A stretch of 64,000 nucleotides of DNA from an uncultured Poribacteria bacterium (GTDB taxonomy: Bacteria; Poribacteria; WGA-4E; WGA-3G): the NCBI GenBank assembly GCA_951812525.1, contig OX638316.1, forward strand, positions 124,001 through 188,000, written 5' to 3'. The position numbers were made by a program, and so were the translations under genes. Positions within the stretch are counted from its first letter, which is position 1. Each line of letters starts with the position of its first letter. The notes beneath the pieces were generated by a model. It was not told the DNA's origin, searched no databases, and saw only the letters and a program-made list of their open reading frames with translations. Shown piece after piece: positions 1-64,000 of this stretch.

Positions 1-153
1 GGAAACCTCGCCTACCAATGCGAAAATATCGTGGTGACTACCCGAAATTTCTACGCTGTTGATCCGAACGAAAAACTATCCGCAACATGGGGTGAATTGA
101 AGAAAAATGACGCATCAGAAACCGTTAGCAATAGGCATTATCGGTGCAGGTAA
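1..153 (+). CDS. C-terminal end of a gene that starts before the window
   Basis: Frame 1 is open from the first base to a TAA at 151-153. The readable tail contains VDPNEKLSATWGELKKN, which closely resembles the last residues of the LamG protein at 5366-6142 (VEPAEKLSTTWGSIKADRN). This suggests the 3' end of a secreted protein of the same general group, possibly another LamG protein. The last 47 bases overlap the next gene, and the final residues after KKND look like unselected sequence, so a frameshift or read-through near 105 is possible. Function is not identifiable from the fragment. Confidence 0.4.
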   Translation, partial: GNLAYQCENIVVTTRNFYAVDPNEKLSATWGELKKNDASETVSNRHYRCR

Positions 154-1114
154 TATGGGGCGACACCACCACAGAGCAGTAGCCGACTACGGTGCCGAGG
201 TTGTCGCAGTGCATGACATGCGGCTTGAGGCGGCGCGCGAGCTTGCCTCACATGCGGATGCGCAACTTGCCACCACGGCACTGGATGCTTTTTTTGATGT
301 AGATATGGATGGGGTGGTTATCACAACACCACCTCCTATCCGCCTTGAACCTATCGAGATGGCGTGCGATAGCGGCATTCCTGTGATGGTTGAGAAACCA
401 CCGGCTTTGAACATGGTTGAAGGTAGAAAGTGCCTTGCCTGTATTGAGAAGGCAGATGTCATCGCTGCCGTTGGGTTTCAACTCCGCTATCATCCGCTTT
501 ATGAACGGTTGAAGGCGTTAATTGCATCGGAGACGGTGCATTTGGTGCGGACGGCCTGCACTGTTGATTATTACCTCAGTTTTCGGATGTCTCCGTGGTT
601 TCTTCAGTATGAGATAAGTGGCGGTCCGCTGCCTGAACAGGCGGTGCATGTGTTAGATTGTGCGCGGTTTGTTATGGGGAACCCGAAACCGGTGCAGGCG
701 CATGCACTGGCGATAAAGAATATGGCTTTGGAACGCACCGAATTCGACGCTGAAAATGCTATCCAGATGACCTATCAATTGGACAACGGGGTTTTCGGAA
801 CACACATGAACCACTGTGGCACAGAAAAATTTAGCTTCGAGGTCGAAGTTGTTGGACCACATCTACGATTACAAGCGAATATGGTAGAAAACGCTATACG
901 TGGTTATTTGAACGGCGAACCTATTAGTGAAACGGTGGTCCTCGAAAACGGTTCAAGTTTAGATAAAACTGGAGCATGGCTACGTGCAATTGAAACAGAG
1001 GATAGGACCCTGATCCGCTCGCCTTTTGCCGATGCTCTTCAGACGCTTGCCCTCATTGACGCGGCAGTCCAGAGCCGCGACACTGGTAGGTTTATCCAAG
1101 TGGAGGAATTGTGA
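107..1114 (+). CDS. Gfo/Idh/MocA-family oxidoreductase
   Basis: A 335-residue NAD(P)-dependent dehydrogenase-like protein. The N-terminal Rossmann fold shows GIIGAGNMGRHH (residues 10-21), and the family EKP motif lies at 96-98 (MVEKPPAL), followed by the C-terminal alpha/beta substrate domain. Known members oxidise sugars, inositols or related polyols; the substrate here cannot be read from sequence. Length is usual for the family. Its TGA stop overlaps the ATG of the ArsC-like gene (TGATG at 1112-1116), and an SDR follows on the same strand, so the three probably form one transcript. A second, divergent member of this family is at 27562-28527. Confidence 0.85.
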   Translation: MTHQKPLAIGIIGAGNMGRHHHRAVADYGAEVVAVHDMRLEAARELASHADAQLATTALDAFFDVDMDGVVITTPPPIRLEPIEMACDSGIPVMVEKPPALNMVEGRKCLACIEKADVIAAVGFQLRYHPLYERLKALIASETVHLVRTACTVDYYLSFRMSPWFLQYEISGGPLPEQAVHVLDCARFVMGNPKPVQAHALAIKNMALERTEFDAENAIQMTYQLDNGVFGTHMNHCGTEKFSFEVEVVGPHLRLQANMVENAIRGYLNGEPISETVVLENGSSLDKTGAWLRAIETEDRTLIRSPFADALQTLALIDAAVQSRDTGRFIQVEEL

Positions 1115-1455
1115 TGATAGATTGGATGTATTTTCGGAATAGCTGAACGTCGTGTAAAAAAGTGCAAGAGTTTCTTGACACACACAACTTACAAGCAGAA
1201 AATCGCACAGATGCCCGAAAAGAGAAATTGGAGGCAGGGGCGGTATGGGAATTAATGAGCAGTGCAGAACGGATTGTTGTTGCAAAAGGGAGGCGCGTCG
1301 AAACCTTTGTGCCAACCGAAGACGCACAGGAATCCATTCTAAAAGTGGTACTAGGGCGGAGTGGTAGTTTGCGCGCGCCGACAGTGCGAAGCGGCGATGT
1401 CTTCTTTGTTGGCTATAATAACACGCTCTACGAATCAGCAGCACCTTTCGTTTAA
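1114..1455 (+). CDS. ArsC/Spx-like thioredoxin-fold protein, candidate selenoprotein (in-frame UGA at 1144-1146)
   Basis: Read from ATG 1114 this frame gives 113 residues if the TGA at codon 11 is translated. It begins MIDWMYFRNS, then U, then TSCKKVQEFLDTHN. The UGA falls exactly where ArsC/YffB/Spx-like proteins have the first Cys of the active-site CxxC, giving UxxC; the second Cys (residue 14) is intact. The rest matches the family in length and pattern, including LRAPTVRSGDVFFVGYN near the C terminus. The start is supported by GGAGG at 1102-1106, seven bases upstream, and by the TGATG overlap with the preceding gene. The alternative GTG at 1162 has no ribosome binding site and would remove the active site. 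A compact hairpin follows the UGA. Family assignment is firm; selenocysteine insertion is inferred. The alternatives are a nonsense mutation or sequencing error. Confidence 0.7.
1162..1181 (+). promoter_or_regulatory. Candidate bacterial SECIS hairpin
   Basis: Bases 1165-1169 (CAAGA) pair with 1173-1177 (TCTTG) around a three-base GTT loop at 1170-1172. GTG 1162-1164 pairs with CAC 1179-1181 across a bulged A1178. The loop starts with G and lies 24 bases after the UGA. Bacterial SECIS elements are known as small stem-loops immediately 3' of the UGA, inside the coding region, with a G at the start of the apical loop; distance and shape fit. Short hairpins occur by chance, so this is supporting rather than independent proof. 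Confidence 0.5.
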
Positions 1456-1475
1456 ATCTGTAAGGACAGAAATTG

Positions 1476-2240
1476 ATGCCAATCGAAAAGATTCTAATTA
1501 CGGGGGCAAACGGATATTTAGCACAATTCATTATTGACCGGTTGCACAGCACGTATCAACTGACGCTAACAGACATTACTGAACCGGATCGTGCTGTTCC
1601 AAACACAACTTTTATCAAGGCGGATGTGACAAATCCTGCCGAAATTGAGGCAGCGTGTGCGGGACAGGATGCTGTTGTGCACCTGGTTGCTTTGGTCCGG
1701 GGACGGTCTGGTAAACCTGCTTCGTTATTTGCGGATGTTATGGTGAAAGGCACATGGAACGTTGCGGAAGCCTGTGTGCAGCAAGGCGTGCAAAAATTGG
1801 TGAACATTTCGAGTATTTCGGCATGCCATCCTGCTCCGGGTGCAAAATTACCGTATCAGGTGGGCGGTGATTTCGTGTTTGGTCCCGGAGATCTCTACTA
1901 TTCGCTGGCGAAGTACCTCGGTGAGCAGATTGGTGCGGCGTATCATCAGGCGCACGGGTTGGACGTGATTCATGTTCGTCCTGGTGTTATTGCCGGAGAT
2001 GGACAAAATCCGGGTCCTACTGCTCCTGATGTCCTGACAGATCCTTGGTTTGTTTATGTAGATCCGAGAGACGTTGCGCAGTGTGTTGCTTGTGCAATAG
2101 AGACGGAGACGGTAAAATACGGTGCCTATAACGCTGTAGCGGGACGTGAAGACTCTCGTTTTGCGTGGAAGCCCGGAAAAGTGGAATTGGGGTATTCACC
2201 AGAGCACAATTGGCCAGAGATTCCTGATGGTGATGGGTAA
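1476..2240 (+). CDS. NAD-dependent epimerase/dehydratase-like SDR
   Basis: A 254-residue extended short-chain dehydrogenase. The N-terminal TGANGYLAQ nucleotide-binding motif begins at residue 9 and the YxxxK catalytic pair appears as YSLAK near residue 140. The ATG at 1476 is preferred over the TTG one codon earlier because AAGGA lies about nine bases upstream. Family members epimerise, dehydrate or reduce nucleotide sugars; the protein is at the short end of the extended class and the substrate is unknown. It lies 20 bases after the ArsC-like gene and is probably cotranscribed. It converges with the ASPIC/UnbV gene, only 7 bases away. Confidence 0.8.
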   Translation: MPIEKILITGANGYLAQFIIDRLHSTYQLTLTDITEPDRAVPNTTFIKADVTNPAEIEAACAGQDAVVHLVALVRGRSGKPASLFADVMVKGTWNVAEACVQQGVQKLVNISSISACHPAPGAKLPYQVGGDFVFGPGDLYYSLAKYLGEQIGAAYHQAHGLDVIHVRPGVIAGDGQNPGPTAPDVLTDPWFVYVDPRDVAQCVACAIETETVKYGAYNAVAGREDSRFAWKPGKVELGYSPEHNWPEIPDGDG

Positions 2241-2247
2241 TGCTATA

Positions 2248-3936
2248 TTAAGGAAGTACCAATCCGTGTCCCTTTTTAATGCGAAGAATCTGGTTTGACT
2301 TTAGATTAGAAAAATGCTCTTTGTGTCCGCTTTGCCAGCGGACTTCTAAGACATCAATATGTGAATTTTTTCCAAGTCCAAAGTGAACGCGAAGATCGCT
2401 TTGCGACAGGTAACTCGCCCCACTACGTACTTCCCTGAATAGAGACAAATCTCCAGTTTTTAAAACTACCCTAGTGCCTATACCCGATACGTTGCTTTCG
2501 GTGCCGATAAGTTGGATCGTGAGCCAGTGATTGCTGTTACCACCCTCGTTTCGGAGGAGCGTTGCCGGCTGGTTGGAGTTATTGAGGAAAATATCGATAT
2601 CTCCGTCATTGTCGTAGTCACCGAATGCGGCACCCCGACTCACCTTCTTGGAGAGTTGTGTCAACCCGACTTCAGCAGAGGCATCCGTGAAGTGATACGT
2701 ACCGTCCTGTTGGCGTGCATTGCGGAAAAGTAGATCTCCCTGTGGATAGGTGCTATCAGAGAAAAGCGAGATGTTTTCCTGAAGATGTCCATTCGCAACG
2801 AAGAGGTCAAGGAAACCGTCGTTGTTGTAATCAAGGAATTCGACTGCCCATTTAAAATAGGGGAGCGTCACGGCTCCGATACCTGAAACGAAAGAAATAT
2901 CGGTAAAAAATGTGCCGCTCTCATTCTGGTAGAGAATTGCTGGCAGTGCTGATGCATTACTAACGACAAGATCGAGATAGCCGTTGTTATCGTAATCACC
3001 GAATGCGTTTCCCATACCGCTCCCGGGGAAACCGTTTCCATCGTAGCCTGTCCCGGTTAGGTCAGCGGTTTCGGTGAAGGTCCCATCGCCGTTGTTATGG
3101 TAAAAGAGATCGGCTTCCATATCGTTGGCGATGTGTAGATCGGGGTAACTGTCATTGTTATAATCTCCGACTGCGATGGCGAGACCGAGGGTGCGGTGTG
3201 AAATGCCTGCGCTTTCGGTGACATCTGTGAAGGTGTTGTCGCCGTTATTGCGATAGAGAACGTCGTGTTCGCTGACAAAATGACTGCCAGCAATCTGATC
3301 TGTCGGACTACAATAGGTTCTGATCCCGCGGGTTTCCCACCATCGGTTCTCGGCAATGGAAAACTTCATGTAGTTGACGACGTATAGGTCAACATCACCA
3401 TCTAAATCGTAATCCAGAAAAGCACAACTTGTTCCCCAACGTCCGTCGCCAACACTTGCCTTCTGTGTTATATCCGTAAATGTGCCGTCGCCGTTGTTGT
3501 AATAGAGTCGGTTAGGTCCGTAGTTCGTTACATAGATTTCGGGATAGCCGTCGTTGTTAATATCGGCAGCAGCACACCCGACTCCGTAGCTGGTATCTCC
3601 GACACCTGCTTGGCGTGTAACGTCGGTAAAAGTGCTATTACCGTTGTTCCGATAGAGTCTGTTTTGCGGGGATTCTTCTGTGTGAGCGGCGTCTCCGTCG
3701 AGCGGCGGTGGGATATGCGTGGCGTTCACTACGTAAAGATCGAGGTGTCCATCAATATCATAGTCAAAAAAGAGTGCGCCGGAGCCGAGCGTTTCAATGA
3801 GATATTTCTCGCCGGTTCTACCATCAACGTGCTGAAAGTTGATTCCTGCAGCAGTAGTTGTATCAACGAATTGGACTTCGGCAGAAATGTGGAAACTAAG
3901 GATCAGAGAAAGGGGAATATAGGAGAGGTATCTCAT
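2248..3936 (-). CDS. Secreted FG-GAP/VCBS repeat protein with ASPIC/UnbV domain (CRTAC1-like)
   Basis: A 562-residue exported protein. Residues 1-20 form a signal peptide (MRYLSYIPLSLILSFHISAE). Residues about 40-460 hold repeated beta-propeller blades with calcium-loop motifs such as DYDNDGDIDIF, DYNNDGFLDLF and DINNDGYPEIY. The C-terminal 90 residues match the ASPIC/UnbV domain (REVRSGASYLSQSD, then VHFGLG). Such proteins are integrin-alpha-like extracellular propellers, probably in adhesion or carbohydrate binding; no enzymatic residues are apparent. Its ATG overlaps the stop of the upstream TPR gene by four bases, so the two are translationally coupled. TPR plus ASPIC/UnbV pairs recur in Planctomycetes, Acidobacteria and Poribacteria. 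Confidence 0.85.
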   Translation of the reverse strand: MRYLSYIPLSLILSFHISAEVQFVDTTTAAGINFQHVDGRTGEKYLIETLGSGALFFDYDIDGHLDLYVVNATHIPPPLDGDAAHTEESPQNRLYRNNGNSTFTDVTRQAGVGDTSYGVGCAAADINNDGYPEIYVTNYGPNRLYYNNGDGTFTDITQKASVGDGRWGTSCAFLDYDLDGDVDLYVVNYMKFSIAENRWWETRGIRTYCSPTDQIAGSHFVSEHDVLYRNNGDNTFTDVTESAGISHRTLGLAIAVGDYNNDSYPDLHIANDMEADLFYHNNGDGTFTETADLTGTGYDGNGFPGSGMGNAFGDYDNNGYLDLVVSNASALPAILYQNESGTFFTDISFVSGIGAVTLPYFKWAVEFLDYNNDGFLDLFVANGHLQENISLFSDSTYPQGDLLFRNARQQDGTYHFTDASAEVGLTQLSKKVSRGAAFGDYDNDGDIDIFLNNSNQPATLLRNEGGNSNHWLTIQLIGTESNVSGIGTRVVLKTGDLSLFREVRSGASYLSQSDLRVHFGLGKNSHIDVLEVRWQSGHKEHFSNLKSNQILRIKKGHGLVLP

Positions 3937-5078
3937 TCTTGGCGGGAACTGGCTTCCTGTTTTTCACGTGCGTGTTGTGCTTCATCTTCTAATCCAAGGA
4001 GAGTGCAGATTTGGGAGAGCGTATCCCAATAATTCGCCTCAGCTGGGGCAAGACGCACAGCATTCCGTGCGTGGAATAGTGCTTTATCTAAATTGGCTTC
4101 CGATTCTATATAACAGACAGCGATGTTATTATGTGCGATGGCGAGTGTGTGATCGGCGGCGAGTGCCTCTTGATAGGCTGGTATGGCGAGATTAATTTTT
4201 TCCTCTCTATGGTAAGCATGTCCAAGGTTGTAATGTGCAGTGGCTAAGGTAGGATCGAGAGAGATAGCACGTTTATAGCTTGCAATCGCGTCGGAAGAGC
4301 GATGCCGAGCGAGGTAAACGATGCCGAGGTTGTTATAGCCTCTTGCATCATTCGGATGCCTTTTCACCCACATCTCGGCTTCCTGAAGGAGCGGATCCGT
4401 CTGGCGAAGAACTTTGAAGAACGCCATTGTCGCAGCAGCCTTTTCTTTGTTGCCCTGTTTGATATAGACTTGAGCGAGTTGGTAATGTGCCTCTGTATTA
4501 TCAACCTGAATCTCAATCACCCTCTCAATGGCGGTAATTGCCTCATCTAAGCGTCCTTGTTTAACATATACTTTACCCAACCCCAAAATTACACCCGGAT
4601 CCTTTGGATTGAGATGGACGGCTTTTTTATAGGCGCGCACGGCTCCTTGAAAATTCCCCTGTTTCAAACGGACTTCACCCAGTCCGGCGTAGACATCTTC
4701 CCAATCCGGATCAAGAGCAATTGCCTGCTCAAATGCTTCAGTAGCATTAGGAAGGGCACCCTTCTTGAGGTAAACAAGCCCAATATTATAGTGTGGCTCA
4801 GCAGTGATGGGAGACAAGGCTAACGCTGTCTGATAAGCATTAAGTGCAGCATCGTATTGTTTTAGTTCGGAATATGCAATACCGAGTCTGTTGTAGATGA
4901 TGGGGGAATTTGGATTAAGCGCGATGGCTTTTTTGTATTCGGAGATGGCTTGCTCAAACTCTCCAATGGTGTGATAGGCAGATGCGTTCTTATAATGCTT
5001 TTCAGCAGGTGACACATCGGATAAGGCAAGGGTCCCAAAAACACTGAAGAGAATAAATATGGTGGCATATTTTAGCAT
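3933..5078 (-). CDS. Exported TPR-repeat protein
   Basis: A 381-residue protein with an N-terminal hydrophobic signal (MLKYATIFILFSVFGTLALS), then about nine tetratricopeptide repeats filling the rest. Repeats carry the canonical pattern, for example AIALNPNSPIIYNRLGIAYS and SLDPTLATAHYNLGHAYH. TPR arrays are protein-interaction scaffolds; export implies action in the periplasm or on the surface. GGAGGG lies seven bases before the ATG. It is the first gene of a two-gene unit with the ASPIC/UnbV gene, overlapping it by ATGA, which suggests that the two products interact. No catalytic domain is seen. Confidence 0.85.
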   Translation of the reverse strand: MLKYATIFILFSVFGTLALSDVSPAEKHYKNASAYHTIGEFEQAISEYKKAIALNPNSPIIYNRLGIAYSELKQYDAALNAYQTALALSPITAEPHYNIGLVYLKKGALPNATEAFEQAIALDPDWEDVYAGLGEVRLKQGNFQGAVRAYKKAVHLNPKDPGVILGLGKVYVKQGRLDEAITAIERVIEIQVDNTEAHYQLAQVYIKQGNKEKAAATMAFFKVLRQTDPLLQEAEMWVKRHPNDARGYNNLGIVYLARHRSSDAIASYKRAISLDPTLATAHYNLGHAYHREEKINLAIPAYQEALAADHTLAIAHNNIAVCYIESEANLDKALFHARNAVRLAPAEANYWDTLSQICTLLGLEDEAQHAREKQEASSRQE

Positions 5079-5121
5079 ACGCTTCCCTCCAGTGTAGAGG
5101 CGGTATTCGTACCAGAGAATC

Positions 5122-5323
5122 TGTCGGGATACGGAGATCCCTCTTACAGAAGAAAAAAGTCGGGATTACAAATCCCTCCTACAATGAAAATTGGCAATTA
5201 GCGGTTGGCAATTGGCAAACCCAGAAGACATCGGAAAATAGACAAATTGCGCTTTAGGAACACAATTTGGAGATCGATCCTAGAGAAGAAAAGAGTCGGG
5301 ATTCGGAAATCCCTCCTACAGAA
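5122..5323. repeat. Cluster of dispersed palindromic repeats in the TPR-LamG gap
   Basis: Three copies of a unit of about 28 bases occur here (5122-5150, 5159-5186, 5294-5323). Each reads GTCGGGAT, a short loop, ATCCC, then TCYTACA. The arms pair (GGGAT/ATCCC or GGGATT/AATCCC). A related but longer variant with TTTAGGA and TTGGAGATCG lies at 5250-5285, and a GGCAATTGGCAA-type stretch at 5191-5219. Matching copies recur at 28586-28817 and inside the coding sequence near 59660-59725. No gene is seen in this 287-base gap. Confidence 0.75.
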
Positions 5324-5351
5324 GAAAGGAGGGCGACGTTTGTGCCGCCCT
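5320..5351 (-). terminator. Possible Rho-independent terminator after the LamG gene
   Basis: On the minus strand, AGGGCG (5351-5346) pairs with CGCCCT (5335-5330) around a ten-base loop, followed by CCTTTCTTCT. It lies just downstream of the LamG stop. The stem is GC-rich but the T tract is interrupted. Confidence 0.5.
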
Positions 5352-5365
5352 TATCAAGGGTATTC

Positions 5366-6142
5366 TTAGTTGCGATCTGCTTTAATGCTGCCCCATGTTG
5401 TGGAGAGTTTCTCTGCGGGTTCAACGGGTAGAAAATCGCCACTCATAATTTCGTCGATTTCTGCTTCGGTGATGATCCGATCAAAGAGAAACACCTCATC
5501 AATGATACCGGTGAAAAATTCTTGACCGGGATGACGGGCACCAACCATAATAGAACCATCAATCTCATCGACAGGCGGAGGTTTGGCTCCACCACCGGCT
5601 TCCTTGCCATCATTGTAGATGACCACTTTTGACTTGGTGTCATGTGTAACTGTTATGTGCACCCAGTCTTCGGGCTGGATGTCGTCACTGACGGCTTTCT
5701 GCGCCCACGCGCCGCCAGATGTTGACCAGAAAAAGGTATTACTGCTGGCATTTTGAAAAATTGTTGCCCATTTCAAGGAGCCAGCTGCCACCATGTAATT
5801 CCAGTCCCGAATTTGGGCATCCCCACGCTTCACCCAAAAAGCGACAGAGAATTCTTCTCTCAGCTGTAAAGTGTCGTTGATAGGCACCATCACATATTGC
5901 TGTTTTGTCCCGTCAAACTCCAGTGCTTTGCCGAACTGCCCATCTACCCATGATGGATTCTCGATAAGTTCACCATCATGGCCGTGTACAGAACCGTCTG
6001 CGGCATCCCCTCCCTTTCCTTCATCAAAGGAGAGATATAAAACGAGGGATTTATCATCCAGCCCGGCATATAAAGGTGTTGTAAGGATGAGCACCACAAG
6101 TATAGTGACAAACCCACTGATATATTGTCCGAATTTGCACAC
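5366..6142 (-). CDS. Secreted LamG-like (concanavalin A-fold) domain protein
   Basis: A 258-residue exported protein. The start is GTG at 6142, with AAGGAGG nine bases upstream. Residues 1-27 form a signal peptide ending TTPLYA. Residues about 30-225 are one LamG/laminin-G-like jelly roll, recognised by SLVLYLSFDEGKG, FSVAFWVKRGD, and a late GIIDEVFLFDRIITEAEIDE. These domains bind glycans or proteins. The C-terminal VEPAEKLSTTWGSIK recurs in the partial protein at the left window edge, suggesting a conserved tail for this secreted group. It is flanked by palindromic repeats and stands as a single gene. Confidence 0.85.
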   Translation of the reverse strand: MCKFGQYISGFVTILVVLILTTPLYAGLDDKSLVLYLSFDEGKGGDAADGSVHGHDGELIENPSWVDGQFGKALEFDGTKQQYVMVPINDTLQLREEFSVAFWVKRGDAQIRDWNYMVAAGSLKWATIFQNASSNTFFWSTSGGAWAQKAVSDDIQPEDWVHITVTHDTKSKVVIYNDGKEAGGGAKPPPVDEIDGSIMVGARHPGQEFFTGIIDEVFLFDRIITEAEIDEIMSGDFLPVEPAEKLSTTWGSIKADRN

Positions 6143-6239
6143 GGTGAATTCCTCCTTCTAAGCATAAGAAAATACAGTAAGATTTGCTAAAATGGCAAAC
6201 CGGATTCTATTGAGGGTTAATCGGTAGTAGCACAAAAAA

Positions 6240-7970
6240 CTAACAGGCACCACACTTTTTACAAACGGTTGTATCACAGGCACTGGTCATAAACTTGTTC
6301 TCCTGCTTGTGGAACTCAAGTTGCAAAAACTGGGGTTTGACGTTGAGATCGAGATGATCCCATGGATTGACCTCATGCAGCGGACGTTCACGTGTAGCGT
6401 AAAAATGCGGTAATAACCCGTATTTACGGAAGGCTTGGTTCCATGATGCCCCGCGTGCGAGTTCCAATATGACCTTTCCAAGCCGCCGGTCGCCACGTGC
6501 GAAGACGGCTTCTTGGTGTGCGAGTCTCGCACTTGCGGAGCCGACCTTTATGCTACCAAGTTGGTTGATTTCGCGTTTTAGAAAATCAAGTTTTCGGGAA
6601 ATGGTCTTGGGTGGTTCCATTGCTACCCATTGCAAAGGCGTATGCGGCTTCGGCACCATAGGCGAGATTGTAAAACTGATACGTGCCATTCTGCCGGTCC
6701 GCTTTGCGTGTGGCAGGAGTATGGTCCGCATCTCTTTCGCCATATCAACAATAGCCTCTACATCCGCCGGGGTTTCCTGTGGGACACCGATAAGAAAATA
6801 TAGACGGAGGTTAAGAATATCGCGTTTTAGTGCTTCCTCAAAGACATGATAAAGGCGTTCGCGTGGAATTGCTTTATTGACGACCTTTTGGAGTTTTTCA
6901 GTTGCGACTTCTGGTGCAATGGTAATCGTGCCTTGTTCACTGTCGGCGAGAGCATCGAGCAAGGGGGCGCGGACGGTTTCAGCCCGGAGTGATGCACAGG
7001 ATATACGGAAGCCACGTTCGACGAGTCCTGTAGCAATTTCGTCGATTTGCGGATGGTCAGAAATAGAAGCACCGACGAGTCCAATCCTGTCAGTAATTCC
7101 TCTGGCACGTTCAGCAAGTGCGAGCGTATTCTCTACAGAACGCTGCCGTGGCCATCGACGTGCATAGTCGGCGACACAGAAACGGCATTGTCTCCCGCAT
7201 CCTCGCACAATTTCAATAAGATGGGCGTTTGAGAATTCAGTGTTCGGGGTATGGATATGCGTGCAAGTCTCGACATCATCAAGTTTGGGAACGGCACCGG
7301 AGCGAATCTGAGGAGCTACACCAGGTTTTGGAGAGACAGCGTCAATCGTTCCATCCTCTTGATAAGTTACGTCATAGAAACTGGGCACATAAAGACCTGG
7401 GACAGTTGCGAGTGTTTCGAGTAACTGGCTCTTGGGCGCGCCGCTCTGTTTCCACTCGTTAAAGTGCGCCATGAGTTGATGGACGACAAGTTCAGCTTCT
7501 CCTACAACAAAGACATCAACGAAATCAGCAATAGGTTCAGGATTATAGGAAATATTGATGCCCCCGGCGATGACGAGTGGATCCCATTCTGTGCGCTCTT
7601 CAGCAAGTGGTGGGATGTTTGCGAGTTCCAACGTCCGCGGAATATTCACATAATCCGATTCAAAGGAGACAGAGAATCCGACGATATCAAATCGGTTAAG
7701 GGGGGTTTGCGTCTCAAACGAGAAAAGCGGATTTTTCTGGGTGCCAAACTGGCGAAGGTAATTAGATTCAGGCACGAAAACGCGCTCGCAAGCGGTATCC
7801 ACTCGATTGTTGAGGATAGCATAGATGACCTGAACCCCCAAGCTCGACATTCCGAGTTCATAGGTACTGGGATAGACGAGTGCGAATTTGTTCGGTTTTC
7901 TGAAGTTATTATATCCGCCGTGTTCTTGATCGCGCAGATATTGGTAGTGCTGGCGTAGGTTCACTGTCAT
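6240..7970 (-). CDS. B12-binding-type radical SAM protein (TIGR03960-like)
   Basis: A 576-residue protein. The N-terminal half resembles a cobalamin-binding-like domain (KFALVYPSTYELGMSSLGVQ). The radical SAM cluster motif CxxxCxxC is at C258, C262 and C265 (GCGRQCRFC), followed by the SAM-binding TIM barrel. The C terminus ends in a Cys-rich tail (CDTTVCKKCGAC) that could hold a second metal centre. It matches the uncharacterised radical SAM family often found with, or fused to, a DUF2344 partner; no DUF2344 gene is adjacent. The reaction is unknown. GAGG directly precedes the ATG, so the start is not fully certain. Confidence 0.85.
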   Translation of the reverse strand: MTVNLRQHYQYLRDQEHGGYNNFRKPNKFALVYPSTYELGMSSLGVQVIYAILNNRVDTACERVFVPESNYLRQFGTQKNPLFSFETQTPLNRFDIVGFSVSFESDYVNIPRTLELANIPPLAEERTEWDPLVIAGGINISYNPEPIADFVDVFVVGEAELVVHQLMAHFNEWKQSGAPKSQLLETLATVPGLYVPSFYDVTYQEDGTIDAVSPKPGVAPQIRSGAVPKLDDVETCTHIHTPNTEFSNAHLIEIVRGCGRQCRFCVADYARRWPRQRSVENTLALAERARGITDRIGLVGASISDHPQIDEIATGLVERGFRISCASLRAETVRAPLLDALADSEQGTITIAPEVATEKLQKVVNKAIPRERLYHVFEEALKRDILNLRLYFLIGVPQETPADVEAIVDMAKEMRTILLPHAKRTGRMARISFTISPMVPKPHTPLQWVAMEPPKTISRKLDFLKREINQLGSIKVGSASARLAHQEAVFARGDRRLGKVILELARGASWNQAFRKYGLLPHFYATRERPLHEVNPWDHLDLNVKPQFLQLEFHKQENKFMTSACDTTVCKKCGAC

Positions 7971-8042
7971 CCTCGGGTATAGTAGGGTACGCTTGGAAAG
8001 CGCGCCGATAAAGAAAAAAACGAAACGACTTTGGTTTATTAA

Positions 8043-8070
8043 GTAGCCCCGATAACGAGATCGAGGCTAC
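8043..8070 (-). terminator. Hairpin downstream of ftsZ
   Basis: GTAGCC-T-CGAT and ATCG-G-GGCTAC arms form a stem of about ten pairs with one mismatch and a six-base loop. It lies 45 bases past the ftsZ stop on the minus strand. Only a weak TTAATAA follows, so termination or mRNA 3' protection are both possible. Confidence 0.4.
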
Positions 8071-8114
8071 ACGAAAAAAGCGGCACTGACAGGAGGAGAA
8101 TATAGAGATAATTT

Positions 8115-9416
8115 CTACTTGTTATTCTGCCCTCTTTTTTGGACGCGGAGAAACGCCGGGATTTCCCAATCTGTACTACCCCGTTGCTGCGTATCCTTTC
8201 CGCGTGCTGGTCTGGGTTGCCGCGTCTGCTGAGGTGGTTGTTCCTCCTGTTCCATAGGTGGTTCGGCGGGTCTCCGACCACGAACTGGGGCAACAGACCT
8301 ACTTGGTAGTGCTCTATCAGCACTGGGTCTGGTCCTGCTGGGAGCTGGCGTACGTTGTTCGTGTGTAGGTGCAGGTTGTCTTTGATAAACGTCGGCGTCA
8401 TCATACCGTGGGGCGTATTCTCTTTCCTGACCGGGGAAGACATCGGATATATCAGAATCAAAACCTGTTGCGATGACAGTTACGAGGACTTCATCTCCAA
8501 GCTCCAATTCATCTTTGTAAACAAGACCGAAGATAATTTGAGCGTCGGTGGCGGTATCCTTAATGACTTGCATCGCTTCATCAAGTTCGTGCATCATGAA
8601 GTCAGGGGGTGCGGTAATGTTGACGATCATCCCGATAGCCCCAGCGATGTTCGTCTGTTCGAGGAGCGGCGAACTAATGGCTTGTTCTGCAGCGATCTGT
8701 GCGCGATTATCACCAGTTGCCCGTCCCATTCCCATCAAAGCACTACCTGCTTCTCGCATGATGGACTCAACGTCGGCGAAGTCAACGTTAATTTCGCCAG
8801 CCTCGGTGATGATATCAGAGATACTCTGAACACCATGGAGGAGGATTTGGTCTCCGATACGGAAAGCATCTCGAATTGGAAGTTTCCTATCCATCGTGTC
8901 AATGAGGCGTTGGTTTGGTACAACAATCACAGAATCTGCGGCGGCGCGGAGTTCGTCTAGCCCTGTTTCGGCTTGGTCTGCGCGGCGTTGTCCTTCAAAG
9001 TTAAAGGGTCTGGTTACAACGCCGATGGTAAGTGCTCCACGCTCTCGTGCGAGCGAAGCGATGAGCGGTGCTGCCCCGGTGCCTGTGCCGCCGCCCATAC
9101 CTGCGGTGATGAAGACCATGTTAGCGTTTTCGACGATAGTTTGAAGATGTTCCCTGTCTTCCTCAGCAGCTTTTCTACCAATATCGGGATTGGCACCTGA
9201 CCCTAAGCCCTCGGTGGTGTTAACACCAATCTGAATTTGGGTAGCCCCGCGGCAGGTCAGGAGTGCCTGTTGGTCTGTGTTAACGGCGTAAAATTCTATA
9301 CCGGTCAGTCCTGCTTCAATCATTCGTTTGACAGCGTTTCCACCTGCTCCGCCGACACCAATGACTTTAATTTTGGCGCGTAAGTTTTCAAATTCTTCTT
9401 GTTCAAATTCTATCAT
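8115..9416 (-). CDS. ftsZ: Cell division GTPase FtsZ
   Basis: A 433-residue tubulin homologue that polymerises into the Z ring at midcell. GTP-site loops are intact: GGAGGN (22-27), NTD (46-48) and the tubulin signature GGGTGTG (108-114). The catalytic T7 loop NVDFAD is at 210-215. A long Pro/Gln/Arg-rich linker (about 320-415) leads to the conserved C-terminal peptide DWEIPAFLR, which docks on FtsA. It is the last gene of the dcw cluster. A consensus promoter lies upstream at 9534-9562, so it can be transcribed separately. The fused FtsZ-like domain at 48544-49164 is about 60 percent identical over the GTP-binding half, by eye. Confidence 0.98.
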
Positions 9417-9533
9417 TTTGGATTTCAGTTACTATTATATGCTACAGCAACCTAATTCCTCCTATCATTGTAGCCCCAATCTCCAGACTGAGGTTCCGTA
9501 GTAACTTTCATGGATCCGCTTTTTTCATATTAA

Positions 9534-9562
9534 ATTATACGTTATTAGACGACTTAAGTCAA
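9534..9562 (-). promoter_or_regulatory. Sigma-70 promoter for ftsZ
   Basis: On the minus strand TTGACT (9562-9557), a 17-base spacer and a perfect TATAAT (9539-9534). The predicted start near 9527 leaves an ftsZ leader of about 110 bases. It lies in the 198-base ftsA-ftsZ gap. Confidence 0.75.
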
Positions 9563-9614
9563 GTATTCCAGTAAGTTCAGCGTGTATAAGCATCTCGATA
9601 CTAAGACGGTGAAT

Positions 9615-10838
9615 TTAATATCCGAACCACTCTTTGATTCGTTGCAGGAGCGCTCCAAAACTATTACCGCGTTGGCGTAAATGGTTTTCATGTTCTTGCT
9701 GTCGCAAATTCTCACCGTAAAGACCGAGCCCTATGCCAGCAGCGTACATTGGATGATTTACACGGTCTGTTAATCCTTGTATTCCCTTGGGATATCCGAT
9801 TTGAACGCGGAGTTGTAACATAGCTTCAGCAAGTTCCTGGAGACCATCAATGAGTGCGGTGCCACCGGTAAATACGAGTCCACCTGGCAGCGGTGTATCA
9901 CCTAATTCATAACCGATGATCTCAAGAATTTCTGCCATACGATACTCGATAATTTGTGCAAGTTCATAGCGATCAATGAAACGGGGCTTTGCATCTGTAG
10001 CCACAGGAATTGGATGGACATCATCCATGGTCACCAATTCTGTCCATGCACATCCACGATGAATTTTCAGTTCCTCTGCTTCAGGGAGGGTAACTTTTAG
10101 ATATTGTGCGATGTCGTTAGTGATATGCTGCCCTCCGACGGGAATTACGGCTGTATGTTGGATAGAATCCTCTTTATACACAATGATTTCAGTGGTTCCA
10201 TCTCCGATGTCAACGAGTGCGATTCCTACCTCACGTTCATCTCTTGAGAGGACTGCTTGAGATGCAGCAAGGGGTGCTGCGACGAGTGTTTCGACAATAG
10301 GCACGCCAGCTTTTTCAATACTATTGAGCAAATTCTGGATAGCTGTGGTACCACCTGTAATGATATAGGCATAAGCTTCAAGGCGTGCGCCGGACATACC
10401 AACGGGTTCTCTGATACGACTCTGAGCATCAACGACGAAACTCTGTTGAATGACGTGGAGATTTTCGCGGTCGGATGGAATGGAGATAGCCTTTGCGGCA
10501 ACCATCGCTCGCTCAACATCTTCCTGTGTAATTTCGGTATTGGCGACAGAAACAACGCCATGCGAAGTTTGGCCTATGATATGCTCACCGGAGATTCCGA
10601 CGCAGACAGAATCTATTTTGACGCCTGCCATCAATTCTGCGCTGGAAATGGCTTTGCGAATAGCTTCGGCTGTTTGATTTATGTCAACGACGACTCCTCC
10701 TCGAAGCCCTTTGGAAGGTGCGTGCCCAACGCCGACGATCCCTATTTTTTCAGTGCTTCCTGCCAGTGTATTTCCAACAATTACCGAAATTTTGCTCGAT
10801 CCGATATCAAGTCCTGCGATAACATTCTGTTTAGGCAT
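9615..10838 (-). CDS. ftsA: Cell division protein FtsA
   Basis: A 407-residue actin-fold ATPase that tethers FtsZ filaments to the membrane and recruits later division proteins. The phosphate-1 motif is at the N terminus (VIAGLDIGSSKISVIVG). Phosphate-2 appears as VDIGDGTTEIIVY, and the adenosine loop as GLVFTGGTALIDG. The C terminus (LQRIKEWFGY) is a plausible amphipathic membrane-targeting helix. A strong AGGAGGTG lies about 12 bases upstream of the ATG, and AGGT/ACCT within that leader could form a small hairpin bringing the site closer. It sits between ftsQ and ftsZ as usual. Confidence 0.97.
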   Translation of the reverse strand: MPKQNVIAGLDIGSSKISVIVGNTLAGSTEKIGIVGVGHAPSKGLRGGVVVDINQTAEAIRKAISSAELMAGVKIDSVCVGISGEHIIGQTSHGVVSVANTEITQEDVERAMVAAKAISIPSDRENLHVIQQSFVVDAQSRIREPVGMSGARLEAYAYIITGGTTAIQNLLNSIEKAGVPIVETLVAAPLAASQAVLSRDEREVGIALVDIGDGTTEIIVYKEDSIQHTAVIPVGGQHITNDIAQYLKVTLPEAEELKIHRGCAWTELVTMDDVHPIPVATDAKPRFIDRYELAQIIEYRMAEILEIIGYELGDTPLPGGLVFTGGTALIDGLQELAEAMLQLRVQIGYPKGIQGLTDRVNHPMYAAGIGLGLYGENLRQQEHENHLRQRGNSFGALLQRIKEWFGY

Positions 10839-11007
10839 TTAGGTTTTTCACCTCCTTTGTCTTTGCTCCGAAGAAGATCAGTGCAAATATTGTCAGTTCC
10901 CGGCAATCCGAGATGAGATGCCCAATGACGAGTCATCTCTTAAAGCTTCATATAGTTGAGAGATAGCGTTTCTGTATTTCCACGTCCCAATATTCATGAA
11001 ATAGACG

Positions 11008-11994
11008 CTATTTGGTTTCAGCATAACCCCCTAAATAAAGTGAATCTTCAAATCTTGCGTCTAAGTAGGGTTGTGTAGCATCCGGATGCGCCCTGAGAAG
11101 TTCGAGTACACGGACTTTGTGCTGCTTCAAAAGCAGCGTGATATGACGAAGTCCAGACGCAATCGCATCCTCAGCAATCCACACTGGCAGAGGCAACCCC
11201 TCAATTTGTATCTTAATTTGCTGCGACCGGCTCGCGTCAATGCTTTCTATTTGTGTTGCAAGCCCGGACTGCTGAAGTAAAGAGGTTTCCAAGATCTCTA
11301 CTCCCAAGGGTACTCCGGAGGTTTGGACAACAGTTCCTACTTTAGGCAGTTTATCACCGGCTGCAACAAGTGTCACCATCTTTCGGAACCGTCCATCTAT
11401 CGGCATCCCTGATTTCCCAACATCTATACTTTCCAAAACATGTGCGTCAACATCCACCAAGAAAAACGAGCTCTCGCGATCAGCGGTTGTGCCGGGAACA
11501 GGTGGTGTTTTAAAACCCTCATAAAATTTGAGCAAGGCAAAAGGTTCACGCTCGGTAATTTCAATAGTGAGTGAACGTTTCATCACATGCTTGGAGACGC
11601 GGGCTTCTTTAATATAACTCAGCTTCTCTTTAAGATAAGTAACTGTACGCGCTTCAGAATCTGTAACGATATTGTCTAACTGTTCAGCTAATATATCATA
11701 GATTTGTGCTTCTGTATAGTGCGCATTTCCAGACAGTTCAAAGGAAACATATTCAACACCGAAAAAACCGAGTGTTACCTTGGCGATAAAAGCCAAAGTA
11801 AGCACAATAGCGACAACGAAGGTCACACGCCGTAATATATATACCTTGGCATTAGGATGCTTACCAAGCCGCTTTGTAGGCATTGAAGTTTCCCGAACAT
11901 AGGCTTTACGTTTTTTGCGTCGGGAGAGGGCAAACATTCGCGTGCTGTTGGCTACCGCGGTGTGTTCTCGGCTCAATATCAATGGAATGTGCAT
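11008..11994 (-). CDS. ftsQ: Cell division protein FtsQ/DivIB
   Basis: A 328-residue bitopic membrane protein of the divisome core. A basic cytoplasmic region (1-57) precedes one membrane helix at about 58-77. Then comes a POTRA domain (VEYVSFELSGNAHYTEAQIYDILAEQ, split here for reference at about residues 81-106) and the beta domain. FtsQ links early and late divisome proteins through FtsB/FtsL. The N terminus is longer than usual; a later ATG at 11883 would give a more typical cytoplasmic tail. Position between murC and ftsA supports the call, since overall sequence conservation is low in this family. Confidence 0.88.
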   Translation of the reverse strand: MHIPLILSREHTAVANSTRMFALSRRKKRKAYVRETSMPTKRLGKHPNAKVYILRRVTFVVAIVLTLAFIAKVTLGFFGVEYVSFELSGNAHYTEAQIYDILAEQLDNIVTDSEARTVTYLKEKLSYIKEARVSKHVMKRSLTIEITEREPFALLKFYEGFKTPPVPGTTADRESSFFLVDVDAHVLESIDVGKSGMPIDGRFRKMVTLVAAGDKLPKVGTVVQTSGVPLGVEILETSLLQQSGLATQIESIDASRSQQIKIQIEGLPLPVWIAEDAIASGLRHITLLLKQHKVRVLELLRAHPDATQPYLDARFEDSLYLGGYAETK

Positions 11995-12091
11995 CTGAAT
12001 ACTTTTACTTTTCCGGTGCGCGATTCAAGCAAAACTTATAGATAGAATACGAAACTATTACAAAAGAAGATACAAGAAGATAGAAGAACGA

Positions 12092-13459
12092 TTAATTTTC
12101 GGCTTGAAGTCTTGTTAAGAATTCTCGTCCCACCTTACTGATATCCCCAGCCCCCAAGGTAATGACAATATCGTCTGGACGGGTTATCTCCATGAGGACA
12201 TCGGTAATTTCACCTGTATCGGGTACATAGAGTACCTGTCGATGTCCGTGTGCCTGTATTGCGTCTGCTAATTTTTCAGCGGTAACATTTTCAATTGGTG
12301 CTTCGCCGGCACTATAGATTGAAGTAACAATGAGTACATCTGCTTGATAAAAGGATCGTGAGAATTCATCTGCCAAATCTCTGACGCGCTGATAGCGATG
12401 TGGTTGAAAGACTGCGACGATACGACGTTTGTAACCGTCGCGAGCCCCACTGAGTGCTGCTTTTAATTTCGCCGGATTATGTGCATAATCATCAACAACG
12501 ATAATATCATTGACCTCGCCAAGTATTTCAAAACGACGATGTACACCTGAAAATGATTCAAGACTTTTCCGAATCTGCTCAAACGGGATGTCGAGCTCAA
12601 GCCCAACGGCTATAGCTGCCAAGGAATTGGAAATATTATGGCGTCCGGGCATTTTAAGATGGACTTCGCCGTAGAGATGTCCATTTTTACGGACCCGGTA
12701 GCGCGACGTTGGACCTTCAACAACAATTCCCTCAGCAACCAGGTCTGCCTGGGTCTCAAGCCCGTAGGTAACATATCGCTTCTCAATTCGCGGAATGAAC
12801 TTCTGAATATTCTCGGCATCCAAGCATAGGACAGCAGTGCCGTAAAAAGGGACTTTGTTAATGAATTTGAGAAAGGTTTCGCCAATTTCGGTAACACTAC
12901 TATAATAATCGAGATGGTCAGCGTCTACTGAAGTGACAACGGCAACAGTCGGGTAGAACATCTCAATAGAACCGTAAGCCTCGTCTGCCTCAATGACCAT
13001 AACATCGCCTTCGCCACTTCGGGCATGGCTGCCGTTCATGAGTTTCCCGCCAACGACGACTGTTGGATCAAGGCTGCTAAGCACTGTAGCAGTCATAGCA
13101 GTAGTCGTTGTTTTTCCGTGTGTTCCGCTGACTGCAACGCTATATCGCATCCGAGTGATTTCATTGAGCATCTCGGCACCCCTAACGATAGGGATTTTAT
13201 GTGCTTGTGCAGCGAGGAGCTCCGAATTGTCAGGAGGAATAGCTGGAGAAACAACGACGACATCTGCACCATGCATCTGCGCTGCGGCATGTCCATAGAA
13301 GACGGTCACGCCGATATCTCGTAGATGCTCTGTTGTATCCGACTTTTTGATGTCTGAGCCTGTCACCTGGAACCCGAGGTCCAACAAGATTTCAGCAATG
13401 CCGCTTAAGCCAGCACCACCGATACCGATAATATGAATATGTTGTGTTTTTCCAAACAT
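12092..13459 (-). CDS. murC: UDP-N-acetylmuramate-L-alanine ligase MurC
   Basis: A 455-residue cytoplasmic Mur ligase that adds L-Ala to UDP-MurNAc, the first peptide-stem step. The N-terminal Rossmann-like domain shows HIIGIGGAGLSGIAEIL, the ATP P-loop GTHGKTTT is at 113-120, and the central and C-terminal ligase domains are complete (DDYAHNPAKLKAAL, FQPHRYQR). Length is typical. The usual next gene, murB, which makes its substrate, is missing from this cluster. Confidence 0.97.
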   Translation of the reverse strand: MFGKTQHIHIIGIGGAGLSGIAEILLDLGFQVTGSDIKKSDTTEHLRDIGVTVFYGHAAAQMHGADVVVVSPAIPPDNSELLAAQAHKIPIVRGAEMLNEITRMRYSVAVSGTHGKTTTTAMTATVLSSLDPTVVVGGKLMNGSHARSGEGDVMVIEADEAYGSIEMFYPTVAVVTSVDADHLDYYSSVTEIGETFLKFINKVPFYGTAVLCLDAENIQKFIPRIEKRYVTYGLETQADLVAEGIVVEGPTSRYRVRKNGHLYGEVHLKMPGRHNISNSLAAIAVGLELDIPFEQIRKSLESFSGVHRRFEILGEVNDIIVVDDYAHNPAKLKAALSGARDGYKRRIVAVFQPHRYQRVRDLADEFSRSFYQADVLIVTSIYSAGEAPIENVTAEKLADAIQAHGHRQVLYVPDTGEITDVLMEITRPDDIVITLGAGDISKVGREFLTRLQAEN

Positions 13460-13611
13460 GTCGTTGTTTTCACCTTTACCCGAAATACGCCATAATAGTT
13501 TCTTTTAAATTTTGAAAATCTGTGTAGAAATCATTTCCGAGTTTGATTTTAGTATCTCTTAATTTTTTAACCTATTGCGAGGCTGAAAATCAACCTTAAT
13601 TGTATAAAAAC

Positions 13612-14811
13612 CTAAGCGTACGAAAGAATAGACTTGGCAATGTGATCGCTAGCATGTGGTTTACCGAGTGCTTGACTCGCAGCCACCATTCGTTCATGTG
13701 TATTTTCGTCAAGTGCGATGTCCATAAGATTTTGGACAAGAGATTCTACTGTAAACGTGCCTTGTTCCAGCACAACTGCACCTCCCTTCTCCGCAACAGC
13801 ACGCGCATTCAACACCTGATCATTCCCTGTTTGCGAGGGTAAAGGTATAAAGATTGCGGGGATACCACAAGCAGTGACTTCAGCAACAGTCATCCCTCCT
13901 GCTCTGCAAATCATAATGTCGGCTACGCTATAGATCTCCTCAACAGCATCAAAGAAGGGTTGGACGCAATACCGGAATTCCTGATGCGATCCAAGTTTGT
14001 TGTGATACGCTTCCTGAACAGTCTGTGCCTCAGCTGCACCGGTCTGATGTACAATTTGGAGTCGATCAGCATATTCCAGCAAATGGGGAAGCGTCTCCGC
14101 GATTGCGTTATTGATAGCCCGTGCGCCCTGACTTCCACCCATTACAAAGATTGTTTTCCGATTTGGACACAACCCAAATTTCTGGTAAGTCGCTTCAGAC
14201 TTTGAAAATGCGGCAATTGCAGGGCGGATCGGATTGCCTGTCACCTCTACACTCATAGTGTGTTGGAACGAACGACTATTGTGAACGGATTCCATTGCCA
14301 GATACGCCATTTTTGCCCAACGCGCTAGGACCCCATTTGTTAAACCGACAGAGGCATTCTGTTCTTGGATAGCGATTGGGATTCTGCGCAGCAGCCCTGC
14401 TAAAAGCACCGGACCTGAGACATACCCCCCTGTTCCTATAACAATGTCGGGTTTCAGTTCCTTCATGTAGTGCAATGACTGAGTGAGCCCGCGAAATGCT
14501 TTCCAGAGGACCGGGGCCCACTGTAAAGTTAAACGGCGCGGAAAACCGGCAACAGAAATGGGCATGAAACGGAAACCGTGTTGTGGGACCAGCTTTGATT
14601 CCAAGCGGTCTCTACCACCGATGAATATAATATCCACTGTAGCATCCAAGCGTTGCAGTGCTTGGGCAATGCCGATGGCAGGATAGATATGTCCGCCTGT
14701 CCCACCGCCTGCGATAACCACTTTTTTTTGTGTTTTCCACTCTCCAGCAGGCATTTGATAGAGACTACCTGCCCTTGATAAATCTGTATTATCCAATTTA
14801 GAATCAATCAT
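13612..14811 (-). CDS. murG: Lipid II synthase MurG
   Basis: A glycosyltransferase (GT-B fold) that transfers GlcNAc onto lipid I at the inner membrane face. The N-terminal GGGTGGHIYPA glycine loop and the C-terminal donor-site region (VMGGSQGARAIN, then CRAGGMTVAEVTACGIPAIFIPLPS) are intact. ATG 14811 is used here (399 residues). A later ATG at 14754 would remove a non-conserved N-terminal extension and may be the real start; a TTG at 14826 is also possible. Ribosome binding sites are weak at all three. Confidence 0.96.
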   Translation of the reverse strand: MIDSKLDNTDLSRAGSLYQMPAGEWKTQKKVVIAGGGTGGHIYPAIGIAQALQRLDATVDIIFIGGRDRLESKLVPQHGFRFMPISVAGFPRRLTLQWAPVLWKAFRGLTQSLHYMKELKPDIVIGTGGYVSGPVLLAGLLRRIPIAIQEQNASVGLTNGVLARWAKMAYLAMESVHNSRSFQHTMSVEVTGNPIRPAIAAFSKSEATYQKFGLCPNRKTIFVMGGSQGARAINNAIAETLPHLLEYADRLQIVHQTGAAEAQTVQEAYHNKLGSHQEFRYCVQPFFDAVEEIYSVADIMICRAGGMTVAEVTACGIPAIFIPLPSQTGNDQVLNARAVAEKGGAVVLEQGTFTVESLVQNLMDIALDENTHERMVAASQALGKPHASDHIAKSILSYA

Positions 14812-14878
14812 AGTTAACGCTATCAAAATCCATCTAACCGTGTGGTATAGAAACGGCGAGCGAAGCTGCAGTCCTTTA

Positions 14879-16150
14879 TTAATCCTTAGCCGAACTGGTG
14901 TGCCGCGATATATTTAAAAGAATGCCGACACTTACCAAACTAAGGACAATCGACGAGCCGCCATAGCTAATAAACGGCAATGTAATGCCTTTCGTCGGTA
15001 ACAACCCTGTCACAACACCGATGTTGATGAACGCTTGTAAACCGATGAGGATTGTAATACCAGTAGCGAGTAAGGATGCAAAGAGGTCTGACGCATTCCG
15101 AGCAATGTGTAACCCTCGCCATATAAACAACATGAAAAGGATCGTTACAGCTACTGCACCAATGAATCCGAATTCTTCTCCTAACACTGCGAAGATAAAA
15201 TCTGTGTGTGGATAGGGAAGTCTCGATATTTTCTGAAGGCTACTGTCAATCCCAGCGCCGAGGAGTCCACCACCTTCAAGAGCATCCAGCGATCGGGTTA
15301 GCTGATAGTTTGCTGCGCTCGGGGATTTCAACATGGCGAAATAGTCCAAGAACCGTTTCAGTCTATACGGGTCTCGAATTATGAGTACACTGACGAGTCC
15401 ACCGCCTACACCGACGAGTGTCAATGTGTGTAGAATCCGAATGCCACCAATAAATAGGACGATACAGACAGTCACCGCCAACAAGAATGCGGAACCAAAA
15501 TCAGGCTGGGCTGCGACCAATCCGAAGGCGGCACCGACAATCAGCATATTCGGCAGTATACCGTTAAATAGGCTTTTAACGCGCTCTGGATCTCGGCTTA
15601 TGAAGTGCGCTACATGGATGACTAACGCTATTTTCGCGAATTCAACGGGTTGAAAATTGACGGGTAAGTTTCCTATACGGATCCAGCGGTTAAACCTACC
15701 GCCCTCCGCGCCTTGCACACTTACGCTTAAACTTGGCACGAAAACTAACAGCAATCCTACAAAGGAGAGTAGTAAAAAAAGATTTGCGAACCTAGCGTAA
15801 AATCTATAGGGAAAATAGGAAGTCACAAACATTCCCGTCAAGCCGATTGCACAGGCAATAATGTGTATTTGCAAATAACGGTAGCTGTAACCATCATAGT
15901 GTCTTGAAGAAAGCAGATGGCTTGAACTGTAGACCATCAAGATACCTATGGCAATGAGTGAGAAGGTGAGCGCAATCACACCTCGATCCATGCGCCCAGG
16001 TCTTGAGACAGGTGTTGCCTCCGCCACGCGTTTTTGATTTTCTTCCACAACACTATAGGCGCGCGTGTTTGTCCAATAACTACGTCCGGACTTTACATTA
16101 GTCGAGGCGTTTCGATTGTTACGGTCGGTTTTTTGGAAGTCGCGTAGCAT
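14879..16150 (-). CDS. ftsW: Division septum glycosyltransferase FtsW
   Basis: A 423-residue SEDS-family polytopic membrane protein with about ten membrane helices after a 55-residue charged cytoplasmic tail. SEDS proteins polymerise lipid II together with a class B PBP, here FtsI at 24142-25947. Recognisable segments are PVNFQPVEFAKIALVIHVAH, PDFGSAFLLAVTVCIVLF and the C-terminal GLLPTKGITLPFISYGGSS. The extended basic N terminus is unusual but not unique. It stands between murD and murG as in standard dcw clusters. Confidence 0.95.
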   Translation of the reverse strand: MLRDFQKTDRNNRNASTNVKSGRSYWTNTRAYSVVEENQKRVAEATPVSRPGRMDRGVIALTFSLIAIGILMVYSSSHLLSSRHYDGYSYRYLQIHIIACAIGLTGMFVTSYFPYRFYARFANLFLLLSFVGLLLVFVPSLSVSVQGAEGGRFNRWIRIGNLPVNFQPVEFAKIALVIHVAHFISRDPERVKSLFNGILPNMLIVGAAFGLVAAQPDFGSAFLLAVTVCIVLFIGGIRILHTLTLVGVGGGLVSVLIIRDPYRLKRFLDYFAMLKSPSAANYQLTRSLDALEGGGLLGAGIDSSLQKISRLPYPHTDFIFAVLGEEFGFIGAVAVTILFMLFIWRGLHIARNASDLFASLLATGITILIGLQAFINIGVVTGLLPTKGITLPFISYGGSSIVLSLVSVGILLNISRHTSSAKD

Positions 16151-16167
16151 TGTAGCGTTTTAATCCT

Positions 16168-17571
16168 CTACTTAAGCTGTTGAAGGGCATGAACTGCGTC
16201 TTTAAAGTCTACACCGCGTGCTTTATAGTCAGTGTACATATCAAAACTTGCATTGGCAGGTGACAAGAGAACAACATCACCCGCTGATGCCTGTTTGTAG
16301 GCAATCTGGACTGCTTCCGTCATTGTCCTTGCCTTTATTATGTCTGTTGTATCGGCAAGTGCCTTCTCAATCTGCTGCGTGTATTCCCCAAGCATTACAG
16401 CGACTTTGACTCGGTTCCGAACGATTTCACACAACGGTGTATAGTCGTTTCCCTTATCATAACCACCCATTATCAGGACGACTCGGTGCCCCTCTATCGA
16501 TTCAAGCGCGGCTTTGACCGCTGCTACGTTTGTCGCCTTTGAATCGTTTATGAACTCAATACCATCCACCGTTCTCACCGTCTCGAAAGCGTGAGCTAAA
16601 GCGGTGTGCGACGTGTCGAAATTCTGGAGTGCTGTCCGAATTTGCGCCCCTGTGACACCCAAAATTCGCCCGACAGCCGCTGCTGCGAGAACATTTTGGA
16701 GATTATGTGCCCCAGGAAGCGGAATATCTTTTAAATCACAAATTCTCTCTCGGACACCGTCGGTCTGTGCGAAAAGTTCTGTTCCGTCTCTAAATGTGCC
16801 TGAAAACGATGGATTTTCACGGCCAACTTTGTCCGTAAAATAGACGACTTTTGCCGCTGTAGATGCAGCGAAATCTTTGACGGAAGCATCTGAACCGTTG
16901 AGAATCATCCAGTCATCCGTAGTCTGGTTCGCAGAAATTTTCTGTTTTGCCTCGCGATAATCGGACATCGTCCGATGTCTATCCAAGTGATCTCTTGAGA
17001 GGTTGAGTACAACACTCACCAGCGGATGAAAAGTGAACGTGCCTTCTAACTGAAAACTGCTCGCCTCAAGGACGACAATGTCTCGGTTTGTAAGATTTTG
17101 GACCTCTGTTGCCAACGGCACCCCGATGTTCCCTGCGATGCAGACATTGTGAAACCTACCACCTTCTTTTAGTATCGCCGCCGTGAGCAGTGTCGTAGTG
17201 GATTTACCCTTCGTTCCAGTAATAGCGACAATCGGTGCTGGACATATCCGTGCAGCAACTTCCAATTCGGCGAGAATCGGAATGTTCTGCGCCTGTGCTT
17301 CACACAAGATCGGAATATCCAGAGGCACACCCGGGGAGACGACTATAAAATCAATATCAGCGATGCACTCGGTTGGATGTCCACCGAGATATTTTTGGAT
17401 TTCACCAGGTTCAGAAAATTCATTGAGTATCGTAATTTCTGCTGATAATGCTTCGGACGTGCGTTTATCTGTGAGAGTGACAGATGCCCCTCGTGTATGC
17501 AACAGTTTCGTAGCGGCGACCCCACTCCGATTCAATCCAAAGACTGTAACACGTTTCCCTTGTAGTTGCAT
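16168..17571 (-). CDS. murD: UDP-MurNAc-L-Ala-D-Glu ligase MurD
   Basis: A 467-residue cytoplasmic Mur ligase adding D-Glu to UDP-MurNAc-L-Ala. N-terminal VFGLNRSGVAATKLL is the substrate nucleotide-binding region, the P-loop is GTKGKSTT (119-126), and NDSKATN and LMGGYDKGNDY mark the later domains. Length is typical. It lies between mraY and ftsW, matching the conserved dcw order. Confidence 0.97.
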   Translation of the reverse strand: MQLQGKRVTVFGLNRSGVAATKLLHTRGASVTLTDKRTSEALSAEITILNEFSEPGEIQKYLGGHPTECIADIDFIVVSPGVPLDIPILCEAQAQNIPILAELEVAARICPAPIVAITGTKGKSTTTLLTAAILKEGGRFHNVCIAGNIGVPLATEVQNLTNRDIVVLEASSFQLEGTFTFHPLVSVVLNLSRDHLDRHRTMSDYREAKQKISANQTTDDWMILNGSDASVKDFAASTAAKVVYFTDKVGRENPSFSGTFRDGTELFAQTDGVRERICDLKDIPLPGAHNLQNVLAAAAVGRILGVTGAQIRTALQNFDTSHTALAHAFETVRTVDGIEFINDSKATNVAAVKAALESIEGHRVVLIMGGYDKGNDYTPLCEIVRNRVKVAVMLGEYTQQIEKALADTTDIIKARTMTEAVQIAYKQASAGDVVLLSPANASFDMYTDYKARGVDFKDAVHALQQLK

Positions 17572-17637
17572 TTTTTGTCCAAGATCCAGCGAAAAACATC
17601 TGAATTTACGAGCACCGTTAATATAAGGCTATTTACT

Positions 17638-18756
17638 TTACCTAAGTTTCAGCGTACTTAAGGCTATCAAGACTAAGATAAACCCGACAATCCAGAACCG
17701 GATAACGACTTTGGATTCTTTCCATCCTGATAGCAGGAAATGGTAGTGGATCGGTGACATCTTAAACACCCGCTTGCCAAACGTCCGAAACGACCAGACC
17801 TGAATAATAACCGATAAAACTTCAACAACGAAAATAGCACCGACGATTAGGAGCAAAAATTCCTGTTTTATCAGGACTGCCACGGTTCCGAGCGTCGCTC
17901 CAAGTACTAAGGATCCGGTATCTCCCATAATAACTTGCGCAGGATGACTGTTATACCATAAAAAACCTATACCAGCACCAACCAACGCTGCACAGAAAAT
18001 TGCTGTAACTTCCCCACTTACTGGTAAGTGGAAGATGTTCAGATACGCTGCGATCTCATTGTGGCTTGTCATATATCCGACTATTCCGAGCGTACCTGCG
18101 ACGAAGAGCGTGGATCCGATTGCTAACCCGTCCATACCATCCGTGAGATTGACAGCGTTTGATGTCCCAACGATCACCAATGTTGCGAAAGGGATAAACA
18201 GGACTCCTAAATCCGGCTGTATCTCCTTGAAAAATGGCAGGCTCAGAGAGGAACGCGTTACGACATCTCCGCCGTGCCCTGCTCCCCATTGGTAAAGATA
18301 GACTGCAATTCCCAATGCCCCTATGGTTTGAAGTCCAATTTTATGCCACCCACGCAGCCCTAACGACTGCTGTTTTACCAGCTTGCTATAATCATCTAAG
18401 AAGCCGAGCCCCCCGAACCAAAGCGTTGTCAATACCATCAAGTAGATATAAGGCTGGTCTAAACGCGACCAGAAGACCACTGATATCAGAACAGATACGA
18501 TGATGAGAACGCCCCCCATTGTGGGTATACCGGCTTTGTTCTGATTTTCGGTATTTTTTTGGGCTTGTGCCACCTCCTCCTGAATATGTTCTCCAATGCG
18601 CAGCTGCTTCAATTTCTCTATCATGAAAGGTCCCAAAGCGAGAGAAATGAGGAGCGCGGTAGCTGTTGCATAAATTGCACGAAAACTAATATAACGAAAG
18701 ACATTGAACAGCGAAAAAACATCAACAAGGTTTTCGTATAGGAGATGGTAGAACAT
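17638..18756 (-). CDS. mraY: Phospho-MurNAc-pentapeptide translocase MraY
   Basis: A 372-residue polytopic membrane enzyme that transfers phospho-MurNAc-pentapeptide to undecaprenyl phosphate, forming lipid I. About ten membrane helices are visible. Catalytic signatures are present: FLDDYSKL, NAVNLTDGMDGLA and the C-terminal SPIHYHFLLSGWKE. GIPTMGGVLII near residue 75 is also diagnostic. Here its upstream neighbour is ddl rather than murF. Confidence 0.97.
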   Translation of the reverse strand: MFYHLLYENLVDVFSLFNVFRYISFRAIYATATALLISLALGPFMIEKLKQLRIGEHIQEEVAQAQKNTENQNKAGIPTMGGVLIIVSVLISVVFWSRLDQPYIYLMVLTTLWFGGLGFLDDYSKLVKQQSLGLRGWHKIGLQTIGALGIAVYLYQWGAGHGGDVVTRSSLSLPFFKEIQPDLGVLFIPFATLVIVGTSNAVNLTDGMDGLAIGSTLFVAGTLGIVGYMTSHNEIAAYLNIFHLPVSGEVTAIFCAALVGAGIGFLWYNSHPAQVIMGDTGSLVLGATLGTVAVLIKQEFLLLIVGAIFVVEVLSVIIQVWSFRTFGKRVFKMSPIHYHFLLSGWKESKVVIRFWIVGFILVLIALSTLKLR

Positions 18757-18797
18757 TTTTCCCTACAAAAAAGCGATAGCGACTTTACAACAACGCA

Positions 18798-20003
18798 TTA
18801 CGCCGTCCCTCCAAGTTTTTCGCCTTTCTTCAATTTAGCGAGACTTGCGCCTGCTTGACTTAGGAGGTTCGTCGTATAAGTATAGGTTAGCGCATTCTTT
18901 TGTGCGTGTGCCTTAAATGCCAAATCAATAAGTTCCGATACAAGTTTCGGAAATTCAATGTCTTGATGGTTCCACAGGTAGTAGCTGTACGATCCGGGAA
19001 TCGTGTTGATTTCATTCACATAAACGCTATGTTCCGCATCCACGAGAAAATCGATACGTGCGACCCCTGCGCAATCTAAAACTTGAAATGTACGGACAGC
19101 AAGACCCTGTATATGTGACGCTAATTCTTCGGAAATGGGTGCAGGAATTTTGCGGTCAGCACCTGCCATCCCGGAATTTCCGCCTTCTTGGTGGATGTAT
19201 TTATCATCAAAACTGAGGAAATTGGTTTGCGTCACAGGTTGCTCGCAAACAGAGGCAGTCGGTTCATCGAGTCCCATAACAGCGCAATTGATCTCAAGAG
19301 GATTCTCAACGGCTTTTTCGACGAGGATTCTCCGTGAGTATTGTCCAGCGACTTCGGCAGCGGTGTAGAGTTCGTCTTGATTGTTGACATGACTCACACC
19401 AATGCTTGAGCCACTCATCGCCGGTTTGATGAAGAGAGGATAGGATAGCGTCGCGTCTACCTTTTCGAGTATCTCGTCGCGTTGTGTATTCCAATCGTGG
19501 TGTGTCCAATACAAATACGGAAGTATGGGAAGAACATTCTCATTAAGAATCGCCTTCATCATAATTTTATCCATACCGACAGCAGACCCGACGACCCCTG
19601 CGCCGACATAAGGTAGGTTCATAAGCTCCAACAATCCTTGGAGCGTCCCATCCTCGCCATTCATGCCGTGTATAGCAGGAAAAACCACATCTATAGGAAG
19701 GACTGTTCTTTTCTGAACGTTCCGGCTAACCCAATGCTTGTTGGTAATAACAAACTTCGGCTCAGGATAAAATTCAATGGTAATTTTGTCAAAATCGGAA
19801 GGATGTGGCAGCGTCCCATCCGTAAAAGTGGATAAGTCGCCGAGAGCATCACCTGTTAACCATTCTCCCTCTTTTGTGACGTAAATCGGGATGACCTGAT
19901 AGTTTTCTTGTAAAGCAAGGTAAACCTGATGTGCGGTTACGATTGAGACTTCGTGTTCGGGTGTACATCCGCCGAATATGAGGGCTACATTGTGTTTTGA
20001 CAT
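18798..20003 (-). CDS. ddl: D-alanine-D-alanine ligase
   Basis: A 401-residue ATP-grasp enzyme making the D-Ala-D-Ala used by MurF. N-terminal LIFGGCTPEHEVSIVTA, the serine loop GSSIGVSHV, and the metal-binding VNEINTIPGSYSYYLW are present. Most bacterial dcw clusters that contain ddl have it near murB-ftsQ; here it is placed between murF and mraY, directly after the enzyme that uses its product. Length is slightly above average because of insertions after residue 60. Confidence 0.96.
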   Translation of the reverse strand: MSKHNVALIFGGCTPEHEVSIVTAHQVYLALQENYQVIPIYVTKEGEWLTGDALGDLSTFTDGTLPHPSDFDKITIEFYPEPKFVITNKHWVSRNVQKRTVLPIDVVFPAIHGMNGEDGTLQGLLELMNLPYVGAGVVGSAVGMDKIMMKAILNENVLPILPYLYWTHHDWNTQRDEILEKVDATLSYPLFIKPAMSGSSIGVSHVNNQDELYTAAEVAGQYSRRILVEKAVENPLEINCAVMGLDEPTASVCEQPVTQTNFLSFDDKYIHQEGGNSGMAGADRKIPAPISEELASHIQGLAVRTFQVLDCAGVARIDFLVDAEHSVYVNEINTIPGSYSYYLWNHQDIEFPKLVSELIDLAFKAHAQKNALTYTYTTNLLSQAGASLAKLKKGEKLGGTA

Positions 20004-20088
20004 TTTTTATTTTTTGCCTTTGGGTTGATTGTCTAACCTTTCAGGAAGATTGTGAAATATATTTACGGTCGGGATTTAGAAGTCAATG

Positions 20089-21768
20089 TTAGGAGGCGAC
20101 TCTTTCTTCATTATAGTTGTCCGGGAGGTCGTTCTCAAAAAGGACAACATCTCCCGACTGTACCCGCGTTGCCAAATGTTGTTTAACTTCGTCTAAGTTG
20201 AGGGCAACAATGATTTGCTGGTTGGGATACGCGGCGGCTTTCAAACCGTCTAAGATTGGGATAGTTCTTGTAGGTCCGACTAAAATGACCAGATCGCAGA
20301 CATTGGCAGCTTGTTCTCCAAGTCTCTTATTTTCCTCGTACTCCTTCTCGCCGAGTTCCACCATGCCAGGTGTCACCAGTACCTTTTTCCCTTTTCCAAT
20401 TTCGGTGAGGACTTCAAGTGCTGCCTTCGCGCCGACAGGGTTGGAGTTGAAACTATCATCAATGATGGTTACACCACCAACACCGGGTGTCAACTGCAAG
20501 CGATGTGGGACAGGCTCAACAGTCGCAATTGCTGCCTGAATTTCTTCAAACGTCATTCCACACTCTATCGCAACTGTCATAGCAGCAAGGATATTGGATA
20601 CATTATGCCTGCCTAAAAGCTGCGTACGAATTTCTACTTCGGTAGGATCCTGGGTATCGACGAGTGCCTGCACTGTAAAAGCGAGCCCTTCATCGGTGTG
20701 TCGAATGTTTTTTGCCGTTAACTCGGCAGGTTTAGAAACCGAATCTACAGGAGATGGCTCTGTAGCGTAGCGGCGGACAGAGTTTCCGCCCTGTTGGCGT
20801 TTATCGGCAAGTTCAGCGCAAATCTCGTTATCGCAATTGAAGACTGCGAGTCCATGGGGTGGCAGCGACTCAATCAGCTCATATTTTGTCTTGGCTATGT
20901 TCTCTATACTTCTAAATCGCTCTAAGTGTTGAGGACCGACAGCTGTGAGGATGCCAATTTGGGGTGAGGCTAAATTGCACAATTCGTGGATGTCGCCGCG
21001 TTTGTAGGCACCCATTTCGACGATAAATATTTCATGCTCGGCGGTAAGTTGCCCCCGAATAACCTTGCAGATACCCATTGGCGTGTTGTAACTATCAGGT
21101 GTCATCAAGGTATTAAATTTTTCGGACAAAATCCGATGCAAAATATACTTTGTACTCGTCTTACCGTAACTCCCTGTAATTCCGACGACCTTGGGACCGA
21201 ATGCCTTGATCCGCCTTCTCGCGGAAAGGAGATATGCTCCATTTATTGTGCGTTCCAGCGGATAGATAAGAAGGTTAGCGATAGTCAAATTGACCACGCT
21301 CACCTCACTAAATAGGAAAGCTGCGAGACGCCATGGCGTTTCCTTTACTGTGAACACAATTCCCACTGCCAAACCGACGAGCAGACCGATTGAAAGCCCA
21401 AACACCCGTTTTACGCGTGCTGTGTAAACGAGAGGTTTTTTCGCCTCGACCTTTTTCCGCCGTGTTAGCATATAAACTTGGAATCCACCCCATACAATAC
21501 AGAGGGCTGGAAAAACCCAAGTGACCTGATACTGCGGATACAGCGTAGATATGGAGATGGTGAAAACCAGCAAGCCACCGACGATAAGAATCTCTCGGAC
21601 CTCAAAGCAGTTGCTCAGATGTTGACGCATCCACTTCAAGTATCGACCTGTCTTATAACCATCGAGTTGGAGTATATGAAGTCCACCAGCTGTTCTGACG
21701 ACTGCTCTCGCTACACAAGTTAATGTTGCGAAGTAGAAAAGCACGGTGCTCACTGTTTCTAAAGTCAT
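20089..21768 (-). CDS. murF: MurF-type ligase with membrane-embedded N terminus
   Basis: A 559-residue Mur ligase. The ATP domain (P-loop GSYGKTST, 199-206; FIVEMGAYKRGDI; NIAKTKYELIESLP) and the C-terminal domain (IDDSFNSNPVGAKAAL) are typical of MurF, which adds D-Ala-D-Ala to the tripeptide precursor. The ordinary MurF N-terminal substrate-binding domain of about 100 residues is not recognisable. Instead residues 1-175 contain about five hydrophobic helices (near 7-27, 58-76, 83-101, 122-141, 148-170), so the enzyme is probably membrane bound. Cluster position supports the MurF role; a MurF-like ligase with another substrate is possible but less likely because no other murF is seen. Confidence 0.88.
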   Translation of the reverse strand: MTLETVSTVLFYFATLTCVARAVVRTAGGLHILQLDGYKTGRYLKWMRQHLSNCFEVREILIVGGLLVFTISISTLYPQYQVTWVFPALCIVWGGFQVYMLTRRKKVEAKKPLVYTARVKRVFGLSIGLLVGLAVGIVFTVKETPWRLAAFLFSEVSVVNLTIANLLIYPLERTINGAYLLSARRRIKAFGPKVVGITGSYGKTSTKYILHRILSEKFNTLMTPDSYNTPMGICKVIRGQLTAEHEIFIVEMGAYKRGDIHELCNLASPQIGILTAVGPQHLERFRSIENIAKTKYELIESLPPHGLAVFNCDNEICAELADKRQQGGNSVRRYATEPSPVDSVSKPAELTAKNIRHTDEGLAFTVQALVDTQDPTEVEIRTQLLGRHNVSNILAAMTVAIECGMTFEEIQAAIATVEPVPHRLQLTPGVGGVTIIDDSFNSNPVGAKAALEVLTEIGKGKKVLVTPGMVELGEKEYEENKRLGEQAANVCDLVILVGPTRTIPILDGLKAAAYPNQQIIVALNLDEVKQHLATRVQSGDVVLFENDLPDNYNEERVAS

Positions 21769-21805
21769 TTTTCTCTTTCCTTCTATCGGTGGCGAGTTTT
21801 ATTTA

Positions 21806-22567
21806 TTAGACATTAGGGATCTGCAAGAAACTCGCCACAATTCGGCAAAATTGCGGAAATTTGTCGAGATAAGAAAAATGTCCGGCTTCCTTTAGCACGA
21901 CCAATCCTGCATCCTGTATTTCTTTCTCCATAATTTGTCCGAAGGACACAGGGGTATCTTTATCGTGTTCACCCCAGATCAACAGCGTGGATGCAGCTAT
22001 CCGAGGCAAGAGTGGACGTAGATCTTGGTTTACGACCTTCACAAGCGTTGCCCGCATTTCGCCAGCATCTTGATAGTCCTTGGAACCAGCGCGTTGAGAA
22101 ACGGTGTTTGCGAGGCTATTGCCATATCTTCCAAATCGACGCATCAATTTGCCGATCTTTGCTACGCCGACGCGAAGATAGTATTTTGCAGTTCGACGCG
22201 GTTTAATTCCGGCACTATCAACAAGGATAAGCTTATCCACTTTTTCAGGGTGCTCGGCTGAGAGGATAATTGAAATTCTACCACCGAAGGAATGTCCAAT
22301 GAGGTGCGCCTTTGGAATAGAAAATTTCTCTAAAAAGGCTGTGACAAACCGTGCATAATCGGACACATCCCATGCTGTGGGCGGTATTTGGCTCTTGCCG
22401 AACCCAGGCAAATCAAGTGCGTAGACTTTGTGAGACTGCGCGATCCATTCAAAAACGGGTTGGAAACTTGCGGCTTCTCCACCCCAACCGTGCAAGAGGA
22501 GGACTACATCGCCTTCCCCAGCAACCTGATATGAGATGTTGAGACCGTTAATCTCCGTGCTGTGCAT
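21806..22567 (-). CDS. Alpha/beta hydrolase
   Basis: A protein of 253 residues from the ATG at 22567. The oxyanion-side motif HGWGGEAASF is near residue 27 and the nucleophile elbow GHSFGGR (Ser nucleophile) near 90; a late Asp (GEHDKDTPVS) and His (EAGHFSYL) complete the triad. It resembles small lipase/esterase or C-C hydrolase members; the substrate is unknown. An upstream GTG at 22600 adds 11 residues without a ribosome site. It sits between murE and murF in the dcw cluster, which is not a standard position; a cell wall role is only suggested by context. Confidence 0.85.
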   Translation of the reverse strand: MHSTEINGLNISYQVAGEGDVVLLLHGWGGEAASFQPVFEWIAQSHKVYALDLPGFGKSQIPPTAWDVSDYARFVTAFLEKFSIPKAHLIGHSFGGRISIILSAEHPEKVDKLILVDSAGIKPRRTAKYYLRVGVAKIGKLMRRFGRYGNSLANTVSQRAGSKDYQDAGEMRATLVKVVNQDLRPLLPRIAASTLLIWGEHDKDTPVSFGQIMEKEIQDAGLVVLKEAGHFSYLDKFPQFCRIVASFLQIPNV

Positions 22568-22663
22568 CTTCCTTCTACGCTCAATTCCTCGCGAACCCAC
22601 TTTATTGTTAAAATCCGGGCGGTATAGATTTATCGAAAACTGGGCAATCCCTCAACAAGACAA

Positions 22664-24145
22664 TCACAAAGACTCCAAAACATCCGAAGCCACAATTCTG
22701 TCATCAAAAGGAAATCTTTTGCCGTGAATTTCCTGATAATCTTCATGCCCCTTGCCGGCAATCACGACGACATCGCCTGATTTTGCCGCTGTGATGGCGT
22801 GACAAATAGCTTCACTTCTTTCCGAGATACACACATATTTTGCATCATGTGGCAAATTTGACACAATCTGGGCGATGATTTTGTCGGGGTTTTCAGTGCG
22901 CGGATTGTCGGAAGTAATCACACTATAATCTGCGATTCGTGCTGAAATATTCCCCATCTTAGGACGTTTTCCGTTATCGCGATCACCGCCGCATCCAAAA
23001 ACAGAAATCAGTTTGCGTTCTGTGATGCGCTTCGCAGCAGTCAGGATATTTTCTAAGCCGTCAGGTGTATGTGCATAATCAACGATAACAGCAAAGTCCT
23101 GCCCGCGGTCTACGCGCTCAAACCGCCCAGGTACAACAGTAGCGGCGAGTCCCTCCTGAATTGCGGAGGTAGAACAATTGTAACGGATTCCAACAGCAAT
23201 AGCAGCAAGGGCATTGTAAAGATTATATTCTCCGAGCAATCGGAGTTTTGCGGGGATAGGTCCACGGGACGAAAAGACTGCTGTAAACGCCAGTCGGGTG
23301 CGAGAAAGTTCAATATCTACGGCGTGCAAATCGGTATTGTTTCCGTGTCCATACATCAGACGCTTTGAATCTGCACAGGCTTGAGTGACGCGCTCTGTTA
23401 CCGGCAAATCGCTGTTCAAAACAGCGACGCCTTCTTCTCCGAGCTGCTCAAAGAGCATTAATTTCGCTTTGAGGTACGCCTCCATCGTCTGATGGTAATC
23501 TAGATGGTCCTGGGTAAAATTGGTAAAGACGGCGGTATCAAAGGTGAGTCCTGCCAGCCTCTGTAGTGCCAACCCTTGTGAGGAGGTCTCCATCGTGACG
23601 TATTCCACCCCTTCTTCGGCGAATTGCTTGAAGAGAGCATGAAGGGCGAAGGCATCAGGAGTTGTGAGAAATGCTGGAAGCTTTTTCTCTATGCCGTGAG
23701 CGTTCATGTACCGGTGTCCAACAGTCCCAATGAGTGCTACTTTTCGGCCACTTGCTTTGAGTATTGCATATATGAGATGTGCTGTTGATGTCTTACCGTT
23801 GGTGCCTGTTATGCCAATGAGTTTGAGTTGCTTGGCGGGATTTTCGTGCCAATTGGCAGAAACCAAGGACATGGCACGCCGTCCGTTAGGCACTTGGATA
23901 TAGGTAAATCGTTTCGTTGGTGCTGTTAGTGCTGCAATGGGTTTTTCGCCAATAACAACGGCGGCTCCCCTTTGAACTGCATCTGCAATGAAGATGTGGC
24001 TGTCAATGCTGATACCTTGGTAGCAGACGAAAAGATTACCAAGTTTAACCTCCCGATTATCGCTGACGATGCCCGTGACATCCATATCAAGCGAGCCGGT
24101 ACTGGCAGTAATGTCTAAGCCTTGGAGGAGCTGACGAAGATTCAC
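22664..24145 (-). CDS. murE: UDP-MurNAc-tripeptide ligase MurE (meso-DAP type)
   Basis: A 493-residue Mur ligase adding the third stem residue. The P-loop GTNGKTST is at 114-121, and the DNPR motif within TSDNPRTENP, known to bind meso-diaminopimelate, predicts a DAP-type peptidoglycan. The start is GTG at 24145 with GGAGG seven bases upstream; GTGA overlaps the stop of ftsI, so the genes are coupled. Length is typical. Confidence 0.97.
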   Translation of the reverse strand: MNLRQLLQGLDITASTGSLDMDVTGIVSDNREVKLGNLFVCYQGISIDSHIFIADAVQRGAAVVIGEKPIAALTAPTKRFTYIQVPNGRRAMSLVSANWHENPAKQLKLIGITGTNGKTSTAHLIYAILKASGRKVALIGTVGHRYMNAHGIEKKLPAFLTTPDAFALHALFKQFAEEGVEYVTMETSSQGLALQRLAGLTFDTAVFTNFTQDHLDYHQTMEAYLKAKLMLFEQLGEEGVAVLNSDLPVTERVTQACADSKRLMYGHGNNTDLHAVDIELSRTRLAFTAVFSSRGPIPAKLRLLGEYNLYNALAAIAVGIRYNCSTSAIQEGLAATVVPGRFERVDRGQDFAVIVDYAHTPDGLENILTAAKRITERKLISVFGCGGDRDNGKRPKMGNISARIADYSVITSDNPRTENPDKIIAQIVSNLPHDAKYVCISERSEAICHAITAAKSGDVVVIAGKGHEDYQEIHGKRFPFDDRIVASDVLESL

Positions 24146-25947
24146 AGTCCGCCTCCTTCTACAGCGAGCCGTTGCGTTGCGTCTTCTTCTGTCGCGACGG
24201 GTGTGTATTTGGTAGTTTTCTGAATCTGAGGATTGAAAAACTCAGTCTGTTTCAAGTATTGCACCGTTTGCGTGGCAACTGCCTGAAAAAGCGGTCCAGC
24301 GATCTGCCCACTGAAACGTGCGCCTTTTGGTTCATCAAGCATGACAATCATTGAAATCACGGGGTTCTCCGCTGGTAGGAATCCCATAAAGGACATAACC
24401 TCTTTTCCAAGGTATCCTTTACCGTTTGGTTCAGCTTTTTGTGCAGTCCCTGTTTTACCTGCCACACGATACCCTTCGACGCGTGCGCGTCGACCGCTTC
24501 CGCCCTCAACGACACCGACAAGTATATCTGCCATTTTTCTTGCTACTGCTGGACGTAGGATCTGTCGAACTTCAATCGGGTATACTTTCTTGATGACTTT
24601 TCCCCTACTGTCCCGAATCTCCCGCGTGATATATGGACGGAGCAGTTTACCACCATTTGCGATAACATTCAGTGCGCTCACCATTTGGAGCGGCGTAACC
24701 ATAATCCCTTGTCCAAAAGGCACGGCACCCAGAGAATGGGTATCCCAATGTTTGACTGCATACAGACTACCACTGTGCTCATAAGGCAGATCGACACCTG
24801 TTGTTTTACCAAATCCGTACTTTTCAATGTAATTACCAAAACCCTCATGCCCCAATTTACTCACAATTTTAATCATCCCGATATTGCTGGATTTGTGAAT
24901 CACTTGTTCTAAGGTCAGCCACCCTTTTGCCGATACATCTCGGATAACCCTACCGTTCGAGAGCCGATACCGCCCATTCTCACAAAACACTGTCGATTCA
25001 GGTGTCATGACCCTTTCGTTGAGTACAGCGGAAGATGCGACAATTTTAAAAATCGATCCGGGTTCATAGGCATACCAAACACCGATATTTCGTTTGGCTT
25101 CTTCACTTGCCTGTGCATAGGTATTCAAATCGTAGGATGGGTAACTTGCGAGTGCGAGTATTTCTGCCGTTTTTGATGCCAAGACGATGACTGTTCCACG
25201 CGGCGCGTTCCACTTCCGACAAGCTTCGGCTAATTCTTTTTCAGCAACATATTGAATGTACTCGTCAAGCGTCAAAACGATACTAAATCCGTAATCACTG
25301 GTGGAATCCCCATCAGTCAGCAAATTTATCGGTTCATTGCGAGCCAACGCTGCGCGGTGAGCGGCTTGTCGTGCCTGTGCGTTTAACAGATAATTGTTGT
25401 ATTGGTATTCAATCCCCTCGCCCATATTCTGATCGTTAATATGACCAATGACTTGGGAGGCAAGTGCGCCTTTGGGATAGGCACGTTTCTGTTCGACTTC
25501 ATGTTTTATACCGCGAATTTCTTTTTCAATCGCGCGAATTTCATCAAGTAGTCCATAATCCAAGTCCTTCTTTAGCCAGACAAACCGCTTATCCTTGCGA
25601 CGGAGTTGGGAGATCAGTTCTGACTCGGAGACCCCTAAGACGGGTGCCAGTCTTTGTGCAGCCGCGAGCGGATCAGTCTTCATATACTTCGGATCGGCAT
25701 AGACGGATAGACTATGGCGACTCAACGCCAAGACATTTCCGTGCCTGTCCAGAATTTTTCCACGTTTTATCTCTGCTGTGCGTGGAGAAAGCCAGTCGTG
25801 CTCACCAGCTTCTCGGTGTGCGTCATTACCAGCGAGCTGGATCCTGAAAAGTTTGCCAACTAACAACAGGAATCCGATCTGCATCAGAATAAGTGTAAAA
25901 ACAAGACGACGTATGGATAAATGCGAATTATTTTTATTATTTTTCAT
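24142..25947 (-). CDS. ftsI: Septal class B penicillin-binding protein FtsI (PBP3-like)
   Basis: A 601-residue transpeptidase that cross-links septal peptidoglycan, partnered with FtsW. One N-terminal membrane helix (about 14-33) anchors it. The PBP dimerisation region follows (RGKILDRHGNVLALS). The catalytic triad motifs are present: SIFK (S298-K301), SSN (353-355) and KTGTAQK near 497. It overlaps murE by four bases and follows the ftsL-like gene, the standard order. Confidence 0.96.
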   Translation of the reverse strand: MKNNKNNSHLSIRRLVFTLILMQIGFLLLVGKLFRIQLAGNDAHREAGEHDWLSPRTAEIKRGKILDRHGNVLALSRHSLSVYADPKYMKTDPLAAAQRLAPVLGVSESELISQLRRKDKRFVWLKKDLDYGLLDEIRAIEKEIRGIKHEVEQKRAYPKGALASQVIGHINDQNMGEGIEYQYNNYLLNAQARQAAHRAALARNEPINLLTDGDSTSDYGFSIVLTLDEYIQYVAEKELAEACRKWNAPRGTVIVLASKTAEILALASYPSYDLNTYAQASEEAKRNIGVWYAYEPGSIFKIVASSAVLNERVMTPESTVFCENGRYRLSNGRVIRDVSAKGWLTLEQVIHKSSNIGMIKIVSKLGHEGFGNYIEKYGFGKTTGVDLPYEHSGSLYAVKHWDTHSLGAVPFGQGIMVTPLQMVSALNVIANGGKLLRPYITREIRDSRGKVIKKVYPIEVRQILRPAVARKMADILVGVVEGGSGRRARVEGYRVAGKTGTAQKAEPNGKGYLGKEVMSFMGFLPAENPVISMIVMLDEPKGARFSGQIAGPLFQAVATQTVQYLKQTEFFNPQIQKTTKYTPVATEEDATQRLAVEGGGL

Positions 25948-25998
25948 ATATTAAACCGAGATACTTTCGAGCATTATTACCAAACGGAAGATTCAAAA

Positions 25999-26322
25999 TC
26001 ACTTGTCCCAAATGATTTGTGAGGTTTCAGTAGGTTCAACCATTCCGAGTTCAGTAGCGATTTTCCTGATTCTCTGAACAGAAGTCAACGTTGATTCTTC
26101 TAATTCAAGTCCATAAATTTCATCCTGAATTCGATGCTTCTGCCTTTCATAGACAGGCTGACGTTGTAAAGCAACTTTCTTGGCGTAAGATGAAAACCAG
26201 ATGCTGCCAGCGAAGGTGCAAAAGGATAATACCAAGAGTGTATAGACTAACGGAAATCCTTTTTTTGCTTTGGTTTCTTCTGGTTTCGTAATACGCGCTG
26301 AATGTTGATCTGATACCTGCAT
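25999..26322 (-). CDS. ftsL: FtsL-like cell division protein
   Basis: A 107-residue bitopic protein: basic cytoplasmic tail, one membrane helix at about 23-45, then a coiled-coil-prone region (ERQKHRIQDEIYGLELEES) and a terminal IATELGMVEP motif typical of FtsL/DivIC proteins. FtsL joins FtsB and FtsQ in the divisome core. Primary sequence is poorly conserved in this family, so the call rests on topology, size and position between rsmH and ftsI. No gene is seen in the 207-base gap separating it from rsmH. Confidence 0.85.
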   Translation of the reverse strand: MQVSDQHSARITKPEETKAKKGFPLVYTLLVLSFCTFAGSIWFSSYAKKVALQRQPVYERQKHRIQDEIYGLELEESTLTSVQRIRKIATELGMVEPTETSQIIWDK

Positions 26323-26529
26323 TTATTTTACTTCTCAATCGGTATTAGAGACAAGACAGGGGGTTTTATTTTCTACCCCACACGACAGTTTTCTGCTCGC
26401 ACGTCTCATGCGTATCTGTACACAGTTACGAGGCGAAAGTTTCCTATTTTTTTAACGTTGATTTTCATATTTAAGGTACATCTTTTTTGTATTTATGCCA
26501 ATTCGTGGCACTTTTTTTATAATTTTAAG

Positions 26530-27483
26530 TCACAATTTGCGTGCTACACGCAGCTTAGCACTTCTCGCTCGCGGATTGTGCTGTACTGCAGACGTGTCTG
26601 GAACGATAGGACGCTTTGTTAGAATTTGTAGAGATGGCTCATGCTCACAAATACAGACTGGAATTTTCGGAGGACAGATACATGCCCTCGCACACATCTG
26701 AAACCGGCGTTTGACTATTCTATCCTCAAGCGAATGAAAGGCAATAACACAGAGTCGTCCACCAGGCTTCAAAAGCGAGATTGCGGCATCCAAACCGACT
26801 TCAAGATTTTCCAACTCCCTATTAACGTGAATCCGTAGTGCTTGAAATACACGGGTAGCAGGATGGATTTTGGATGTCTTCTGAGGGACAGCACTCTTGA
26901 CGATTTCTGCGAAATGCGTTGTTGTGGTTATCGGGGTTTGCTGCCTTGCCTTAAGAATCCGGGCAGCAATCCGTCTCGCGAATCGTTCCTCACCATATCT
27001 CTTGAAAATATCAACCAAGGTGTCCATCGAACAATCGTTGACTACCTGCATAGCAGTAAGTGCGATTTCTTGATCAGTGTCCAACGGGTGTCCAGTGTCC
27101 ATACGCATATCCAGTGGACCGGTATGGTTAAAACTAAATCCCCGGTGTGGTGTATCCAGCTGCAGTGATGATACCCCCAAGTCAAGCAGGAGACCATCTA
27201 CGGCATAAATTGAGTGCTCTTTAAGCAAAACGGGTATCTCTGCAAAATTGCCGTTAATGAGACAGCACCGATCCTTGAAGGCGTTTAAATTCTCTTTTGC
27301 AATAGCAAGGGCATCAGGATCCAAATCGATTCCGATGACATGTCCATTCGGGGCAGAGGCTTTTAGGATAGCGTAACTGTGTCCGCCTAATCCGACAGTC
27401 CCGTCAACATAAACACCATCGGGTTGCGGTTTGAGAAAATCAAGCACTTCATCGCACAAAACAGGTATGTGCTGTTTATTCAT
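26530..27483 (-). CDS. rsmH: 16S rRNA m4C1402 methyltransferase RsmH (MraW)
   Basis: A 317-residue SAM-dependent methyltransferase. The SAM loop VDGTVGLGGHS is near residue 30, the catalytic region LLLDLGVSSLQLD near 100, and the C-terminal VIAFHSLEDRIVKRRF and NPRARSAKLRVA segments are diagnostic. ATG 27483 is preferred over the TTG at 27495, because the protein then begins with the family-typical NKQHIPVLCDEV. It is the first gene of the dcw cluster here; mraZ, usually upstream, is absent. Confidence 0.96.
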   Translation of the reverse strand: MNKQHIPVLCDEVLDFLKPQPDGVYVDGTVGLGGHSYAILKASAPNGHVIGIDLDPDALAIAKENLNAFKDRCCLINGNFAEIPVLLKEHSIYAVDGLLLDLGVSSLQLDTPHRGFSFNHTGPLDMRMDTGHPLDTDQEIALTAMQVVNDCSMDTLVDIFKRYGEERFARRIAARILKARQQTPITTTTHFAEIVKSAVPQKTSKIHPATRVFQALRIHVNRELENLEVGLDAAISLLKPGGRLCVIAFHSLEDRIVKRRFQMCARACICPPKIPVCICEHEPSLQILTKRPIVPDTSAVQHNPRARSAKLRVARKL

Positions 27484-27507
27484 AACACGTCTCAATATGA
27501 TATTTTT

Positions 27508-27535
27508 CTTATAATTGTAGCAAGAAACATGCCAA
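27508..27535 (-). promoter_or_regulatory. Candidate promoter for the dcw cluster
   Basis: Minus strand TTGGCA (27535-27530), 16-base spacer, TATAAG (27513-27508), ending about 24 bases upstream of the rsmH ATG. The fit to sigma-70 is reasonable but not perfect. No MraZ-box-like GGTGG repeats are seen nearby. Confidence 0.5.
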
Positions 27536-27561
27536 TTGATTTTGGGTGTTCTGCTGCGACG

Positions 27562-28527
27562 TTATGCACCTATCCGATTTCGATAGATAGCCGACACCAG
27601 TTCCATTGTCTTGATTGCATCGGCGAAACAGGTGATTGGTTGTCGGTCGTTCTGAATAGCGTCTACAAAATGCCGAGTCTCTCCATAAAATCCGTAGGCT
27701 CTATACGACACGTCAGAATCCGCTGCTTCCTCGGGTGTGATTTCGGTTATGCCATCAGGTGTGTGAAGAACAGCACGTCCACCGGGATCGGGATTGATAT
27801 AGGCGGAAATCTCACGCGCGTGCATCTCAAACGTATGAATGCGTCCACCGACAGCCCAATTGGTGCCAAGATATCCAGAGGCACCACTTGAAAATTTAAC
27901 AATTGCGTTGAAACTGTTCTCGCGCTCGGAATAGAAACTATTGATGTCACTCGCAACAGCCTCTACCTCACCACCGCCGAGCCATCGAAGGGCATCCACA
28001 GCATGAATGGCATCGCACGTCAGAACATCTATCACGCCGTCGTAATAGAGGGCACCCGGCGTATTTTTATGAAAAGTTGACATGCATTGGATAATCGGAC
28101 CGCGTTCTTCAACGATCGTCTTGACTCGTTGCAAGAGTGGAATAAAACGGCGATTGAAGCCTACCATTGTCTTGCATCCGTTTTTCTCAGCAGCGCGTGC
28201 CATCTCCTTGGTCTGATGGAGTGTAACGCCGGGCGGTTTCTCTATAAAGACGTGGTGGTGCTGCGAGAGACAGTGAATAACAATCGAGAACAGGTGTTGG
28301 GGTGGCATGAGGACATAAACGGCGTCCGGACTCGTCTTTTCAAGCATCTGCTTATAGTCGGTGAATGTCTGTTCAATCTCAAAGCGTTCCGCTGTCGCCT
28401 GAAGTTTCGATGGGACTAAATCACACAATCCAACGAGATTCACATCCTCACAGTCCCTGAGCGATGGATAGTGCACACCGTTCGCCATTCCACCCGCACC
28501 GATTAGGGCGATATTGACTTTGCTCAT
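27562..28527 (-). CDS. Gfo/Idh/MocA-family oxidoreductase
   Basis: A 321-residue NAD(P)-dependent dehydrogenase-like protein. The Rossmann motif is IALIGAGGMANGVH at the N terminus, with the EKP motif as FIEKPPGV near 95 and the second-domain dyad region as DAIHAVDALRWLGG. AGGAGG lies six bases before the ATG. It differs clearly from the family member at 107-1114. Substrate is unknown. It is upstream of rsmH on the same strand, but the separate promoter candidate at 27508 suggests independent transcription. Confidence 0.85.
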   Translation of the reverse strand: MSKVNIALIGAGGMANGVHYPSLRDCEDVNLVGLCDLVPSKLQATAERFEIEQTFTDYKQMLEKTSPDAVYVLMPPQHLFSIVIHCLSQHHHVFIEKPPGVTLHQTKEMARAAEKNGCKTMVGFNRRFIPLLQRVKTIVEERGPIIQCMSTFHKNTPGALYYDGVIDVLTCDAIHAVDALRWLGGGEVEAVASDINSFYSERENSFNAIVKFSSGASGYLGTNWAVGGRIHTFEMHAREISAYINPDPGGRAVLHTPDGITEITPEEAADSDVSYRAYGFYGETRHFVDAIQNDRQPITCFADAIKTMELVSAIYRNRIGA

Positions 28528-28585
28528 CTCAGATCCTCCTAAGTCATCACAGAGCCATCCAGTTTCCGTCGTTTGTATAGGAGCA

Positions 28586-28817
28586 GTCGCCGGAGTTCCC
28601 TCCTACACAGGAAGTGTCGGGAATCGGAGTTCCTTCCTACAGCAGAAGGAAATGCCCTGCTACATTATCGATTCTTGCTTGTATACTATAGGAAAAAGTG
28701 TTAAAATACAACTAACTTCCGGTTTGGCGATTGGCAATTGGCAGTTGGACAGCGTCGCGAAATGTAAATCTAAGACGAATTGTGCTTTAGGAGCGTAAGT
28801 TGGAGATCGCTTCTACA
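28586..28817. repeat. Second cluster of dispersed palindromic repeats
   Basis: Copies of the GTCGG-loop-TCCTACA repeat lie at 28586-28610 and 28616-28643, a GGCAATTGGCAGTTGG stretch at 28730-28747, and the longer TTTAGGAGCG...TTGGAGATCGCTTCTACAG variant at 28785-28818. All have counterparts in the 5122-5323 cluster. The cluster fills most of the 309-base gap between divergent genes and supplies the sequence just before the hydantoinase start. No gene is seen in the gap. Confidence 0.7.
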
Positions 28818-28836
28818 GCAAAGACACCTTGTGGAT

Positions 28837-30432
28837 ATGAATACGGACCCTATCAAATTAGAACTTTACAAGAATATGCTAACCTCGGTTGCAGAGGAGA
28901 TGGGTGTAACGCTGCGACGCACGGCATTTTCACCGAATATCAAGGAACGACTCGATTTTTCGTGTGCTGTGTTTGATGGCACGGGTAAGATGGTTGCACA
29001 AGCTGCGCATATTCCGGTGCACCTCGGCTCAATGCCCCTATCGGTCCTCGCTGCGATTGCGCACACCGAAATGGTACCGGGTGACATGATTGCCCTCAAC
29101 GATCCATACCGCGGTGGCACTCACCTTCCAGATATTACACTTGTCGCGCCCGTTTTTTCAAATGACGGAGAGAAAGGCGCAAAAAGTCGTCCTATTTTCT
29201 TTGTTGCGAACCGCGCGCATCACGCAGATGTAGGAGGTATGAGTCCGGGTTCAATGCCGATTGCAACAAGCGTAATCCAAGAAGGCATTCGTATTCCACC
29301 CGTCAAACTCATGCAAGGCGGCGAACTGAATACCGATCTTTGGGAATTAATTCTCGCGAATGTGCGTACCCCCGAAGAACGTCGCGGCGATATAGAGGCG
29401 CAACTCGCCGCCAACCGCGTCGGCGAACGTCGTTTGCAAGAAATGGCAGCCAAATATGGAGACGCAGAAATTACTGCCTACATGGCGGAATTGCGTGCCT
29501 ACGCGAGTCGAATGGTACGTGCCCGAATACGGGAAATTCCAGATGGACGCTACGTATACAGTGATGTGCTTGATAACGATGGTATTATCGATGAACCGAT
29601 TGAAATTCGGGTCGCAATTGAGATTGAAGGGGACACAGCAGTGGTCGATTTTACTGGAACAGCCCCGCAAGCCCGCGGATCCGTCAATGCGATCTACGCT
29701 ATCACACTTTCGGCGGTCTTTTACACCTTCCGATGCATCGCAGGTGCGGATGTCCCGGCTAACGCCGGGTGTTTAGAGCCGATTCAGGTCATTGCGCCAG
29801 AGGGGAGCGTTGTGAACGCCAAGTTTCCGGCGGCGGTTGCGGGTGGAAACGTCGAAACATCACAGCGTATTGTTGATGTCCTACTCGGAGCCTTGGCACA
29901 GGCTTGCCCAGACCAGATCCCTGCGGCAAGTTCTGGGACCATGAACAACCTGACAATCGGAGGTTATGATGTCTCACGGGGTAAGGAATTTACCTATTAT
30001 GAAACCATTGCGGGTGGGATGGGAGCGCGTCCGAATTCAGACGGAATTGATGCCATCCATACACACATGACCAATACGATGAACACGCCTATAGAGGCAA
30101 TCGAGACGAACTATCCGATGCAGGTGGTAGCCTACGGAATTCGACGCGGAACTGGGGGTGCGGGTAAGTTTCGCGGCGGTGCGGGGGTTGTTCGAGCACT
30201 ACAGATACTGACAGCTGCCGAGGTCACTATCCTTTCAGAACGCCGAAAGCGAGGTCCGTATGGTTTGCGAGGGGGTGCGGCGGGGCAGCCGGGACGCAAC
30301 GTGCTTATCTCTGATGGGGAGGAACATCCGTTAGCGGGTAAGGTGTCTATTTCTACGCATGAAGGCGATATTATTCGGATAGAGACACCTGGTGGTGGTG
30401 GATACACGAACAAGGGAACAGCGAACCGCTGA
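28837..30432 (+). CDS. Hydantoinase B/oxoprolinase-type subunit
   Basis: A 531-residue protein of the HyuB family, one half of ATP-dependent N-methylhydantoinase, 5-oxoprolinase or acetone-carboxylase-like enzymes. Family landmarks are [38 protein letters not shown] and a C-terminal [10 protein letters not shown]-like [13 protein letters not shown] followed by RGGAAGQPG. The ATG at 28837 is chosen because the 19 upstream in-frame codons come from the dispersed repeat. The HyuA partner is not adjacent, so it must be elsewhere or this subunit acts alone. The substrate cannot be predicted. Confidence 0.88.
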
Positions 30433-30443
30433 CACATTATTCC

Positions 30444-30566
30444 CTACAGAGGCATCTTCGCTCGTACCGTCATTACATCAGCTGTGAAGTTTTCGCCAGG
30501 CATCTCAATCACTCGATTGGATACATCTACTTCTTCAATAAAGACTTGAGTTGAGAATAAGCCGGA
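30444..30566 (-). pseudogene. Possible coding remnant downstream of rnpB
   Basis: On the minus strand one frame, ending at TAG 30446-30444, reads IEEVDVSNRVIEMPGENF then TADVMTVRAKMPL. The wording looks protein-like (EMPGEN recalls the MPGDN of EF-Tu domain 3) but it runs directly out of the RNase P RNA 3' end with no start or ribosome site. It may be the tail of a displaced gene or chance. Low certainty. Confidence 0.2.
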
Positions 30567-30901
30567 TTCTGTATGCGATGATCATTCATCTGGGATGGAT
30601 GTCACCATCCACCTCAAGCGGTTACCTGGGGACGAGGCGGGCAACCTGTATATGTCCCACATTTACCTTGCTCCAGATGGGGTTTACCAAGCTCCATAAG
30701 TCACCTTATGGACTGGTGCGCTTTTACCGCACCGTTTCACCTGTACAACGTTTTGAGGCGTTGTAGTCTACTTTCTGTTGCACTTTCCATAGCGTCGCCG
30801 CTCCTGGGGGTTACCCAGCATCCTGCCCTGCGGAGTCCGGACTTTCCTCATCCCGATTGTAAAACTACATTCGGGACGCGATCATCTACTCAACTCAAGC
30901 C
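30543..30901 (-). ncRNA. rnpB: RNase P RNA (bacterial type A-like)
   Basis: The catalytic RNA of RNase P, which matures tRNA 5' ends. On the minus strand, GAGGAAAGTCCGGACTC (30849-30833 region) is the conserved 5' P4 segment, and ACAGAATCCGGCTTA (near 30572-30558) is the conserved 3' segment. CTTGAGTTGAG at the 5' end pairs perfectly with CTCAACTCAAG at the 3' end, forming an 11-bp P1 that fixes both boundaries, about 359 bases. A promoter fits exactly upstream. Confidence 0.95.
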
Positions 30902-30906
30902 TTTCT

Positions 30907-30935
30907 ATTATACCCGATCGGGTAGCTTAAAGCAA
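30907..30935 (-). promoter_or_regulatory. rnpB promoter
   Basis: Minus strand TTGCTT (30935-30930), 17-base spacer, TATAAT (30912-30907), giving a start at about 30900, where the P1 stem begins. A perfect 12-base palindrome, ACCCGATCGGGT, overlaps the spacer next to the -10 box (30912-30923). Confidence 0.8.
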
Positions 30936-31017
30936 TAAAATCGGGTAGTTGGCAGTTAATAGTTGACAGTTGTTAGGATTGGTGAGGTACAGAAACTACG
31001 ACGGATTGGACGTGCAG

Positions 31018-31052
31018 TGTTGGGTTTCGCTGCGCTCTACCCAACCTACGAG
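31018..31052. repeat. Dispersed hairpin repeat (GTTGGGTTTCGCTGCG type)
   Basis: GTTGGGT (31019-31025) and ACCCAAC (31039-31045) flank TTCGCTGCGCTCT, giving a seven-base stem, then CTACG. This resembles a widely seen intergenic repeat; a related GCGAAACCCAA/TTGGGTTTCGC hairpin lies at 49200-49242. No gene lies in the 30902-31124 gap. Confidence 0.45.
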
Positions 31053-31072
31053 CATTTGGCGGTCAGATGTGC

Positions 31073-31102
31073 AAAAAAAGAGGCGCGGTTGGAAACCGCG
31101 CC
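31073..31102 (-). terminator. Rho-independent terminator of the nrdJ transcript
   Basis: Minus strand GGCGCGGTT-TCC-AACCGCGCC (31102-31082), followed by TCTTTTTTT. The stem is nine perfect GC-rich pairs and lies 22 bases past the nrdJ stop. Confidence 0.88.
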
Positions 31103-31124
31103 TACAATCTGTTGGAACAAGAAA

Positions 31125-34100
31125 TTAGGAACATCCACTGGTTGCGCCACAATTTGCACAGCGATAGCAGACACCGCTTCTTACCATAAGGGCACCGCAT
31201 TCAAGACACGGGGGTGCATCCGCATGCTGGAGAACAACCTGTTTCTCACGGGCGATCAAAGAATCCGTTTCGCCGTTGCTTCCATGTCCAAACGGATGGA
31301 GTTCCTCAGGTGGCACCATCTGCTCGTCAAACTCCACTACAGCATCAGTATCTTGCGACTCCTCAGCGAGAAATTCCGTGCCAAGCCAACGGAAAATATA
31401 GTCCATAATCGACTTCGCCATCGGGATGTCGGGATTATTAGTGAAACCGGACGGCTCAAATCGGACATGACTGAATTTATTAACGAGCGACTCCAATGGC
31501 ACGCCGTACTGTAAAGCAACAGAGGTAAGGATTGCTACAGCATCCATTAAGCCAGAAATGACAGACCCTTCCTTATTCATGCGGAGGAAGACTTCTCCAG
31601 GGCTACCATCTTCAAAAAGCCCGACGTGGATATAACCTTCATGACCACCGATACTAAATTTGTGAGCAACAGCGGGCCGCTTATCTGGCAAACGTCGCCT
31701 GACAGGATGGTCAAGAGACACATCTCCCGAATCCTGTAATGCGACATCGGCAGTCTCGGCTTCTGAATCCTCTTGGCTACGGGTGGAAAGAGGTTGGCTG
31801 CCTTTGCTACCGTCGCGATAAACGGCAAGACATTTGACACCGCGCCGCCACGCTTCGACATATAAGGTTTTGATCTCATCTATCGTTGCATCGTGGGGGA
31901 CGTTAACGGTCTTCGAAATGGCACCAGAGATAAAGGGTTGTACCGCTGCCATCAATTTCAGCGGTCCCATGTGATTTATATAACGCGTTCCGTGCTTACC
32001 GCATTGAACAGCGCAATCGAAAACTGGGTAGTGCATCGGTGAGAGATGCGGTGCGCCCTCAACCGTCCCGGTGCCACAGATGACCTCTTCAGCGGTATTA
32101 ATTTCGTCTTCATCAAATCCGAGTGTAGCGAGCAGATTAAAACTGGGGTCTGCGGACGCTTCCTCAGTTATGCCCAACCGCTCAAGGCACTCTGCGCCGA
32201 GAAAACCGGGGGCAAAAGCGAGGTTTAAGTCAAATGCGCTGGGTAACGTCTCAGCGACCCGAGCAATATCTTCCTGCGTGAAGCCTTTCCGCTTCAGCGT
32301 CTCAGGATTGATGTGGGGTGTTCCGGCAAAGGTCCCCGTTCCCACCAGATAGGTAATAATCGCCTCTGTCTGCTGGAGGGTGTAACCGAGGTTATGTAGG
32401 GCATCGCGGACACTCTGATTGACGATCTTCATGTATCCGCCGCCTGCCAACTTCTTGAACTTGACGAGCGCAAACTCTGGTTCAACTCCTGTTGTATCAC
32501 AGTCCATCAGGAAGGAGATAGTTCCTGTCGGTGCGATGACACTAATTTGGGAATTCCGATAGCCCCACTGCTCTCCCTTTTCAAGACAGACATCCCAGTC
32601 TGCTTTCGCTGCATCCAAAAGATCCTGTGGACAGGTATCCGCATCAATCTCGTAAGCGGCATCGCGATGGAGTCCTATAACACCGAGCATGGAGTCTCGA
32701 TTGTTGGCATAGCCATCAAAAGCACCTACGCTTTTAGCAATCTCTGCGCTGGTTTGATATCCACGTCCACTGAGGATAGCAGTAATAGCACCGGCATAAG
32801 CACAAGCTTGCGCGCTGTCATAGGGAATACCTAAACGCATTAAGAGTGCACCCAAGTTAGCATAGCCGAGTCCGAGCGGACGATATTCATAAGAACGTTG
32901 TGCTATATCCTTCGTTGGATACGAAGAGAGACTCACAATAATTTCCATCGCAGTGATAAACACACGAACAGTAGCGCGGAAACCGTCAATATCAAAACTA
33001 TCATCATCTTTCAAGAATTTGGCGAGGTTAATGCTGGCGAGGTTGCAAGCGGAATCATCTAAAAAGAGGTATTCACTGCACGGGTTACTCGCGTTAATTC
33101 TACCCGTGTTTTTACAGGTATGCCACTTCTGAATTGTGCTGTCAAATTGAACACCGGGATCTGCGCATGCCCATGCAGCGTAGGCAACCTTCTCCATCAA
33201 CGTTCTGGCATCATACTCATCGGCAACTTCACCGCTTGTGCGATAGGTAGTTTTCCACGAATCCCCCTGCAGGTAAGCATTCATGAAATCATCTGGAATC
33301 CGCACGGAGTTGTTGCTATTTTGTCCACTTACAGTACTATACGCTTCACCGTTGAAGTCAGCGGGGTATCCTGCGGCGATAAGCGCCTTTGCTTTATCCT
33401 CTTCCCTTAACTTCCAGTCAATATAGTCAGCAATTTCGGGGTGATCCATGTCAAGGATAACCATTTTGGCTGCGCGTCTTGTGGTGCCACCCGATTTAAT
33501 ACTGCCTGCCCATCGATCAAAACCTTCAAGGAAAGAGAGGACGCCTGAACTTTCACCACCGCCGGAGAGGAGCTCACCCTTTGCACGTACTTGACTAAAA
33601 TTAGAACCTGTACCGCTGCCGTACTTAAAGAGGCGCACCTCGGATCTCTGGAGCTCCAACATAGAGTCCAGAGAATCATCAACGCTCTGAATAAAGCAGG
33701 CAGAATTTTGAGGATGTTGATACGCATTGGTCGTGACTTTGACCTCTTCTGCGTCTTCATCCCAATAGTAGTTTCCACCGCCGCCCTCAATACCGTATTC
33801 ATGCCACAGACCACAGTTAAACCAGACAGGTGAGTTAAAGGCACCACGTTGTGCAATAAGAATGTGCGTCAATTCCATCTCAAATGTCTGAGCGTCTTCC
33901 GGGCTTGCAAAATAACCGCCGAATTCCTCTCCTGCCCGGCGGAGCGTGCGCGCCACACGGGTGACCAACTGACGAGCACTATCTTCGGAATCTTCGTCCG
34001 TGCCAGTGACACCAGCCTTCCGGAAATATTTTGATGCTGCTATATCGGTTGCGAGCTGCGTCCAGTTGACTGGGACTTCAACCTGCTCTTGTTTAAAGAT

Positions 34101-34280
34101 GGTATCGCCTTTCTCATTATAGATGACTGCGTCTCGACGTTCCCACTCCAACAAGTCATAGGGATGAACACCAGGGGTTGTAAAATGGGGTGTGAAAGTG
34201 AGTCCTGTCCGATCACTCTTGCCAGAATGCTTCGGAGCTACTGCTTCTTCCTCAACCTCTTTAGGATTATCGACTGCCAT
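31125..34280 (-). CDS. nrdJ: Adenosylcobalamin-dependent (class II) ribonucleotide reductase
   Basis: A 1051-residue reductase that makes deoxyribonucleotides without needing oxygen. The alpha-barrel core shows NSPVWFNCGL, SGTGSNFSQVRAKGE-like GSGTGSNFSQVRAKGE, NPCSEY with the active-site region, and APTGTISFLMDCDTTGVEP. The C-terminal extension carries a four-Cys zinc ribbon (CLECGA, then CYRCANCG) found in long NrdJ proteins. GAGG precedes the ATG by eight bases. tyrS is 105 bases upstream on the same strand. No cobalamin riboswitch is seen before it. The conserved catalytic regions are intact. Confidence 0.95.
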   Translation of the reverse strand: MAVDNPKEVEEEAVAPKHSGKSDRTGLTFTPHFTTPGVHPYDLLEWERRDAVIYNEKGDTIFKQEQVEVPVNWTQLATDIAASKYFRKAGVTGTDEDSEDSARQLVTRVARTLRRAGEEFGGYFASPEDAQTFEMELTHILIAQRGAFNSPVWFNCGLWHEYGIEGGGGNYYWDEDAEEVKVTTNAYQHPQNSACFIQSVDDSLDSMLELQRSEVRLFKYGSGTGSNFSQVRAKGELLSGGGESSGVLSFLEGFDRWAGSIKSGGTTRRAAKMVILDMDHPEIADYIDWKLREEDKAKALIAAGYPADFNGEAYSTVSGQNSNNSVRIPDDFMNAYLQGDSWKTTYRTSGEVADEYDARTLMEKVAYAAWACADPGVQFDSTIQKWHTCKNTGRINASNPCSEYLFLDDSACNLASINLAKFLKDDDSFDIDGFRATVRVFITAMEIIVSLSSYPTKDIAQRSYEYRPLGLGYANLGALLMRLGIPYDSAQACAYAGAITAILSGRGYQTSAEIAKSVGAFDGYANNRDSMLGVIGLHRDAAYEIDADTCPQDLLDAAKADWDVCLEKGEQWGYRNSQISVIAPTGTISFLMDCDTTGVEPEFALVKFKKLAGGGYMKIVNQSVRDALHNLGYTLQQTEAIITYLVGTGTFAGTPHINPETLKRKGFTQEDIARVAETLPSAFDLNLAFAPGFLGAECLERLGITEEASADPSFNLLATLGFDEDEINTAEEVICGTGTVEGAPHLSPMHYPVFDCAVQCGKHGTRYINHMGPLKLMAAVQPFISGAISKTVNVPHDATIDEIKTLYVEAWRRGVKCLAVYRDGSKGSQPLSTRSQEDSEAETADVALQDSGDVSLDHPVRRRLPDKRPAVAHKFSIGGHEGYIHVGLFEDGSPGEVFLRMNKEGSVISGLMDAVAILTSVALQYGVPLESLVNKFSHVRFEPSGFTNNPDIPMAKSIMDYIFRWLGTEFLAEESQDTDAVVEFDEQMVPPEELHPFGHGSNGETDSLIAREKQVVLQHADAPPCLECGALMVRSGVCYRCANCGATSGCS

Positions 34281-34384
34281 ATTTACCTCGCTTCGGTTAT
34301 CAATGCGTTCGGAAACCCACCAATAATACCGGTTATGATGATATGCGCTTCAAAGTGCGCTTATAAAGATCTATCCAGTTATAA

Positions 34385-35659
34385 TTAATTTTCTTTAAGA
34401 ACAATCCTATGATACCGTTTTTTTCCAGCGCGGAGCATCAGAGCATCCGCCTCAAGCAGATCAGCATTGACGAGCATATCTATTGCACGGTACTGTTTTT
34501 CGTTGATGTAGGCACCGCCCTGCTGAACGAGCCGTCGCGCTTCGCTGCGCGAATTCGCCAACCCAACTTCATGGAACAACTCCATGATCGGAATACCACT
34601 CTCAAGTCGCTGAGCAATGATAGCTGAAGTAGGCATTTCGACCGCATCAAGGTTCCCACCACCAAATGCGGCACGCGACGCTGCCCGCGCTTTGTCTGCC
34701 TCCGTTTTTCCGTGCGCAAGTTGCGTGACTTCATAAGCGAGGACTTCCTTTGCCTCTCGAATCGCTTCATCTTTTAAACTTCCGAGTCGCCGGATCTCAT
34801 CCATGGGAAGAAAGGTGAAATACGCTAAGAACCGAGAGACATCGCGGTCGTCGGTGTTAATCCAGTACTGATAAAATTCATAAGGTGATGTCCGCTGAGG
34901 ATCAAGCCAAACTGCTCCCCCTGCGGTTTTCCCCATCTTCGCGCCAGTCGCCGTAGTGAGCAGCGGGAAAGTGACTGCGTGTACTCGCTCGCCTTTGACG
35001 CGACGGACGAGATCCACCCCAGCAAGGATATTGCCCCACTGGTCGTCCCCACCCAGTTGGAGACGGCATCCGTATTCTTGAAAAAGACACAAATAATCGT
35101 ACGCTTGGAGCAGTTGATAGTTAAATTCGAGAAATGAGAGTCCAAGCTCACGTTCAAGGCGTTGCCGATATCCCTCGGCACGGATCATCTCATTAACTCG
35201 GAAGTGTTTACCGATATCGCGCAGAAATTCGATGTAATTTATAGAAAGTAGCCAATCAGCGTTGTTTAGGAACTTGCCTGCTTTAGCGGTAGTTTGCAAA
35301 TTATCAGCATTCACTCCGTTATCCAGATTTAGGTAGCGTTGCATCTGTGCGAGGATACCCTTACCGTTGGCTGTAATTTGTTCCTGCGACAACATGGGAC
35401 GCATTTCTGTCTTGTCAGTCGGATCACCTATCATTGTCGTGCCGCCACCAAGGATTGCGATAGGCTTATGTCCTGCGCGTTGCAGATGCGCCATCGCCAT
35501 TATGGGCACAAGACTCCCGACATGCAGACTCGATGCGGTTGGATCAAAGCCGACATAGTAGGTCACTTCCCCCTCAGATAGAAGATGTGCGACCTGTTCT
35601 GCATTCGTAGTCTGTTTGATAAAACCCCGCTCGTTGAGGGCTTCAAAGACGTTGTGCAT
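34385..35659 (-). CDS. tyrS: Tyrosyl-tRNA synthetase
   Basis: A 424-residue class I aminoacyl-tRNA synthetase charging tRNA-Tyr. The HIGH motif appears as HVGS in YVGFDPTASSLHVGS near residue 46, and the KMSKS motif as KMGKT; tyrosine-binding QAYDYLCLF and GGDDQWGNI are present. The C terminus is an S4-like RNA-binding domain (SRSEARRLVQQGGAYINEK). AGGAT precedes the ATG. A promoter lies at 35887-35915; no T-box features were found in the leader of about 220 bases. Confidence 0.97.
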   Translation of the reverse strand: MHNVFEALNERGFIKQTTNAEQVAHLLSEGEVTYYVGFDPTASSLHVGSLVPIMAMAHLQRAGHKPIAILGGGTTMIGDPTDKTEMRPMLSQEQITANGKGILAQMQRYLNLDNGVNADNLQTTAKAGKFLNNADWLLSINYIEFLRDIGKHFRVNEMIRAEGYRQRLERELGLSFLEFNYQLLQAYDYLCLFQEYGCRLQLGGDDQWGNILAGVDLVRRVKGERVHAVTFPLLTTATGAKMGKTAGGAVWLDPQRTSPYEFYQYWINTDDRDVSRFLAYFTFLPMDEIRRLGSLKDEAIREAKEVLAYEVTQLAHGKTEADKARAASRAAFGGGNLDAVEMPTSAIIAQRLESGIPIMELFHEVGLANSRSEARRLVQQGGAYINEKQYRAIDMLVNADLLEADALMLRAGKKRYHRIVLKEN

Positions 35660-35886
35660 TTCTTATCCTATTTTAGTTTTATTTGTTTATTTTTTATTTT
35701 ATAAGGAGTTCGGTAGGTGCTACTTACATCGCGATACTGAAAATCTACAAACTTTACCTTACAAGTGCGCCGTTTGCAGACCCAATACACAAGGGACACA
35801 ATCGGAAATTTGCTAGCAAATTTATGCTTACAATCTAATGCGGAAATTATGGAAATGATTTTTTGACGAAATATTCTTGATTAAAT

Positions 35887-35915
35887 ATTATAGAGAATTT
35901 TTGTATCCCTGACAA
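35887..35915 (-). promoter_or_regulatory. Promoter of tyrS (and possibly nrdJ)
   Basis: Minus strand TTGTCA (35915-35910), 17-base spacer, perfect TATAAT (35892-35887). The start near 35880 leaves a leader of about 220 bases before tyrS. Confidence 0.7.
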
Positions 35916-36117
35916 GTATTTTTTCAGATTTTTGACGTTTTTTAAACTTTTCAGGTTAATTAGAAACAAATTTAGCACACAAATACGCTTGTGTTGCAAT
36001 GGGTGATATCAATGCCTTCATAAGCTGCGTTTCAGATGCCAAAAGGGTTTATTCATATTTTGGGTTGATGCCGATCCCAAGATTGAAATCGGCATTGCAA
36101 ACTACATGAAAATATAT
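35916..36117. other. Non-coding gap between RraA-like gene and tyrS promoter
   Basis: No supported gene. AT-rich sequence with one small inverted repeat, GCCGAT/ATCGGC near 36069-36093, downstream of the RraA-like gene on its strand; it lacks a T tract, so terminator function is doubtful. Confidence 0.4.
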
Positions 36118-36852
36118 TTATTCCTCATCATCTTCTGCATAAGAATGTCCACCGAAGATTGCCCGGACCTGCTTCGCTGTCTTCGGACCTGAGAGCAACT
36201 GCCCAATCCGATCGCCCTCTTCTGCAATCAACGCCTTGACGTTGGTCAGCACGGCTTCGAGTTTGTCCCCTGGAAATTTGCACGCACCGTTTTCATCCAT
36301 GTGGATAATCTCACCGGGAGCGACATCCATACCTGCTATTGAGACTGGAACGTTGACGGCTTGAACCGCCATAGCACCGTGCCCAGGCGTGATACCGCTT
36401 AAGAGATACTGAAACTCCATGGGTCGGATCTCGTCAATATCACGCGAGGGACCGTTTGAGATGGCACCGAGACAACCGATTGCTTTCATTGCGGCTGTCA
36501 TATTGCCACCTGCTAAGCCGACTTTGTTCTCGAATTCAGGAGGAAATTTCTGCTCAAATGCCAGAATCGTTGGCTGCTTGGAAGCCCCTAACGCATCAAT
36601 AACATCCATAAAGGAGAGTTCGGAGTAGTTCGGATCGGGCACCCCGTAGACACACGTCACCGCATATCCAGCAATAGCACCGAGTTCAGGGTACATACAA
36701 CGGATAGTAGTATCGGTATACCAATTCTCCGTCCAAGGGTTGTAAAGTCCAAGGCAGAGCGGACTCGTGGGATACGTAGCGACCACATTTGTGATCGAGG
36801 GTGTATCATATTTTCGGAGTTCTGCCAACATTTCCTGTTCTGTTAATGCCAT
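36118..36852 (-). CDS. RraA-like family protein (aldolase/dimethylmenaquinone methyltransferase-like fold)
   Basis: A 244-residue protein of the RraA/HMG aldolase family. Typical features are LRKYDTPSITNVVATY at the N terminus, GGNMTAAMKAIGCLGAISNGPSRDIDEI around the metal and phosphate region, and the PGEIIHMDENGACKFP segment. Some members are class II 4-hydroxy-4-methyl-2-oxoglutarate/oxaloacetate lyases; others bind RNase E. No RNase E context exists here, and it follows an HpcH/HpaI aldolase 56 bases upstream, so a catabolic lyase role is more likely. AAGGA lies about ten bases before the ATG. The acidic DDEE tail is unremarkable. Confidence 0.82.
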   Translation of the reverse strand: MALTEQEMLAELRKYDTPSITNVVATYPTSPLCLGLYNPWTENWYTDTTIRCMYPELGAIAGYAVTCVYGVPDPNYSELSFMDVIDALGASKQPTILAFEQKFPPEFENKVGLAGGNMTAAMKAIGCLGAISNGPSRDIDEIRPMEFQYLLSGITPGHGAMAVQAVNVPVSIAGMDVAPGEIIHMDENGACKFPGDKLEAVLTNVKALIAEEGDRIGQLLSGPKTAKQVRAIFGGHSYAEDDEE

Positions 36853-36908
36853 AATGAAATTTCCTTTTTCGAGTGTTTAGACGCCGTAGCGATGCCAAGC
36901 GGGGATTG

Positions 36909-37787
36909 TTAGACAGGCATTGTCCTACCGGCGTACTCGCGTCCGATGCGCGCAGCCTCTTCGCCACCACCGGTAATTCGCACACCGGCATCAATGCTCT
37001 CCTTGATTGAATCAGGTGACGTGCTCTCCAAAAACTGAATACCAGCGGACTGACATGCGGCAAAGACGCGATTTCGAGCATCCTCTAATTCCTGTGGACG
37101 CGGACTGGGTGGGTTCATGTAGCCAAACGACATGCTCATATCCCCCGGTCCCCATTCGGCGAATGCGATCCCTGGAACCTGCGCCGTAATTTCAACGTTC
37201 GCCAACGCCCGTTTATTTTCAAATTTGAGTCCGAGTAGGAGTTCGCCCTTCGGATTTAGGGGCCAAGGATCGGCAACCTCAAGATATTCGTTAGCGGAAA
37301 TTCCCCAAATAGGTGCGGCGGAGCCTTGTCCTGCGGAGCCACGTCGTCCGACATCCAACTGCGTACCAACTCCGATTGCCTGGAACGGGTACCGGCACGC
37401 CTCAACAAATGCTTTGACAGCCTCTGGCGATTCAGCGTGGCAAAGCAGAAGACCGTGCACGCCACGTGCGAGGAGTTGCCGCATCTGCCAACCGTTGGCG
37501 CGAATCACATCTGCACTGATACCATCTACGGGTAATTCAACAATGACAGCAGGCGTTGCATGTCCGCTATTTGTGGGTCCTCCATCAAGGAGTCCACGCA
37601 TGAAACTGTCCAATCCAGCAAGATCGAAACTCCCGTGCTCCATGCCTACGTTGATATAGTCTGCCCAGGTTTTTGCCATGGCGCGGCCTGCGTCGTAGTT
37701 CAAATTCGCGCCTGTGTGACTGCCAGTGTAGAAGACAGTCAGGTCGTTTTCCAGTAATTCGATCGCTTTATTAATGCGTTTCGGCAT
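36909..37787 (-). CDS. HpcH/HpaI-family aldolase
   Basis: A 292-residue class II aldolase-like TIM barrel, related to 4-hydroxy-2-oxoheptanedioate aldolases that cleave hydroxy-oxo-acids to pyruvate or similar plus an aldehyde. Diagnostic segments are the MEHGSFDLAGLDSFMRG region and FAEWGPGDMSMSFGY, the family metal/substrate motif. The ATG at 37787 is chosen over an upstream start because AAGGAG lies eight bases before it. With the RraA-like gene it forms a two-gene unit, probably a short aldol-catabolic pathway. A consensus promoter is at 37880-37908. The exact substrate is unknown. Confidence 0.85.
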   Translation of the reverse strand: MPKRINKAIELLENDLTVFYTGSHTGANLNYDAGRAMAKTWADYINVGMEHGSFDLAGLDSFMRGLLDGGPTNSGHATPAVIVELPVDGISADVIRANGWQMRQLLARGVHGLLLCHAESPEAVKAFVEACRYPFQAIGVGTQLDVGRRGSAGQGSAAPIWGISANEYLEVADPWPLNPKGELLLGLKFENKRALANVEITAQVPGIAFAEWGPGDMSMSFGYMNPPSPRPQELEDARNRVFAACQSAGIQFLESTSPDSIKESIDAGVRITGGGEEAARIGREYAGRTMPV

Positions 37788-37879
37788 TCCGGTTCTCCTT
37801 CCAACGTACAATATATCCAACGTGCGATATATTAAAAAGGGTGGATCACTTCTGAGCCAATTTTCAAATTATAATCCGA

Positions 37880-37908
37880 ATTGTATCGGAAATGTAACAA
37901 TCTGTCAA
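37880..37908 (-). promoter_or_regulatory. Promoter of the aldolase/RraA-like pair
   Basis: Minus strand TTGACA (37908-37903), 17-base spacer, TACAAT (37885-37880). A near-consensus sigma-70 promoter in the 251-base divergent gap. Between it and the ATG is a small direct repeat (CCAACGTRC at 37801 and 37819). Confidence 0.75.
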
Positions 37909-37961
37909 AGATTTTTTTTAGGGAACCAGATGACTTGAAAAATAGAGAATTTTGAAATTTC

Positions 37962-37990
37962 TTGACAATCCTATCTGCTTAGGATAAATT
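37962..37990 (+). promoter_or_regulatory. Promoter of the dehydrogenase at 38039
   Basis: Plus strand TTGACA (37962-37967), 17-base spacer, TAAATT (37985-37990); start near 37997, about 40 bases before the GTG. Confidence 0.65.
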
Positions 37991-38038
37991 AAAAGCTTGG
38001 TTAGATATTAAAAATTTCTGCAAGGAGTTATCAATATC

Positions 38039-38989
38039 GTGAGAGCACTTGTCGTTAAATCATTGCCAGATAAACGCCGCGAAAAGATTGTTGTAGGTGA
38101 CTGGAAAGAACCAGCATCACCTGTCGGGAATGAGGTGCTGTGCCAAGCCGTCTTCACAGGTCTGACGAATGGTACAGAACGAAACCAACTCATTGGTGGT
38201 AACTACTCAGCCTCCGATAGCCGACTGCCAACAACCGATGGCTACCAAAACGTTGGCAGAGTTATTGAAACGGGACCGGATGTAACGCAACTTCAGGTTG
38301 GCGACCTCATCTACGCCAGTGTGAGCCATGTTGAGCGGTTTACTATCCCAGAAGATGGACTCCTGCTAAAATTGCCAGAAGACGTTGACCCAAGTGAGGC
38401 TGCCCTTTTCGGCATCTCCGGTGTCGCGATGCACTGTTGCCGCCGAGTAGATCCGCGTATCGGCGAAAAAGTGCTTATTGTCGGACAGGGATGCATCGGT
38501 ATGTTCGCTGCACAAATCGTCAACGCCATGGGTGGTCGCGTTACAGTTTGTGACATCGAGGAATCCCGTTTGGAACAGATTCGCCAACTCGGTGTAGCGG
38601 AACAGGTCCTTAATACAAGTGGTGACGGTTGGGAGACGCAGATCCAAGAAGGAGACTTTGACGCTGTCATGGATTTCGCCGGTGTTCCAGACATGGTTAC
38701 ACCGATGATCCACGCCTGCAAGGTTCGCGGACGGATCCTCTTAGTCGCCGGACGGTTTGATGTTAACTACACCTTTAACGTCGGACAGCATAAGGAAATT
38801 AGCATCCTTCAGTGTAGTCACTTCACCTGTGACGATTTAGAAAATCTCTGCCGATTGCTCCGCCAAGGTTCCGTTAAGATTGCACCGCTGATTCGACACC
38901 GTGTGAGCGTTGATGAAGCACCACAACTATATCAATGGCTCCGCGACGACCCGATGCGCTTGTTGGGTACGGTTTTCCAGTGGGAATAG
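38039..38989 (+). CDS. Zinc-type alcohol/sorbitol dehydrogenase-like protein (MDR superfamily)
   Basis: A 316-residue medium-chain dehydrogenase/reductase. The GroES-like N-terminal domain includes GLTNGTERNQL and DGYQNVGRVIETGPDV; the Rossmann domain has VLIVGQGCIGMFAAQIV followed by CDIEESRLEQ. The classical catalytic-zinc Cys and the four-Cys structural-zinc lobe are not evident, so it may be a zinc-independent or variant member. GTG start with CAAGGAG ten bases upstream. It is divergent from the aldolase pair and could oxidise an intermediate of the same pathway, but this is only positional. Substrate is unknown. Confidence 0.8.
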   Translation: MRALVVKSLPDKRREKIVVGDWKEPASPVGNEVLCQAVFTGLTNGTERNQLIGGNYSASDSRLPTTDGYQNVGRVIETGPDVTQLQVGDLIYASVSHVERFTIPEDGLLLKLPEDVDPSEAALFGISGVAMHCCRRVDPRIGEKVLIVGQGCIGMFAAQIVNAMGGRVTVCDIEESRLEQIRQLGVAEQVLNTSGDGWETQIQEGDFDAVMDFAGVPDMVTPMIHACKVRGRILLVAGRFDVNYTFNVGQHKEISILQCSHFTCDDLENLCRLLRQGSVKIAPLIRHRVSVDEAPQLYQWLRDDPMRLLGTVFQWE

Positions 38990-39447
38990 GATTCAATTGC
39001 TCTGTCCAGCACTCACCAAGGTAGGGAAGGGATCTTCACAAACAGATTTCTATCCCTACAAGACCCAACGCTCCTATACACAAACCGCTCTATTCACACC
39101 ATCCTTACCATTCAAGATAATCCGCTATCCAGAAAAACGCGATTTAAAACGCGAGATACACCTAAATTCCAATCCATTTAATTCAGATAACGAAAAACGC
39201 TGCCGTTTTTTCAGGTGAAAGTTCGGGTTTCTCCTATCTTACCCGAAATTATGCACCCTCCCCAACCCAAAATTACATCTTTAAGCTATAGCACAACTTT
39301 AGAAAACTCTCCTTAATAAATACGGTGTCGGTGGACAAAAGTTACACCCCTCGTCAGACCTGTATTTATGAGTGAATTTAAAAAAAGTGCAACTTTTTTT
39401 CGAGTCATTTGTAGTAATGTCAACCTCAAAATGCGCGGAGTTGAAAC
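38990..39447. other. Non-coding gap before the ECF sigma operon
   Basis: No supported gene in 458 bases. A perfect seven-base inverted repeat TTCGGGT/ACCCGAA lies at 39222-39247 and an AAAAACG/CGTTTTT repeat just before it. The last part holds a candidate ECF promoter (39388-39421). Confidence 0.5.
39388..39421 (+). promoter_or_regulatory. Candidate ECF-type autoregulatory promoter
   Basis: TGCAACTTTTT at 39388-39398 resembles the AAC-containing -35 element of many ECF sigma factors. GTAATGTC around 39414-39421 could be the -10. It is 27 bases upstream of the sigma gene, as expected for autoregulation. The -10 is not a firm match. Confidence 0.35.
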
Positions 39448-39981
39448 ATGACAGAAGATAAATTCCTTGAGTTGGTCCATGAACACCAAGCTCAGATTTA
39501 TCAGCATACGCTTTATCTACTCAGGAATCGGGAAGATGCGGAGGATATAACACAGGAGACCTTCATAAAGGCATGGGAACACCGTTCCAAATTACGTCTG
39601 AAGACCGTTCGTTCATGGTTGCTAAAATGCGCGCAAAATCTCTGTTTCAACCTGTTAAAGCGGCGCAAATTTCAGGAACCTTTGACCGAAGGCGATGAAA
39701 CGGAACTTGAAATGCTACTACACAGGCACACACACCGATCAACTCCACTGCCTGATGAACTTGTCATCAAGCAGGAGCTTAAAGTGTCAGTGCACGATGC
39801 CATCAATAAATTACCGCCAGAGATGCGATCGGTCGTAATTATGCGGGAATTGGATGGCATGAGTTTCAAGGAGATCGCAGAGGTATTAGAACAACCGGAA
39901 GGCACTGTAAAATCAACCGTATTTCGTGCCCGCAAGAGGTTGCGGGAACTACTGAGTCCCTACTGGAGAAATAACGAATGA
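39448..39981 (+). CDS. ECF-family RNA polymerase sigma factor
   Basis: A 177-residue sigma-70 family group 4 protein. Region 2 (about 10-75) includes NREDAEDITQETFIKAWEH, which contacts core polymerase and the -10 element. Region 4 (about 115-170) includes LPPEMRSVVIMRELDGMSF and the helix-turn-helix FKEIAEVLEQPEGTVKSTV. Region 3 is absent, as usual for ECF factors. The ATG follows GGAG by nine bases. The stop overlaps the next start by ATGA, coupling it to its anti-sigma. It heads an operon with anti-sigma, DUF4252 and probably the DUF5694 genes. Confidence 0.95.
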   Translation: MTEDKFLELVHEHQAQIYQHTLYLLRNREDAEDITQETFIKAWEHRSKLRLKTVRSWLLKCAQNLCFNLLKRRKFQEPLTEGDETELEMLLHRHTHRSTPLPDELVIKQELKVSVHDAINKLPPEMRSVVIMRELDGMSFKEIAEVLEQPEGTVKSTVFRARKRLRELLSPYWRNNE

Positions 39982-40658
39982 ATCACTTTTCTCTCCATCA
40001 AGATTCATCTTGCATAGAAGTTCAAGACACCTTAGAGGCATATCTCGCCGATGAATTGGATGCAGACACGCATGCGATAGTGGAAGCACACATTGCATCC
40101 TGTCCAAGGTGTCAAGATGAAGTTCACCTCGCAGGAGCAATTAGCGAAGCGTTACATGAACTTCCGAGACCGGAGCCGCCGCCGGAAATCTTTAACGCTG
40201 TTGCGGCTTACGTTCGCGCACACCCAGACAAGCGTGAGCGATGGTGGCATCGGATACTTCAATTATTCACATTCGGGGATAATTTAACTTACTCACTTGT
40301 TCGTGCAGGTGCGCTGGTATGCCTCTTAGGAATTGTTCTGTTTGGTGGCTACCAATATCAACAGCACCAAAAGATTGTACAAGCCTCCCGGGACTTGAAT
40401 TATGCCCTCAGCAAGTTGAACTTCGCAGTTGAAAGAACCAATACTGTGGTTAGCGAAAAACTTCCAGATGCCCGGATTAACAGGGCTTCAAGCCATCCGT
40501 TCGTTCAGATTGAGGCAGCCTCGCGCCGGGCATCGAAACAGAAAAGGAATATTTCATCCGCAATTCATCGAAGTTTGGATAACTCTAACCGGTTACCTGC
40601 AAAACATCCAGATACAGAACGTCATCATACCTCACAGCAAGAAGGAGAAACACCATGA
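39978..40658 (+). CDS. Membrane anti-sigma factor with zinc-finger (ZAS-like) domain
   Basis: A 226-residue protein. The N-terminal HxxxCxxC motif (H38, C42, C45) defines the zinc anti-sigma domain that sequesters ECF sigma factors. One membrane helix at about 105-124 (LVRAGALVCLLGIVLFGG) puts the remaining 100 residues outside the cytoplasm, where they could sense a signal. It overlaps both neighbours by ATGA, so sigma, anti-sigma and DUF4252 protein are translated as a coupled unit. The sensed signal is unknown. Confidence 0.9.
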   Translation: MNHFSLHQDSSCIEVQDTLEAYLADELDADTHAIVEAHIASCPRCQDEVHLAGAISEALHELPRPEPPPEIFNAVAAYVRAHPDKRERWWHRILQLFTFGDNLTYSLVRAGALVCLLGIVLFGGYQYQQHQKIVQASRDLNYALSKLNFAVERTNTVVSEKLPDARINRASSHPFVQIEAASRRASKQKRNISSAIHRSLDNSNRLPAKHPDTERHHTSQQEGETP

Positions 40659-41353
40659 GGAACCTCACTCCTACAGCTCTTTTAACGAGTATAACCCTTT
40701 TAATTGTCTGTTGCGTCTTCGCTAACGGGCACTCTCTGACTCATAGCTCCGAGAAAACAGAGGCGATTTACGGTAAAGTAGAGATGGATTTGCCGGACGC
40801 TCCTGCCCCTAAAGTCAAAATTGACTTGGATAAGAATTTTTTTACGATGCTTATCAATTTCGGTGTGGCGAGCAATCCAAAACTTTCCGGAGACGCATCA
40901 ATAGATCTGGCGGAATGGACAGCTTATGCCGAAATGCTAAAAGGCACTGCCATCCGGACTTATGATAAAGAGGCGGAAAACCTCAATCAGATAATGGGGC
41001 ATTACCAAGATGCCCTTGATAGTAAAAACTGGGAACACCTCATCAAAATCAAGGATACATTCAATCTGAGTCTGCTTTATGCGGAAGAACCGACGATAGT
41101 GCACGGTATCTTCATCATGGTTAACGATGACGACGGATTGGGTTTCGCGAATATTTATGGAGAGATCGATTTCGAGAAACTTGGCGTTCTACTCGGACAG
41201 CTTCTGGAATCCAATTCAGAGGAGAGCATCTCCAAAACGGTTAGCACTTGGATAAACGCTCCGATGCCCCAATGGTTGAATGTCAAGTTTAATTCAGAAA
41301 AACTGGATGATACATCGAAACCAGAAACTAAAACAGATGATCGTTCAAAGTAA
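40655..41353 (+). CDS. Exported DUF4252 protein
   Basis: A 232-residue protein with signal peptide (MRNLTPTALLTSITLLIVCCVFANG). The body matches DUF4252: IRTYDKEAENLNQIMGHYQ, LDSKNWEHLIKIKDT, then VHGIFIMVNDDDGLGFANIYGEIDFEKLG. DUF4252 proteins are commonly encoded beside ECF sigma/anti-sigma pairs and are thought to be extracytoplasmic partners or targets; the molecular role is unknown. It is preceded by AAGGAG and coupled to the anti-sigma by a four-base overlap. A second DUF4252 domain follows in the next gene. Confidence 0.85.
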   Translation: MRNLTPTALLTSITLLIVCCVFANGHSLTHSSEKTEAIYGKVEMDLPDAPAPKVKIDLDKNFFTMLINFGVASNPKLSGDASIDLAEWTAYAEMLKGTAIRTYDKEAENLNQIMGHYQDALDSKNWEHLIKIKDTFNLSLLYAEEPTIVHGIFIMVNDDDGLGFANIYGEIDFEKLGVLLGQLLESNSEESISKTVSTWINAPMPQWLNVKFNSEKLDDTSKPETKTDDRSK

Positions 41354-41365
41354 GGAGTAGCACAC

Positions 41366-42781
41366 ATGAAACTGCAAAGACAGCGCACACTGCTATTGAT
41401 AGCACTTATTTTACCGTTGTGGTTTGCTCTGGTTAACATAGCACCAGCGCAGCAGGAAAAACCCAATAAAACAGAGCGGAATGGGCTTATTCTCTTTGAT
41501 TTTCCTGAACCCACTGAGGCAAAAGTTGAGGTTAACTTAACAGCGAAACTTATCAATCTGGTGACCAAATCGGTGAGCAGTGCGCCAGAAGTCGTGGACC
41601 TGATTCAGATGCTGGACGGCATCTATGTCCGTACCTACGATAGGGCAACGATTGATGAAAAGAAAATGGTTAACTACTTTCAGGACAGGATGAAAAAAGA
41701 CGAGTGGGAGGTACTTGTCAAAGTCAAGGAAGACAGTGAAACAGTGGAAATCAGTCTACTGTTCGACGAGAACAAGGTTTACGGGATTTTTGTCATCGTA
41801 GCTCCTATAATGCCTGCGGAAGTTACCTTCGTCAACATCGTCGGGGAGATTGCGCCAGAACGCATCGAGGAATTGCTGGGCAACCTAAGCAATTTTGGGG
41901 CGACCGATATTGATCTTGGAAGCAAGTTGAAGGGTCAATGGCGCAGAGACGACACCCGAAAAAAACCGACAGTTATGATCCTCGGTAGCACATTTTTTAC
42001 GAATCCGGGAATCAATAGATTCAATACAAGAATGGATGATGTCTTGGCACCCAAACGCCAACGCGAAATGGAACAACTGATCTCTCAAATTAAAGAGTTT
42101 CGTCCCACTAAGATAGCCGTTTATGCAGACGACAGTATGGATGTTGAGATTAACGCAAACTATCAAGGCTACTTGGAGGGCACCTACGAACTCACACGAA
42201 ACCTGCCCGACCAGATCGGCTTTCGGTTAGCAAAACAGATGGAGCACCCGAAAGTTTACTGTGTTGCTGATTGGCCAAAACAGCGGCCAATCCTTGAAAA
42301 AATTGACGACCACTTGATGGACTACGATGCCTTTGCGGAGGCAAACAATCAGGAGCACCTCCTACCGAGCATGTCCACAAGTGGGGTGAAGGTTCGATCA
42401 GATGTAGATGGCAGAATCTGGATCGAACGTGAGGAATACGAACCGCTGATTAACCTGTATATACGGATTAACCAACCTGAAAGCATACTCGCCGACCATC
42501 AAAGTTATCTGCGGACCGCACGCATTGGACTAAAAGACCAATACCCAGGTGCCAATTGGGTTGTCCATTGGTGGTATAATCATAATCTCAAGAATTTTGT
42601 GAACCTGACGCGCATTACTGAATCTACCGATGACCGCATTCTGTTTATTGTCGGTGCCGGACATGTTTATCTAGTGCAACAATTTTTGGAAGATTCAGGA
42701 GAATACACCGTTGAAAGCCCTCTGAAGTACTTGAATACAAATCAATTGGAAGAAATATCTTTAACCGGGGAAACCGATTGA
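41366..42781 (+). CDS. Exported DUF4252-DUF5694 fusion with degenerate DUF5694 domain
   Basis: A 471-residue protein. After a signal peptide (1-29), residues about 40-190 form a DUF4252 domain (VRTYDRATIDEKKM, DEWEVLVKVKED, VTFVNIVGEIAPERIEEL). Residues about 200-460 form a DUF5694 domain like those of the next five genes. The paralogues have LGSTHL and IALE at two strongly conserved positions, but this copy has Phe at residue 210 instead of His and Tyr at 253 instead of Glu, and YCVADWP instead of YCVDY. The late GAGHVYLVQQF is kept. The fusion ties the DUF5694 array to the ECF/DUF4252 module and looks like a binding rather than catalytic version. AAGGAG lies ten bases upstream of the ATG. 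Confidence 0.85.
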   Translation: MKLQRQRTLLLIALILPLWFALVNIAPAQQEKPNKTERNGLILFDFPEPTEAKVEVNLTAKLINLVTKSVSSAPEVVDLIQMLDGIYVRTYDRATIDEKKMVNYFQDRMKKDEWEVLVKVKEDSETVEISLLFDENKVYGIFVIVAPIMPAEVTFVNIVGEIAPERIEELLGNLSNFGATDIDLGSKLKGQWRRDDTRKKPTVMILGSTFFTNPGINRFNTRMDDVLAPKRQREMEQLISQIKEFRPTKIAVYADDSMDVEINANYQGYLEGTYELTRNLPDQIGFRLAKQMEHPKVYCVADWPKQRPILEKIDDHLMDYDAFAEANNQEHLLPSMSTSGVKVRSDVDGRIWIEREEYEPLINLYIRINQPESILADHQSYLRTARIGLKDQYPGANWVVHWWYNHNLKNFVNLTRITESTDDRILFIVGAGHVYLVQQFLEDSGEYTVESPLKYLNTNQLEEISLTGETD

Positions 42782-42904
42782 GAACATGATTTATGTCATT
42801 CTTTTCCTTACTTGTGTTCGGTGTTGTTTGACAAACTAAAGCAACCTGAACACAAGTGGGGTTAGACGGACTGATTCCTGTAAAAACAGATAGGAGAAAG
42901 TTTT

Positions 42905-43843
42905 ATGAAAGTCTTAGTGAAATGTAAATTTTATTTGATAACGTTACTCGTTGCTGCATCATTCATAGTCGGCACAGCCGTAAGTGATGACCATACCGAC
43001 GTATCTACAAAAGATGCCAAGCAGACAACAAAGAAACCGACAATTATGATTCTTGGTAGTACGCATTTGGCAAATGATGGATTAGATGTCTACAACACCA
43101 AAATGGATGATGTCCGCGTTCCTAAACGTCAGCGCGAGATCGAACAGTTAGTCGAACAACTCAAAGAATTTAAACCCACCAAGATAGCACTGGAGAGGGA
43201 TGAAAAAACGAATGGCACTGGAACCCAAACAGAATATCAAGGGTATCTTAATGGCACATATCAACTCGATCAATCAGAACATAACCAGATTGGATTCCGA
43301 CTGGCAAAACAGATGGGACATCCTAAGCTTTACTGCGTTGATTATCGACTTGATTACCGAAAAGATGACCCCATCATTCCTTTCGATGAATTTGATATTA
43401 CTTTGATAGACTACATTACGTTCGCAAAGACAAACAATCTGGAGCATTTGCTACCTCCCTCACCTACTGAAGGGAAAATAACCCAAGATGAAAAGGGAAC
43501 AACTTGGATTGAACCTGAGAAATATATATCAATCATTGATATGTACATACAGGACAATGACCCCGAAGGTATACGTAAAGACCATCAGGAATATATACGG
43601 TGGATCGCACGTGTTGGACTCGGCGACGAATACCCGGGTGCCAATTGGCTTTCCCATTGGTGGTATGATCGAAATCTGAAGATTTATGTGAACTTGACGC
43701 GGATCACTGAATCTGCCGATGACCGGATTATATTGATTATTGGTGCTGGGCACGTCTATCTGGTGCAGCAGTTTCTTGAGGAGTCAGGGGATTACATCAT
43801 CGAAAGTCCGTTGAAGTACTTGAAGACAGCAACCAGCGATTGA
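42905..43843 (+). CDS. Exported DUF5694 protein (array copy 1)
   Basis: A 312-residue protein with N-terminal signal (MKVLVKCKFYLITLLVAASF, cleaved near 26), a short spacer and one DUF5694 domain. Conserved sites: LGSTHL (H54), IALERDEKT (E97), GFRLAKQMGHPKLYCVDY and GAGHVYLVQQF. The GxxH-Glu-GAGH pattern recalls the TraB/Tiki/EreA-ChaN group of hydrolase-like proteins; that relation is inference, and DUF5694 has no assigned reaction. TAGGAG precedes the ATG. It is nearest to array copy 4 (45953), sharing the GTQTEYQGYL segment. Probable periplasmic or extracellular location. Confidence 0.85.
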   Translation: MKVLVKCKFYLITLLVAASFIVGTAVSDDHTDVSTKDAKQTTKKPTIMILGSTHLANDGLDVYNTKMDDVRVPKRQREIEQLVEQLKEFKPTKIALERDEKTNGTGTQTEYQGYLNGTYQLDQSEHNQIGFRLAKQMGHPKLYCVDYRLDYRKDDPIIPFDEFDITLIDYITFAKTNNLEHLLPPSPTEGKITQDEKGTTWIEPEKYISIIDMYIQDNDPEGIRKDHQEYIRWIARVGLGDEYPGANWLSHWWYDRNLKIYVNLTRITESADDRIILIIGAGHVYLVQQFLEESGDYIIESPLKYLKTATSD

Positions 43844-43890
43844 TGAAATTACCGAAGTTTACGACAGTATGAACTTAGGTAAAACAGAAC

Positions 43891-43932
43891 GCACCGCGAC
43901 ATGAAGACTTTGAAACTACACTGCCGCGGTGC
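43891..43932. repeat. Inverted repeat before array copy 2
   Basis: GCACCGCG (43891-43898) and CGCGGTGC (43925-43932) are perfectly complementary over eight bases around a 26-base loop that contains the first in-frame ATG (43901). The ribosome site GGAGAGGAG lies just after the second arm. Confidence 0.6.
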
Positions 43933-43951
43933 GGAGAGGAGAAGCACGAAA

Positions 43952-44743
43952 ATGAAACCGACAATTATGGTTCTTGGCAGTGGACACCTATCAAATCCGG
44001 GAATGGATAGTTTCAATTATAAAATGGACGATGTCCGCGCTCCCAAACGCCAATGCGAGATCCAGCAACTCGTCACACAGCTTAAGGCGTATCAACCTAA
44101 CAAGATAGCACTTGAGGCGGATCCTGCACGGGACGCTAAAGTCAACGCGAGTTACCGAGACTATCTGGGAGGAGCCTACGAACTCCAGCGAAACGAAGGC
44201 GACCAGATTGGATATAGATTGGCAAAACAGATGGGACACCCGAAGTTGTACTGCGTTGACTATTGGGATGATTGGTACAAGGCGTTTCCTGTGGATGATG
44301 ATAAGGTAGATTACGATACCTTCGCGAAGGCACACAATATGGATTATCTTTTAGACCCGAAGCCTACTGAAGGAAAAATCACGCAGGATAAAGATGGCAC
44401 AATTTGGATTGAATCTGAGACATACGAACCGATAGTCGATATGTATATACGCATCAACCGACCTGAAGGTAGACTCGCCGATCATCAGGGATACCTGCGA
44501 ACGGCGCGGATCGGATTAGGTAGTGAGTATCCAGGCGCAAATTGGGTCTGGTATTGGTACGAGAGAAATCTTAAGATTTTTGTCAATTTGACGCGCATCA
44601 CCGAATCTGCCGATGACCGGATCCTGCTGATTATCGGTGCTGGACACGTTTATCTGGTGCAGCAGTTTCTTGAGGAGTCGGGGAATTACATTGTCGAAAG
44701 TCCTTTGAAATATCTGGATGCGGGTGAAACGCATACGCCTTAA
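43952..44743 (+). CDS. DUF5694 protein without signal peptide (array copy 2)
   Basis: A 263-residue DUF5694 domain starting directly with MKPTIMVLGSGHLSN. The ATG at 43952 is preferred because GGAGAGGAG lies ten bases upstream; the in-frame ATG at 43901 would add a basic, non-hydrophobic stretch and is inside a hairpin. Unlike copies 1, 3 and 5, no secretion signal exists, so this copy is predicted to be cytoplasmic. Conserved His (GSGH), Glu (IALEAD) and GAGHVYLV are retained. Function is unknown; it may act on the same kind of substrate in another compartment. Confidence 0.82.
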   Translation: MKPTIMVLGSGHLSNPGMDSFNYKMDDVRAPKRQCEIQQLVTQLKAYQPNKIALEADPARDAKVNASYRDYLGGAYELQRNEGDQIGYRLAKQMGHPKLYCVDYWDDWYKAFPVDDDKVDYDTFAKAHNMDYLLDPKPTEGKITQDKDGTIWIESETYEPIVDMYIRINRPEGRLADHQGYLRTARIGLGSEYPGANWVWYWYERNLKIFVNLTRITESADDRILLIIGAGHVYLVQQFLEESGNYIVESPLKYLDAGETHTP

Positions 44744-44821
44744 TTTGTTGTTCCAGTTGTTGAAAATATGGCAATCACTATTTTCCGGTGGATCAACCCC
44801 CGATTATTAGGAGAAAATGCT

Positions 44822-45745
44822 ATGACAGTCTTAGTGAAATGCAAACTTTATTTTTTAACTTTACTCGCCGCCATGCTATTTATGGTCGGCACAGTCGCAA
44901 GTAATGCTCAAACAGATGTATCCACTGGAGATACCAAGCAGATAATAAAGAAACCGACAGTCATGATTCTCGGCAGCACGCATCTGTCAAATCCCGGAGC
45001 GGATGTCTTCAATCTAAAAATGGACGATGTTCTCGCCCCTAAACGCCAACAGGAAATTGAGGAACTCGTCACACAGCTTAAGGCATATCAACCTACAAAG
45101 ATAGCACTTGAGGCGACGCCTTCTGAAGAAGCTGGGTTTAACGGAAATTATCAAGGCTATCTCAAAGGGACATATCAACTCAAGCGCGGTGAAAAGGATC
45201 AAATCGGGTTTCGGTTAGCAAAGCAGATGGGACACCCGAAACTGTATTGCGTTGATTATTTTCCATGGCCAGACAACCACCCTTTCTTTCCAGAAGGTTT
45301 TGATTGGGATTTGATAGATTATCGTAAGTTCGCAGAAATCCACAGTCAAGAACATCTCCTGTCTTCTCCCGGGATTGAGGGCAAAGTCACGAAGGATAAA
45401 GATGGTATCACTTGGATCGAACCTGAAAAATACGAACCGATAATTGATATGTATATCCGCCTCAATCAGCCCGAATGGAAACGCTCAAACCATCAGAAAT
45501 ATCTGCGGAGTGCACGGATTGGTTTAGGTGACCAATATCCGGGGGCGAATTGGATGGCACACTCTTGGTATGATAGAGATCTCAAGATTTTTGTCAACCT
45601 GACGCGCATTACCGAATCTGCCGATGAGCGCATACTGCTGATTATTGGTGCGGCGCATACCTTCCAGATTGAGCAGTTTCTTGAAGATTCGGGGGATTAT
45701 ATCGTTGAGAGTCCACTGAAATATTTGAAGGCAGAAGAGAGGTAG
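44822..45745 (+). CDS. Exported DUF5694 protein (array copy 3)
   Basis: A 307-residue protein from ATG 44822, which follows TTAGGAG and begins a signal peptide (MTVLVKCKLYFLTLLAAMLF) matching the other exported copies; an upstream in-frame ATG at 44768 is rejected. The DUF5694 domain keeps LGSTHL and IALE. Its late motif is GAAHTFQIEQF instead of GAGHVYLVQQF, so the His is kept but the surrounding loop differs. This suggests a somewhat different active or binding site. Confidence 0.85.
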   Translation: MTVLVKCKLYFLTLLAAMLFMVGTVASNAQTDVSTGDTKQIIKKPTVMILGSTHLSNPGADVFNLKMDDVLAPKRQQEIEELVTQLKAYQPTKIALEATPSEEAGFNGNYQGYLKGTYQLKRGEKDQIGFRLAKQMGHPKLYCVDYFPWPDNHPFFPEGFDWDLIDYRKFAEIHSQEHLLSSPGIEGKVTKDKDGITWIEPEKYEPIIDMYIRLNQPEWKRSNHQKYLRSARIGLGDQYPGANWMAHSWYDRDLKIFVNLTRITESADERILLIIGAAHTFQIEQFLEDSGDYIVESPLKYLKAEER

Positions 45746-45832
45746 ACATCTTAACCTGTTCTCTTAAATTCTTGAAAACTTGGTAATTCTTTTTCTGAAT
45801 AGACTAAAGTGCTACGGATAAGAGCAAGCTTT

Positions 45833-45952
45833 ATGAAATACTTAGTGAAATGCAAACTTAATTTGATAACGTTAATCACCGGTGTACTATTTGTGGTCAG
45901 CATAGCCACGGGTAATGATCAGACAGATATATCCACAGGAGAAATTAAGTAA
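45833..45952 (+). pseudogene. Signal peptide cut off from array copy 4 by a stop codon
   Basis: ATG 45833 begins MKYLVKCKLNLITLITGVLF, the same kind of signal peptide as copies 1, 3 and 5, and the frame stays aligned for 39 codons. A TAA at 45950-45952 then ends it, directly before the ATG of copy 4 and in the same frame. In copy 3 the equivalent codon is CAG. A nonsense change has thus separated the export signal from the mature domain. Confidence 0.75.
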
Positions 45953-46780
45953 ATGACCAATAAACCGACAATCATGATTCTTGGTAGTTCGCACTTGGCG
46001 AATTATGGTCTTGACGTATACAACACAAAAATGGATGACGTCCGCGCTCCCAAACGCCAACGCGAGATCGAACAGTTAGTCGAACAACTCAAAGTGTTTC
46101 AACCTACCAAGATAGCACTTGAGAGGGATGAAAAAACGCATGGTGCTGGGACCCAAACAGAATATCAAGGGTATCTTAAAGGGACGTATGAACTCGATCA
46201 ATCAGAACATGATCAGATTGGATTTCGGTTAGCAAAACAGATGGGACATCCTAAACTTTACTGTGTTGATTACCGAATTGATTACCGAAAAGATGACCCT
46301 TTCATTCCTTGGGATGATTTTAATAGGGATTTGATACGCTACCATGAATTCGCAAAGAAAAACAATCTGGAACACCTTCTCCCTCCTGCGCCTACGAATG
46401 AAGGGAAAATTACACAGGATGAAAAGGGAACAACTTGGATTGAACCTGAGAAATACATATCAATCATTGATATGTACATACGTGATAACGAACCCGAAGG
46501 TAGACGCGAGAACCATCAGCGCTATATCCGATGGATCGCGCGTGTCGGGCTCGGTGACGATTACCCGGGTGCCAATTGGGTTGCCCACTCTTGGTATGAT
46601 CGGAATCTGAAGATTTACGTCAATCTTACCCGTATCACCGAATCTGCCGATGATCGGATTATGCTGATTATTGGTGCTGGGCATGTCTATCTGGTGGAGC
46701 AGTTTTTTGAGGAGTCAGGGGACTACACCATTGAGAGTCCGTTGAAATACTTAGATACGAAGGAGATGCAAACACCTTAA
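45953..46780 (+). CDS. DUF5694 protein that lost its signal peptide (array copy 4)
   Basis: A 275-residue DUF5694 domain starting at the ATG that abuts the TAA of the severed signal peptide. AGGAG lies 11 bases upstream, inside the old signal-peptide spacer, so reinitiation or direct initiation is possible and would leave the product in the cytoplasm. Conserved LGSSHL, IALERDEKT, YCVDY and GAGHVYLVEQF are intact, so the domain does not look decayed. It is most similar to copy 1, indicating a fairly recent duplication. Confidence 0.8.
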   Translation: MTNKPTIMILGSSHLANYGLDVYNTKMDDVRAPKRQREIEQLVEQLKVFQPTKIALERDEKTHGAGTQTEYQGYLKGTYELDQSEHDQIGFRLAKQMGHPKLYCVDYRIDYRKDDPFIPWDDFNRDLIRYHEFAKKNNLEHLLPPAPTNEGKITQDEKGTTWIEPEKYISIIDMYIRDNEPEGRRENHQRYIRWIARVGLGDDYPGANWVAHSWYDRNLKIYVNLTRITESADDRIMLIIGAGHVYLVEQFFEESGDYTIESPLKYLDTKEMQTP

Positions 46781-46846
46781 CCTATTGTTCCCCGTTGTTG
46801 AAAATTTTGCAGTCCATTTTTGAAATGAAGTCAATCCAACTACAAA

Positions 46847-46992
46847 TAGGAAAAAGTTTTATGAAAGTCTTAATGAAGTGTCAATTCTATTTGATAACGT
46901 TGCTCACTACCGTATTATTTAGGAAAAAGTTTTATGAAAGTCTTAATGAAGTGTCAATTCTATTTGATAACGTTGCTCGCTACCGTATTATT
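46847..46992 (+). repeat. 73-bp tandem duplication over the start of array copy 5
   Basis: Two adjacent 73-base units (46847-46919 and 46920-46992) are identical except for one base (CTCACTA versus CTCGCTA). Each contains TAGGAAAAAGTTTT, an ATG (46861, 46934) and the first 20 signal-peptide codons. Since 73 is not a multiple of three, translation from the first ATG leaves the gene frame and ends after about 50 codons. Confidence 0.92.
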
Positions 46993-47863
46993 TATGGTAG
47001 GCACAGCCATAAGTGACGATCAGACAGACGTATCTGCAGGAGGTAATATGCAAGTAACCAAAAAACCGACAATCATGATTCTCGGCACCGCACACTTAGC
47101 GAATCCGGGCATGGATGGTGTCAATCTCAAAATGGATGATGTTCACGCGCCCAAACGCCAACGTGAGATTCAGGAGTTAGTCGAACAGCTCAAGACGTTT
47201 AGTCCTACTAAGATAGCAATGGAAGTGGACTTCTCACGGGATGCTGAAATTAATGCATCCTACCAAAGTTATCTGAAAGGAACGTATGAACTTACACGCA
47301 GCGAAGGCCACCAGATCGGATTTCGGTTAGCAAAACAACTGAGGCATTCAAAGGTATACTGCGTCGATTATTTCCGAAGCAGTAAAGAAAATCCAATTTT
47401 TAATGGTGGTATTGATAGTGATTTGATAGACCGTAGTGGCTTTGCGAAGAGACACAATCAGGAGCACCTCTTCGGATCCCATCCCGGAGATCCAGGAAAA
47501 GTTATAGTGGATACGGATGGTACAGTCTGGATTGAACCGGAGAAATATGAGCCAATAATTGACATGCTTATACGTCTCAATCAGCCTGCATGGAGCCGCG
47601 ACAGCCAGCGAGCATATTTACATGATGCGCGTGTTGGATTGGGGGACGAATACCCAGGGGTGAATTGGCTTGTTCATATTTGGTATGATAGAAACCTCAA
47701 GATTTTTGTGAATATAACGCGGATCACCGAATCTGCAGATGATCGCATTCTGTTGATGATGGGTGCCGGTCACATCTTTCTGGTGCAGCAGTTTCTTGAG
47801 AATTCGGGAGATTATATTATTGAGAGTCCGTTGAAATACCTAAAGACGGAGGAAGATAATTGA
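46934..47863 (+). CDS. Exported DUF5694 protein (array copy 5)
   Basis: A 309-residue protein with signal peptide (MKVLMKCQFYLITLLATVLF) and a DUF5694 domain with LGTAHLANPG, IAMEVD, YCVDYF and GAGHIFLVQQF, so the candidate key residues are present. The second ATG of the 73-bp duplication is the productive start; the first yields an out-of-frame decoy that could compete for ribosomes. It is the last copy before the sigma-FtsZ fusion gene, 104 bases downstream. Confidence 0.85.
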   Translation: MKVLMKCQFYLITLLATVLFMVGTAISDDQTDVSAGGNMQVTKKPTIMILGTAHLANPGMDGVNLKMDDVHAPKRQREIQELVEQLKTFSPTKIAMEVDFSRDAEINASYQSYLKGTYELTRSEGHQIGFRLAKQLRHSKVYCVDYFRSSKENPIFNGGIDSDLIDRSGFAKRHNQEHLFGSHPGDPGKVIVDTDGTVWIEPEKYEPIIDMLIRLNQPAWSRDSQRAYLHDARVGLGDEYPGVNWLVHIWYDRNLKIFVNITRITESADDRILLMMGAGHIFLVQQFLENSGDYIIESPLKYLKTEEDN

Positions 47864-47967
47864 GATAAAGCCAGTTGGAAATGACCAATATTTAGTGATT
47901 TTTATTTTTTTAAACCACTTTCCAAGAAATCTCACTCTTTAGGTTAAAACCCGATTGGGAACCGTTT

Positions 47968-49167
47968 ATGCGATACGATCTATTAACGCACACAGATTTA
48001 ACAGATGAAGAACTCATTCGACTTGTACAAGCCGAAGACGAGTTAGCATTTATAGAGTTGATGTCGCGTTATAGTCCACGTATATGGAAGGTAGTTATCG
48101 CAAATTCGAGGCAACACCGCGATGCCGAAGAAATTCTGATGGACATCTGGAGGGCTGTCTGGGAAAACATCGGTGGGCTGCGGCGTGTTGAAAGTTTTGG
48201 TGGATGGCTGCAGCGTATTGCTTACAACGCTTGCAAGAGGTACTACGCCTCTACGCGCCACTCAAGGCGTGAAATCCCGCATACTGACTTAACCGATTAC
48301 ATTGATCGGGACGCAGTCGTACGTTTCCGGGAAATAGAACTCCGCGAGGATGTGAGAGAGGCAGTGCATCATTTGCCGAATAAAGTGCGTCATGTTGCGG
48401 TGCTATACTACCTGAAATCGTGGAGTATTAAAGAGATCCACGCTGAACTCGGATTAGCAATAGGTACAATCAAAACAAGATTAAGACAGACACGTGAACT
48501 CCTGCACAAGGCGTTCGGTGTCACACCTGAAAGAGGGAGAACTATGTCATCTAAACATGAAAAATCCAAGCGTCTCCACCCCAAAATCAAAGTAGTAGGG
48601 GTCGGTGGAGCAGGGGGTAACGCTGTCAAATGGATGATTGAATCCGGTTTGACTGATACTGAATTTTACGCCGTGGACGTAGTCAAGAAAGCACTTGACA
48701 AACATACTGACACAACACCTGTGCTGATTGGTGCTAACACCACGCCGGGATATTGTGGCGCGAATCCAGAGGTCGGCAAGAGGGCTGCCGAAGAAAATCG
48801 TGAGAAACTCCATTCCATCGTTGTGGACGCGGACATCGTTTTTATTATAGCTGGTATGGGTGGTGGAACGGGAGCAGGCGCTGCACCTCTGATTGCATCT
48901 CTCGCTCGAGAACAGGGAGCTTTAGCGGTGGGTGTTGTGACACATCCGTTCAATTTTGAAGGTAAACGTCGCTCCGAGCAAGCAGAACAGGGATTACAAG
49001 AACTTCGAGAATACGCTGATTCTGTTCATGTCGTGCCAAATCAACGGTTGCTTGATTCGATAGAGGAGAAGCAGAAACTGAAAATACGCGAGGCGTTTCG
49101 TCTAAGTGATGAAATGCTACTACACGGCGTTGAAAGCATCTCGGAATTCTATTCCAGCACTATGTGA
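47968..49167 (+). CDS. ECF sigma factor fused to the GTP-binding half of an FtsZ-like protein
   Basis: A 399-residue protein joining two families in one uninterrupted frame. Residues about 15-185 are an ECF sigma factor: region 2 with HRDAEEILMDIWRAVWEN and region 4 with WSIKEIHAELGLAIGTIKTR. Residues 206-392 match FtsZ from [15 protein letters not shown] through the tubulin signature GGGTGAG (298-304), PFNFEGKRR and VVPNQRLLDS to LLHGVESIS, about 60 percent identical by eye to the FtsZ at 8115-9416. The protein ends at 399, just before the T7 loop (NVDFAD in FtsZ), so it could bind GTP but should not complete the hydrolytic interface. An ATG with AGGGAG upstream (48544) could also yield the FtsZ part alone. 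A strong terminator follows. Confidence 0.9.
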   Translation: MRYDLLTHTDLTDEELIRLVQAEDELAFIELMSRYSPRIWKVVIANSRQHRDAEEILMDIWRAVWENIGGLRRVESFGGWLQRIAYNACKRYYASTRHSRREIPHTDLTDYIDRDAVVRFREIELREDVREAVHHLPNKVRHVAVLYYLKSWSIKEIHAELGLAIGTIKTRLRQTRELLHKAFGVTPERGRTMSSKHEKSKRLHPKIKVVGVGGAGGNAVKWMIESGLTDTEFYAVDVVKKALDKHTDTTPVLIGANTTPGYCGANPEVGKRAAEENREKLHSIVVDADIVFIIAGMGGGTGAGAAPLIASLAREQGALAVGVVTHPFNFEGKRRSEQAEQGLQELREYADSVHVVPNQRLLDSIEEKQKLKIREAFRLSDEMLLHGVESISEFYSSTM

Positions 49168-49199
49168 AATTAACAGTGCCATCGGTGCAGATAGATAGA

Positions 49200-49242
49200 G
49201 CGAAACCCAATAATCCAGAGGCTCTTCGAAGTTGGGTTTCGC
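49200..49242. repeat. Inverted repeat after the sigma-FtsZ gene
   Basis: GCGAAACCCAA (49200-49210) and TTGGGTTTCGC (49232-49242) are perfectly complementary over 11 bases with a 21-base loop. It lies between the gene stop and the terminator; related to the 31018 repeat. Confidence 0.7.
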
Positions 49243-49257
49243 AAACAAATTGTCAAA

Positions 49258-49286
49258 GGCAAGAACATAGCGTTCTTGCCTTTTTT
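49258..49286 (+). terminator. Rho-independent terminator of the DUF5694/sigma-FtsZ region
   Basis: GGCAAGAAC (49258-49266), a five-base loop and GTTCTTGCC (49272-49280), followed by TTTTTT. Nine perfect pairs; ends the transcript before the repeated RNA element. Confidence 0.93.
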
Positions 49287-49371
49287 ATTCTATGAAAATG
49301 ATAATACCAGCACCCACGAGAAGCACATATTTTGTAAAAATCTACCGTTTTTGTTTTTAAAACATTTTTAC

Positions 49372-49400
49372 TTGACATTTTTTGTAATTTTTATTATAAT
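49372..49400 (+). promoter_or_regulatory. Consensus sigma-70 promoter in repeat copy 1
   Basis: TTGACA (49372-49377), 17-base spacer, TATAAT (49395-49400): both hexamers perfect, with a T/A-rich region upstream like an UP element. Start expected near 49407. Confidence 0.88.
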
Positions 49401-49407
49401 ATAATAA

Positions 49408-49640
49408 CGGCAGTTTACATTTTCGTTAGGGCACCGCAGGTGGTATGAACACCCGCGACGCCAGCACTGCCATAGACTAGGTATGACAGCGCTGGTTTCT
49501 ATTATATCAGATAACACGATTTGGTGCTATCTATAAATGGAAACCAGCACCTATACGGAAAGATTGCCATCACTCCGAAGCGCGATGACGCATCCCGTCA
49601 TATTCGTTTCTCTTGCACACGCATCCCCCGTATAGAGAAA
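49408..49640 (+). ncRNA. Candidate structured RNA, copy 1 (leader or independent RNA)
   Basis: Transcription from the promoter would begin at GGCAGT. Stem I pairs 49409-49414 with 49466-49471 (GGCAGT/ACTGCC). Stem II pairs GCTGGTTTC (49491-49499) with GAAACCAGC (49540-49548) and has an inner hairpin. Stem III pairs CTATACGG (49551-49558) with CCGTATAG (49628-49635) and encloses ATGACG/CGTCAT. A competing long hairpin covers 49461-49495. No open frame explains the conservation. It could be the 5' leader of the ankyrin mRNA or a stand-alone RNA; I do not recognise the class. Confidence 0.65.
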
Positions 49641-49809
49641 CACCAACCCCAAAACACATAGATTAGAACGTTTTTGAGATTTTACATATTCAGGTATTCC
49701 GATGTCCTGACCGTATGAGATACCGGATGTTTTTCCTGTCTGAATGCACGTCGCATTTGGTCGGGTATGGACGGTAATCCGCTTACACCGATTATAAGGA
49801 GGAGTACAG

Positions 49810-50928
49810 ATGAACGATTCTCAGATGGATGTCGACGAAAACACCTCAGAAAACAAGACACCTTTGCACCATGCTGCCGCCAACAACGCATACCAGGAGG
49901 CAGGTTTGTTGCTACGCCACGATGCGGATATCCACGCAAGGGCTGCGGAGAATGGCTATACTCCCCTGCACGAAGCTGCGGCAAACAATGCAGCTGAAAC
50001 CGCAAGGTTATTATTGGAAAACGGCGCAAATGTCAACGCATTCGCATTTTGGTGGGTACAACCACTACTCACGGCGGCGAGGTCTAATGCACCAGAAGTA
50101 GTATCAGTGTTGCTGGAATATGGTGCGGAGGTCAACCCAAGTCCTATGGACGACGAAACCCCGCTGCACGCGGCGGCGCGACAGAATTCGACTGAAATCA
50201 TAAGATTATTGCTGGAAAACGGCGCAGAGACCAAAATAACGGATATAGACGACGAAACACCCCTGCAGATCGCGGCGCGACAGAATTCGACTGAAATCAT
50301 AAGATTATTGCTGGAAAACGGCGCGGAGGTCAATCCATGGAGTCATCGCGAAAGCCCGCTACACATGGCAGCAAAGAAGAATAGGACCGAAACCGCAAGG
50401 TTATTGCTGGAAAACGGTGCGGCAGTCAACAGCACGAATAATGAGAACGAGACTCCACTGCACTGGGCAGCATGGTGTAATGGGACCGAAACCGCAAGGT
50501 TATTACTAGAAAATGATGCGGCAGTCAACGCAAGAGATGATGACGGTGAGATCCCTTTGCACTGGGCAGCATGGTGGGATGCGCGTGAAACCGCAATACT
50601 CTTACTGGTACATGGTGCGGAAGTCAACGCAAAGAATATTGAGAACGAGACCCCACTGCACTGGGCGGCTCGGTGTAATTCGACTGAAACCGCAAGGTTA
50701 TTGCTGGAAAATGGTGCGGACATCAACGCAAAGAGTGATGCCGGTGAAATCCCTTTGCACTGGGCAGCGCGGCTAGAAGTAAGTGAAACCGCAATACTTT
50801 TACTGGCACACGGTGCGGACATCAATGCAAAGAATCAGTGGGGCTTTACGCCACTGTTCTATGCGGAGGCGAACAACGTCAGTGAAACCGCCAAAATATT
50901 GCGTGCACATGGTGGCAAAAAGGAGTAA
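49810..50928 (+). CDS. Ankyrin-repeat protein
   Basis: A 372-residue protein made almost wholly of about eleven 33-residue ankyrin repeats with the consensus ETPLHWAARxNxTETARLLL and ENGAxVNA. No signal peptide or membrane helix is seen, so it is cytoplasmic or exported by an unrecognised route. Ankyrin proteins bind other proteins; in sponge symbionts they are discussed as eukaryote-like effectors that act on host phagocytes, which is only possible here. AAGGAGG lies nine bases upstream of the ATG. The gene is flanked on both sides by the 431-bp repeat. Near-identical repeats at DNA level point to recent internal expansion. Confidence 0.92.
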   Translation: MNDSQMDVDENTSENKTPLHHAAANNAYQEAGLLLRHDADIHARAAENGYTPLHEAAANNAAETARLLLENGANVNAFAFWWVQPLLTAARSNAPEVVSVLLEYGAEVNPSPMDDETPLHAAARQNSTEIIRLLLENGAETKITDIDDETPLQIAARQNSTEIIRLLLENGAEVNPWSHRESPLHMAAKKNRTETARLLLENGAAVNSTNNENETPLHWAAWCNGTETARLLLENDAAVNARDDDGEIPLHWAAWWDARETAILLLVHGAEVNAKNIENETPLHWAARCNSTETARLLLENGADINAKSDAGEIPLHWAARLEVSETAILLLAHGADINAKNQWGFTPLFYAEANNVSETAKILRAHGGKKE

Positions 50929-51023
50929 TGTAGCGGATCGGTAAAGAAATGATAATGCCAGCACCGCCGAGAAGCACATATTTTGTAAAAATCACCTTTT
51001 TTCCCTCGTAAAATGTTTTAAGC

Positions 51024-51052
51024 TTGACATTTTTTGGAATTTTTACTACAAT
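51024..51052 (+). promoter_or_regulatory. Sigma-70 promoter in repeat copy 2
   Basis: TTGACA (51024-51029), 17-base spacer, TACAAT (51047-51052). Same position in the repeat as the copy 1 promoter. Confidence 0.8.
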
Positions 51053-51058
51053 ACAAAA

Positions 51059-51292
51059 CGGCAGTTAAATTTCGTTCAGTGCGCCGCAGGTGCTAGGAAC
51101 ACCCGCGACGCCAGCACTGCCATAGACTAGGTATGACAGCGCTGGTTTCTATTATATCAGATAACACAATTTCTGTGTAATCTATAAATGGAAACCAGCA
51201 CCCTATACGGAAAGATTGCCATCACCCCGAAACGCGATGACGCATCCCGTCATATTCGTTTCTCTTGCACACGCATCCCCCGTATAGAGAAA
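51059..51292 (+). ncRNA. Candidate structured RNA, copy 2
   Basis: The three stems of copy 1 are all retained: GGCAGT/ACTGCC, GCTGGTTTC/GAAACCAGC and CTATACGG/CCGTATAG. The inner hairpin of stem II has changed sequence (AGAT/ATCT plus ACACA/TGTGT instead of AGATA/TATCT plus CAC/GTG) but still folds. No ankyrin gene follows, so this copy argues for an RNA function independent of that gene. Confidence 0.6.
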
Positions 51293-51519
51293 CACCAACC
51301 CCAAAACACATAGATTAGAACATTTTTGAGATTTTACATATTCAGGTATTCCGATGTCCTGCCTGTATGAGATACCGGCGGATCTTGATAAAACACCGTT
51401 TGTTGTTTCTTCGTTAATGGGCTGTGGTCCCGCTGCGACTTTACCTGTCCCTAGTGTCCTTATCTTTGATGTCTCGACTCATCTTGATGTCGGTTCGAGG
51501 ATAAATTCACACGGGTTAA

Positions 51520-51690
51520 ATGTCGGTACTGGCGGTAATTTCTGTATTTGGCATGTTTGCTTTTGGCAATGCCAGTATACGGACTGCCGTTCAGAACGCA
51601 CAGATTCAGCAAATTCATTACGTTGATTCCCTCACGAAAAGTGTCGTGGATATATTTGCCACGTATGCTGTGTATACGTACGGCGAATAA
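51520..51690 (+). CDS. Small hypothetical protein (56 residues)
   Basis: ATG 51520 opens a 56-residue frame with a hydrophobic N terminus (MSVLAVISVFGMFAFGNASI) and a polar tail ending FATYAVYTYGE. It could be a small membrane protein or the 5' part of a broken gene, since the sequence after it (51691-52019) has no clear continuation. No strong ribosome site is seen. No family is recognised. The remaining 51379-52019 sequence holds no other supported gene. Confidence 0.3.
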   Translation: MSVLAVISVFGMFAFGNASIRTAVQNAQIQQIHYVDSLTKSVVDIFATYAVYTYGE

Positions 51691-52019
51691 CTGCTCAGAA
51701 AATTGCAGATTCGACTGGACGACACGAGAGAACGATTGACCAAGAACTAACACGACCGAAGTATAAAAAGCGTTTTCACACTTGTGTAACTTCGGTAGGT
51801 AAGAAGCGACTACCCAAAGAAGTGTGGGCTGTCGTTGCGAAAACACTAAATGCAAGACAAAATGACTAGCCTGGAGAGCTGTTGACACAGTATGCAGTGT
51901 CATTCAATTCAAGACCGTCAGCCCATGCGGAAGGAATATCTCAATAGTTGACTCACAGACTATTGAAGGAATCCAGACAGAGCACTGACGATTTTAGTTA
52001 ATCTGAGTGAGGAGATCAG

Positions 52020-52739
52020 ATGAAACATATTTTGCAATTTTGCACAGTGGTGTTGGTCTGCCTAATGATAGCAGCTTGCGCTGTCCATGTAGAACCTGAA
52101 CTACCACGAGCGATTATCACTTTTGACTACTCGCCTCCAGAAACGATGCCTGGTTCAGCCAATCTTACGTTCGCTGTTGTCGGTGCTGAGATAGTTGGAG
52201 GTAAACGCGGAACACCTATTCCACTTTTTAAAACCTTCGCAAGCAATATGACAAAGGACTTTGGGGAGATACTAACTGCCCGTGGTTTTAGTGTCAAAGG
52301 TCCCTTTCAAGACTACGACATTATGACTTACAGCGATAAAGAGGGAACTGATCTGATCCTCACGGCTGAAGTCGAATTTAGTTCAGATACAACACAAATC
52401 AGACCTACAAGTATTGGAAGGCTAAATGGATCAATAATAGTGACTTGCCATGTCAACCTCGTTGCTTATGAGAGCCTAACGAGGAATCGTCTATGGACGA
52501 AGAGTGTAGCAATTACACCGATAACGGTGGAACTTATCTCCAGAAAGACGTATCCAAATGGTGCGAGTTTGGCGACACTGCTGGTAAATGAGAACAAATT
52601 CCACAATGATGTTGGTCGCTCGCTTGAGGGCCAATATACCGAAGTTTTGAACCGGATTTACGGTTACATTGAACCGGATTCCATGACCATTGTAGGTGAG
52701 GCCGCAAAAAAACTGAGGAATGAGAAAATCCCACAATAG
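52020..52739 (+). CDS. Lipoprotein, HpaA-like candidate (copy 1)
   Basis: A 239-residue protein with a lipoprotein signal: hydrophobic stretch then lipobox MIAAC (Cys at 20). The mature part contains FKTFASNMTKDFGEILTARGFSV and YSDKEGTDLILTAEVEFS. This order (membrane-anchored C, then a segment ending ARGFSVKGPF, then SDKEGTDLIL) recalls HpaA/neuraminyllactose-binding lipoproteins, but similarity is weak and only by eye. GAGGAG precedes the ATG. The following gene is a clear paralogue. Location: membrane anchored, outward facing. Function unknown. Confidence 0.75.
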   Translation: MKHILQFCTVVLVCLMIAACAVHVEPELPRAIITFDYSPPETMPGSANLTFAVVGAEIVGGKRGTPIPLFKTFASNMTKDFGEILTARGFSVKGPFQDYDIMTYSDKEGTDLILTAEVEFSSDTTQIRPTSIGRLNGSIIVTCHVNLVAYESLTRNRLWTKSVAITPITVELISRKTYPNGASLATLLVNENKFHNDVGRSLEGQYTEVLNRIYGYIEPDSMTIVGEAAKKLRNEKIPQ

Positions 52740-52859
52740 TTTCTGCAAACCGTTCATTACGTCGCTAATTTTGGAGGGGATCTTAAAAAATTCAATATTA
52801 GCGAATAGTTTGATTCAATTGAATTATAGAAAGAGAATTACAAAAGGAGATTCGTAAAA

Positions 52860-53735
52860 ATGCGAGATTTTTGGCAATTTTTCTTGGCTGCTGTGATGTG
52901 TCTTGTTGTTTTCGCAGGTTGTGGTTTACCGGCTATGCCACAGCGGGAACCGATTACGTTTGACTATGCCCCCACAGCAGAAGCTGCCGCAGGTTCCGCT
53001 GAGGTCACATTTGTTATTGTTGGTGCTCAATTAGCAAAGCCCGCCCAGCAAAATACTGTCCAAACACTTATGAATGTTCAGGTCCCTCTTTTTGATGACT
53101 TTGCGAACGCTATGACTAATGATTTCATGGAGGTACTGAACGCGCGAGGCTATGGTGTAACAGGACCTTACAAAACGTATAGTGAAATAATTCACCCGGT
53201 TAAGGAAGGGAACGATTTAATTCTCACAGCCGAAGTGAACTTTATAACGAATAGGCGGGACATACGAATCGGGAAATTCTACAATGGAAAAAGTTTGTTT
53301 GACACTACCCTATACTTTACACTCGCAGGTTCCGTGAGCATTACATGCGATGTCAAACTTGTCCTCTATGAATGTCTGACGAACGAACCAATGTGGACGA
53401 AAAATATAACCTTAGATCCTTTCGAGGTAGCAATGGACTCCATATATCCCTTCTATACAGCGGGAAGTTTGACTTCACTTGCTGTCCAATATGGGAGAGT
53501 ACCGGTAGAACAACGGAACTCACTCTCTCACGATACGTATAACACACGTGTTTTTCCTAATTGTCCGATAGGGGTGTTTTTAGAGAGAGATAACAAGTTC
53601 CACTCTGACCTCGGTCGTGCTCTTAAAATGCAGTATAAGGAGGCACTCGGCGTGGTCTATACGTATTTGGATCCCAGAGAAATGACGATTGTGAAGAATC
53701 AAGCCGTGGAACTGCGGGCAAGAAAGGTTTATTAG
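52860..53735 (+). CDS. Lipoprotein, paralogue of the preceding gene (copy 2)
   Basis: A 291-residue lipoprotein with lipobox VFAGC (Cys at 21). It shares with the previous gene the ITFDYxP opening, FAxxMTxDFxEVLxARGxxVxGP and KEGxDLILTAEVxF segments, and a DNKFHxDxGRxLxxQYxEx ending. It is longer because of insertions around residues 145 and 210-235. AAGGAG lies ten bases upstream of the ATG. The pair is a tandem duplication that has diverged. Function unknown. Confidence 0.75.
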   Translation: MRDFWQFFLAAVMCLVVFAGCGLPAMPQREPITFDYAPTAEAAAGSAEVTFVIVGAQLAKPAQQNTVQTLMNVQVPLFDDFANAMTNDFMEVLNARGYGVTGPYKTYSEIIHPVKEGNDLILTAEVNFITNRRDIRIGKFYNGKSLFDTTLYFTLAGSVSITCDVKLVLYECLTNEPMWTKNITLDPFEVAMDSIYPFYTAGSLTSLAVQYGRVPVEQRNSLSHDTYNTRVFPNCPIGVFLERDNKFHSDLGRALKMQYKEALGVVYTYLDPREMTIVKNQAVELRARKVY

Positions 53736-53772
53736 TTAAGCGCAAAGCTTTGTTCCGTAACATTAACCTGTA

Positions 53773-53802
53773 TAGAGGCAGGTTAAGCCTGCCTCTATTC
53801 TT
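53773..53802 (+). terminator. Perfect hairpin after the lipoprotein pair
   Basis: TAGAGGCAGG (53773-53782), TTAAG loop, CCTGCCTCTA (53788-53797), then TTCTTC. Ten perfect pairs; the T tract is poor, so it may be a repeat element as much as a terminator. Confidence 0.5.
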
Positions 53803-53932
53803 CAGGAGGCACCCTTCAAAAGGGATTACAAGTAGCGTTCTCAAGGATTTCTATAAAGGGGAGTCAGTATCAGTTGATGACGCTTGCGAATCACTCAATA
53901 ATCGGTTATTAACTAACCTAAAGGAGATTACA

Positions 53933-54649
53933 ATGAAAGCATATAGTGGTTTAAACACGTTGAAAAACATTGTACTGTTAGTTCCAGTGTTCTTGTCTTT
54001 AGGATGCGCGGGGTTAGTGGAAACACTCTCAGCAAGTGGGTCCTACCACTTTCGCAAAGCACGTTGGGGTTACACCCAAGAGATGGTCCTCGCCTCAGAA
54101 CAAGGCAAGCGTTTGCATCTCAAAAAAGGCAACACACTTGTTTATAATCATCGAATTAGCGATATACCTCTCAAAATTGTTTATACTTTCAAAGACAATA
54201 GACTCCGAGCAGCGGGGTATATCACAGATCAACCTGTAACAGGTGCAGAGAAAATCATCGAACAGAGCGTTCAGGAATTAGGGGAACCCACCAAGGTTCT
54301 CGGCGATGGGATGCTCTGGCTTGACGATGAGACGCTTGTCTACTCTAATGCGTATGTGTCTCGGGTCGCTGATCGCGGCGCGGAATATAGATTTTCGAGC
54401 GGGGTCCTTGACTTAGAGCGCCGTGAAACACCCGGCGTTCAGAAAAGATGGGATGGTGTGTGGGCATATATCGATCAAGATTTTTACAGAGAGATGCACG
54501 AAGTGGCAGTCCCTTTAGATGAGATGTCATTTTACGAGAAATTGTTGTTTGGTGTACTCAAAAGAAGATCTATCTACACCTATTATTCGGGTTCAAGGAG
54601 ACTCTCTACCTCTCCCGGTTCGGGACCGATATCTATTCCAGGAGAGTAG
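53933..54649 (+). CDS. Putative lipoprotein of unknown family
   Basis: A 238-residue protein from the ATG at 53933, which has AAGGAG eight bases upstream; an in-frame start at 53750 is rejected because the extra 61 codons cross the hairpin element. The signal ends in lipobox FLSLGC. The mature part has YHFRKARWGYTQEMVLASEQ and a predicted beta-rich region (LVYNHRISDIPLKIVYTF). The start of this pattern (WGyTqEmVlasE) resembles small envelope proteins of unknown function. No catalytic motif is seen. It stands between the lipoprotein pair and the WD40 genes. Confidence 0.7.
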   Translation: MKAYSGLNTLKNIVLLVPVFLSLGCAGLVETLSASGSYHFRKARWGYTQEMVLASEQGKRLHLKKGNTLVYNHRISDIPLKIVYTFKDNRLRAAGYITDQPVTGAEKIIEQSVQELGEPTKVLGDGMLWLDDETLVYSNAYVSRVADRGAEYRFSSGVLDLERRETPGVQKRWDGVWAYIDQDFYREMHEVAVPLDEMSFYEKLLFGVLKRRSIYTYYSGSRRLSTSPGSGPISIPGE

Positions 54650-54791
54650 TTCCTCGGTGTACAATCTGCGGGATGTATCTCAACGATTTACTCCGTGGGA
54701 TTAATTTCCTAAAAAGAACGAAATTACTCACATCGGATTAATTGTTGTGTTCATCCGGCTTGTGATCCATTAAGGATCCAGAGGTGCATTT

Positions 54792-56657
54792 ATGAATATA
54801 AAACGTTCACTGATGTTTGCTGTCCTCTTTGTGGCACTTGTGTATGCACCAAAGACCTTTTCCCAAAACTATACACAGTGGAGTTTACCCGAAGGTGCGA
54901 AAGCGCGTCTCGGTAAAGGTGGGATCAATGACATAACGTATTCCCCGGATAGTAAACGTCTCGCGGTTGCCAGTGGTATGGGTGGCACTTGGATATACGA
55001 TGCCCGCAGCGGTAAAGAACTGAATCTGTTTATGGGACATACATCTGGGGTCAATAGCGTTGTCTTCAGTCCGGATGGACGCACCATCGCCAACGGAGGC
55101 AACGACGGGAACATTAGCTTATGGGATGTAGACACAAGCCAACACAAGCATACACTGACAGAAGCCACGGGAAGCGTTGAGAGCGTCGCCTTCAGCCCGG
55201 ATGGACACACCATCGCCGGTGGGAGTATCAACCAGACTATCGATCTGTGGGATCCAATTTCAGGTGAGCACAAGGGGACACTCAACGGACATGCCGGTAG
55301 AGTCTATAGTGTATCGTTCAGTCCGGATGGTAGAACGCTGGCGAGTGGGAGTGAAGATAATACGATCCGTCTGTGGGATATGAGTACTGGACAACACAAA
55401 CAGACCCTTACAGGACATGTGAACACGGTTAGGAGCGTCGTGTTCAGTCGGGATGGTAGAACACTGGCAAGTGGGAGTTGGGACAAGACTATCTACTTGT
55501 GGGATGTAGCAACAGGTGCGCGCAAAGGGACGTTTAGTGGACATACGGGTTGGGTGAAAAGCGTCGTGTTCAGTCGGGATGGTAGAACACTGGTCAGTGG
55601 AAGTGATGATGGGACTGTTCGTATGTGGGACGTGAAAACAGCCAATAATTTCCGTACGCTCAAGGGACATACGGGTGATATCGTCGGCGTATCATTCAGT
55701 CCGGATGGTAAAACACTGGCGAGTGGGAGTTGGGACGGAACCATCCGTCTGCGTCATGCGAGAACAGGCAAGCACAAACGGACAATCGAAGGGCACATAA
55801 ATATTGTCTCCAGTGTATCATTCAGTCCGGATGGTATGACGTTAGCGAGTGGGAATAGTAACAATAGCATTTGTCTGTGGGATGTGGAGTCAAGTGTGTG
55901 TAAGCAGGTACTTATGGGGCATGCGAACGATGTCTCCAGTGTATCGTTCAGTCGGGATGGTCTCATTTTAGTGAGCAGCAGTGGATCTTGGGCAACACAG
56001 GGTGACAACACTGTCCGTTTGTGGGATGTAGGAACGGGTAAGCGTAAAGGGACATTCACGGGGCATACCTCCAGTGTTTATAGTGTATCGTTCAGCCCAG
56101 ATGGTCGGACGTTGGCGAGTGGGAGTTCTGATAAGACCGTGCGTGTGTGGGATGTAGTGACCCGACAACATGAGATGACCCTAATGGGACATGAGGCAGC
56201 CGTTAATAGCGTATCGTTCAGTCCGGATGCCCTCGTCCTCGCCAGTGGAAGTCGGGACAGTACCATCCGTCTGTGGGATTTGGTGATCGGTGAGCACAAA
56301 CGGACCCTCACGGGACATACGGATGATGTCAAAAGCGTCGCCTTCAGTCCGGATGGTAGAACGCTGGCGAGTGGGAGTTCCGACCATAGCATTCGTCTGT
56401 GGGACTCAGTTTCGGGTGTGCACAAGCAAACTCTCACTGGGCACGGGTATGGGGTCGAAAGCGTATCGTTTAGTCCGGATGGCACGATACTGGTGAGTGG
56501 AAGTGGAGACGACACTATCCGTCTGTGGGATGTGAAAACAGGCATACATCTCCGCACGCTCAAGGGACATGCGAATACGGTCTATAGCGTGTCATTTAGT
56601 TCTGATGGTCAGACGCTGGTGAGTGGGAGTGCGGACGGCACAGTGCTCTTGTGGTAA
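54792..56657 (+). CDS. Secreted WD40 protein with 14 repeats (two propellers)
   Basis: A 621-residue exported protein. Signal peptide 1-24 (ending APKTFS), then the lead segment LPEGAKARLGKGGINDITY that is shared with the protein at 60143. Fourteen WD40 repeats follow, each with SVSFSPDGxTLASGSxDxTIRLWD-like wording, enough for two seven-bladed beta propellers. Repeat 9 has a seven-residue insertion (SSGSWATQG). The protein stops right after the last blade at LLW, with no dockerin or sorting domain, unlike the next two WD40 genes. Propellers of this kind are protein-binding platforms. Confidence 0.92.
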   Translation: MNIKRSLMFAVLFVALVYAPKTFSQNYTQWSLPEGAKARLGKGGINDITYSPDSKRLAVASGMGGTWIYDARSGKELNLFMGHTSGVNSVVFSPDGRTIANGGNDGNISLWDVDTSQHKHTLTEATGSVESVAFSPDGHTIAGGSINQTIDLWDPISGEHKGTLNGHAGRVYSVSFSPDGRTLASGSEDNTIRLWDMSTGQHKQTLTGHVNTVRSVVFSRDGRTLASGSWDKTIYLWDVATGARKGTFSGHTGWVKSVVFSRDGRTLVSGSDDGTVRMWDVKTANNFRTLKGHTGDIVGVSFSPDGKTLASGSWDGTIRLRHARTGKHKRTIEGHINIVSSVSFSPDGMTLASGNSNNSICLWDVESSVCKQVLMGHANDVSSVSFSRDGLILVSSSGSWATQGDNTVRLWDVGTGKRKGTFTGHTSSVYSVSFSPDGRTLASGSSDKTVRVWDVVTRQHEMTLMGHEAAVNSVSFSPDALVLASGSRDSTIRLWDLVIGEHKRTLTGHTDDVKSVAFSPDGRTLASGSSDHSIRLWDSVSGVHKQTLTGHGYGVESVSFSPDGTILVSGSGDDTIRLWDVKTGIHLRTLKGHANTVYSVSFSSDGQTLVSGSADGTVLLW

Positions 56658-57025
56658 CTCATGTTTATACCAGTAGAGCGAAAATAGAGTCATTTAGTTT
56701 TAAGAAATTATTGGGTTTTACGCGCTCTTTTGTCAGACCGGCGAAGTTGGAATGCAGATCGCATGAATCAACGGTATTCATGCCTTATGGCATGAACCGG
56801 GTATGAAGTCCGTATGGACTTCAGAATCAACGGTATGAAGCCCGTGTGGGCTTCACCGGGGGTCGAGTACGCCACAAAACTTCGCCTACCGGGTTGGGTG
56901 GATAAAAAAGGGCGGAAAATACTCAAGGGATTTTATTTAACGTGAGTTTGGTGCAAGAAATCTGACTGTATGCCGTAGATCTCGCTAAACGCTTAAGTCA
57001 AACCCACGTTACCAAAGGATACTTT
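56658..57025. repeat. Gap with three tandem hairpins of shared design
   Basis: Hairpin 1: TTCATGCC-TTAT-GGCATGAA (56777-56796). Hairpin 2: TGAAGTCC-GTAT-GGACTTCA (56804-56823). Hairpin 3: TGAAGCCC-GTGT-GGGCTTCA (56836-56855). All have perfect eight-base stems and a four-base loop, and GAATCAACGGTAT precedes hairpins 1 and 3. No gene is seen in the 368 bases between the two WD40 genes. Confidence 0.8.
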
Positions 57026-60000
57026 ATGGAATTCAGGCTTTTATTTTTTACAGTAATTGTCTTGTTAAGCTTTGCATGCTCCAGTTTTGCACAAGGACCG
57101 ACAATCCTTAGACATGGCGGTTCCGTTCAAACAGTGGAGTTCTCCCCAGTAGACAACTCGCTTATTGCAAGTGCTGGGGACAGCAACACCATTAAGTTGT
57201 GGCATCTGCAAAACAACACAGCGACAACCCTCAGAGGACACAGTAGGCAAATCAATTCAGTGGCATTTTCCCCAGATGGAAAACTACTTGCCAGTGGTGG
57301 TGATGATTGGTCTCTCAGATTGTGGGATGTTCAGAGCCAACAACAGATCGCCACGCTCGAACATATTACCGATCGAACTCGGTCCCAAATCAAGGAGGTC
57401 GCATTTTCTCATGATGGACAACTCCTCGCCACTGCAGGTCAACATGTAAAGTTATGGCAAGTCAGCACACATACCGAGATAGCGACGCTTCGACACGACA
57501 CGTATGTCTGGGGATTAGCGTTTTCACCGAATGGACAATTTCTCGCCGTTGGAGACAGTGAGGGCAGCGTGAAAATTTGGGACGTTCAGGAACGACAGAT
57601 TATATCGGAATTTGAAGGTGATGCAAACTACGTGTATACCGTCTCATTTTCACCAGATGGTAGAACCCTCGCAAGTGCTGGATACGATGGCGAAATTAAG
57701 TTATGGTCGACCTCAAATTGGTCGCTCCTCGGCACTCTCCAAAATAGAGGGACGGTCTATACCCTCGATTTTTCCCCAGACAGCAGGCTTCTTGCCAGCA
57801 CTGGACACGGAGCGGTAACCCTCTGGTCTGTCGAAAGCGGGAATCAAATCGCCTCTCTGCCAGGACATTCTGCTTGGATCTTTGGCGTTACCTTCTCGCC
57901 GGATGGAAGAACCGTCGCCAGTGGTGGAGACGATGGCACCGTCCGTGCCCAGAATATAGAACCCCATTTACAGACCCTACACCAACGAGAAACGGTGCGG
58001 ATAATCTATTTTCTTCCAATTAACCGTCGAGCACAACTGGAGATTGATACAAAGCTGGATACTTTAATAAAGGATGTTCAAGAGTTCTACGCCGCACAGA
58101 TGAACAATTATGGATTCGGCAGAAAAACCTTTGCATTTGAAGCCGACACCACCGGAAAAGCGGTGGTGCATCATGTAAATGGGAAGTTCAGCGACGCGTA
58201 TTACAATAACGAGACTATTGACAAAGTTATAGAAGAAATTGAGGGACGGTATGATTTGTCAAATAACCTCTATCTTATTGCTATAGATATAGGAAATGAA
58301 AGGATTGATATCCAGTGGTGTGGACGAGGTGGTGTCCATGGAACTGCTGGAGGCAAGGCAATTGTTCCCGCTTCTGGTAGTTGTTTTGTAGGAGACTTTG
58401 GTGTTGTTAACGCTGCACATGAACTCGGACACGCCTTTGGATTAGATCACGATTTCCGAAACGATGCTTACATTATGTCCTACGGATCAGACAGAGACCA
58501 ATTGTCGTATTGCGCCGCCGAATGGTTAGATGCCCACGGATACTTCAACACCAGTCAGACCTCTTTCAACGAACCGACAACAATTACGATGCATACACCA
58601 CTGGCGTTGCCATTTAGTGGGACCCGTTTCCGTTTTGAAGTAGCAGATACCGATGGACTCCATCAAGCGCAGCTGATTATCCCAGTTGCCTCTGGTGACC
58701 CAGCGGATGGCGTTAAGTTGCACAGTTGTAAATCCCTAAACGGCGAAATTAGCCAGATCGAATTTACCACAACTGAATTAACTGCAGTTCCTGGTAGTGA
58801 AGTCACACTTCGCGTTATTGATGTCCATGGCAGATTCACACAGGAGACGTATCCGTTTAGAGTGGAAGACATAGCGCGTGTTGACATCAATACCGACGGT
58901 GTGGTTAATGTGGATGACTTGGTGTTAGTGGCGTCTAAATACGGCACAGTCGCCGTTCGCGGTGCGTATCCAAACCCGGATGTCAATCGCGATGGGATGG
59001 TGAACCGTCAAGACCTTTTGCTTGTTGCTGATACCTTGGAATCAGAGGAAAACATTTCGGGTGCTCCTACCTCAAACACCGTAGTGGGCATTTTGCCGTC
59101 TTCAGTGTCGTCCCCTGCTATTGGAGAACAACTCACCCTTTCCCTCAGAATCGTGGACGGGAAAAACGTTGCGGGCTATCAGGCGACTGTGTCGTTTGAT
59201 ACCTCCGCCCTCCGTTACGTTGAAAGTGAGAACGGCGACTACCTACCGACGGGTGCCTATTTTGTATCACCGGTCATCGAAGGGAATACAGTGACGCTTG
59301 CGGCGACTTCTTTTGCTGAAGAGATTAACGGGAACGGCTTGCTGGCTACAGTGACGTTTGAGGTTGTCGCTGTTAATACCTCTACGCTGACGTTATCCAA
59401 TACGCTCCTGACAAACAGTGGCGGTGAAAGTTCAATTCCAGATACACGGGCAGCAGAGATAACCGAACCACCACGACTTATAGTGGACGCTAACAGGGAC
59501 GGCATTGTGAATATCTTGGATTTGGTGGTGATTGCTTCCAATTTCGGACAGACGGGAGAAAATCGCACCGATGTCAATAACGATGGTGTCGTGAATATCG
59601 TCGATCTTACATTGGTTGCAGGAGCGATCGGTGGTGGTGCAGGTGCGCCGTTGGCGTGGGGTCGCGATTCGGAGAGCATTCCTACAAGAGTCTGGAGTCG
59701 CGATCGGGAGATCGCTCCTACAAGAGAACAAGTCCAACATTGGTTGCGTCAGGCACGGCAAGTTAATCTAACGGATGCAACTTTTCAGCACGGGCTTCTG
59801 ATGCTGGAACGGCTTCTTGTGGTATTGACGCCAAAGGAGGCTGCACTGTTACCGAACTATCCGAATCCGTTCAATCCTGAGACATGGATACCGTATCAAT
59901 TGGCGGAGCCTGCGGATGTTAGTATTTCCATCTATGCTGCGGATGGTAGGTTGGTTCGGACTTTGGACTTGGGGCATCGGTCTGTGGGTCTCTATGAATC

Positions 60001-60127
60001 TCGGAGTCGTGCGGCGTATTGGAATGGTAGAAACGCACTCGGTGAACCTGTGGCAAGCGGGGTCTATTTCTATACGCTTACGGCAGGAGAATTTACTGCC
60101 ACGCGGAAGATGCTGATCAGAAAATAA
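57026..60127 (+). CDS. Secreted WD40 / zinc metalloprotease / dockerin / cohesin / dockerin protein
   Basis: A 1033-residue exported protein. Order: signal peptide (1-23); seven WD40 repeats (about 28-312), one propeller; a metzincin-like protease domain (about 330-540) with HELGHAFGLDH (465-475, the HExxHxxGxxH zinc site) and Met-turn IMSYG; an EF-hand/dockerin pair from 619 (DINTDGVVNVDDL, DVNRDGMVNRQDL); a cohesin-like domain (about 686-812); a second dockerin from 820 (DANRDGIVNILDL, DVNNDGVVNIVDL); a short linker encoded by two copies of the dispersed repeat (about 879-903); and a C-terminal YPNPFNP/FlgD-Ig-like domain (941-1033) that probably directs secretion or surface attachment. Having both cohesin and dockerin permits self-assembly or recruitment of other dockerin proteins such as the one at 60143. 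Confidence 0.92.
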   Translation: MEFRLLFFTVIVLLSFACSSFAQGPTILRHGGSVQTVEFSPVDNSLIASAGDSNTIKLWHLQNNTATTLRGHSRQINSVAFSPDGKLLASGGDDWSLRLWDVQSQQQIATLEHITDRTRSQIKEVAFSHDGQLLATAGQHVKLWQVSTHTEIATLRHDTYVWGLAFSPNGQFLAVGDSEGSVKIWDVQERQIISEFEGDANYVYTVSFSPDGRTLASAGYDGEIKLWSTSNWSLLGTLQNRGTVYTLDFSPDSRLLASTGHGAVTLWSVESGNQIASLPGHSAWIFGVTFSPDGRTVASGGDDGTVRAQNIEPHLQTLHQRETVRIIYFLPINRRAQLEIDTKLDTLIKDVQEFYAAQMNNYGFGRKTFAFEADTTGKAVVHHVNGKFSDAYYNNETIDKVIEEIEGRYDLSNNLYLIAIDIGNERIDIQWCGRGGVHGTAGGKAIVPASGSCFVGDFGVVNAAHELGHAFGLDHDFRNDAYIMSYGSDRDQLSYCAAEWLDAHGYFNTSQTSFNEPTTITMHTPLALPFSGTRFRFEVADTDGLHQAQLIIPVASGDPADGVKLHSCKSLNGEISQIEFTTTELTAVPGSEVTLRVIDVHGRFTQETYPFRVEDIARVDINTDGVVNVDDLVLVASKYGTVAVRGAYPNPDVNRDGMVNRQDLLLVADTLESEENISGAPTSNTVVGILPSSVSSPAIGEQLTLSLRIVDGKNVAGYQATVSFDTSALRYVESENGDYLPTGAYFVSPVIEGNTVTLAATSFAEEINGNGLLATVTFEVVAVNTSTLTLSNTLLTNSGGESSIPDTRAAEITEPPRLIVDANRDGIVNILDLVVIASNFGQTGENRTDVNNDGVVNIVDLTLVAGAIGGGAGAPLAWGRDSESIPTRVWSRDREIAPTREQVQHWLRQARQVNLTDATFQHGLLMLERLLVVLTPKEAALLPNYPNPFNPETWIPYQLAEPADVSISIYAADGRLVRTLDLGHRSVGLYESRSRAAYWNGRNALGEPVASGVYFYTLTAGEFTATRKMLIRK
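59660..59725 (+). repeat. Dispersed palindromic repeat inside a coding region
   Basis: Two adjacent copies (GTCGCGATTCGGAGAGCATT and GTCGCGATCGGGAGATCGCT, each followed by CCTACAAGAG) match the intergenic repeats at 5122-5323. They encode the linker RDSESIPTR and SRDREIAPTR. The stem of the second copy is GCGAT/ATCGC, replacing GGGAT/ATCCC. A more decayed copy sits at the same place in the next gene (61320-61352). Confidence 0.75.
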
Positions 60128-60142
60128 GAGGAGAATTTATAC

Positions 60143-61750
60143 ATGAGAAATATATTTTTTTCGATCTTACTGATTTGGTTTGCGATATTTGTTTTGGCAC
60201 TAAATACTTTTGTCCAAGATTCTCCACAACAGCACTTACCGGAAGGTGCCAAAGCACGCCTCGATAAAGGCAGAATCAATGAGATACAGTATTCACCAGA
60301 TGGCATACGTCTTGCGGTTGCGAGTTCTATCGGTATTTGGCTTTACGATGCACAGATGGGTGAGGAACTTGATCTCCTCACAGGGCATACGGGTGGGGTC
60401 AGAAGCGTCGTGTTTAGTCCTGATGGTCAGATGCTTGCGAGTGGAAGTTCAGACGAAACCGTCCGTCTCTGGGATGCAGAGACAGGCAGACACATACGCA
60501 CGCTCACAGGGCATACGGGTGGGGTCAGAAGCATCGTGTTCAGTCCCGATGGAAATACAGTCGCTAGTGCGAGTAGAGACAGCACAGTGCGTTTGTGGGA
60601 TACGGAGACAGGCAGACATTTACGCACGCTCACAGGGCATACGAGTTGGGTCGAGAGCGTCTCGTTCAGTCCTGATGGAAACACAGTCGCTAGTGCGAGT
60701 AGAGACAGCACGGTGCGTTTGTGGGATACGGAGATAGGCAGACATTTACGCACGCTCACAGGGCATACGAGTTGGATCGAGAGCGTCTCGTTTAGTCCTG
60801 ATGGAAATACAATCGTTAGTACGAGTAGAAACGAGACAATCCGTTTGTGGGACGCACAGACCCATCAACATATACGCACACTCACAGGACATACGGATTG
60901 GGTCACTAGCGTCTCGTTTAGTCCTGATGGAAATACAATCGCTTCTGGAAGTTCAGACGAAACCGTCCGTCTCTGGGATGCGAACACCGGCAGGCATATA
61001 CGCACACTCACGGGGCATACGGATTGGGTCACTAGCGTCTCGTTTAGCCCCGATGGAAACACAATCGCTTCTGGAAGTGCGGACGGGATGGTTTTGTTGT
61101 GGGAACTCGCACCCACATCAACGGAATCGAAAAAAATCGTAGAGGACGTTAACACCGATGGGGTAGTAAACATTCAAGACGTGGTATTAGTCGCTTCCAA
61201 CTTTGGGAAGACGGGTCGAAACGCTGCGGATGTCAATAACGATGGGGTCGTGAATATTGTGGATTTGACATCAGTTGCGGGGACGATAGGCAATGCTGCA
61301 GGAGCACTGTCAGCATGGAGTCGTAATTCGGCGGTCGTTCCTACAAGAGACCAAATGGAACAATGGTTGCATCAAGCGCGGCAGATGAACCTGACAGATC
61401 CTGCCTTTCAGCGTGGCGTTCTGGTACTGGAACAATTCCTCGCTGCCTTGACTCCCAAAGAGACAGCACTCTTACCGAACTATCCAAATCCGTTCAATCC
61501 TGAGACGTGGATACCGTATCAATTGGCGGAACCTGCGGATGTTAGTATTTTTATCTATGCTGCGGATGGGAGGTTAGTCCGGACGTTGGCATTAGGATAT
61601 CAACCTGTTGGTATCTATGTATCTCGGAATCGTGCAGCGTATTGGGATGGTAAGAATGAACTCGGTGAACTTGCAGCGAGTGGAGGCTATTTTTATACGC
61701 TAACTGCAGGTAAGTTCACTGCAACGGGAAAAATGTTGATACGCAAGTAA
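60143..61750 (+). CDS. Secreted WD40-dockerin protein with YPNPFNP C-terminal domain
   Basis: A 535-residue exported protein. Signal peptide (1-24), the LPEGAKARLDKGRINEIQY lead shared with the protein at 54792, then seven WD40 repeats (about 45-325) forming one propeller. A dockerin follows (about 333-385) with two calcium loops, DVNTDGVVNIQDV and DVNNDGVVNIVDL. The C-terminal domain (about 445-535) contains LLPNYPNPFNPETW, as in the previous gene. AGAGGAG precedes the ATG and the gap to the upstream gene is only 15 bases, so the two are cotranscribed. Its dockerin could bind the cohesin of the neighbour. Confidence 0.92.
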   Translation: MRNIFFSILLIWFAIFVLALNTFVQDSPQQHLPEGAKARLDKGRINEIQYSPDGIRLAVASSIGIWLYDAQMGEELDLLTGHTGGVRSVVFSPDGQMLASGSSDETVRLWDAETGRHIRTLTGHTGGVRSIVFSPDGNTVASASRDSTVRLWDTETGRHLRTLTGHTSWVESVSFSPDGNTVASASRDSTVRLWDTEIGRHLRTLTGHTSWIESVSFSPDGNTIVSTSRNETIRLWDAQTHQHIRTLTGHTDWVTSVSFSPDGNTIASGSSDETVRLWDANTGRHIRTLTGHTDWVTSVSFSPDGNTIASGSADGMVLLWELAPTSTESKKIVEDVNTDGVVNIQDVVLVASNFGKTGRNAADVNNDGVVNIVDLTSVAGTIGNAAGALSAWSRNSAVVPTRDQMEQWLHQARQMNLTDPAFQRGVLVLEQFLAALTPKETALLPNYPNPFNPETWIPYQLAEPADVSIFIYAADGRLVRTLALGYQPVGIYVSRNRAAYWDGKNELGELAASGGYFYTLTAGKFTATGKMLIRK

Positions 61751-61972
61751 TTGCGGGGATACGCCTCGCAACGTTAAACCTACTGATAACAACTCATAAA
61801 AGGAGAAAAACCTTATGAAAGCACTCGCTTGTCTATTGATTTTGGCAACCTTGCTCACCATACTACCCAAACCCGTTCAAGCCAGCACTTCTGCCAGAGC
61901 GATCCAAGATGCCAGAAATGACGCCGAAAGAGAGATAAACAAAGAACTCTGGTTTATGACTGGCTGTTGTCT
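61749..61972 (+). repeat. 224-bp direct repeat, copy 1
   Basis: Nearly identical to 62351-62574 (three or four changes). It includes a hairpin leader (TTGCGGGG/CCTCGCAA), the ribosome site AAAAGGAG and the first 52 codons of the small-protein gene. Confidence 0.93.
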
Positions 61973-62180
61973 TAGCGGTCTTGGCTATACGATCGCTTTT
62001 CTGATAACACCAGAGCTACCTGTCCAAAGATTTATGGGTCAACCGCCAGAATACGTCTTTTTCTATATCGGAGAATATGAGCGAAAGACGAAGAGACTCC
62101 AAGCCTATTACACGTTTTGGGGATCGCTGACAGGTTTCGGTGTGCTCGCTATTTTTTCTCTGTTAAGAGCTACAAGTTGA
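61815..62180 (+). CDS. Small exported/membrane protein, PPEYVxFY family
   Basis: A 121-residue protein with an N-terminal signal (MKALACLLILATLLTILPKP, cleaved near QA-ST), a mid membrane helix (about 50-70), a QPPEYVFFYIGEYERKTKR motif and a C-terminal helix. The same helix-GKSPEYVKFY-basic-helix layout is seen in the proteins at 62941 and 63443, so these form a family; no known domain is recognised. AAAAGGAG lies eight bases before the ATG. The stop falls at a recombination junction where a fragment of the WD40-dockerin C-terminal domain begins, so the last residues may not be original. Confidence 0.7.
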   Translation: MKALACLLILATLLTILPKPVQASTSARAIQDARNDAEREINKELWFMTGCCLSGLGYTIAFLITPELPVQRFMGQPPEYVFFYIGEYERKTKRLQAYYTFWGSLTGFGVLAIFSLLRATS

Positions 62181-62353
62181 TTCGGACGTTGAATTTAAAG
62201 CATCAGTCTGTGGGTCTCTATGAATCTCGAAGTCGTGCGGCGTATTGGAATGGTAGAAACGCACTCGGTGAACCTGTAGCGAGTGGGGTCTATTTTTTTA
62301 CGCTCACGGCAGGAGAGTTTACTGCAACGAGAAAAAGATTGATAAGGAAGTAG
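62172..62353 (+). pseudogene. Fragment of a YPNPFNP/FlgD-Ig-like C-terminal domain
   Basis: The frame ending at the TAG 62351-62353 reads LIRTLNLKHQSVGLYESRSR, AAYWNGRNALGEPVASGVYF and FTLTAGEFTATRKRLIRK, matching the last 58 residues of the 1033-residue protein. It has no start and lacks the rest of the gene. It was copied together with the 224-bp repeat that follows, so it marks a segmental duplication. Confidence 0.9.
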
Positions 62354-62574
62354 TTGCGGGGATACGCCTCGCAACGTTAAACCTACTGATAACAACTCAT
62401 AAAAGGAGAAAAACCTTATGAAAGCACTCGCTTGTCTATTGATTTTGGCAACCTTGCTCACCATACTACCCAAACCCGTTCAAGCCAACACTTCTGCCAG
62501 AGCGATCCAAGACGCCAGAAATGATGCCGAAAGAGAGATAAACAAAGAACTCTGGTTTATGACTGGCTGTTGTG
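62351..62574 (+). repeat. 224-bp direct repeat, copy 2
   Basis: Second copy of 61749-61972. Similarity ends abruptly after GGCTGTTGT, within the small-protein gene, at the point where the coding frame breaks. Confidence 0.93.
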
Positions 62575-62850
62575 AGGTGCTTTTCCTTTCGTTATAATGA
62601 CCACTTTAGCTTTTGGCGAAGATATTTCTTACATCGGTCCTATACCTCCTAATACTTGCCTGATCTTTGTTTTCGGTGTAGGATTGCTTCTGCCAACGGG
62701 TTACGCTGCCCTGCATTCACCGGTTCCATCTGCGAGTCGGTTCTTGCGGAAAACATCCGATTACGTGATGCTTATACCGCCGCTTACAGAAACCGAATGA
62801 AAAGAATGCGTGTAGCGCAGAGTGCAAAAGGTTGTTTGTTCGGCACATGA
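62418..62850 (+). pseudogene. Disrupted copy of the PPEYVxFY small-protein gene
   Basis: The first 52 codons match the gene at 61815 except for one or two residues, then the frame runs into TAA at 62595-62597. Downstream, other frames still show family traces: RFLRKTSDYVM in one and DAYTAAYRNRMKRMRVAQ in another, corresponding to RLIGKSPEYV and the YRxKMRxxRMRA region. Several frameshifts are therefore needed to restore it. The region 62851-62940 holds nothing else. Confidence 0.8.
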
Positions 62851-62940
62851 CTATCTGGATCTCTCATCGTTACTGCTATAATTGTGCTTAGCGACATCGG
62901 CACCACTAGGTCAGACTAAGAAGGAAACAAGGAGATTCTT

Positions 62941-63432
62941 GTGAAATTCGTGCTATATTTCTGTTATTTGTCAATCGTGTGGATCATTGCGTTTACAGGC
63001 TGCGGTATGAAACATAATGAGAATATACCACACGATTCTATACATCTTCAAGCAAAAACAGATGCTGAATTGGATGCCAGCCACGATGCCAATACGCTGG
63101 CTTATCTTGGAGCAGGCGTGAGTGTTCCTTTCGCCGCTGCGCCGTGTGGTGTGACGTATGCTTTTATGACTGCGCCAACGGAATATCTCGGGGGTATTAT
63201 TGCTTTAGCAGGTTCTGCAGCGGTCTTAAGCCTACTGATTGCCCATCATAGCCGTCCGCCCAACCCGCCACCTGAAAGATTGATCGGAAAATCACCTGAA
63301 TATGTCAAGTTTTACGCCAAGATCTACCGCTCGAAAATGCGATCGCATCGAATGCGAGCCGTTGCCGCCGGATCTATCGTCGGTTGCGCTGCCATAACCG
63401 TCATGTCCGCTATTATTATCTCTAATTTGTGA
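62941..63432 (+). CDS. Small lipoprotein, GKSPEYVKFY family (copy A)
   Basis: A 163-residue protein starting at GTG with AAGGAG eight bases upstream. Lipobox FTGC (Cys at 21) follows a hydrophobic signal. Two further hydrophobic segments (about 55-75 and 83-102) flank a loop, then NPPPERLIGKSPEYVKFYAK, a basic KMRSHRMRA stretch and a last hydrophobic helix. No known family is recognised. The next gene is a close paralogue, ten bases downstream, so they are cotranscribed. Confidence 0.72.
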   Translation: MKFVLYFCYLSIVWIIAFTGCGMKHNENIPHDSIHLQAKTDAELDASHDANTLAYLGAGVSVPFAAAPCGVTYAFMTAPTEYLGGIIALAGSAAVLSLLIAHHSRPPNPPPERLIGKSPEYVKFYAKIYRSKMRSHRMRAVAAGSIVGCAAITVMSAIIISNL

Positions 63433-63442
63433 GGAGATTCTT

Positions 63443-63976
63443 GTGAAATTCGTGCTATATTTCTGTTGTATATCAATCGTCTGGGGCATTGCGTTTGTTG
63501 GCTGCGGTATGAAACATAATGAGAATATGCTGTCCGATTCTATACGTTTTCAGGCAAAAACAGATGCTGAATCCGATGCGAAACAAGAGGTCGATTTACT
63601 GGCTTACTTTGGAACAGGCGTGAGCGCGCCTCTCGCCGTAGGGACATGTTGTTTGATGGCTGGATGCATTGGCATGTTAATCGTTGATGAAAATGTGGAC
63701 TTTTTTCCGTCCATTAGTGCCTCAGTGGTTTCTGCAGCAATTTTAAGCATAGGGATTACCGATCATAGCCCTCCACCAAATCCGCCACCTGAGAGGTTGA
63801 TCGGAAAATCACCTGAATATGTCAAGTTTTATGCCAATGCCTATCGCGAAAAAATGCGATCGTATCGAATGCGAGCCGTTACCGCCGGATCTATCGTCGG
63901 TTGTGCTGCCATGACCGCCGCGACCGTTATTATTCGGCTTATTTATCATGCGATGAGGTCGGGTGGTCATGATTGA
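63443..63976 (+). CDS. Small lipoprotein, GKSPEYVKFY family (copy B)
   Basis: A 177-residue paralogue of the preceding gene with the same GTG start and GAGGAG site, lipobox FVGC, central hydrophobic region, NPPPERLIGKSPEYVKFYAN motif and basic KMRSYRMRA segment. Its first and last thirds are nearly identical to copy A, while the middle (around DENVDFFPSISASVV) diverges and is longer. This pattern indicates tandem duplication followed by change in the exposed middle. The function is unknown. It ends 24 bases before the window edge. Confidence 0.72.
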   Translation: MKFVLYFCCISIVWGIAFVGCGMKHNENMLSDSIRFQAKTDAESDAKQEVDLLAYFGTGVSAPLAVGTCCLMAGCIGMLIVDENVDFFPSISASVVSAAILSIGITDHSPPPNPPPERLIGKSPEYVKFYANAYREKMRSYRMRAVTAGSIVGCAAMTAATVIIRLIYHAMRSGGHD

Positions 63977-64000
63977 AATAAAACACGCAATAAGTAGTTT

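Follow-up and report, generated by a model that had tools for sequence, protein, structure and literature searches.

GTAG-type REPs of a poribacterial sponge symbiont follow GC skew and recur as a linker peptide in a family of secreted proteins

The short palindromic repeat found between and inside genes of the window, a 64-kb stretch of the 5.06-Mb, one-contig genome of a Candidatus Poribacteria sponge symbiont, is a GTAG-type REP. Its orientation in this genome is linked to GC skew, and its translation recurs as the linker of one kind of secreted protein. The REP would be non-autonomous, one of the single-strand DNA elements that RAYT/TnpA-REP HUH transposases mobilise, and, judging from relatives, a GTAGGAG-associated RAYT clade may have spread it. 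The symbiont's own genome would have lost that clade, or the gene may sit in an unassembled part, and the REP would now be inherited or maintained in trans. Insertion or survival would depend on the replication strand, GTAG heads of two unrelated REP families lying on the C-rich strand, while a WD40/dockerin-like/T9SS protein would have taken up one REP, in frame, in the linker ahead of its secretion tail. This copy would have become the peptide WSRDLEIAPTR and multiplied with the gene family, the linker palindrome decaying under weak selection for the peptide. We consider this explanation as a whole, a RAYT-spread GTAG-type REP with replication-strand dependence and linker capture, to be probable. 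Less likely than not is the sharper claim that REPs of unrelated families enter, or persist on, the lagging-strand template exclusively, recording fork direction across a rearranged chromosome, and that a single REP gave rise to the WSRDLEIAPTR module in dozens of sponge-symbiont WD40/dockerin-like/T9SS proteins.

Read on the opposite strand, the repeat consists of TGTAGGAG, a 6-bp hairpin and CGAC, in its fuller anatomy T-GTAG-GAG, a 6-bp stem, a four-base TCCN loop and then CGAC, with GTAG directly 5' of a short palindrome as is typical of GTAG-type REPs. We take the TGTAGGAG head to resemble that of Pseudomonas REPs. In the orientation of the original prediction, columns 4-9 pair with 14-19 around the loop NGGA (175 copies of the own genome), and CTAC, the complement of GTAG, is near-invariant at columns 22-25 (171, 173, 175 and 173 of 175 copies). 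The REP-like element had been predicted at four places of the window, and all of them hold it, in eight units, five intergenic and three coding:

5123..5148, + strand (orientation of the original prediction): REP unit with the GTAG-type head TGTAAGAG on the - strand; stem GGGAT/ATCCC
5159..5183, + strand: REP unit of 25 nt with loop ACA; predicted hairpin of -4 kcal/mol
5295..5320, + strand: REP unit in the commonest form of the genome, identical in 23/175 copies
28586..28607, + strand: REP unit lacking part of its 5' stem arm by deletion
28616..28641, + strand: REP unit of the GGGAA/TTCCY type
59661..59686, + strand: coding REP unit with decayed stem; encodes (W)GRDSESIPTR
59697..59722, + strand: coding REP unit with perfect stem; encodes (W)SRDREIAPTR; 44.4 bits
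61320..61345, + strand: coding REP unit in the homologous position, without its stem; encodes (W)SRNSAVVPTR; 20.7 bits

Next to both intergenic clusters, at 5186-5218 and 28720-28740, lies another short repeat, which contains TTGGCAATTGGCAA-like words.

The claim that all named stems pair despite their differences held in part: units 5123, 5159, 5295 and 59697 pair, as does 28616 with two wobbles, while 28586, 59661 and 61320 do not, with one of six Watson-Crick pairs left in 61320 and, as read from the sequence, two in 59661. Individual hairpins are weak against shuffles (z from -1.98 to +1.16 across the eight units). The predicted compensating changes are found across 30 distinct copies, hand-picked from the listed copies where the 175-copy set contains 73 distinct ones: 89.4% of stem cells are paired, double-sided stem changes number 25 against 9.9 in shuffles, and covariation amounts to 0.418, a value reached in none of 500 shuffles, against 0.217 in shuffles and 0.141 at most in slid versions of the stem. 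Both-sided change affects three of the six stem pairs, and maintenance of the REP stem by compensating change is supported. By eye only, the loop GGA is a candidate for pairing with the TCC next to the stem.

Copies are not rare. Genome-wide, a strict pattern has 135 matches against 0 for the reversed pattern and a loose one (up to 3 mismatches) 261 against 7 for the control, and in a scan of 1.416 Mb 175 matches exceed 12 bits against 0 in reversed sequence; the choice of these stretches, 28% of the genome, was guided in part by copies, so that 175 cannot be read as an unbiased density. The REP is dispersed, high in copy number and mainly extragenic, 6 of 117 clusters lying within called ORFs. 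The strict pattern occurs in 41 of 60 relatives (own genome included); these fall into 4 of 17 genera, none outside the order, and strict copies per genome range from 0 to 122 within one genus. Genomes of family f4 also carry REPs. All 80 named loci among the matches listed, from at least 93 stretches, belong to Candidatus Poribacteria.

Five genes of the own genome encode Y1_Tnp proteins, two of which pass the NCBIfam cut-off for REP-associated tyrosine transposases and three of which are IS200-type; a search with the REP-associated tyrosine transposase model adds a 249-aa relative at 1906715. No window-type REP was found within 1.5 kb of any of the five genes or in three 20-kb stretches. The RAYT-like gene at 2370036 has GGTAGGCACGGTTT.. 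REPs on both sides, that at 1906715 falls in the CACAAACT-type clade and that at 4154636 is without REPs. The first (158 aa) was dropped as a candidate cognate RAYT because another REP type flanks it and it belongs to another clade of the tree. GTAGGAG-head REPs adjoin RAYT genes in seven relatives (G036, G038, G018, G010, G024, G026 and G007), often on both sides and in runs. In a tree of 65 rows RAYTs group largely by the type of the flanking REP, and the GTAGGAG-type (A-type) RAYTs form a 14-row clade (SH-aLRT 89), outside which the A-labelled L072 lies; inner support is modest, with 18 of 61 branches starred. The association is seen in these relatives and not in the window's own genome, among whose RAYT matches the predicted transposase, a member of the A-type clade, is absent, in an assembly rated 96% complete that may miss a gene. 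Since the own RAYTs serve other REP types and none is of the cognate clade, the window REP family looks orphaned in its own genome.

Several REP/RAYT pairs of this sort occur in the phylum, with REPs of the types GGTAGGTGCGGTTT.., GGTAGGTTCGGTTT.., AGTAGTAGGGCAATT.., TGTAGCACAAACT.., TGTAGGCGCGGCAT.. and TGTAGGAGCGAGCTG... At least six pairs with differing heads and stems coexist in Poribacteria (L072, L079, L095, L096, L102, L105, L303 and others), and some genomes hold two or more. RAYTs L061-L069, a compact clade with the top NF047646 scores (about 200 bits) and no consistent GTAG repeats flanking them, are perhaps of the long-terminal-repeat type.

Orientation was first typed at 147 positions, a subset, among matches listed up to about 100 places per genome, and later tests used the 1.416-Mb scan. 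There, neighbours less than 300 bp apart share their orientation in 57 of 58 pairs, and the inverted-pair unit of REPINs/BIMEs is not what the own genome holds; in the 80 named loci of other Poribacteria, 17 of 44 adjacent pairs are in the same and 27 in opposite orientation. The 118 clusters keep one orientation over long blocks (29 runs, with 58.6 expected; z -5.61), a pattern kept after thinning to 20 kb (23 runs against 37.7 expected). Orientation correlates with local GC skew (rho 0.57, 118 clusters; 0 of 117 circular shifts as high), with skew at third codon positions (rho 0.56) and, in 40 unselected 20-kb stretches, with skew at rho 0.73 (28 clusters). No link to the coding strand is found (rho -0.08), and transcription was rejected as the cause of orientation. 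As orientation tracks GC skew and not gene strand, it speaks for a DNA rather than an RNA element, so that of the predicted folding as RNA or DNA the latter is favoured. A second REP family of the own genome is likewise polar, with rho -0.48 for its GTAG strand (67 clusters) and -0.40 more than 2 kb from any A copy (47 clusters), while the other GTAG hairpins of the genome are non-polar (rho -0.12, p 0.37). Polarity is strong only in the window's genome, and other genomes support it weakly: with all copies it is not significant in G018 (rho 0.16, 24 clusters) or the 80 named loci (rho 0.13, 118 clusters), and a filter for perfect stems, chosen afterwards, gives rho -0.89 (6 clusters) and -0.47 (23 clusters) in other genomes.

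Because tRNA and 16S genes share the C-rich strand, the GTAG heads on that strand tentatively lie on the lagging-strand template, provided that such genes mark the leading strand, an assignment resting on five tRNA loci and one 16S. All 13 tRNA genes found in the stretches covered, at five loci of the own genome (near 977, 1027, 2543, 4260 and 5053 kb) are on the C-rich strand, as is 16S over 15-30 kb, with slightly positive skew within 5 kb. There are hints from these genes that the C-rich strand is the leading strand; dnaA and pheS lie on the G-rich strand, and housekeeping genes as leading-strand markers gave few and mixed matches. IS200/IS605 relatives act on the lagging-strand template, according to the accessible text of PMC6006769.

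The same blocks could arise by biased loss, one hairpin orientation being deleted more often in lagging-strand synthesis and inverted pairs being purged. Palindromes are generally unstable, and the near-absence of opposite neighbours fits such purging, but inverted pairs survive in relatives (27 of 44), so that purging would have to be lineage-specific, and we regard this reading as unlikely. Somewhat less probable still is selection of orientation itself, with the REPs acting as polar chromosome signals, like FtsK-orienting or other skewed octamers, in one orientation per replichore. That two unrelated REP families share the polarity and both open with GTAGG would agree with it; against it stand the non-polar other GTAG hairpins and a strict copy number which, ranging from none to 122 in one genus, is unlike an essential signal.

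Of the six ORF-internal clusters three lie near doubtful starts and three are real, namely those at 4562281 and in two genes of the window, all of one protein kind:

57026..60127, + strand: gene of a secreted WD40 + dockerin-like + T9SS-tail protein with two REP units in its linker
60143..61750, + strand: paralogous WD40 + dockerin-like + T9SS-tail gene

Eukaryote-like repeat proteins are a known feature of Poribacteria. The protein encoded at 57026-60127 presumably has a zinc-protease motif, AAHELGHAFGLDHD, placed after the WD40 repeats and ahead of the dockerin-like/T9SS tail. The coding unit follows the dockerin-like DVNNDG repeats, precedes the T9SS tail and reads W-S/G-R-D-x-E-I-A-P-T-R; unit 59697..59722 is a 36-bp in-frame tandem copy of 59661..59686. 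Tolerance as a protein linker, as originally proposed, is borne out at one site and in one frame across the coding copies of a multi-gene family, whose linker consensus WSRDLEIAPTR is the translated REP. With 26-nt matches of up to 44 bits, independent origin of coding and intergenic copies is unlikely; by their sequences both would be of common ancestry, through one capture or perhaps several with conversion.

Of 99 linkers from the own genome and its relatives, 11 did not match the core expression and were dropped, and a tree was built from the other 88: 22 score at least 14 bits, 33 are W-type below that and 33 are other. When 52 W-type linkers are combined, their majority DNA scores 42.8 bits, that of the 29 W-type linkers which individually score below 0 bits still 15.9 bits, and that of 36 non-W linkers -51.4 bits; most linkers are without the palindrome yet keep traces of the REP. 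In the tree of the flanks, a starred 52-row branch contains 46 of the W or REP rows, and 11 changes between W-type and other are needed, of which starred branches force at least four (for the group 'other'). Four W-type rows come from family f2 (G036, G039), whereas a search of f4 and outgroups (30 loci) yielded 16 parsed linkers, none W-type, seven of them from f4 itself. Because W-type linkers exceed others by only 1-3 residues (counted by eye), a plain 26-nt insertion does not suit the small difference in length. The peptide is only weakly constrained, its terminal TR excepted, since the 52 W-type linkers diverge from the majority by 0.28, 0.26 and 0.40 at the three codon positions.

The nearly equal length of linkers with and without the REP peptide, and a linker family as huge as 74 matches in the own genome, would agree with the reverse order of events, in which a RAYT mobilised a coding segment that suited it by chance and the REP was born from the linker. 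This is very improbable, as the RAYT genes of a coherent clade are flanked by REPs that share the head and have related stems, and f4 has REPs while its seven parsed linkers are without the W-type.

Forty of 103 classified clusters lie between divergent and 10 between convergent genes. Per kb, divergent regions reach 0.73 against 0.41 and 0.45 in the others (chi-square p 0.08), and in unselected stretches 0.29, with 0.27 in convergent and 0.14 in codirectional ones. An enrichment in divergent regions was rejected as mostly an effect of length, divergent regions having a median of 322 bp against 95 bp; by length 28.9 would be expected where 42 were found (p 0.08), and these regions are not depleted of REPs. 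A role of the copies as RNA elements, such as terminators or stabilisers of mRNA positioned by transcription, is very unlikely: published REPs lie mostly downstream of genes (accessible text of PMC3733652), but the copies here are not linked to the coding strand, are at least as dense in divergent regions, and have no Rfam match at gathering score, at which the window yields only RNase P RNA, class A (RF00010, 296 bits; 30543-30897, - strand).

How REPs spread is unsettled, and a genome with two polar REP families offers a direct test, while in the linker a mobile DNA hairpin would have become part of a protein and been copied along with the genes of that family. In a literature search, most subscription papers being outside its scope, no report was found of REPs or RAYTs in Poribacteria or of dispersed REPs that follow GC skew or replication strand; the word 'Poribacteria' is absent from the accessible texts of PMC3733652, which names members of the PVC superphylum, PMC12306157 and PMC6006769. 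The accessible parts of PMC3733652 and PMC3116915 already describe REPs located in ORFs, genomes with several REP families, and tandem arrays, while the polarity and the protein fossil shared across a family seem to be new.

As far as the accessible text of Di Nocera et al. (2013; PMC3733652) describes them, REPs of the GTAG superfamily, including Pseudomonas GTAG-1, share with the poribacterial repeat the GTAG end, the 6-bp stem, a length of 20-40 nt, hundreds of copies, several families per genome and some copies inside ORFs. Unlike them, the poribacterial copies are not concentrated downstream of genes, their neighbours are nearly all in the same orientation, and orientation tracks GC skew. 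REPINs/BIMEs with RAYT, from what is accessible of PMC3116915 and PMC8266576, are alike in a cognate RAYT flanked by its REPs, here in relatives, and differ in that the own genome has practically no inverted doublets (57/58 direct). A hint of polarity, for arrays only, is contained in the accessible part of PMC3116915, with tandem REP arrays forward near 2 Mbp and reverse near 4 Mbp, while E. coli REPs lie on both strands without clear clustering (accessible text of PMC12306157). Rickettsia RPE and the intragenic REPs of Opitutus, as covered in the accessible text of PMC3733652, are likewise palindromic repeats read in frame as short peptides; their hosts are scattered genes, many in DNA repair, whereas the poribacterial copies occupy a single linker position of one secreted family, many of whose paralogues carry decayed descendants.

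Follow-up and report, generated by a model that had tools for sequence, protein, structure and literature searches.

The gene analysed here, encoding a DUF4252:DUF5694 fusion protein, lies in a 64,000-nucleotide stretch of DNA (the window) within a single 5.06-Mb contig of Candidatus Poribacteria, whose close relatives are all poribacterial metagenome-assembled genomes. Upstream of it are genes for an ECF sigma factor, a zf-HC2 anti-sigma factor and a solo DUF4252 protein (Table 1). The sigma and anti-sigma genes are adjacent, on the same strand and overlap by 4 bases, as expected of members of one operon; the solo DUF4252 gene overlaps the anti-sigma gene by another 4 bases and is separated from the fused gene by 12 bases. 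The ECF/anti-sigma pair was found directly upstream of the fusion in 17/17 loci, with the solo DUF4252 gene in between in 11 of them. Downstream follow five intact DUF5694 paralogues (p2 to p6) scoring 151–159 bits against Pfam PF18950, and one further DUF5694 gene is located elsewhere in the same genome. In most loci the fused gene heads such a tandem array of intact copies. Beyond the array, an ECF sigma factor (regions r2 and r4) is fused to an N-terminal FtsZ half (TIGR00065 positions 9–205, E 2.8e-65) in a 399-aa ORF (47968–49167, + strand). ORFs of 407–422 aa matching this 399-aa protein were also present near the DUF5694 cluster in three relatives (loci L041, L058 and L185).

Table 1. 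Features of the fusion locus in window coordinates, and loci of a second clade of degenerate copies. Residue numbers 54–283 are those of paralogue p2.
Feature	Position or loci	Strand	Basis or remark
ECF sigma factor	39448..39981	+	Pfam Sigma70_r2, r4_2; upstream of fusion in 17/17 genomes
zf-HC2 anti-sigma factor	39978..40658	+	Pfam zf-HC2, E 1.4e-9; 4-base overlap with sigma gene
Solo DUF4252 protein	40655..41353	+	Pfam DUF4252, E 1e-8; 4-base overlap with anti-sigma gene
DUF4252:DUF5694 fusion, candidate pseudoenzyme	41366..42781	+	471-aa ORF
DUF4252 module and linker of fusion	41453..41950	+	Pfam residues 55-170; AF2 model
Degenerate DUF5694 (TIKI/TraB-like) domain of fusion	41960..42778	+	starts KKPTVMILG, residue 199; alignments; AF2
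F210, replaces motif-1 His (GxxH; H54)	41993..41995	+	
N217, replaces conserved Asp61	42014..42016	+	
Y253, replaces invariant Glu (E97)	42122..42124	+	
L280, replaces conserved Glu125	42203..42205	+	
A301, replaces Asp of YCVDY (D146)	42266..42268	+	
H406, replaces invariant Arg of RN motif (R256)	42581..42583	+	
H433, GAGH His kept (= H283)	42662..42664	+	
Intact DUF5694 paralogue p2	42905..43843	+	Pfam, alignment; AF2 pLDDT 92.4; reference numbering
Intact DUF5694 paralogue p3	43901..44743	+	Pfam, alignment
Intact DUF5694 paralogue p4	44768..45745	+	Pfam, alignment; GAAH not GAGH
Intact DUF5694 paralogue p5	45953..46780	+	Pfam, alignment
Intact DUF5694 paralogue p6	46934..47863	+	Pfam, alignment; GTAH and IAME
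Second clade of degenerate DUF5694 copies	L087, L091, L092, L095, L096, L103, L149		tandem arrays

Both parts of the fused protein scored well above the curated Pfam cut-offs, with DUF4252 at residues 55–170 (PF14060, 48 bits; cut-off 23.9 bits) and DUF5694 at residues 260–456 (PF18950, 142.8 bits; cut-off 27.5 bits). The AF2 model comprised two domains with a pLDDT of 86.2, and the DUF5694 blocks mostly reached 83–98. When the full fused model was searched with Foldseek, the DUF4252 module gave short matches of ~100 columns to Mog1 (1eq6, prob 0.95) and Flpp3 (6pny, prob 0.87) at non-significant E values of 0.03–0.05, which hint at a Mog1/PsbP-like fold for DUF4252. Since the Pfam DUF5694 model begins downstream of motifs 1 and 2, it is blind to the loss of the active site, and we rejected it as the sole test of the fused copy. 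Individual positions were compared by alignment, using the 312-aa paralogue p2 as the reference.

A sequence-only reading of this DNA had claimed that the fused copy lacks candidate active-site residues shared by its five paralogues, and all the residues it named were confirmed from the protein and its codons. The first motif, GS/T-x-H, reads GSTH, GSGH, GSTH, GSSH and GTAH in the five intact paralogues; the second is IALE in four and IAME in one, and YCVDY is found in all five. At these sites the fused copy carries F210, Y253 and A301, the latter in place of the Asp of YCVDY, while His433 of the GAGH motif is kept. Three changes had escaped the earlier reading, namely R256 to H406, D61 to N217 and E125 to L280. 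Besides H283, the equivalent of N257 is also retained.

A likely function of these residues was suggested by profile comparison. The alignment of intact DUF5694 domains matched that of TraB/PrgY/GumN proteins, fetched with PF01963, at 94.9% (hhalign; E 4.6e-8, score 61.1, 197 columns), and smaller alignments still gave 68.8% (E 4.5e-5). Control comparisons, one reversed and ten column-shuffled, yielded E values of 0.36–0.93 and scores of at most 13.8. The TraB invariants G83, H86, E112, R280, G302 and H305 were paired with G51, H54, E97, R256, G280 and H283 of DUF5694, which accordingly displays the TIKI/TraB motif set of two GxxH, a Glu and a basic residue in the same order. In a direct search with PF01963 the best score was 12.3 bits, covering motif 1 only and below the curated cut-off of 26.8 bits, so DUF5694 is a separate family and not a member of PF01963. 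Foldseek searches of the PDB with the p2 and fused models returned no match at E <= 0.001, and the assignment of a TIKI fold therefore rests on profiles and motif order rather than on superposition; likewise, no credible match emerged from a PDB sequence search with the DUF5694 and TraB profiles. Weak Pfam and NCBIfam matches to DXP reductoisomerase stayed below cut-off and were dismissed. The profile evidence places DUF5694 with the TraB/TIKI enzymes as a predicted relative. Mutagenesis of a characterised protease of the TIKI superfamily showed that two His, two Glu and one conserved Arg are essential, and a related domain lacking the His/Glu residues was inactive (PMC6254334). The literature that we searched contained no mention of DUF5694 and no demonstrated activity for any DUF5694 protein, which is why the prefix 'pseudo' used below rests on homology.

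To survey conservation across the family, we sampled 85 poribacterial genomes and class-wide sets around Flagellimonas, Luteibacter and Brevundimonas genomes, the latter collected with the Pfam model, which includes neither H54 nor E97. A pattern-guided scan was added, and the subset it contributed is biased because H54 is part of one of the two patterns used. Nearly all the genomes compared were metagenome assemblies. The sample from other phyla comprised 49 DUF5694 domains; H54, E97, R256 and H283 were each present in 49/49 and N257 in 48/49, and the D146 position was Asp in 44 and Asn in five. The invariance of H and E on which the earlier reading depended therefore holds outside Poribacteria.

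DUF4252-DUF5694 fusions were found 17 times, in 17 of the 38 genomes of one sponge-symbiont Poribacteria genus. As that reading had anticipated, none of the 17 retains either the motif-1 His or the Glu. Indeed, the His, Glu and Arg expected of an active TIKI enzyme are replaced in every fusion (H54 by F in 16 and by L in one, E97 by Y in 17, R256 by H in 17), and D146 is Ala throughout. Because the same changes recur in 17/17 orthologues from separate genomes, they are due neither to chance nor to assembly error. The H283 equivalent is likewise kept in 17/17, and this, together with the new His at the Arg site, might be taken to mean that the fused copy is still an enzyme in which His433, His406 and Tyr253 build a different active site. 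We regard such a changed mechanism as very improbable, given that the Glu, the first His and the Arg, each essential in the TIKI protease (PMC6254334), are all gone, along with Asp146, Asp61 and Glu125. The losses were also concentrated in ionisable columns: of the 15 columns that were at least 95% conserved outside two degenerate clades (the fusions and a standalone clade described below), the fusions had changed six of seven ionisable ones and none of the eight others (Fisher p 0.0014, post hoc, as are several of our contrasts). Because few columns are invariant, the four catalytic columns taken by themselves did not reach significance in a hypergeometric test (p 0.14).

Fusion by itself does not force this loss, since a Saprospiraceae DUF6265:DUF5694 protein (L134:99-1436) keeps all four active-site residues. 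A 469-aa ORF of genome G017 (L037:3805-5211) was considered as an intact fusion and rejected: its N-terminal part is an ABC-transporter transmembrane-like fragment, in frame before an intact DUF5694 domain through either a fusion or an assembly join, and not DUF4252, so it is no counterexample to the loss in DUF4252 fusions. Catalytic residues have also been lost without fusion. A second clade, in a sister genus, comprises seven standalone copies with E97Q and H283L in 7/7 and H54L in 3/7, and four further poribacterial standalone copies lack one or two of H54, E97, R256 and H283. Overall, at least one of these four residues was missing from 11/101 standalone domains in Poribacteria versus 0/49 elsewhere (Fisher p 0.016, uncorrected for kinship).

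We next considered selection on the fused domain. Within the fusion, median pairwise dN/dS (Nei-Gojobori) was 0.089 in the DUF4252 part and 0.216 in the DUF5694 part, compared with 0.13–0.16 for sets of standalone copies, so that the degenerate domain evolves ~1.3 to 1.7 times as fast as the latter by this measure. The higher ratio is what would be expected if the DUF5694 part were a decaying passenger and selection since the fusion had maintained the DUF4252 part only. This explanation is improbable in light of several observations: the ORF has stayed open in 17 species at a median dS of ~0.57, dN/dS is well below 1, the non-ionisable invariant columns are kept 8/8, the AF2 fold is confident, and the new Tyr, Ala and His are fixed in 17/17, with the codons of the replacement residues varying synonymously. 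The constraint on the DUF5694 part is relaxed, yet it is under clear purifying selection.

Taken together, we consider that the fused DUF5694 domain is probably a conserved TIKI/TraB-fold pseudoenzyme (probability roughly 0.8), as the sequence-only reading had proposed on the condition that H and E are catalytic or metal ligands. The losses in 17/17 fusions, the TraB/TIKI profile match and the essential role of the equivalent residues in the TIKI-superfamily protease (PMC6254334) argue for this assignment, which is well supported because TIKI-type enzymes need the lost residues. Points against it are the retained second His, the somewhat faster evolution of the domain and the fact that a signal peptide was not recognisable in four of the 17 fusions (genomes G004, G005, G018 and G029); the last point also counts against a purely extracytoplasmic role. 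At loci L049, L051, L053 and L054, the four fused genes seem to have lost the signal peptide together with the solo DUF4252 gene, and they overlap with the end of the anti-sigma gene.

The origin of the fusion may be traced by what occupies the same operon slot in relatives. In a quick tree search that excluded the trait columns, the 17 fused DUF5694 domains grouped as a single clade (SH-aLRT 100). Elsewhere in the genus and in the sister genus, the slot is occupied by proteins with DUF4252 followed by a CBM9-like domain, either alone (~430–520 aa) or with an Omp85 barrel (~705–870 aa), often with standalone DUF5694 genes directly after them. In a DUF4252 tree built from few columns by quick search, the fused copies nest with the CBM9 forms, with the window copy placed just outside the other 16. 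Since the sister genomes hold DUF4252:CBM9-like proteins at the same slot, the degenerate domain appears to have replaced a putative binding module, and the simplest reading is that a deletion of the CBM9/Omp85 part brought DUF4252 into one gene with the DUF5694 copy that followed it. Large poribacterial DUF4252 proteins were seen at L056, L058, L060, L174, L180, L186, L188 and other loci; they comprise the DUF4252:CBM9:Omp85 type and, at L180, a separate DUF4252:Omp85 family with no CBM9 match. In a different poribacterial family, at L183:3036-4178, DUF4252 is fused to a 'toastrack' domain (DUF4097).

In the scenario we propose, the deletion would have linked the DUF4252 gene to the nearest DUF5694 copy downstream, which would then have lost catalysis. 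In a weaker step, the fused copy may have been retained as a module for ligand binding or signalling, mostly extracytoplasmic, that works with the sigma/anti-sigma operon, its ligand perhaps being the substrate of its live relatives. As the presumed active site is lost in all 17 species with the fusion, the protein has most likely ceased to be an enzyme and been repurposed for binding or regulation; for a binding or sensing role of the fused domain in particular, we put the odds slightly below even. Of the earlier proposal of a sensor linked to the sigma/anti-sigma system, the link stands as gene order, whereas the sensor role is a plausible hypothesis. The position of the fused gene at the head of arrays of intact copies would also suit an inactive partner regulating or shielding the adjacent live paralogues, as a heteromer or a substrate decoy, and the second, independent degenerate clade also sits in tandem arrays. 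Such a role falls within the pseudoenzyme reading and competes only with the sensor role. We deem it unlikely: in genome G005, a single 6.66-Mb contig, the fused copy is the sole match to DUF5694 and so needs no live paralogue there. More tentatively, and rather doubtful in its full form, the dead hydrolase domain might have been exapted as a binding module in place of the CBM9-like domain (and barrel), with a Phe/Tyr-refitted pocket that would recognise the former substrate, or else a ligand of sponge origin, and report to the sigma/anti-sigma pair.

These findings provide the uncharacterised DUF5694 family with a superfamily, a predicted active site and natural live and dead copies for testing. 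They also offer a traceable case in which an enzyme-like domain has become a module, probably without catalytic activity, next to a transcriptional switch, with both the older and the derived architectures present in living relatives. Compared with known systems, DUF5694 shares with the TIKI/TraB/PrgY/GumN proteins (PF01963) the order GxxH, Glu after the second strand, RN on a helix and GxxH; standalone DUF5694 differs by its sub-threshold PF01963 score and its own extra invariants, and the fused copy further by the absence of H, E and R. The DUF4252:CBM9_1:Omp85 proteins of sister Poribacteria occupy the same operon slot and have a homologous N-terminal DUF4252, but end in a CBM9-like domain and an outer-membrane barrel instead of DUF5694. 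A gene order of sigma-70, hypothetical protein and DUF4252 is likewise known from the Bacteroidota, in Porphyromonas gingivalis PG_0214-0216 and PG_0985-0987, although the reports on these clusters do not mention a DUF5694, CBM9 or Omp85 part (PMC10101095, PMC10434189). The C-terminal TIKI-like domain of Pasteurella multocida toxin resembles the fused copy in lacking the catalytic His/Glu set and has no endopeptidase activity (PMC6254334). While that one dead TIKI-superfamily domain, already described, belongs to an unrelated architecture and lineage, here the loss occurred at least twice in one phylum, and the fused dead copy lies beside live paralogues and an ECF operon.
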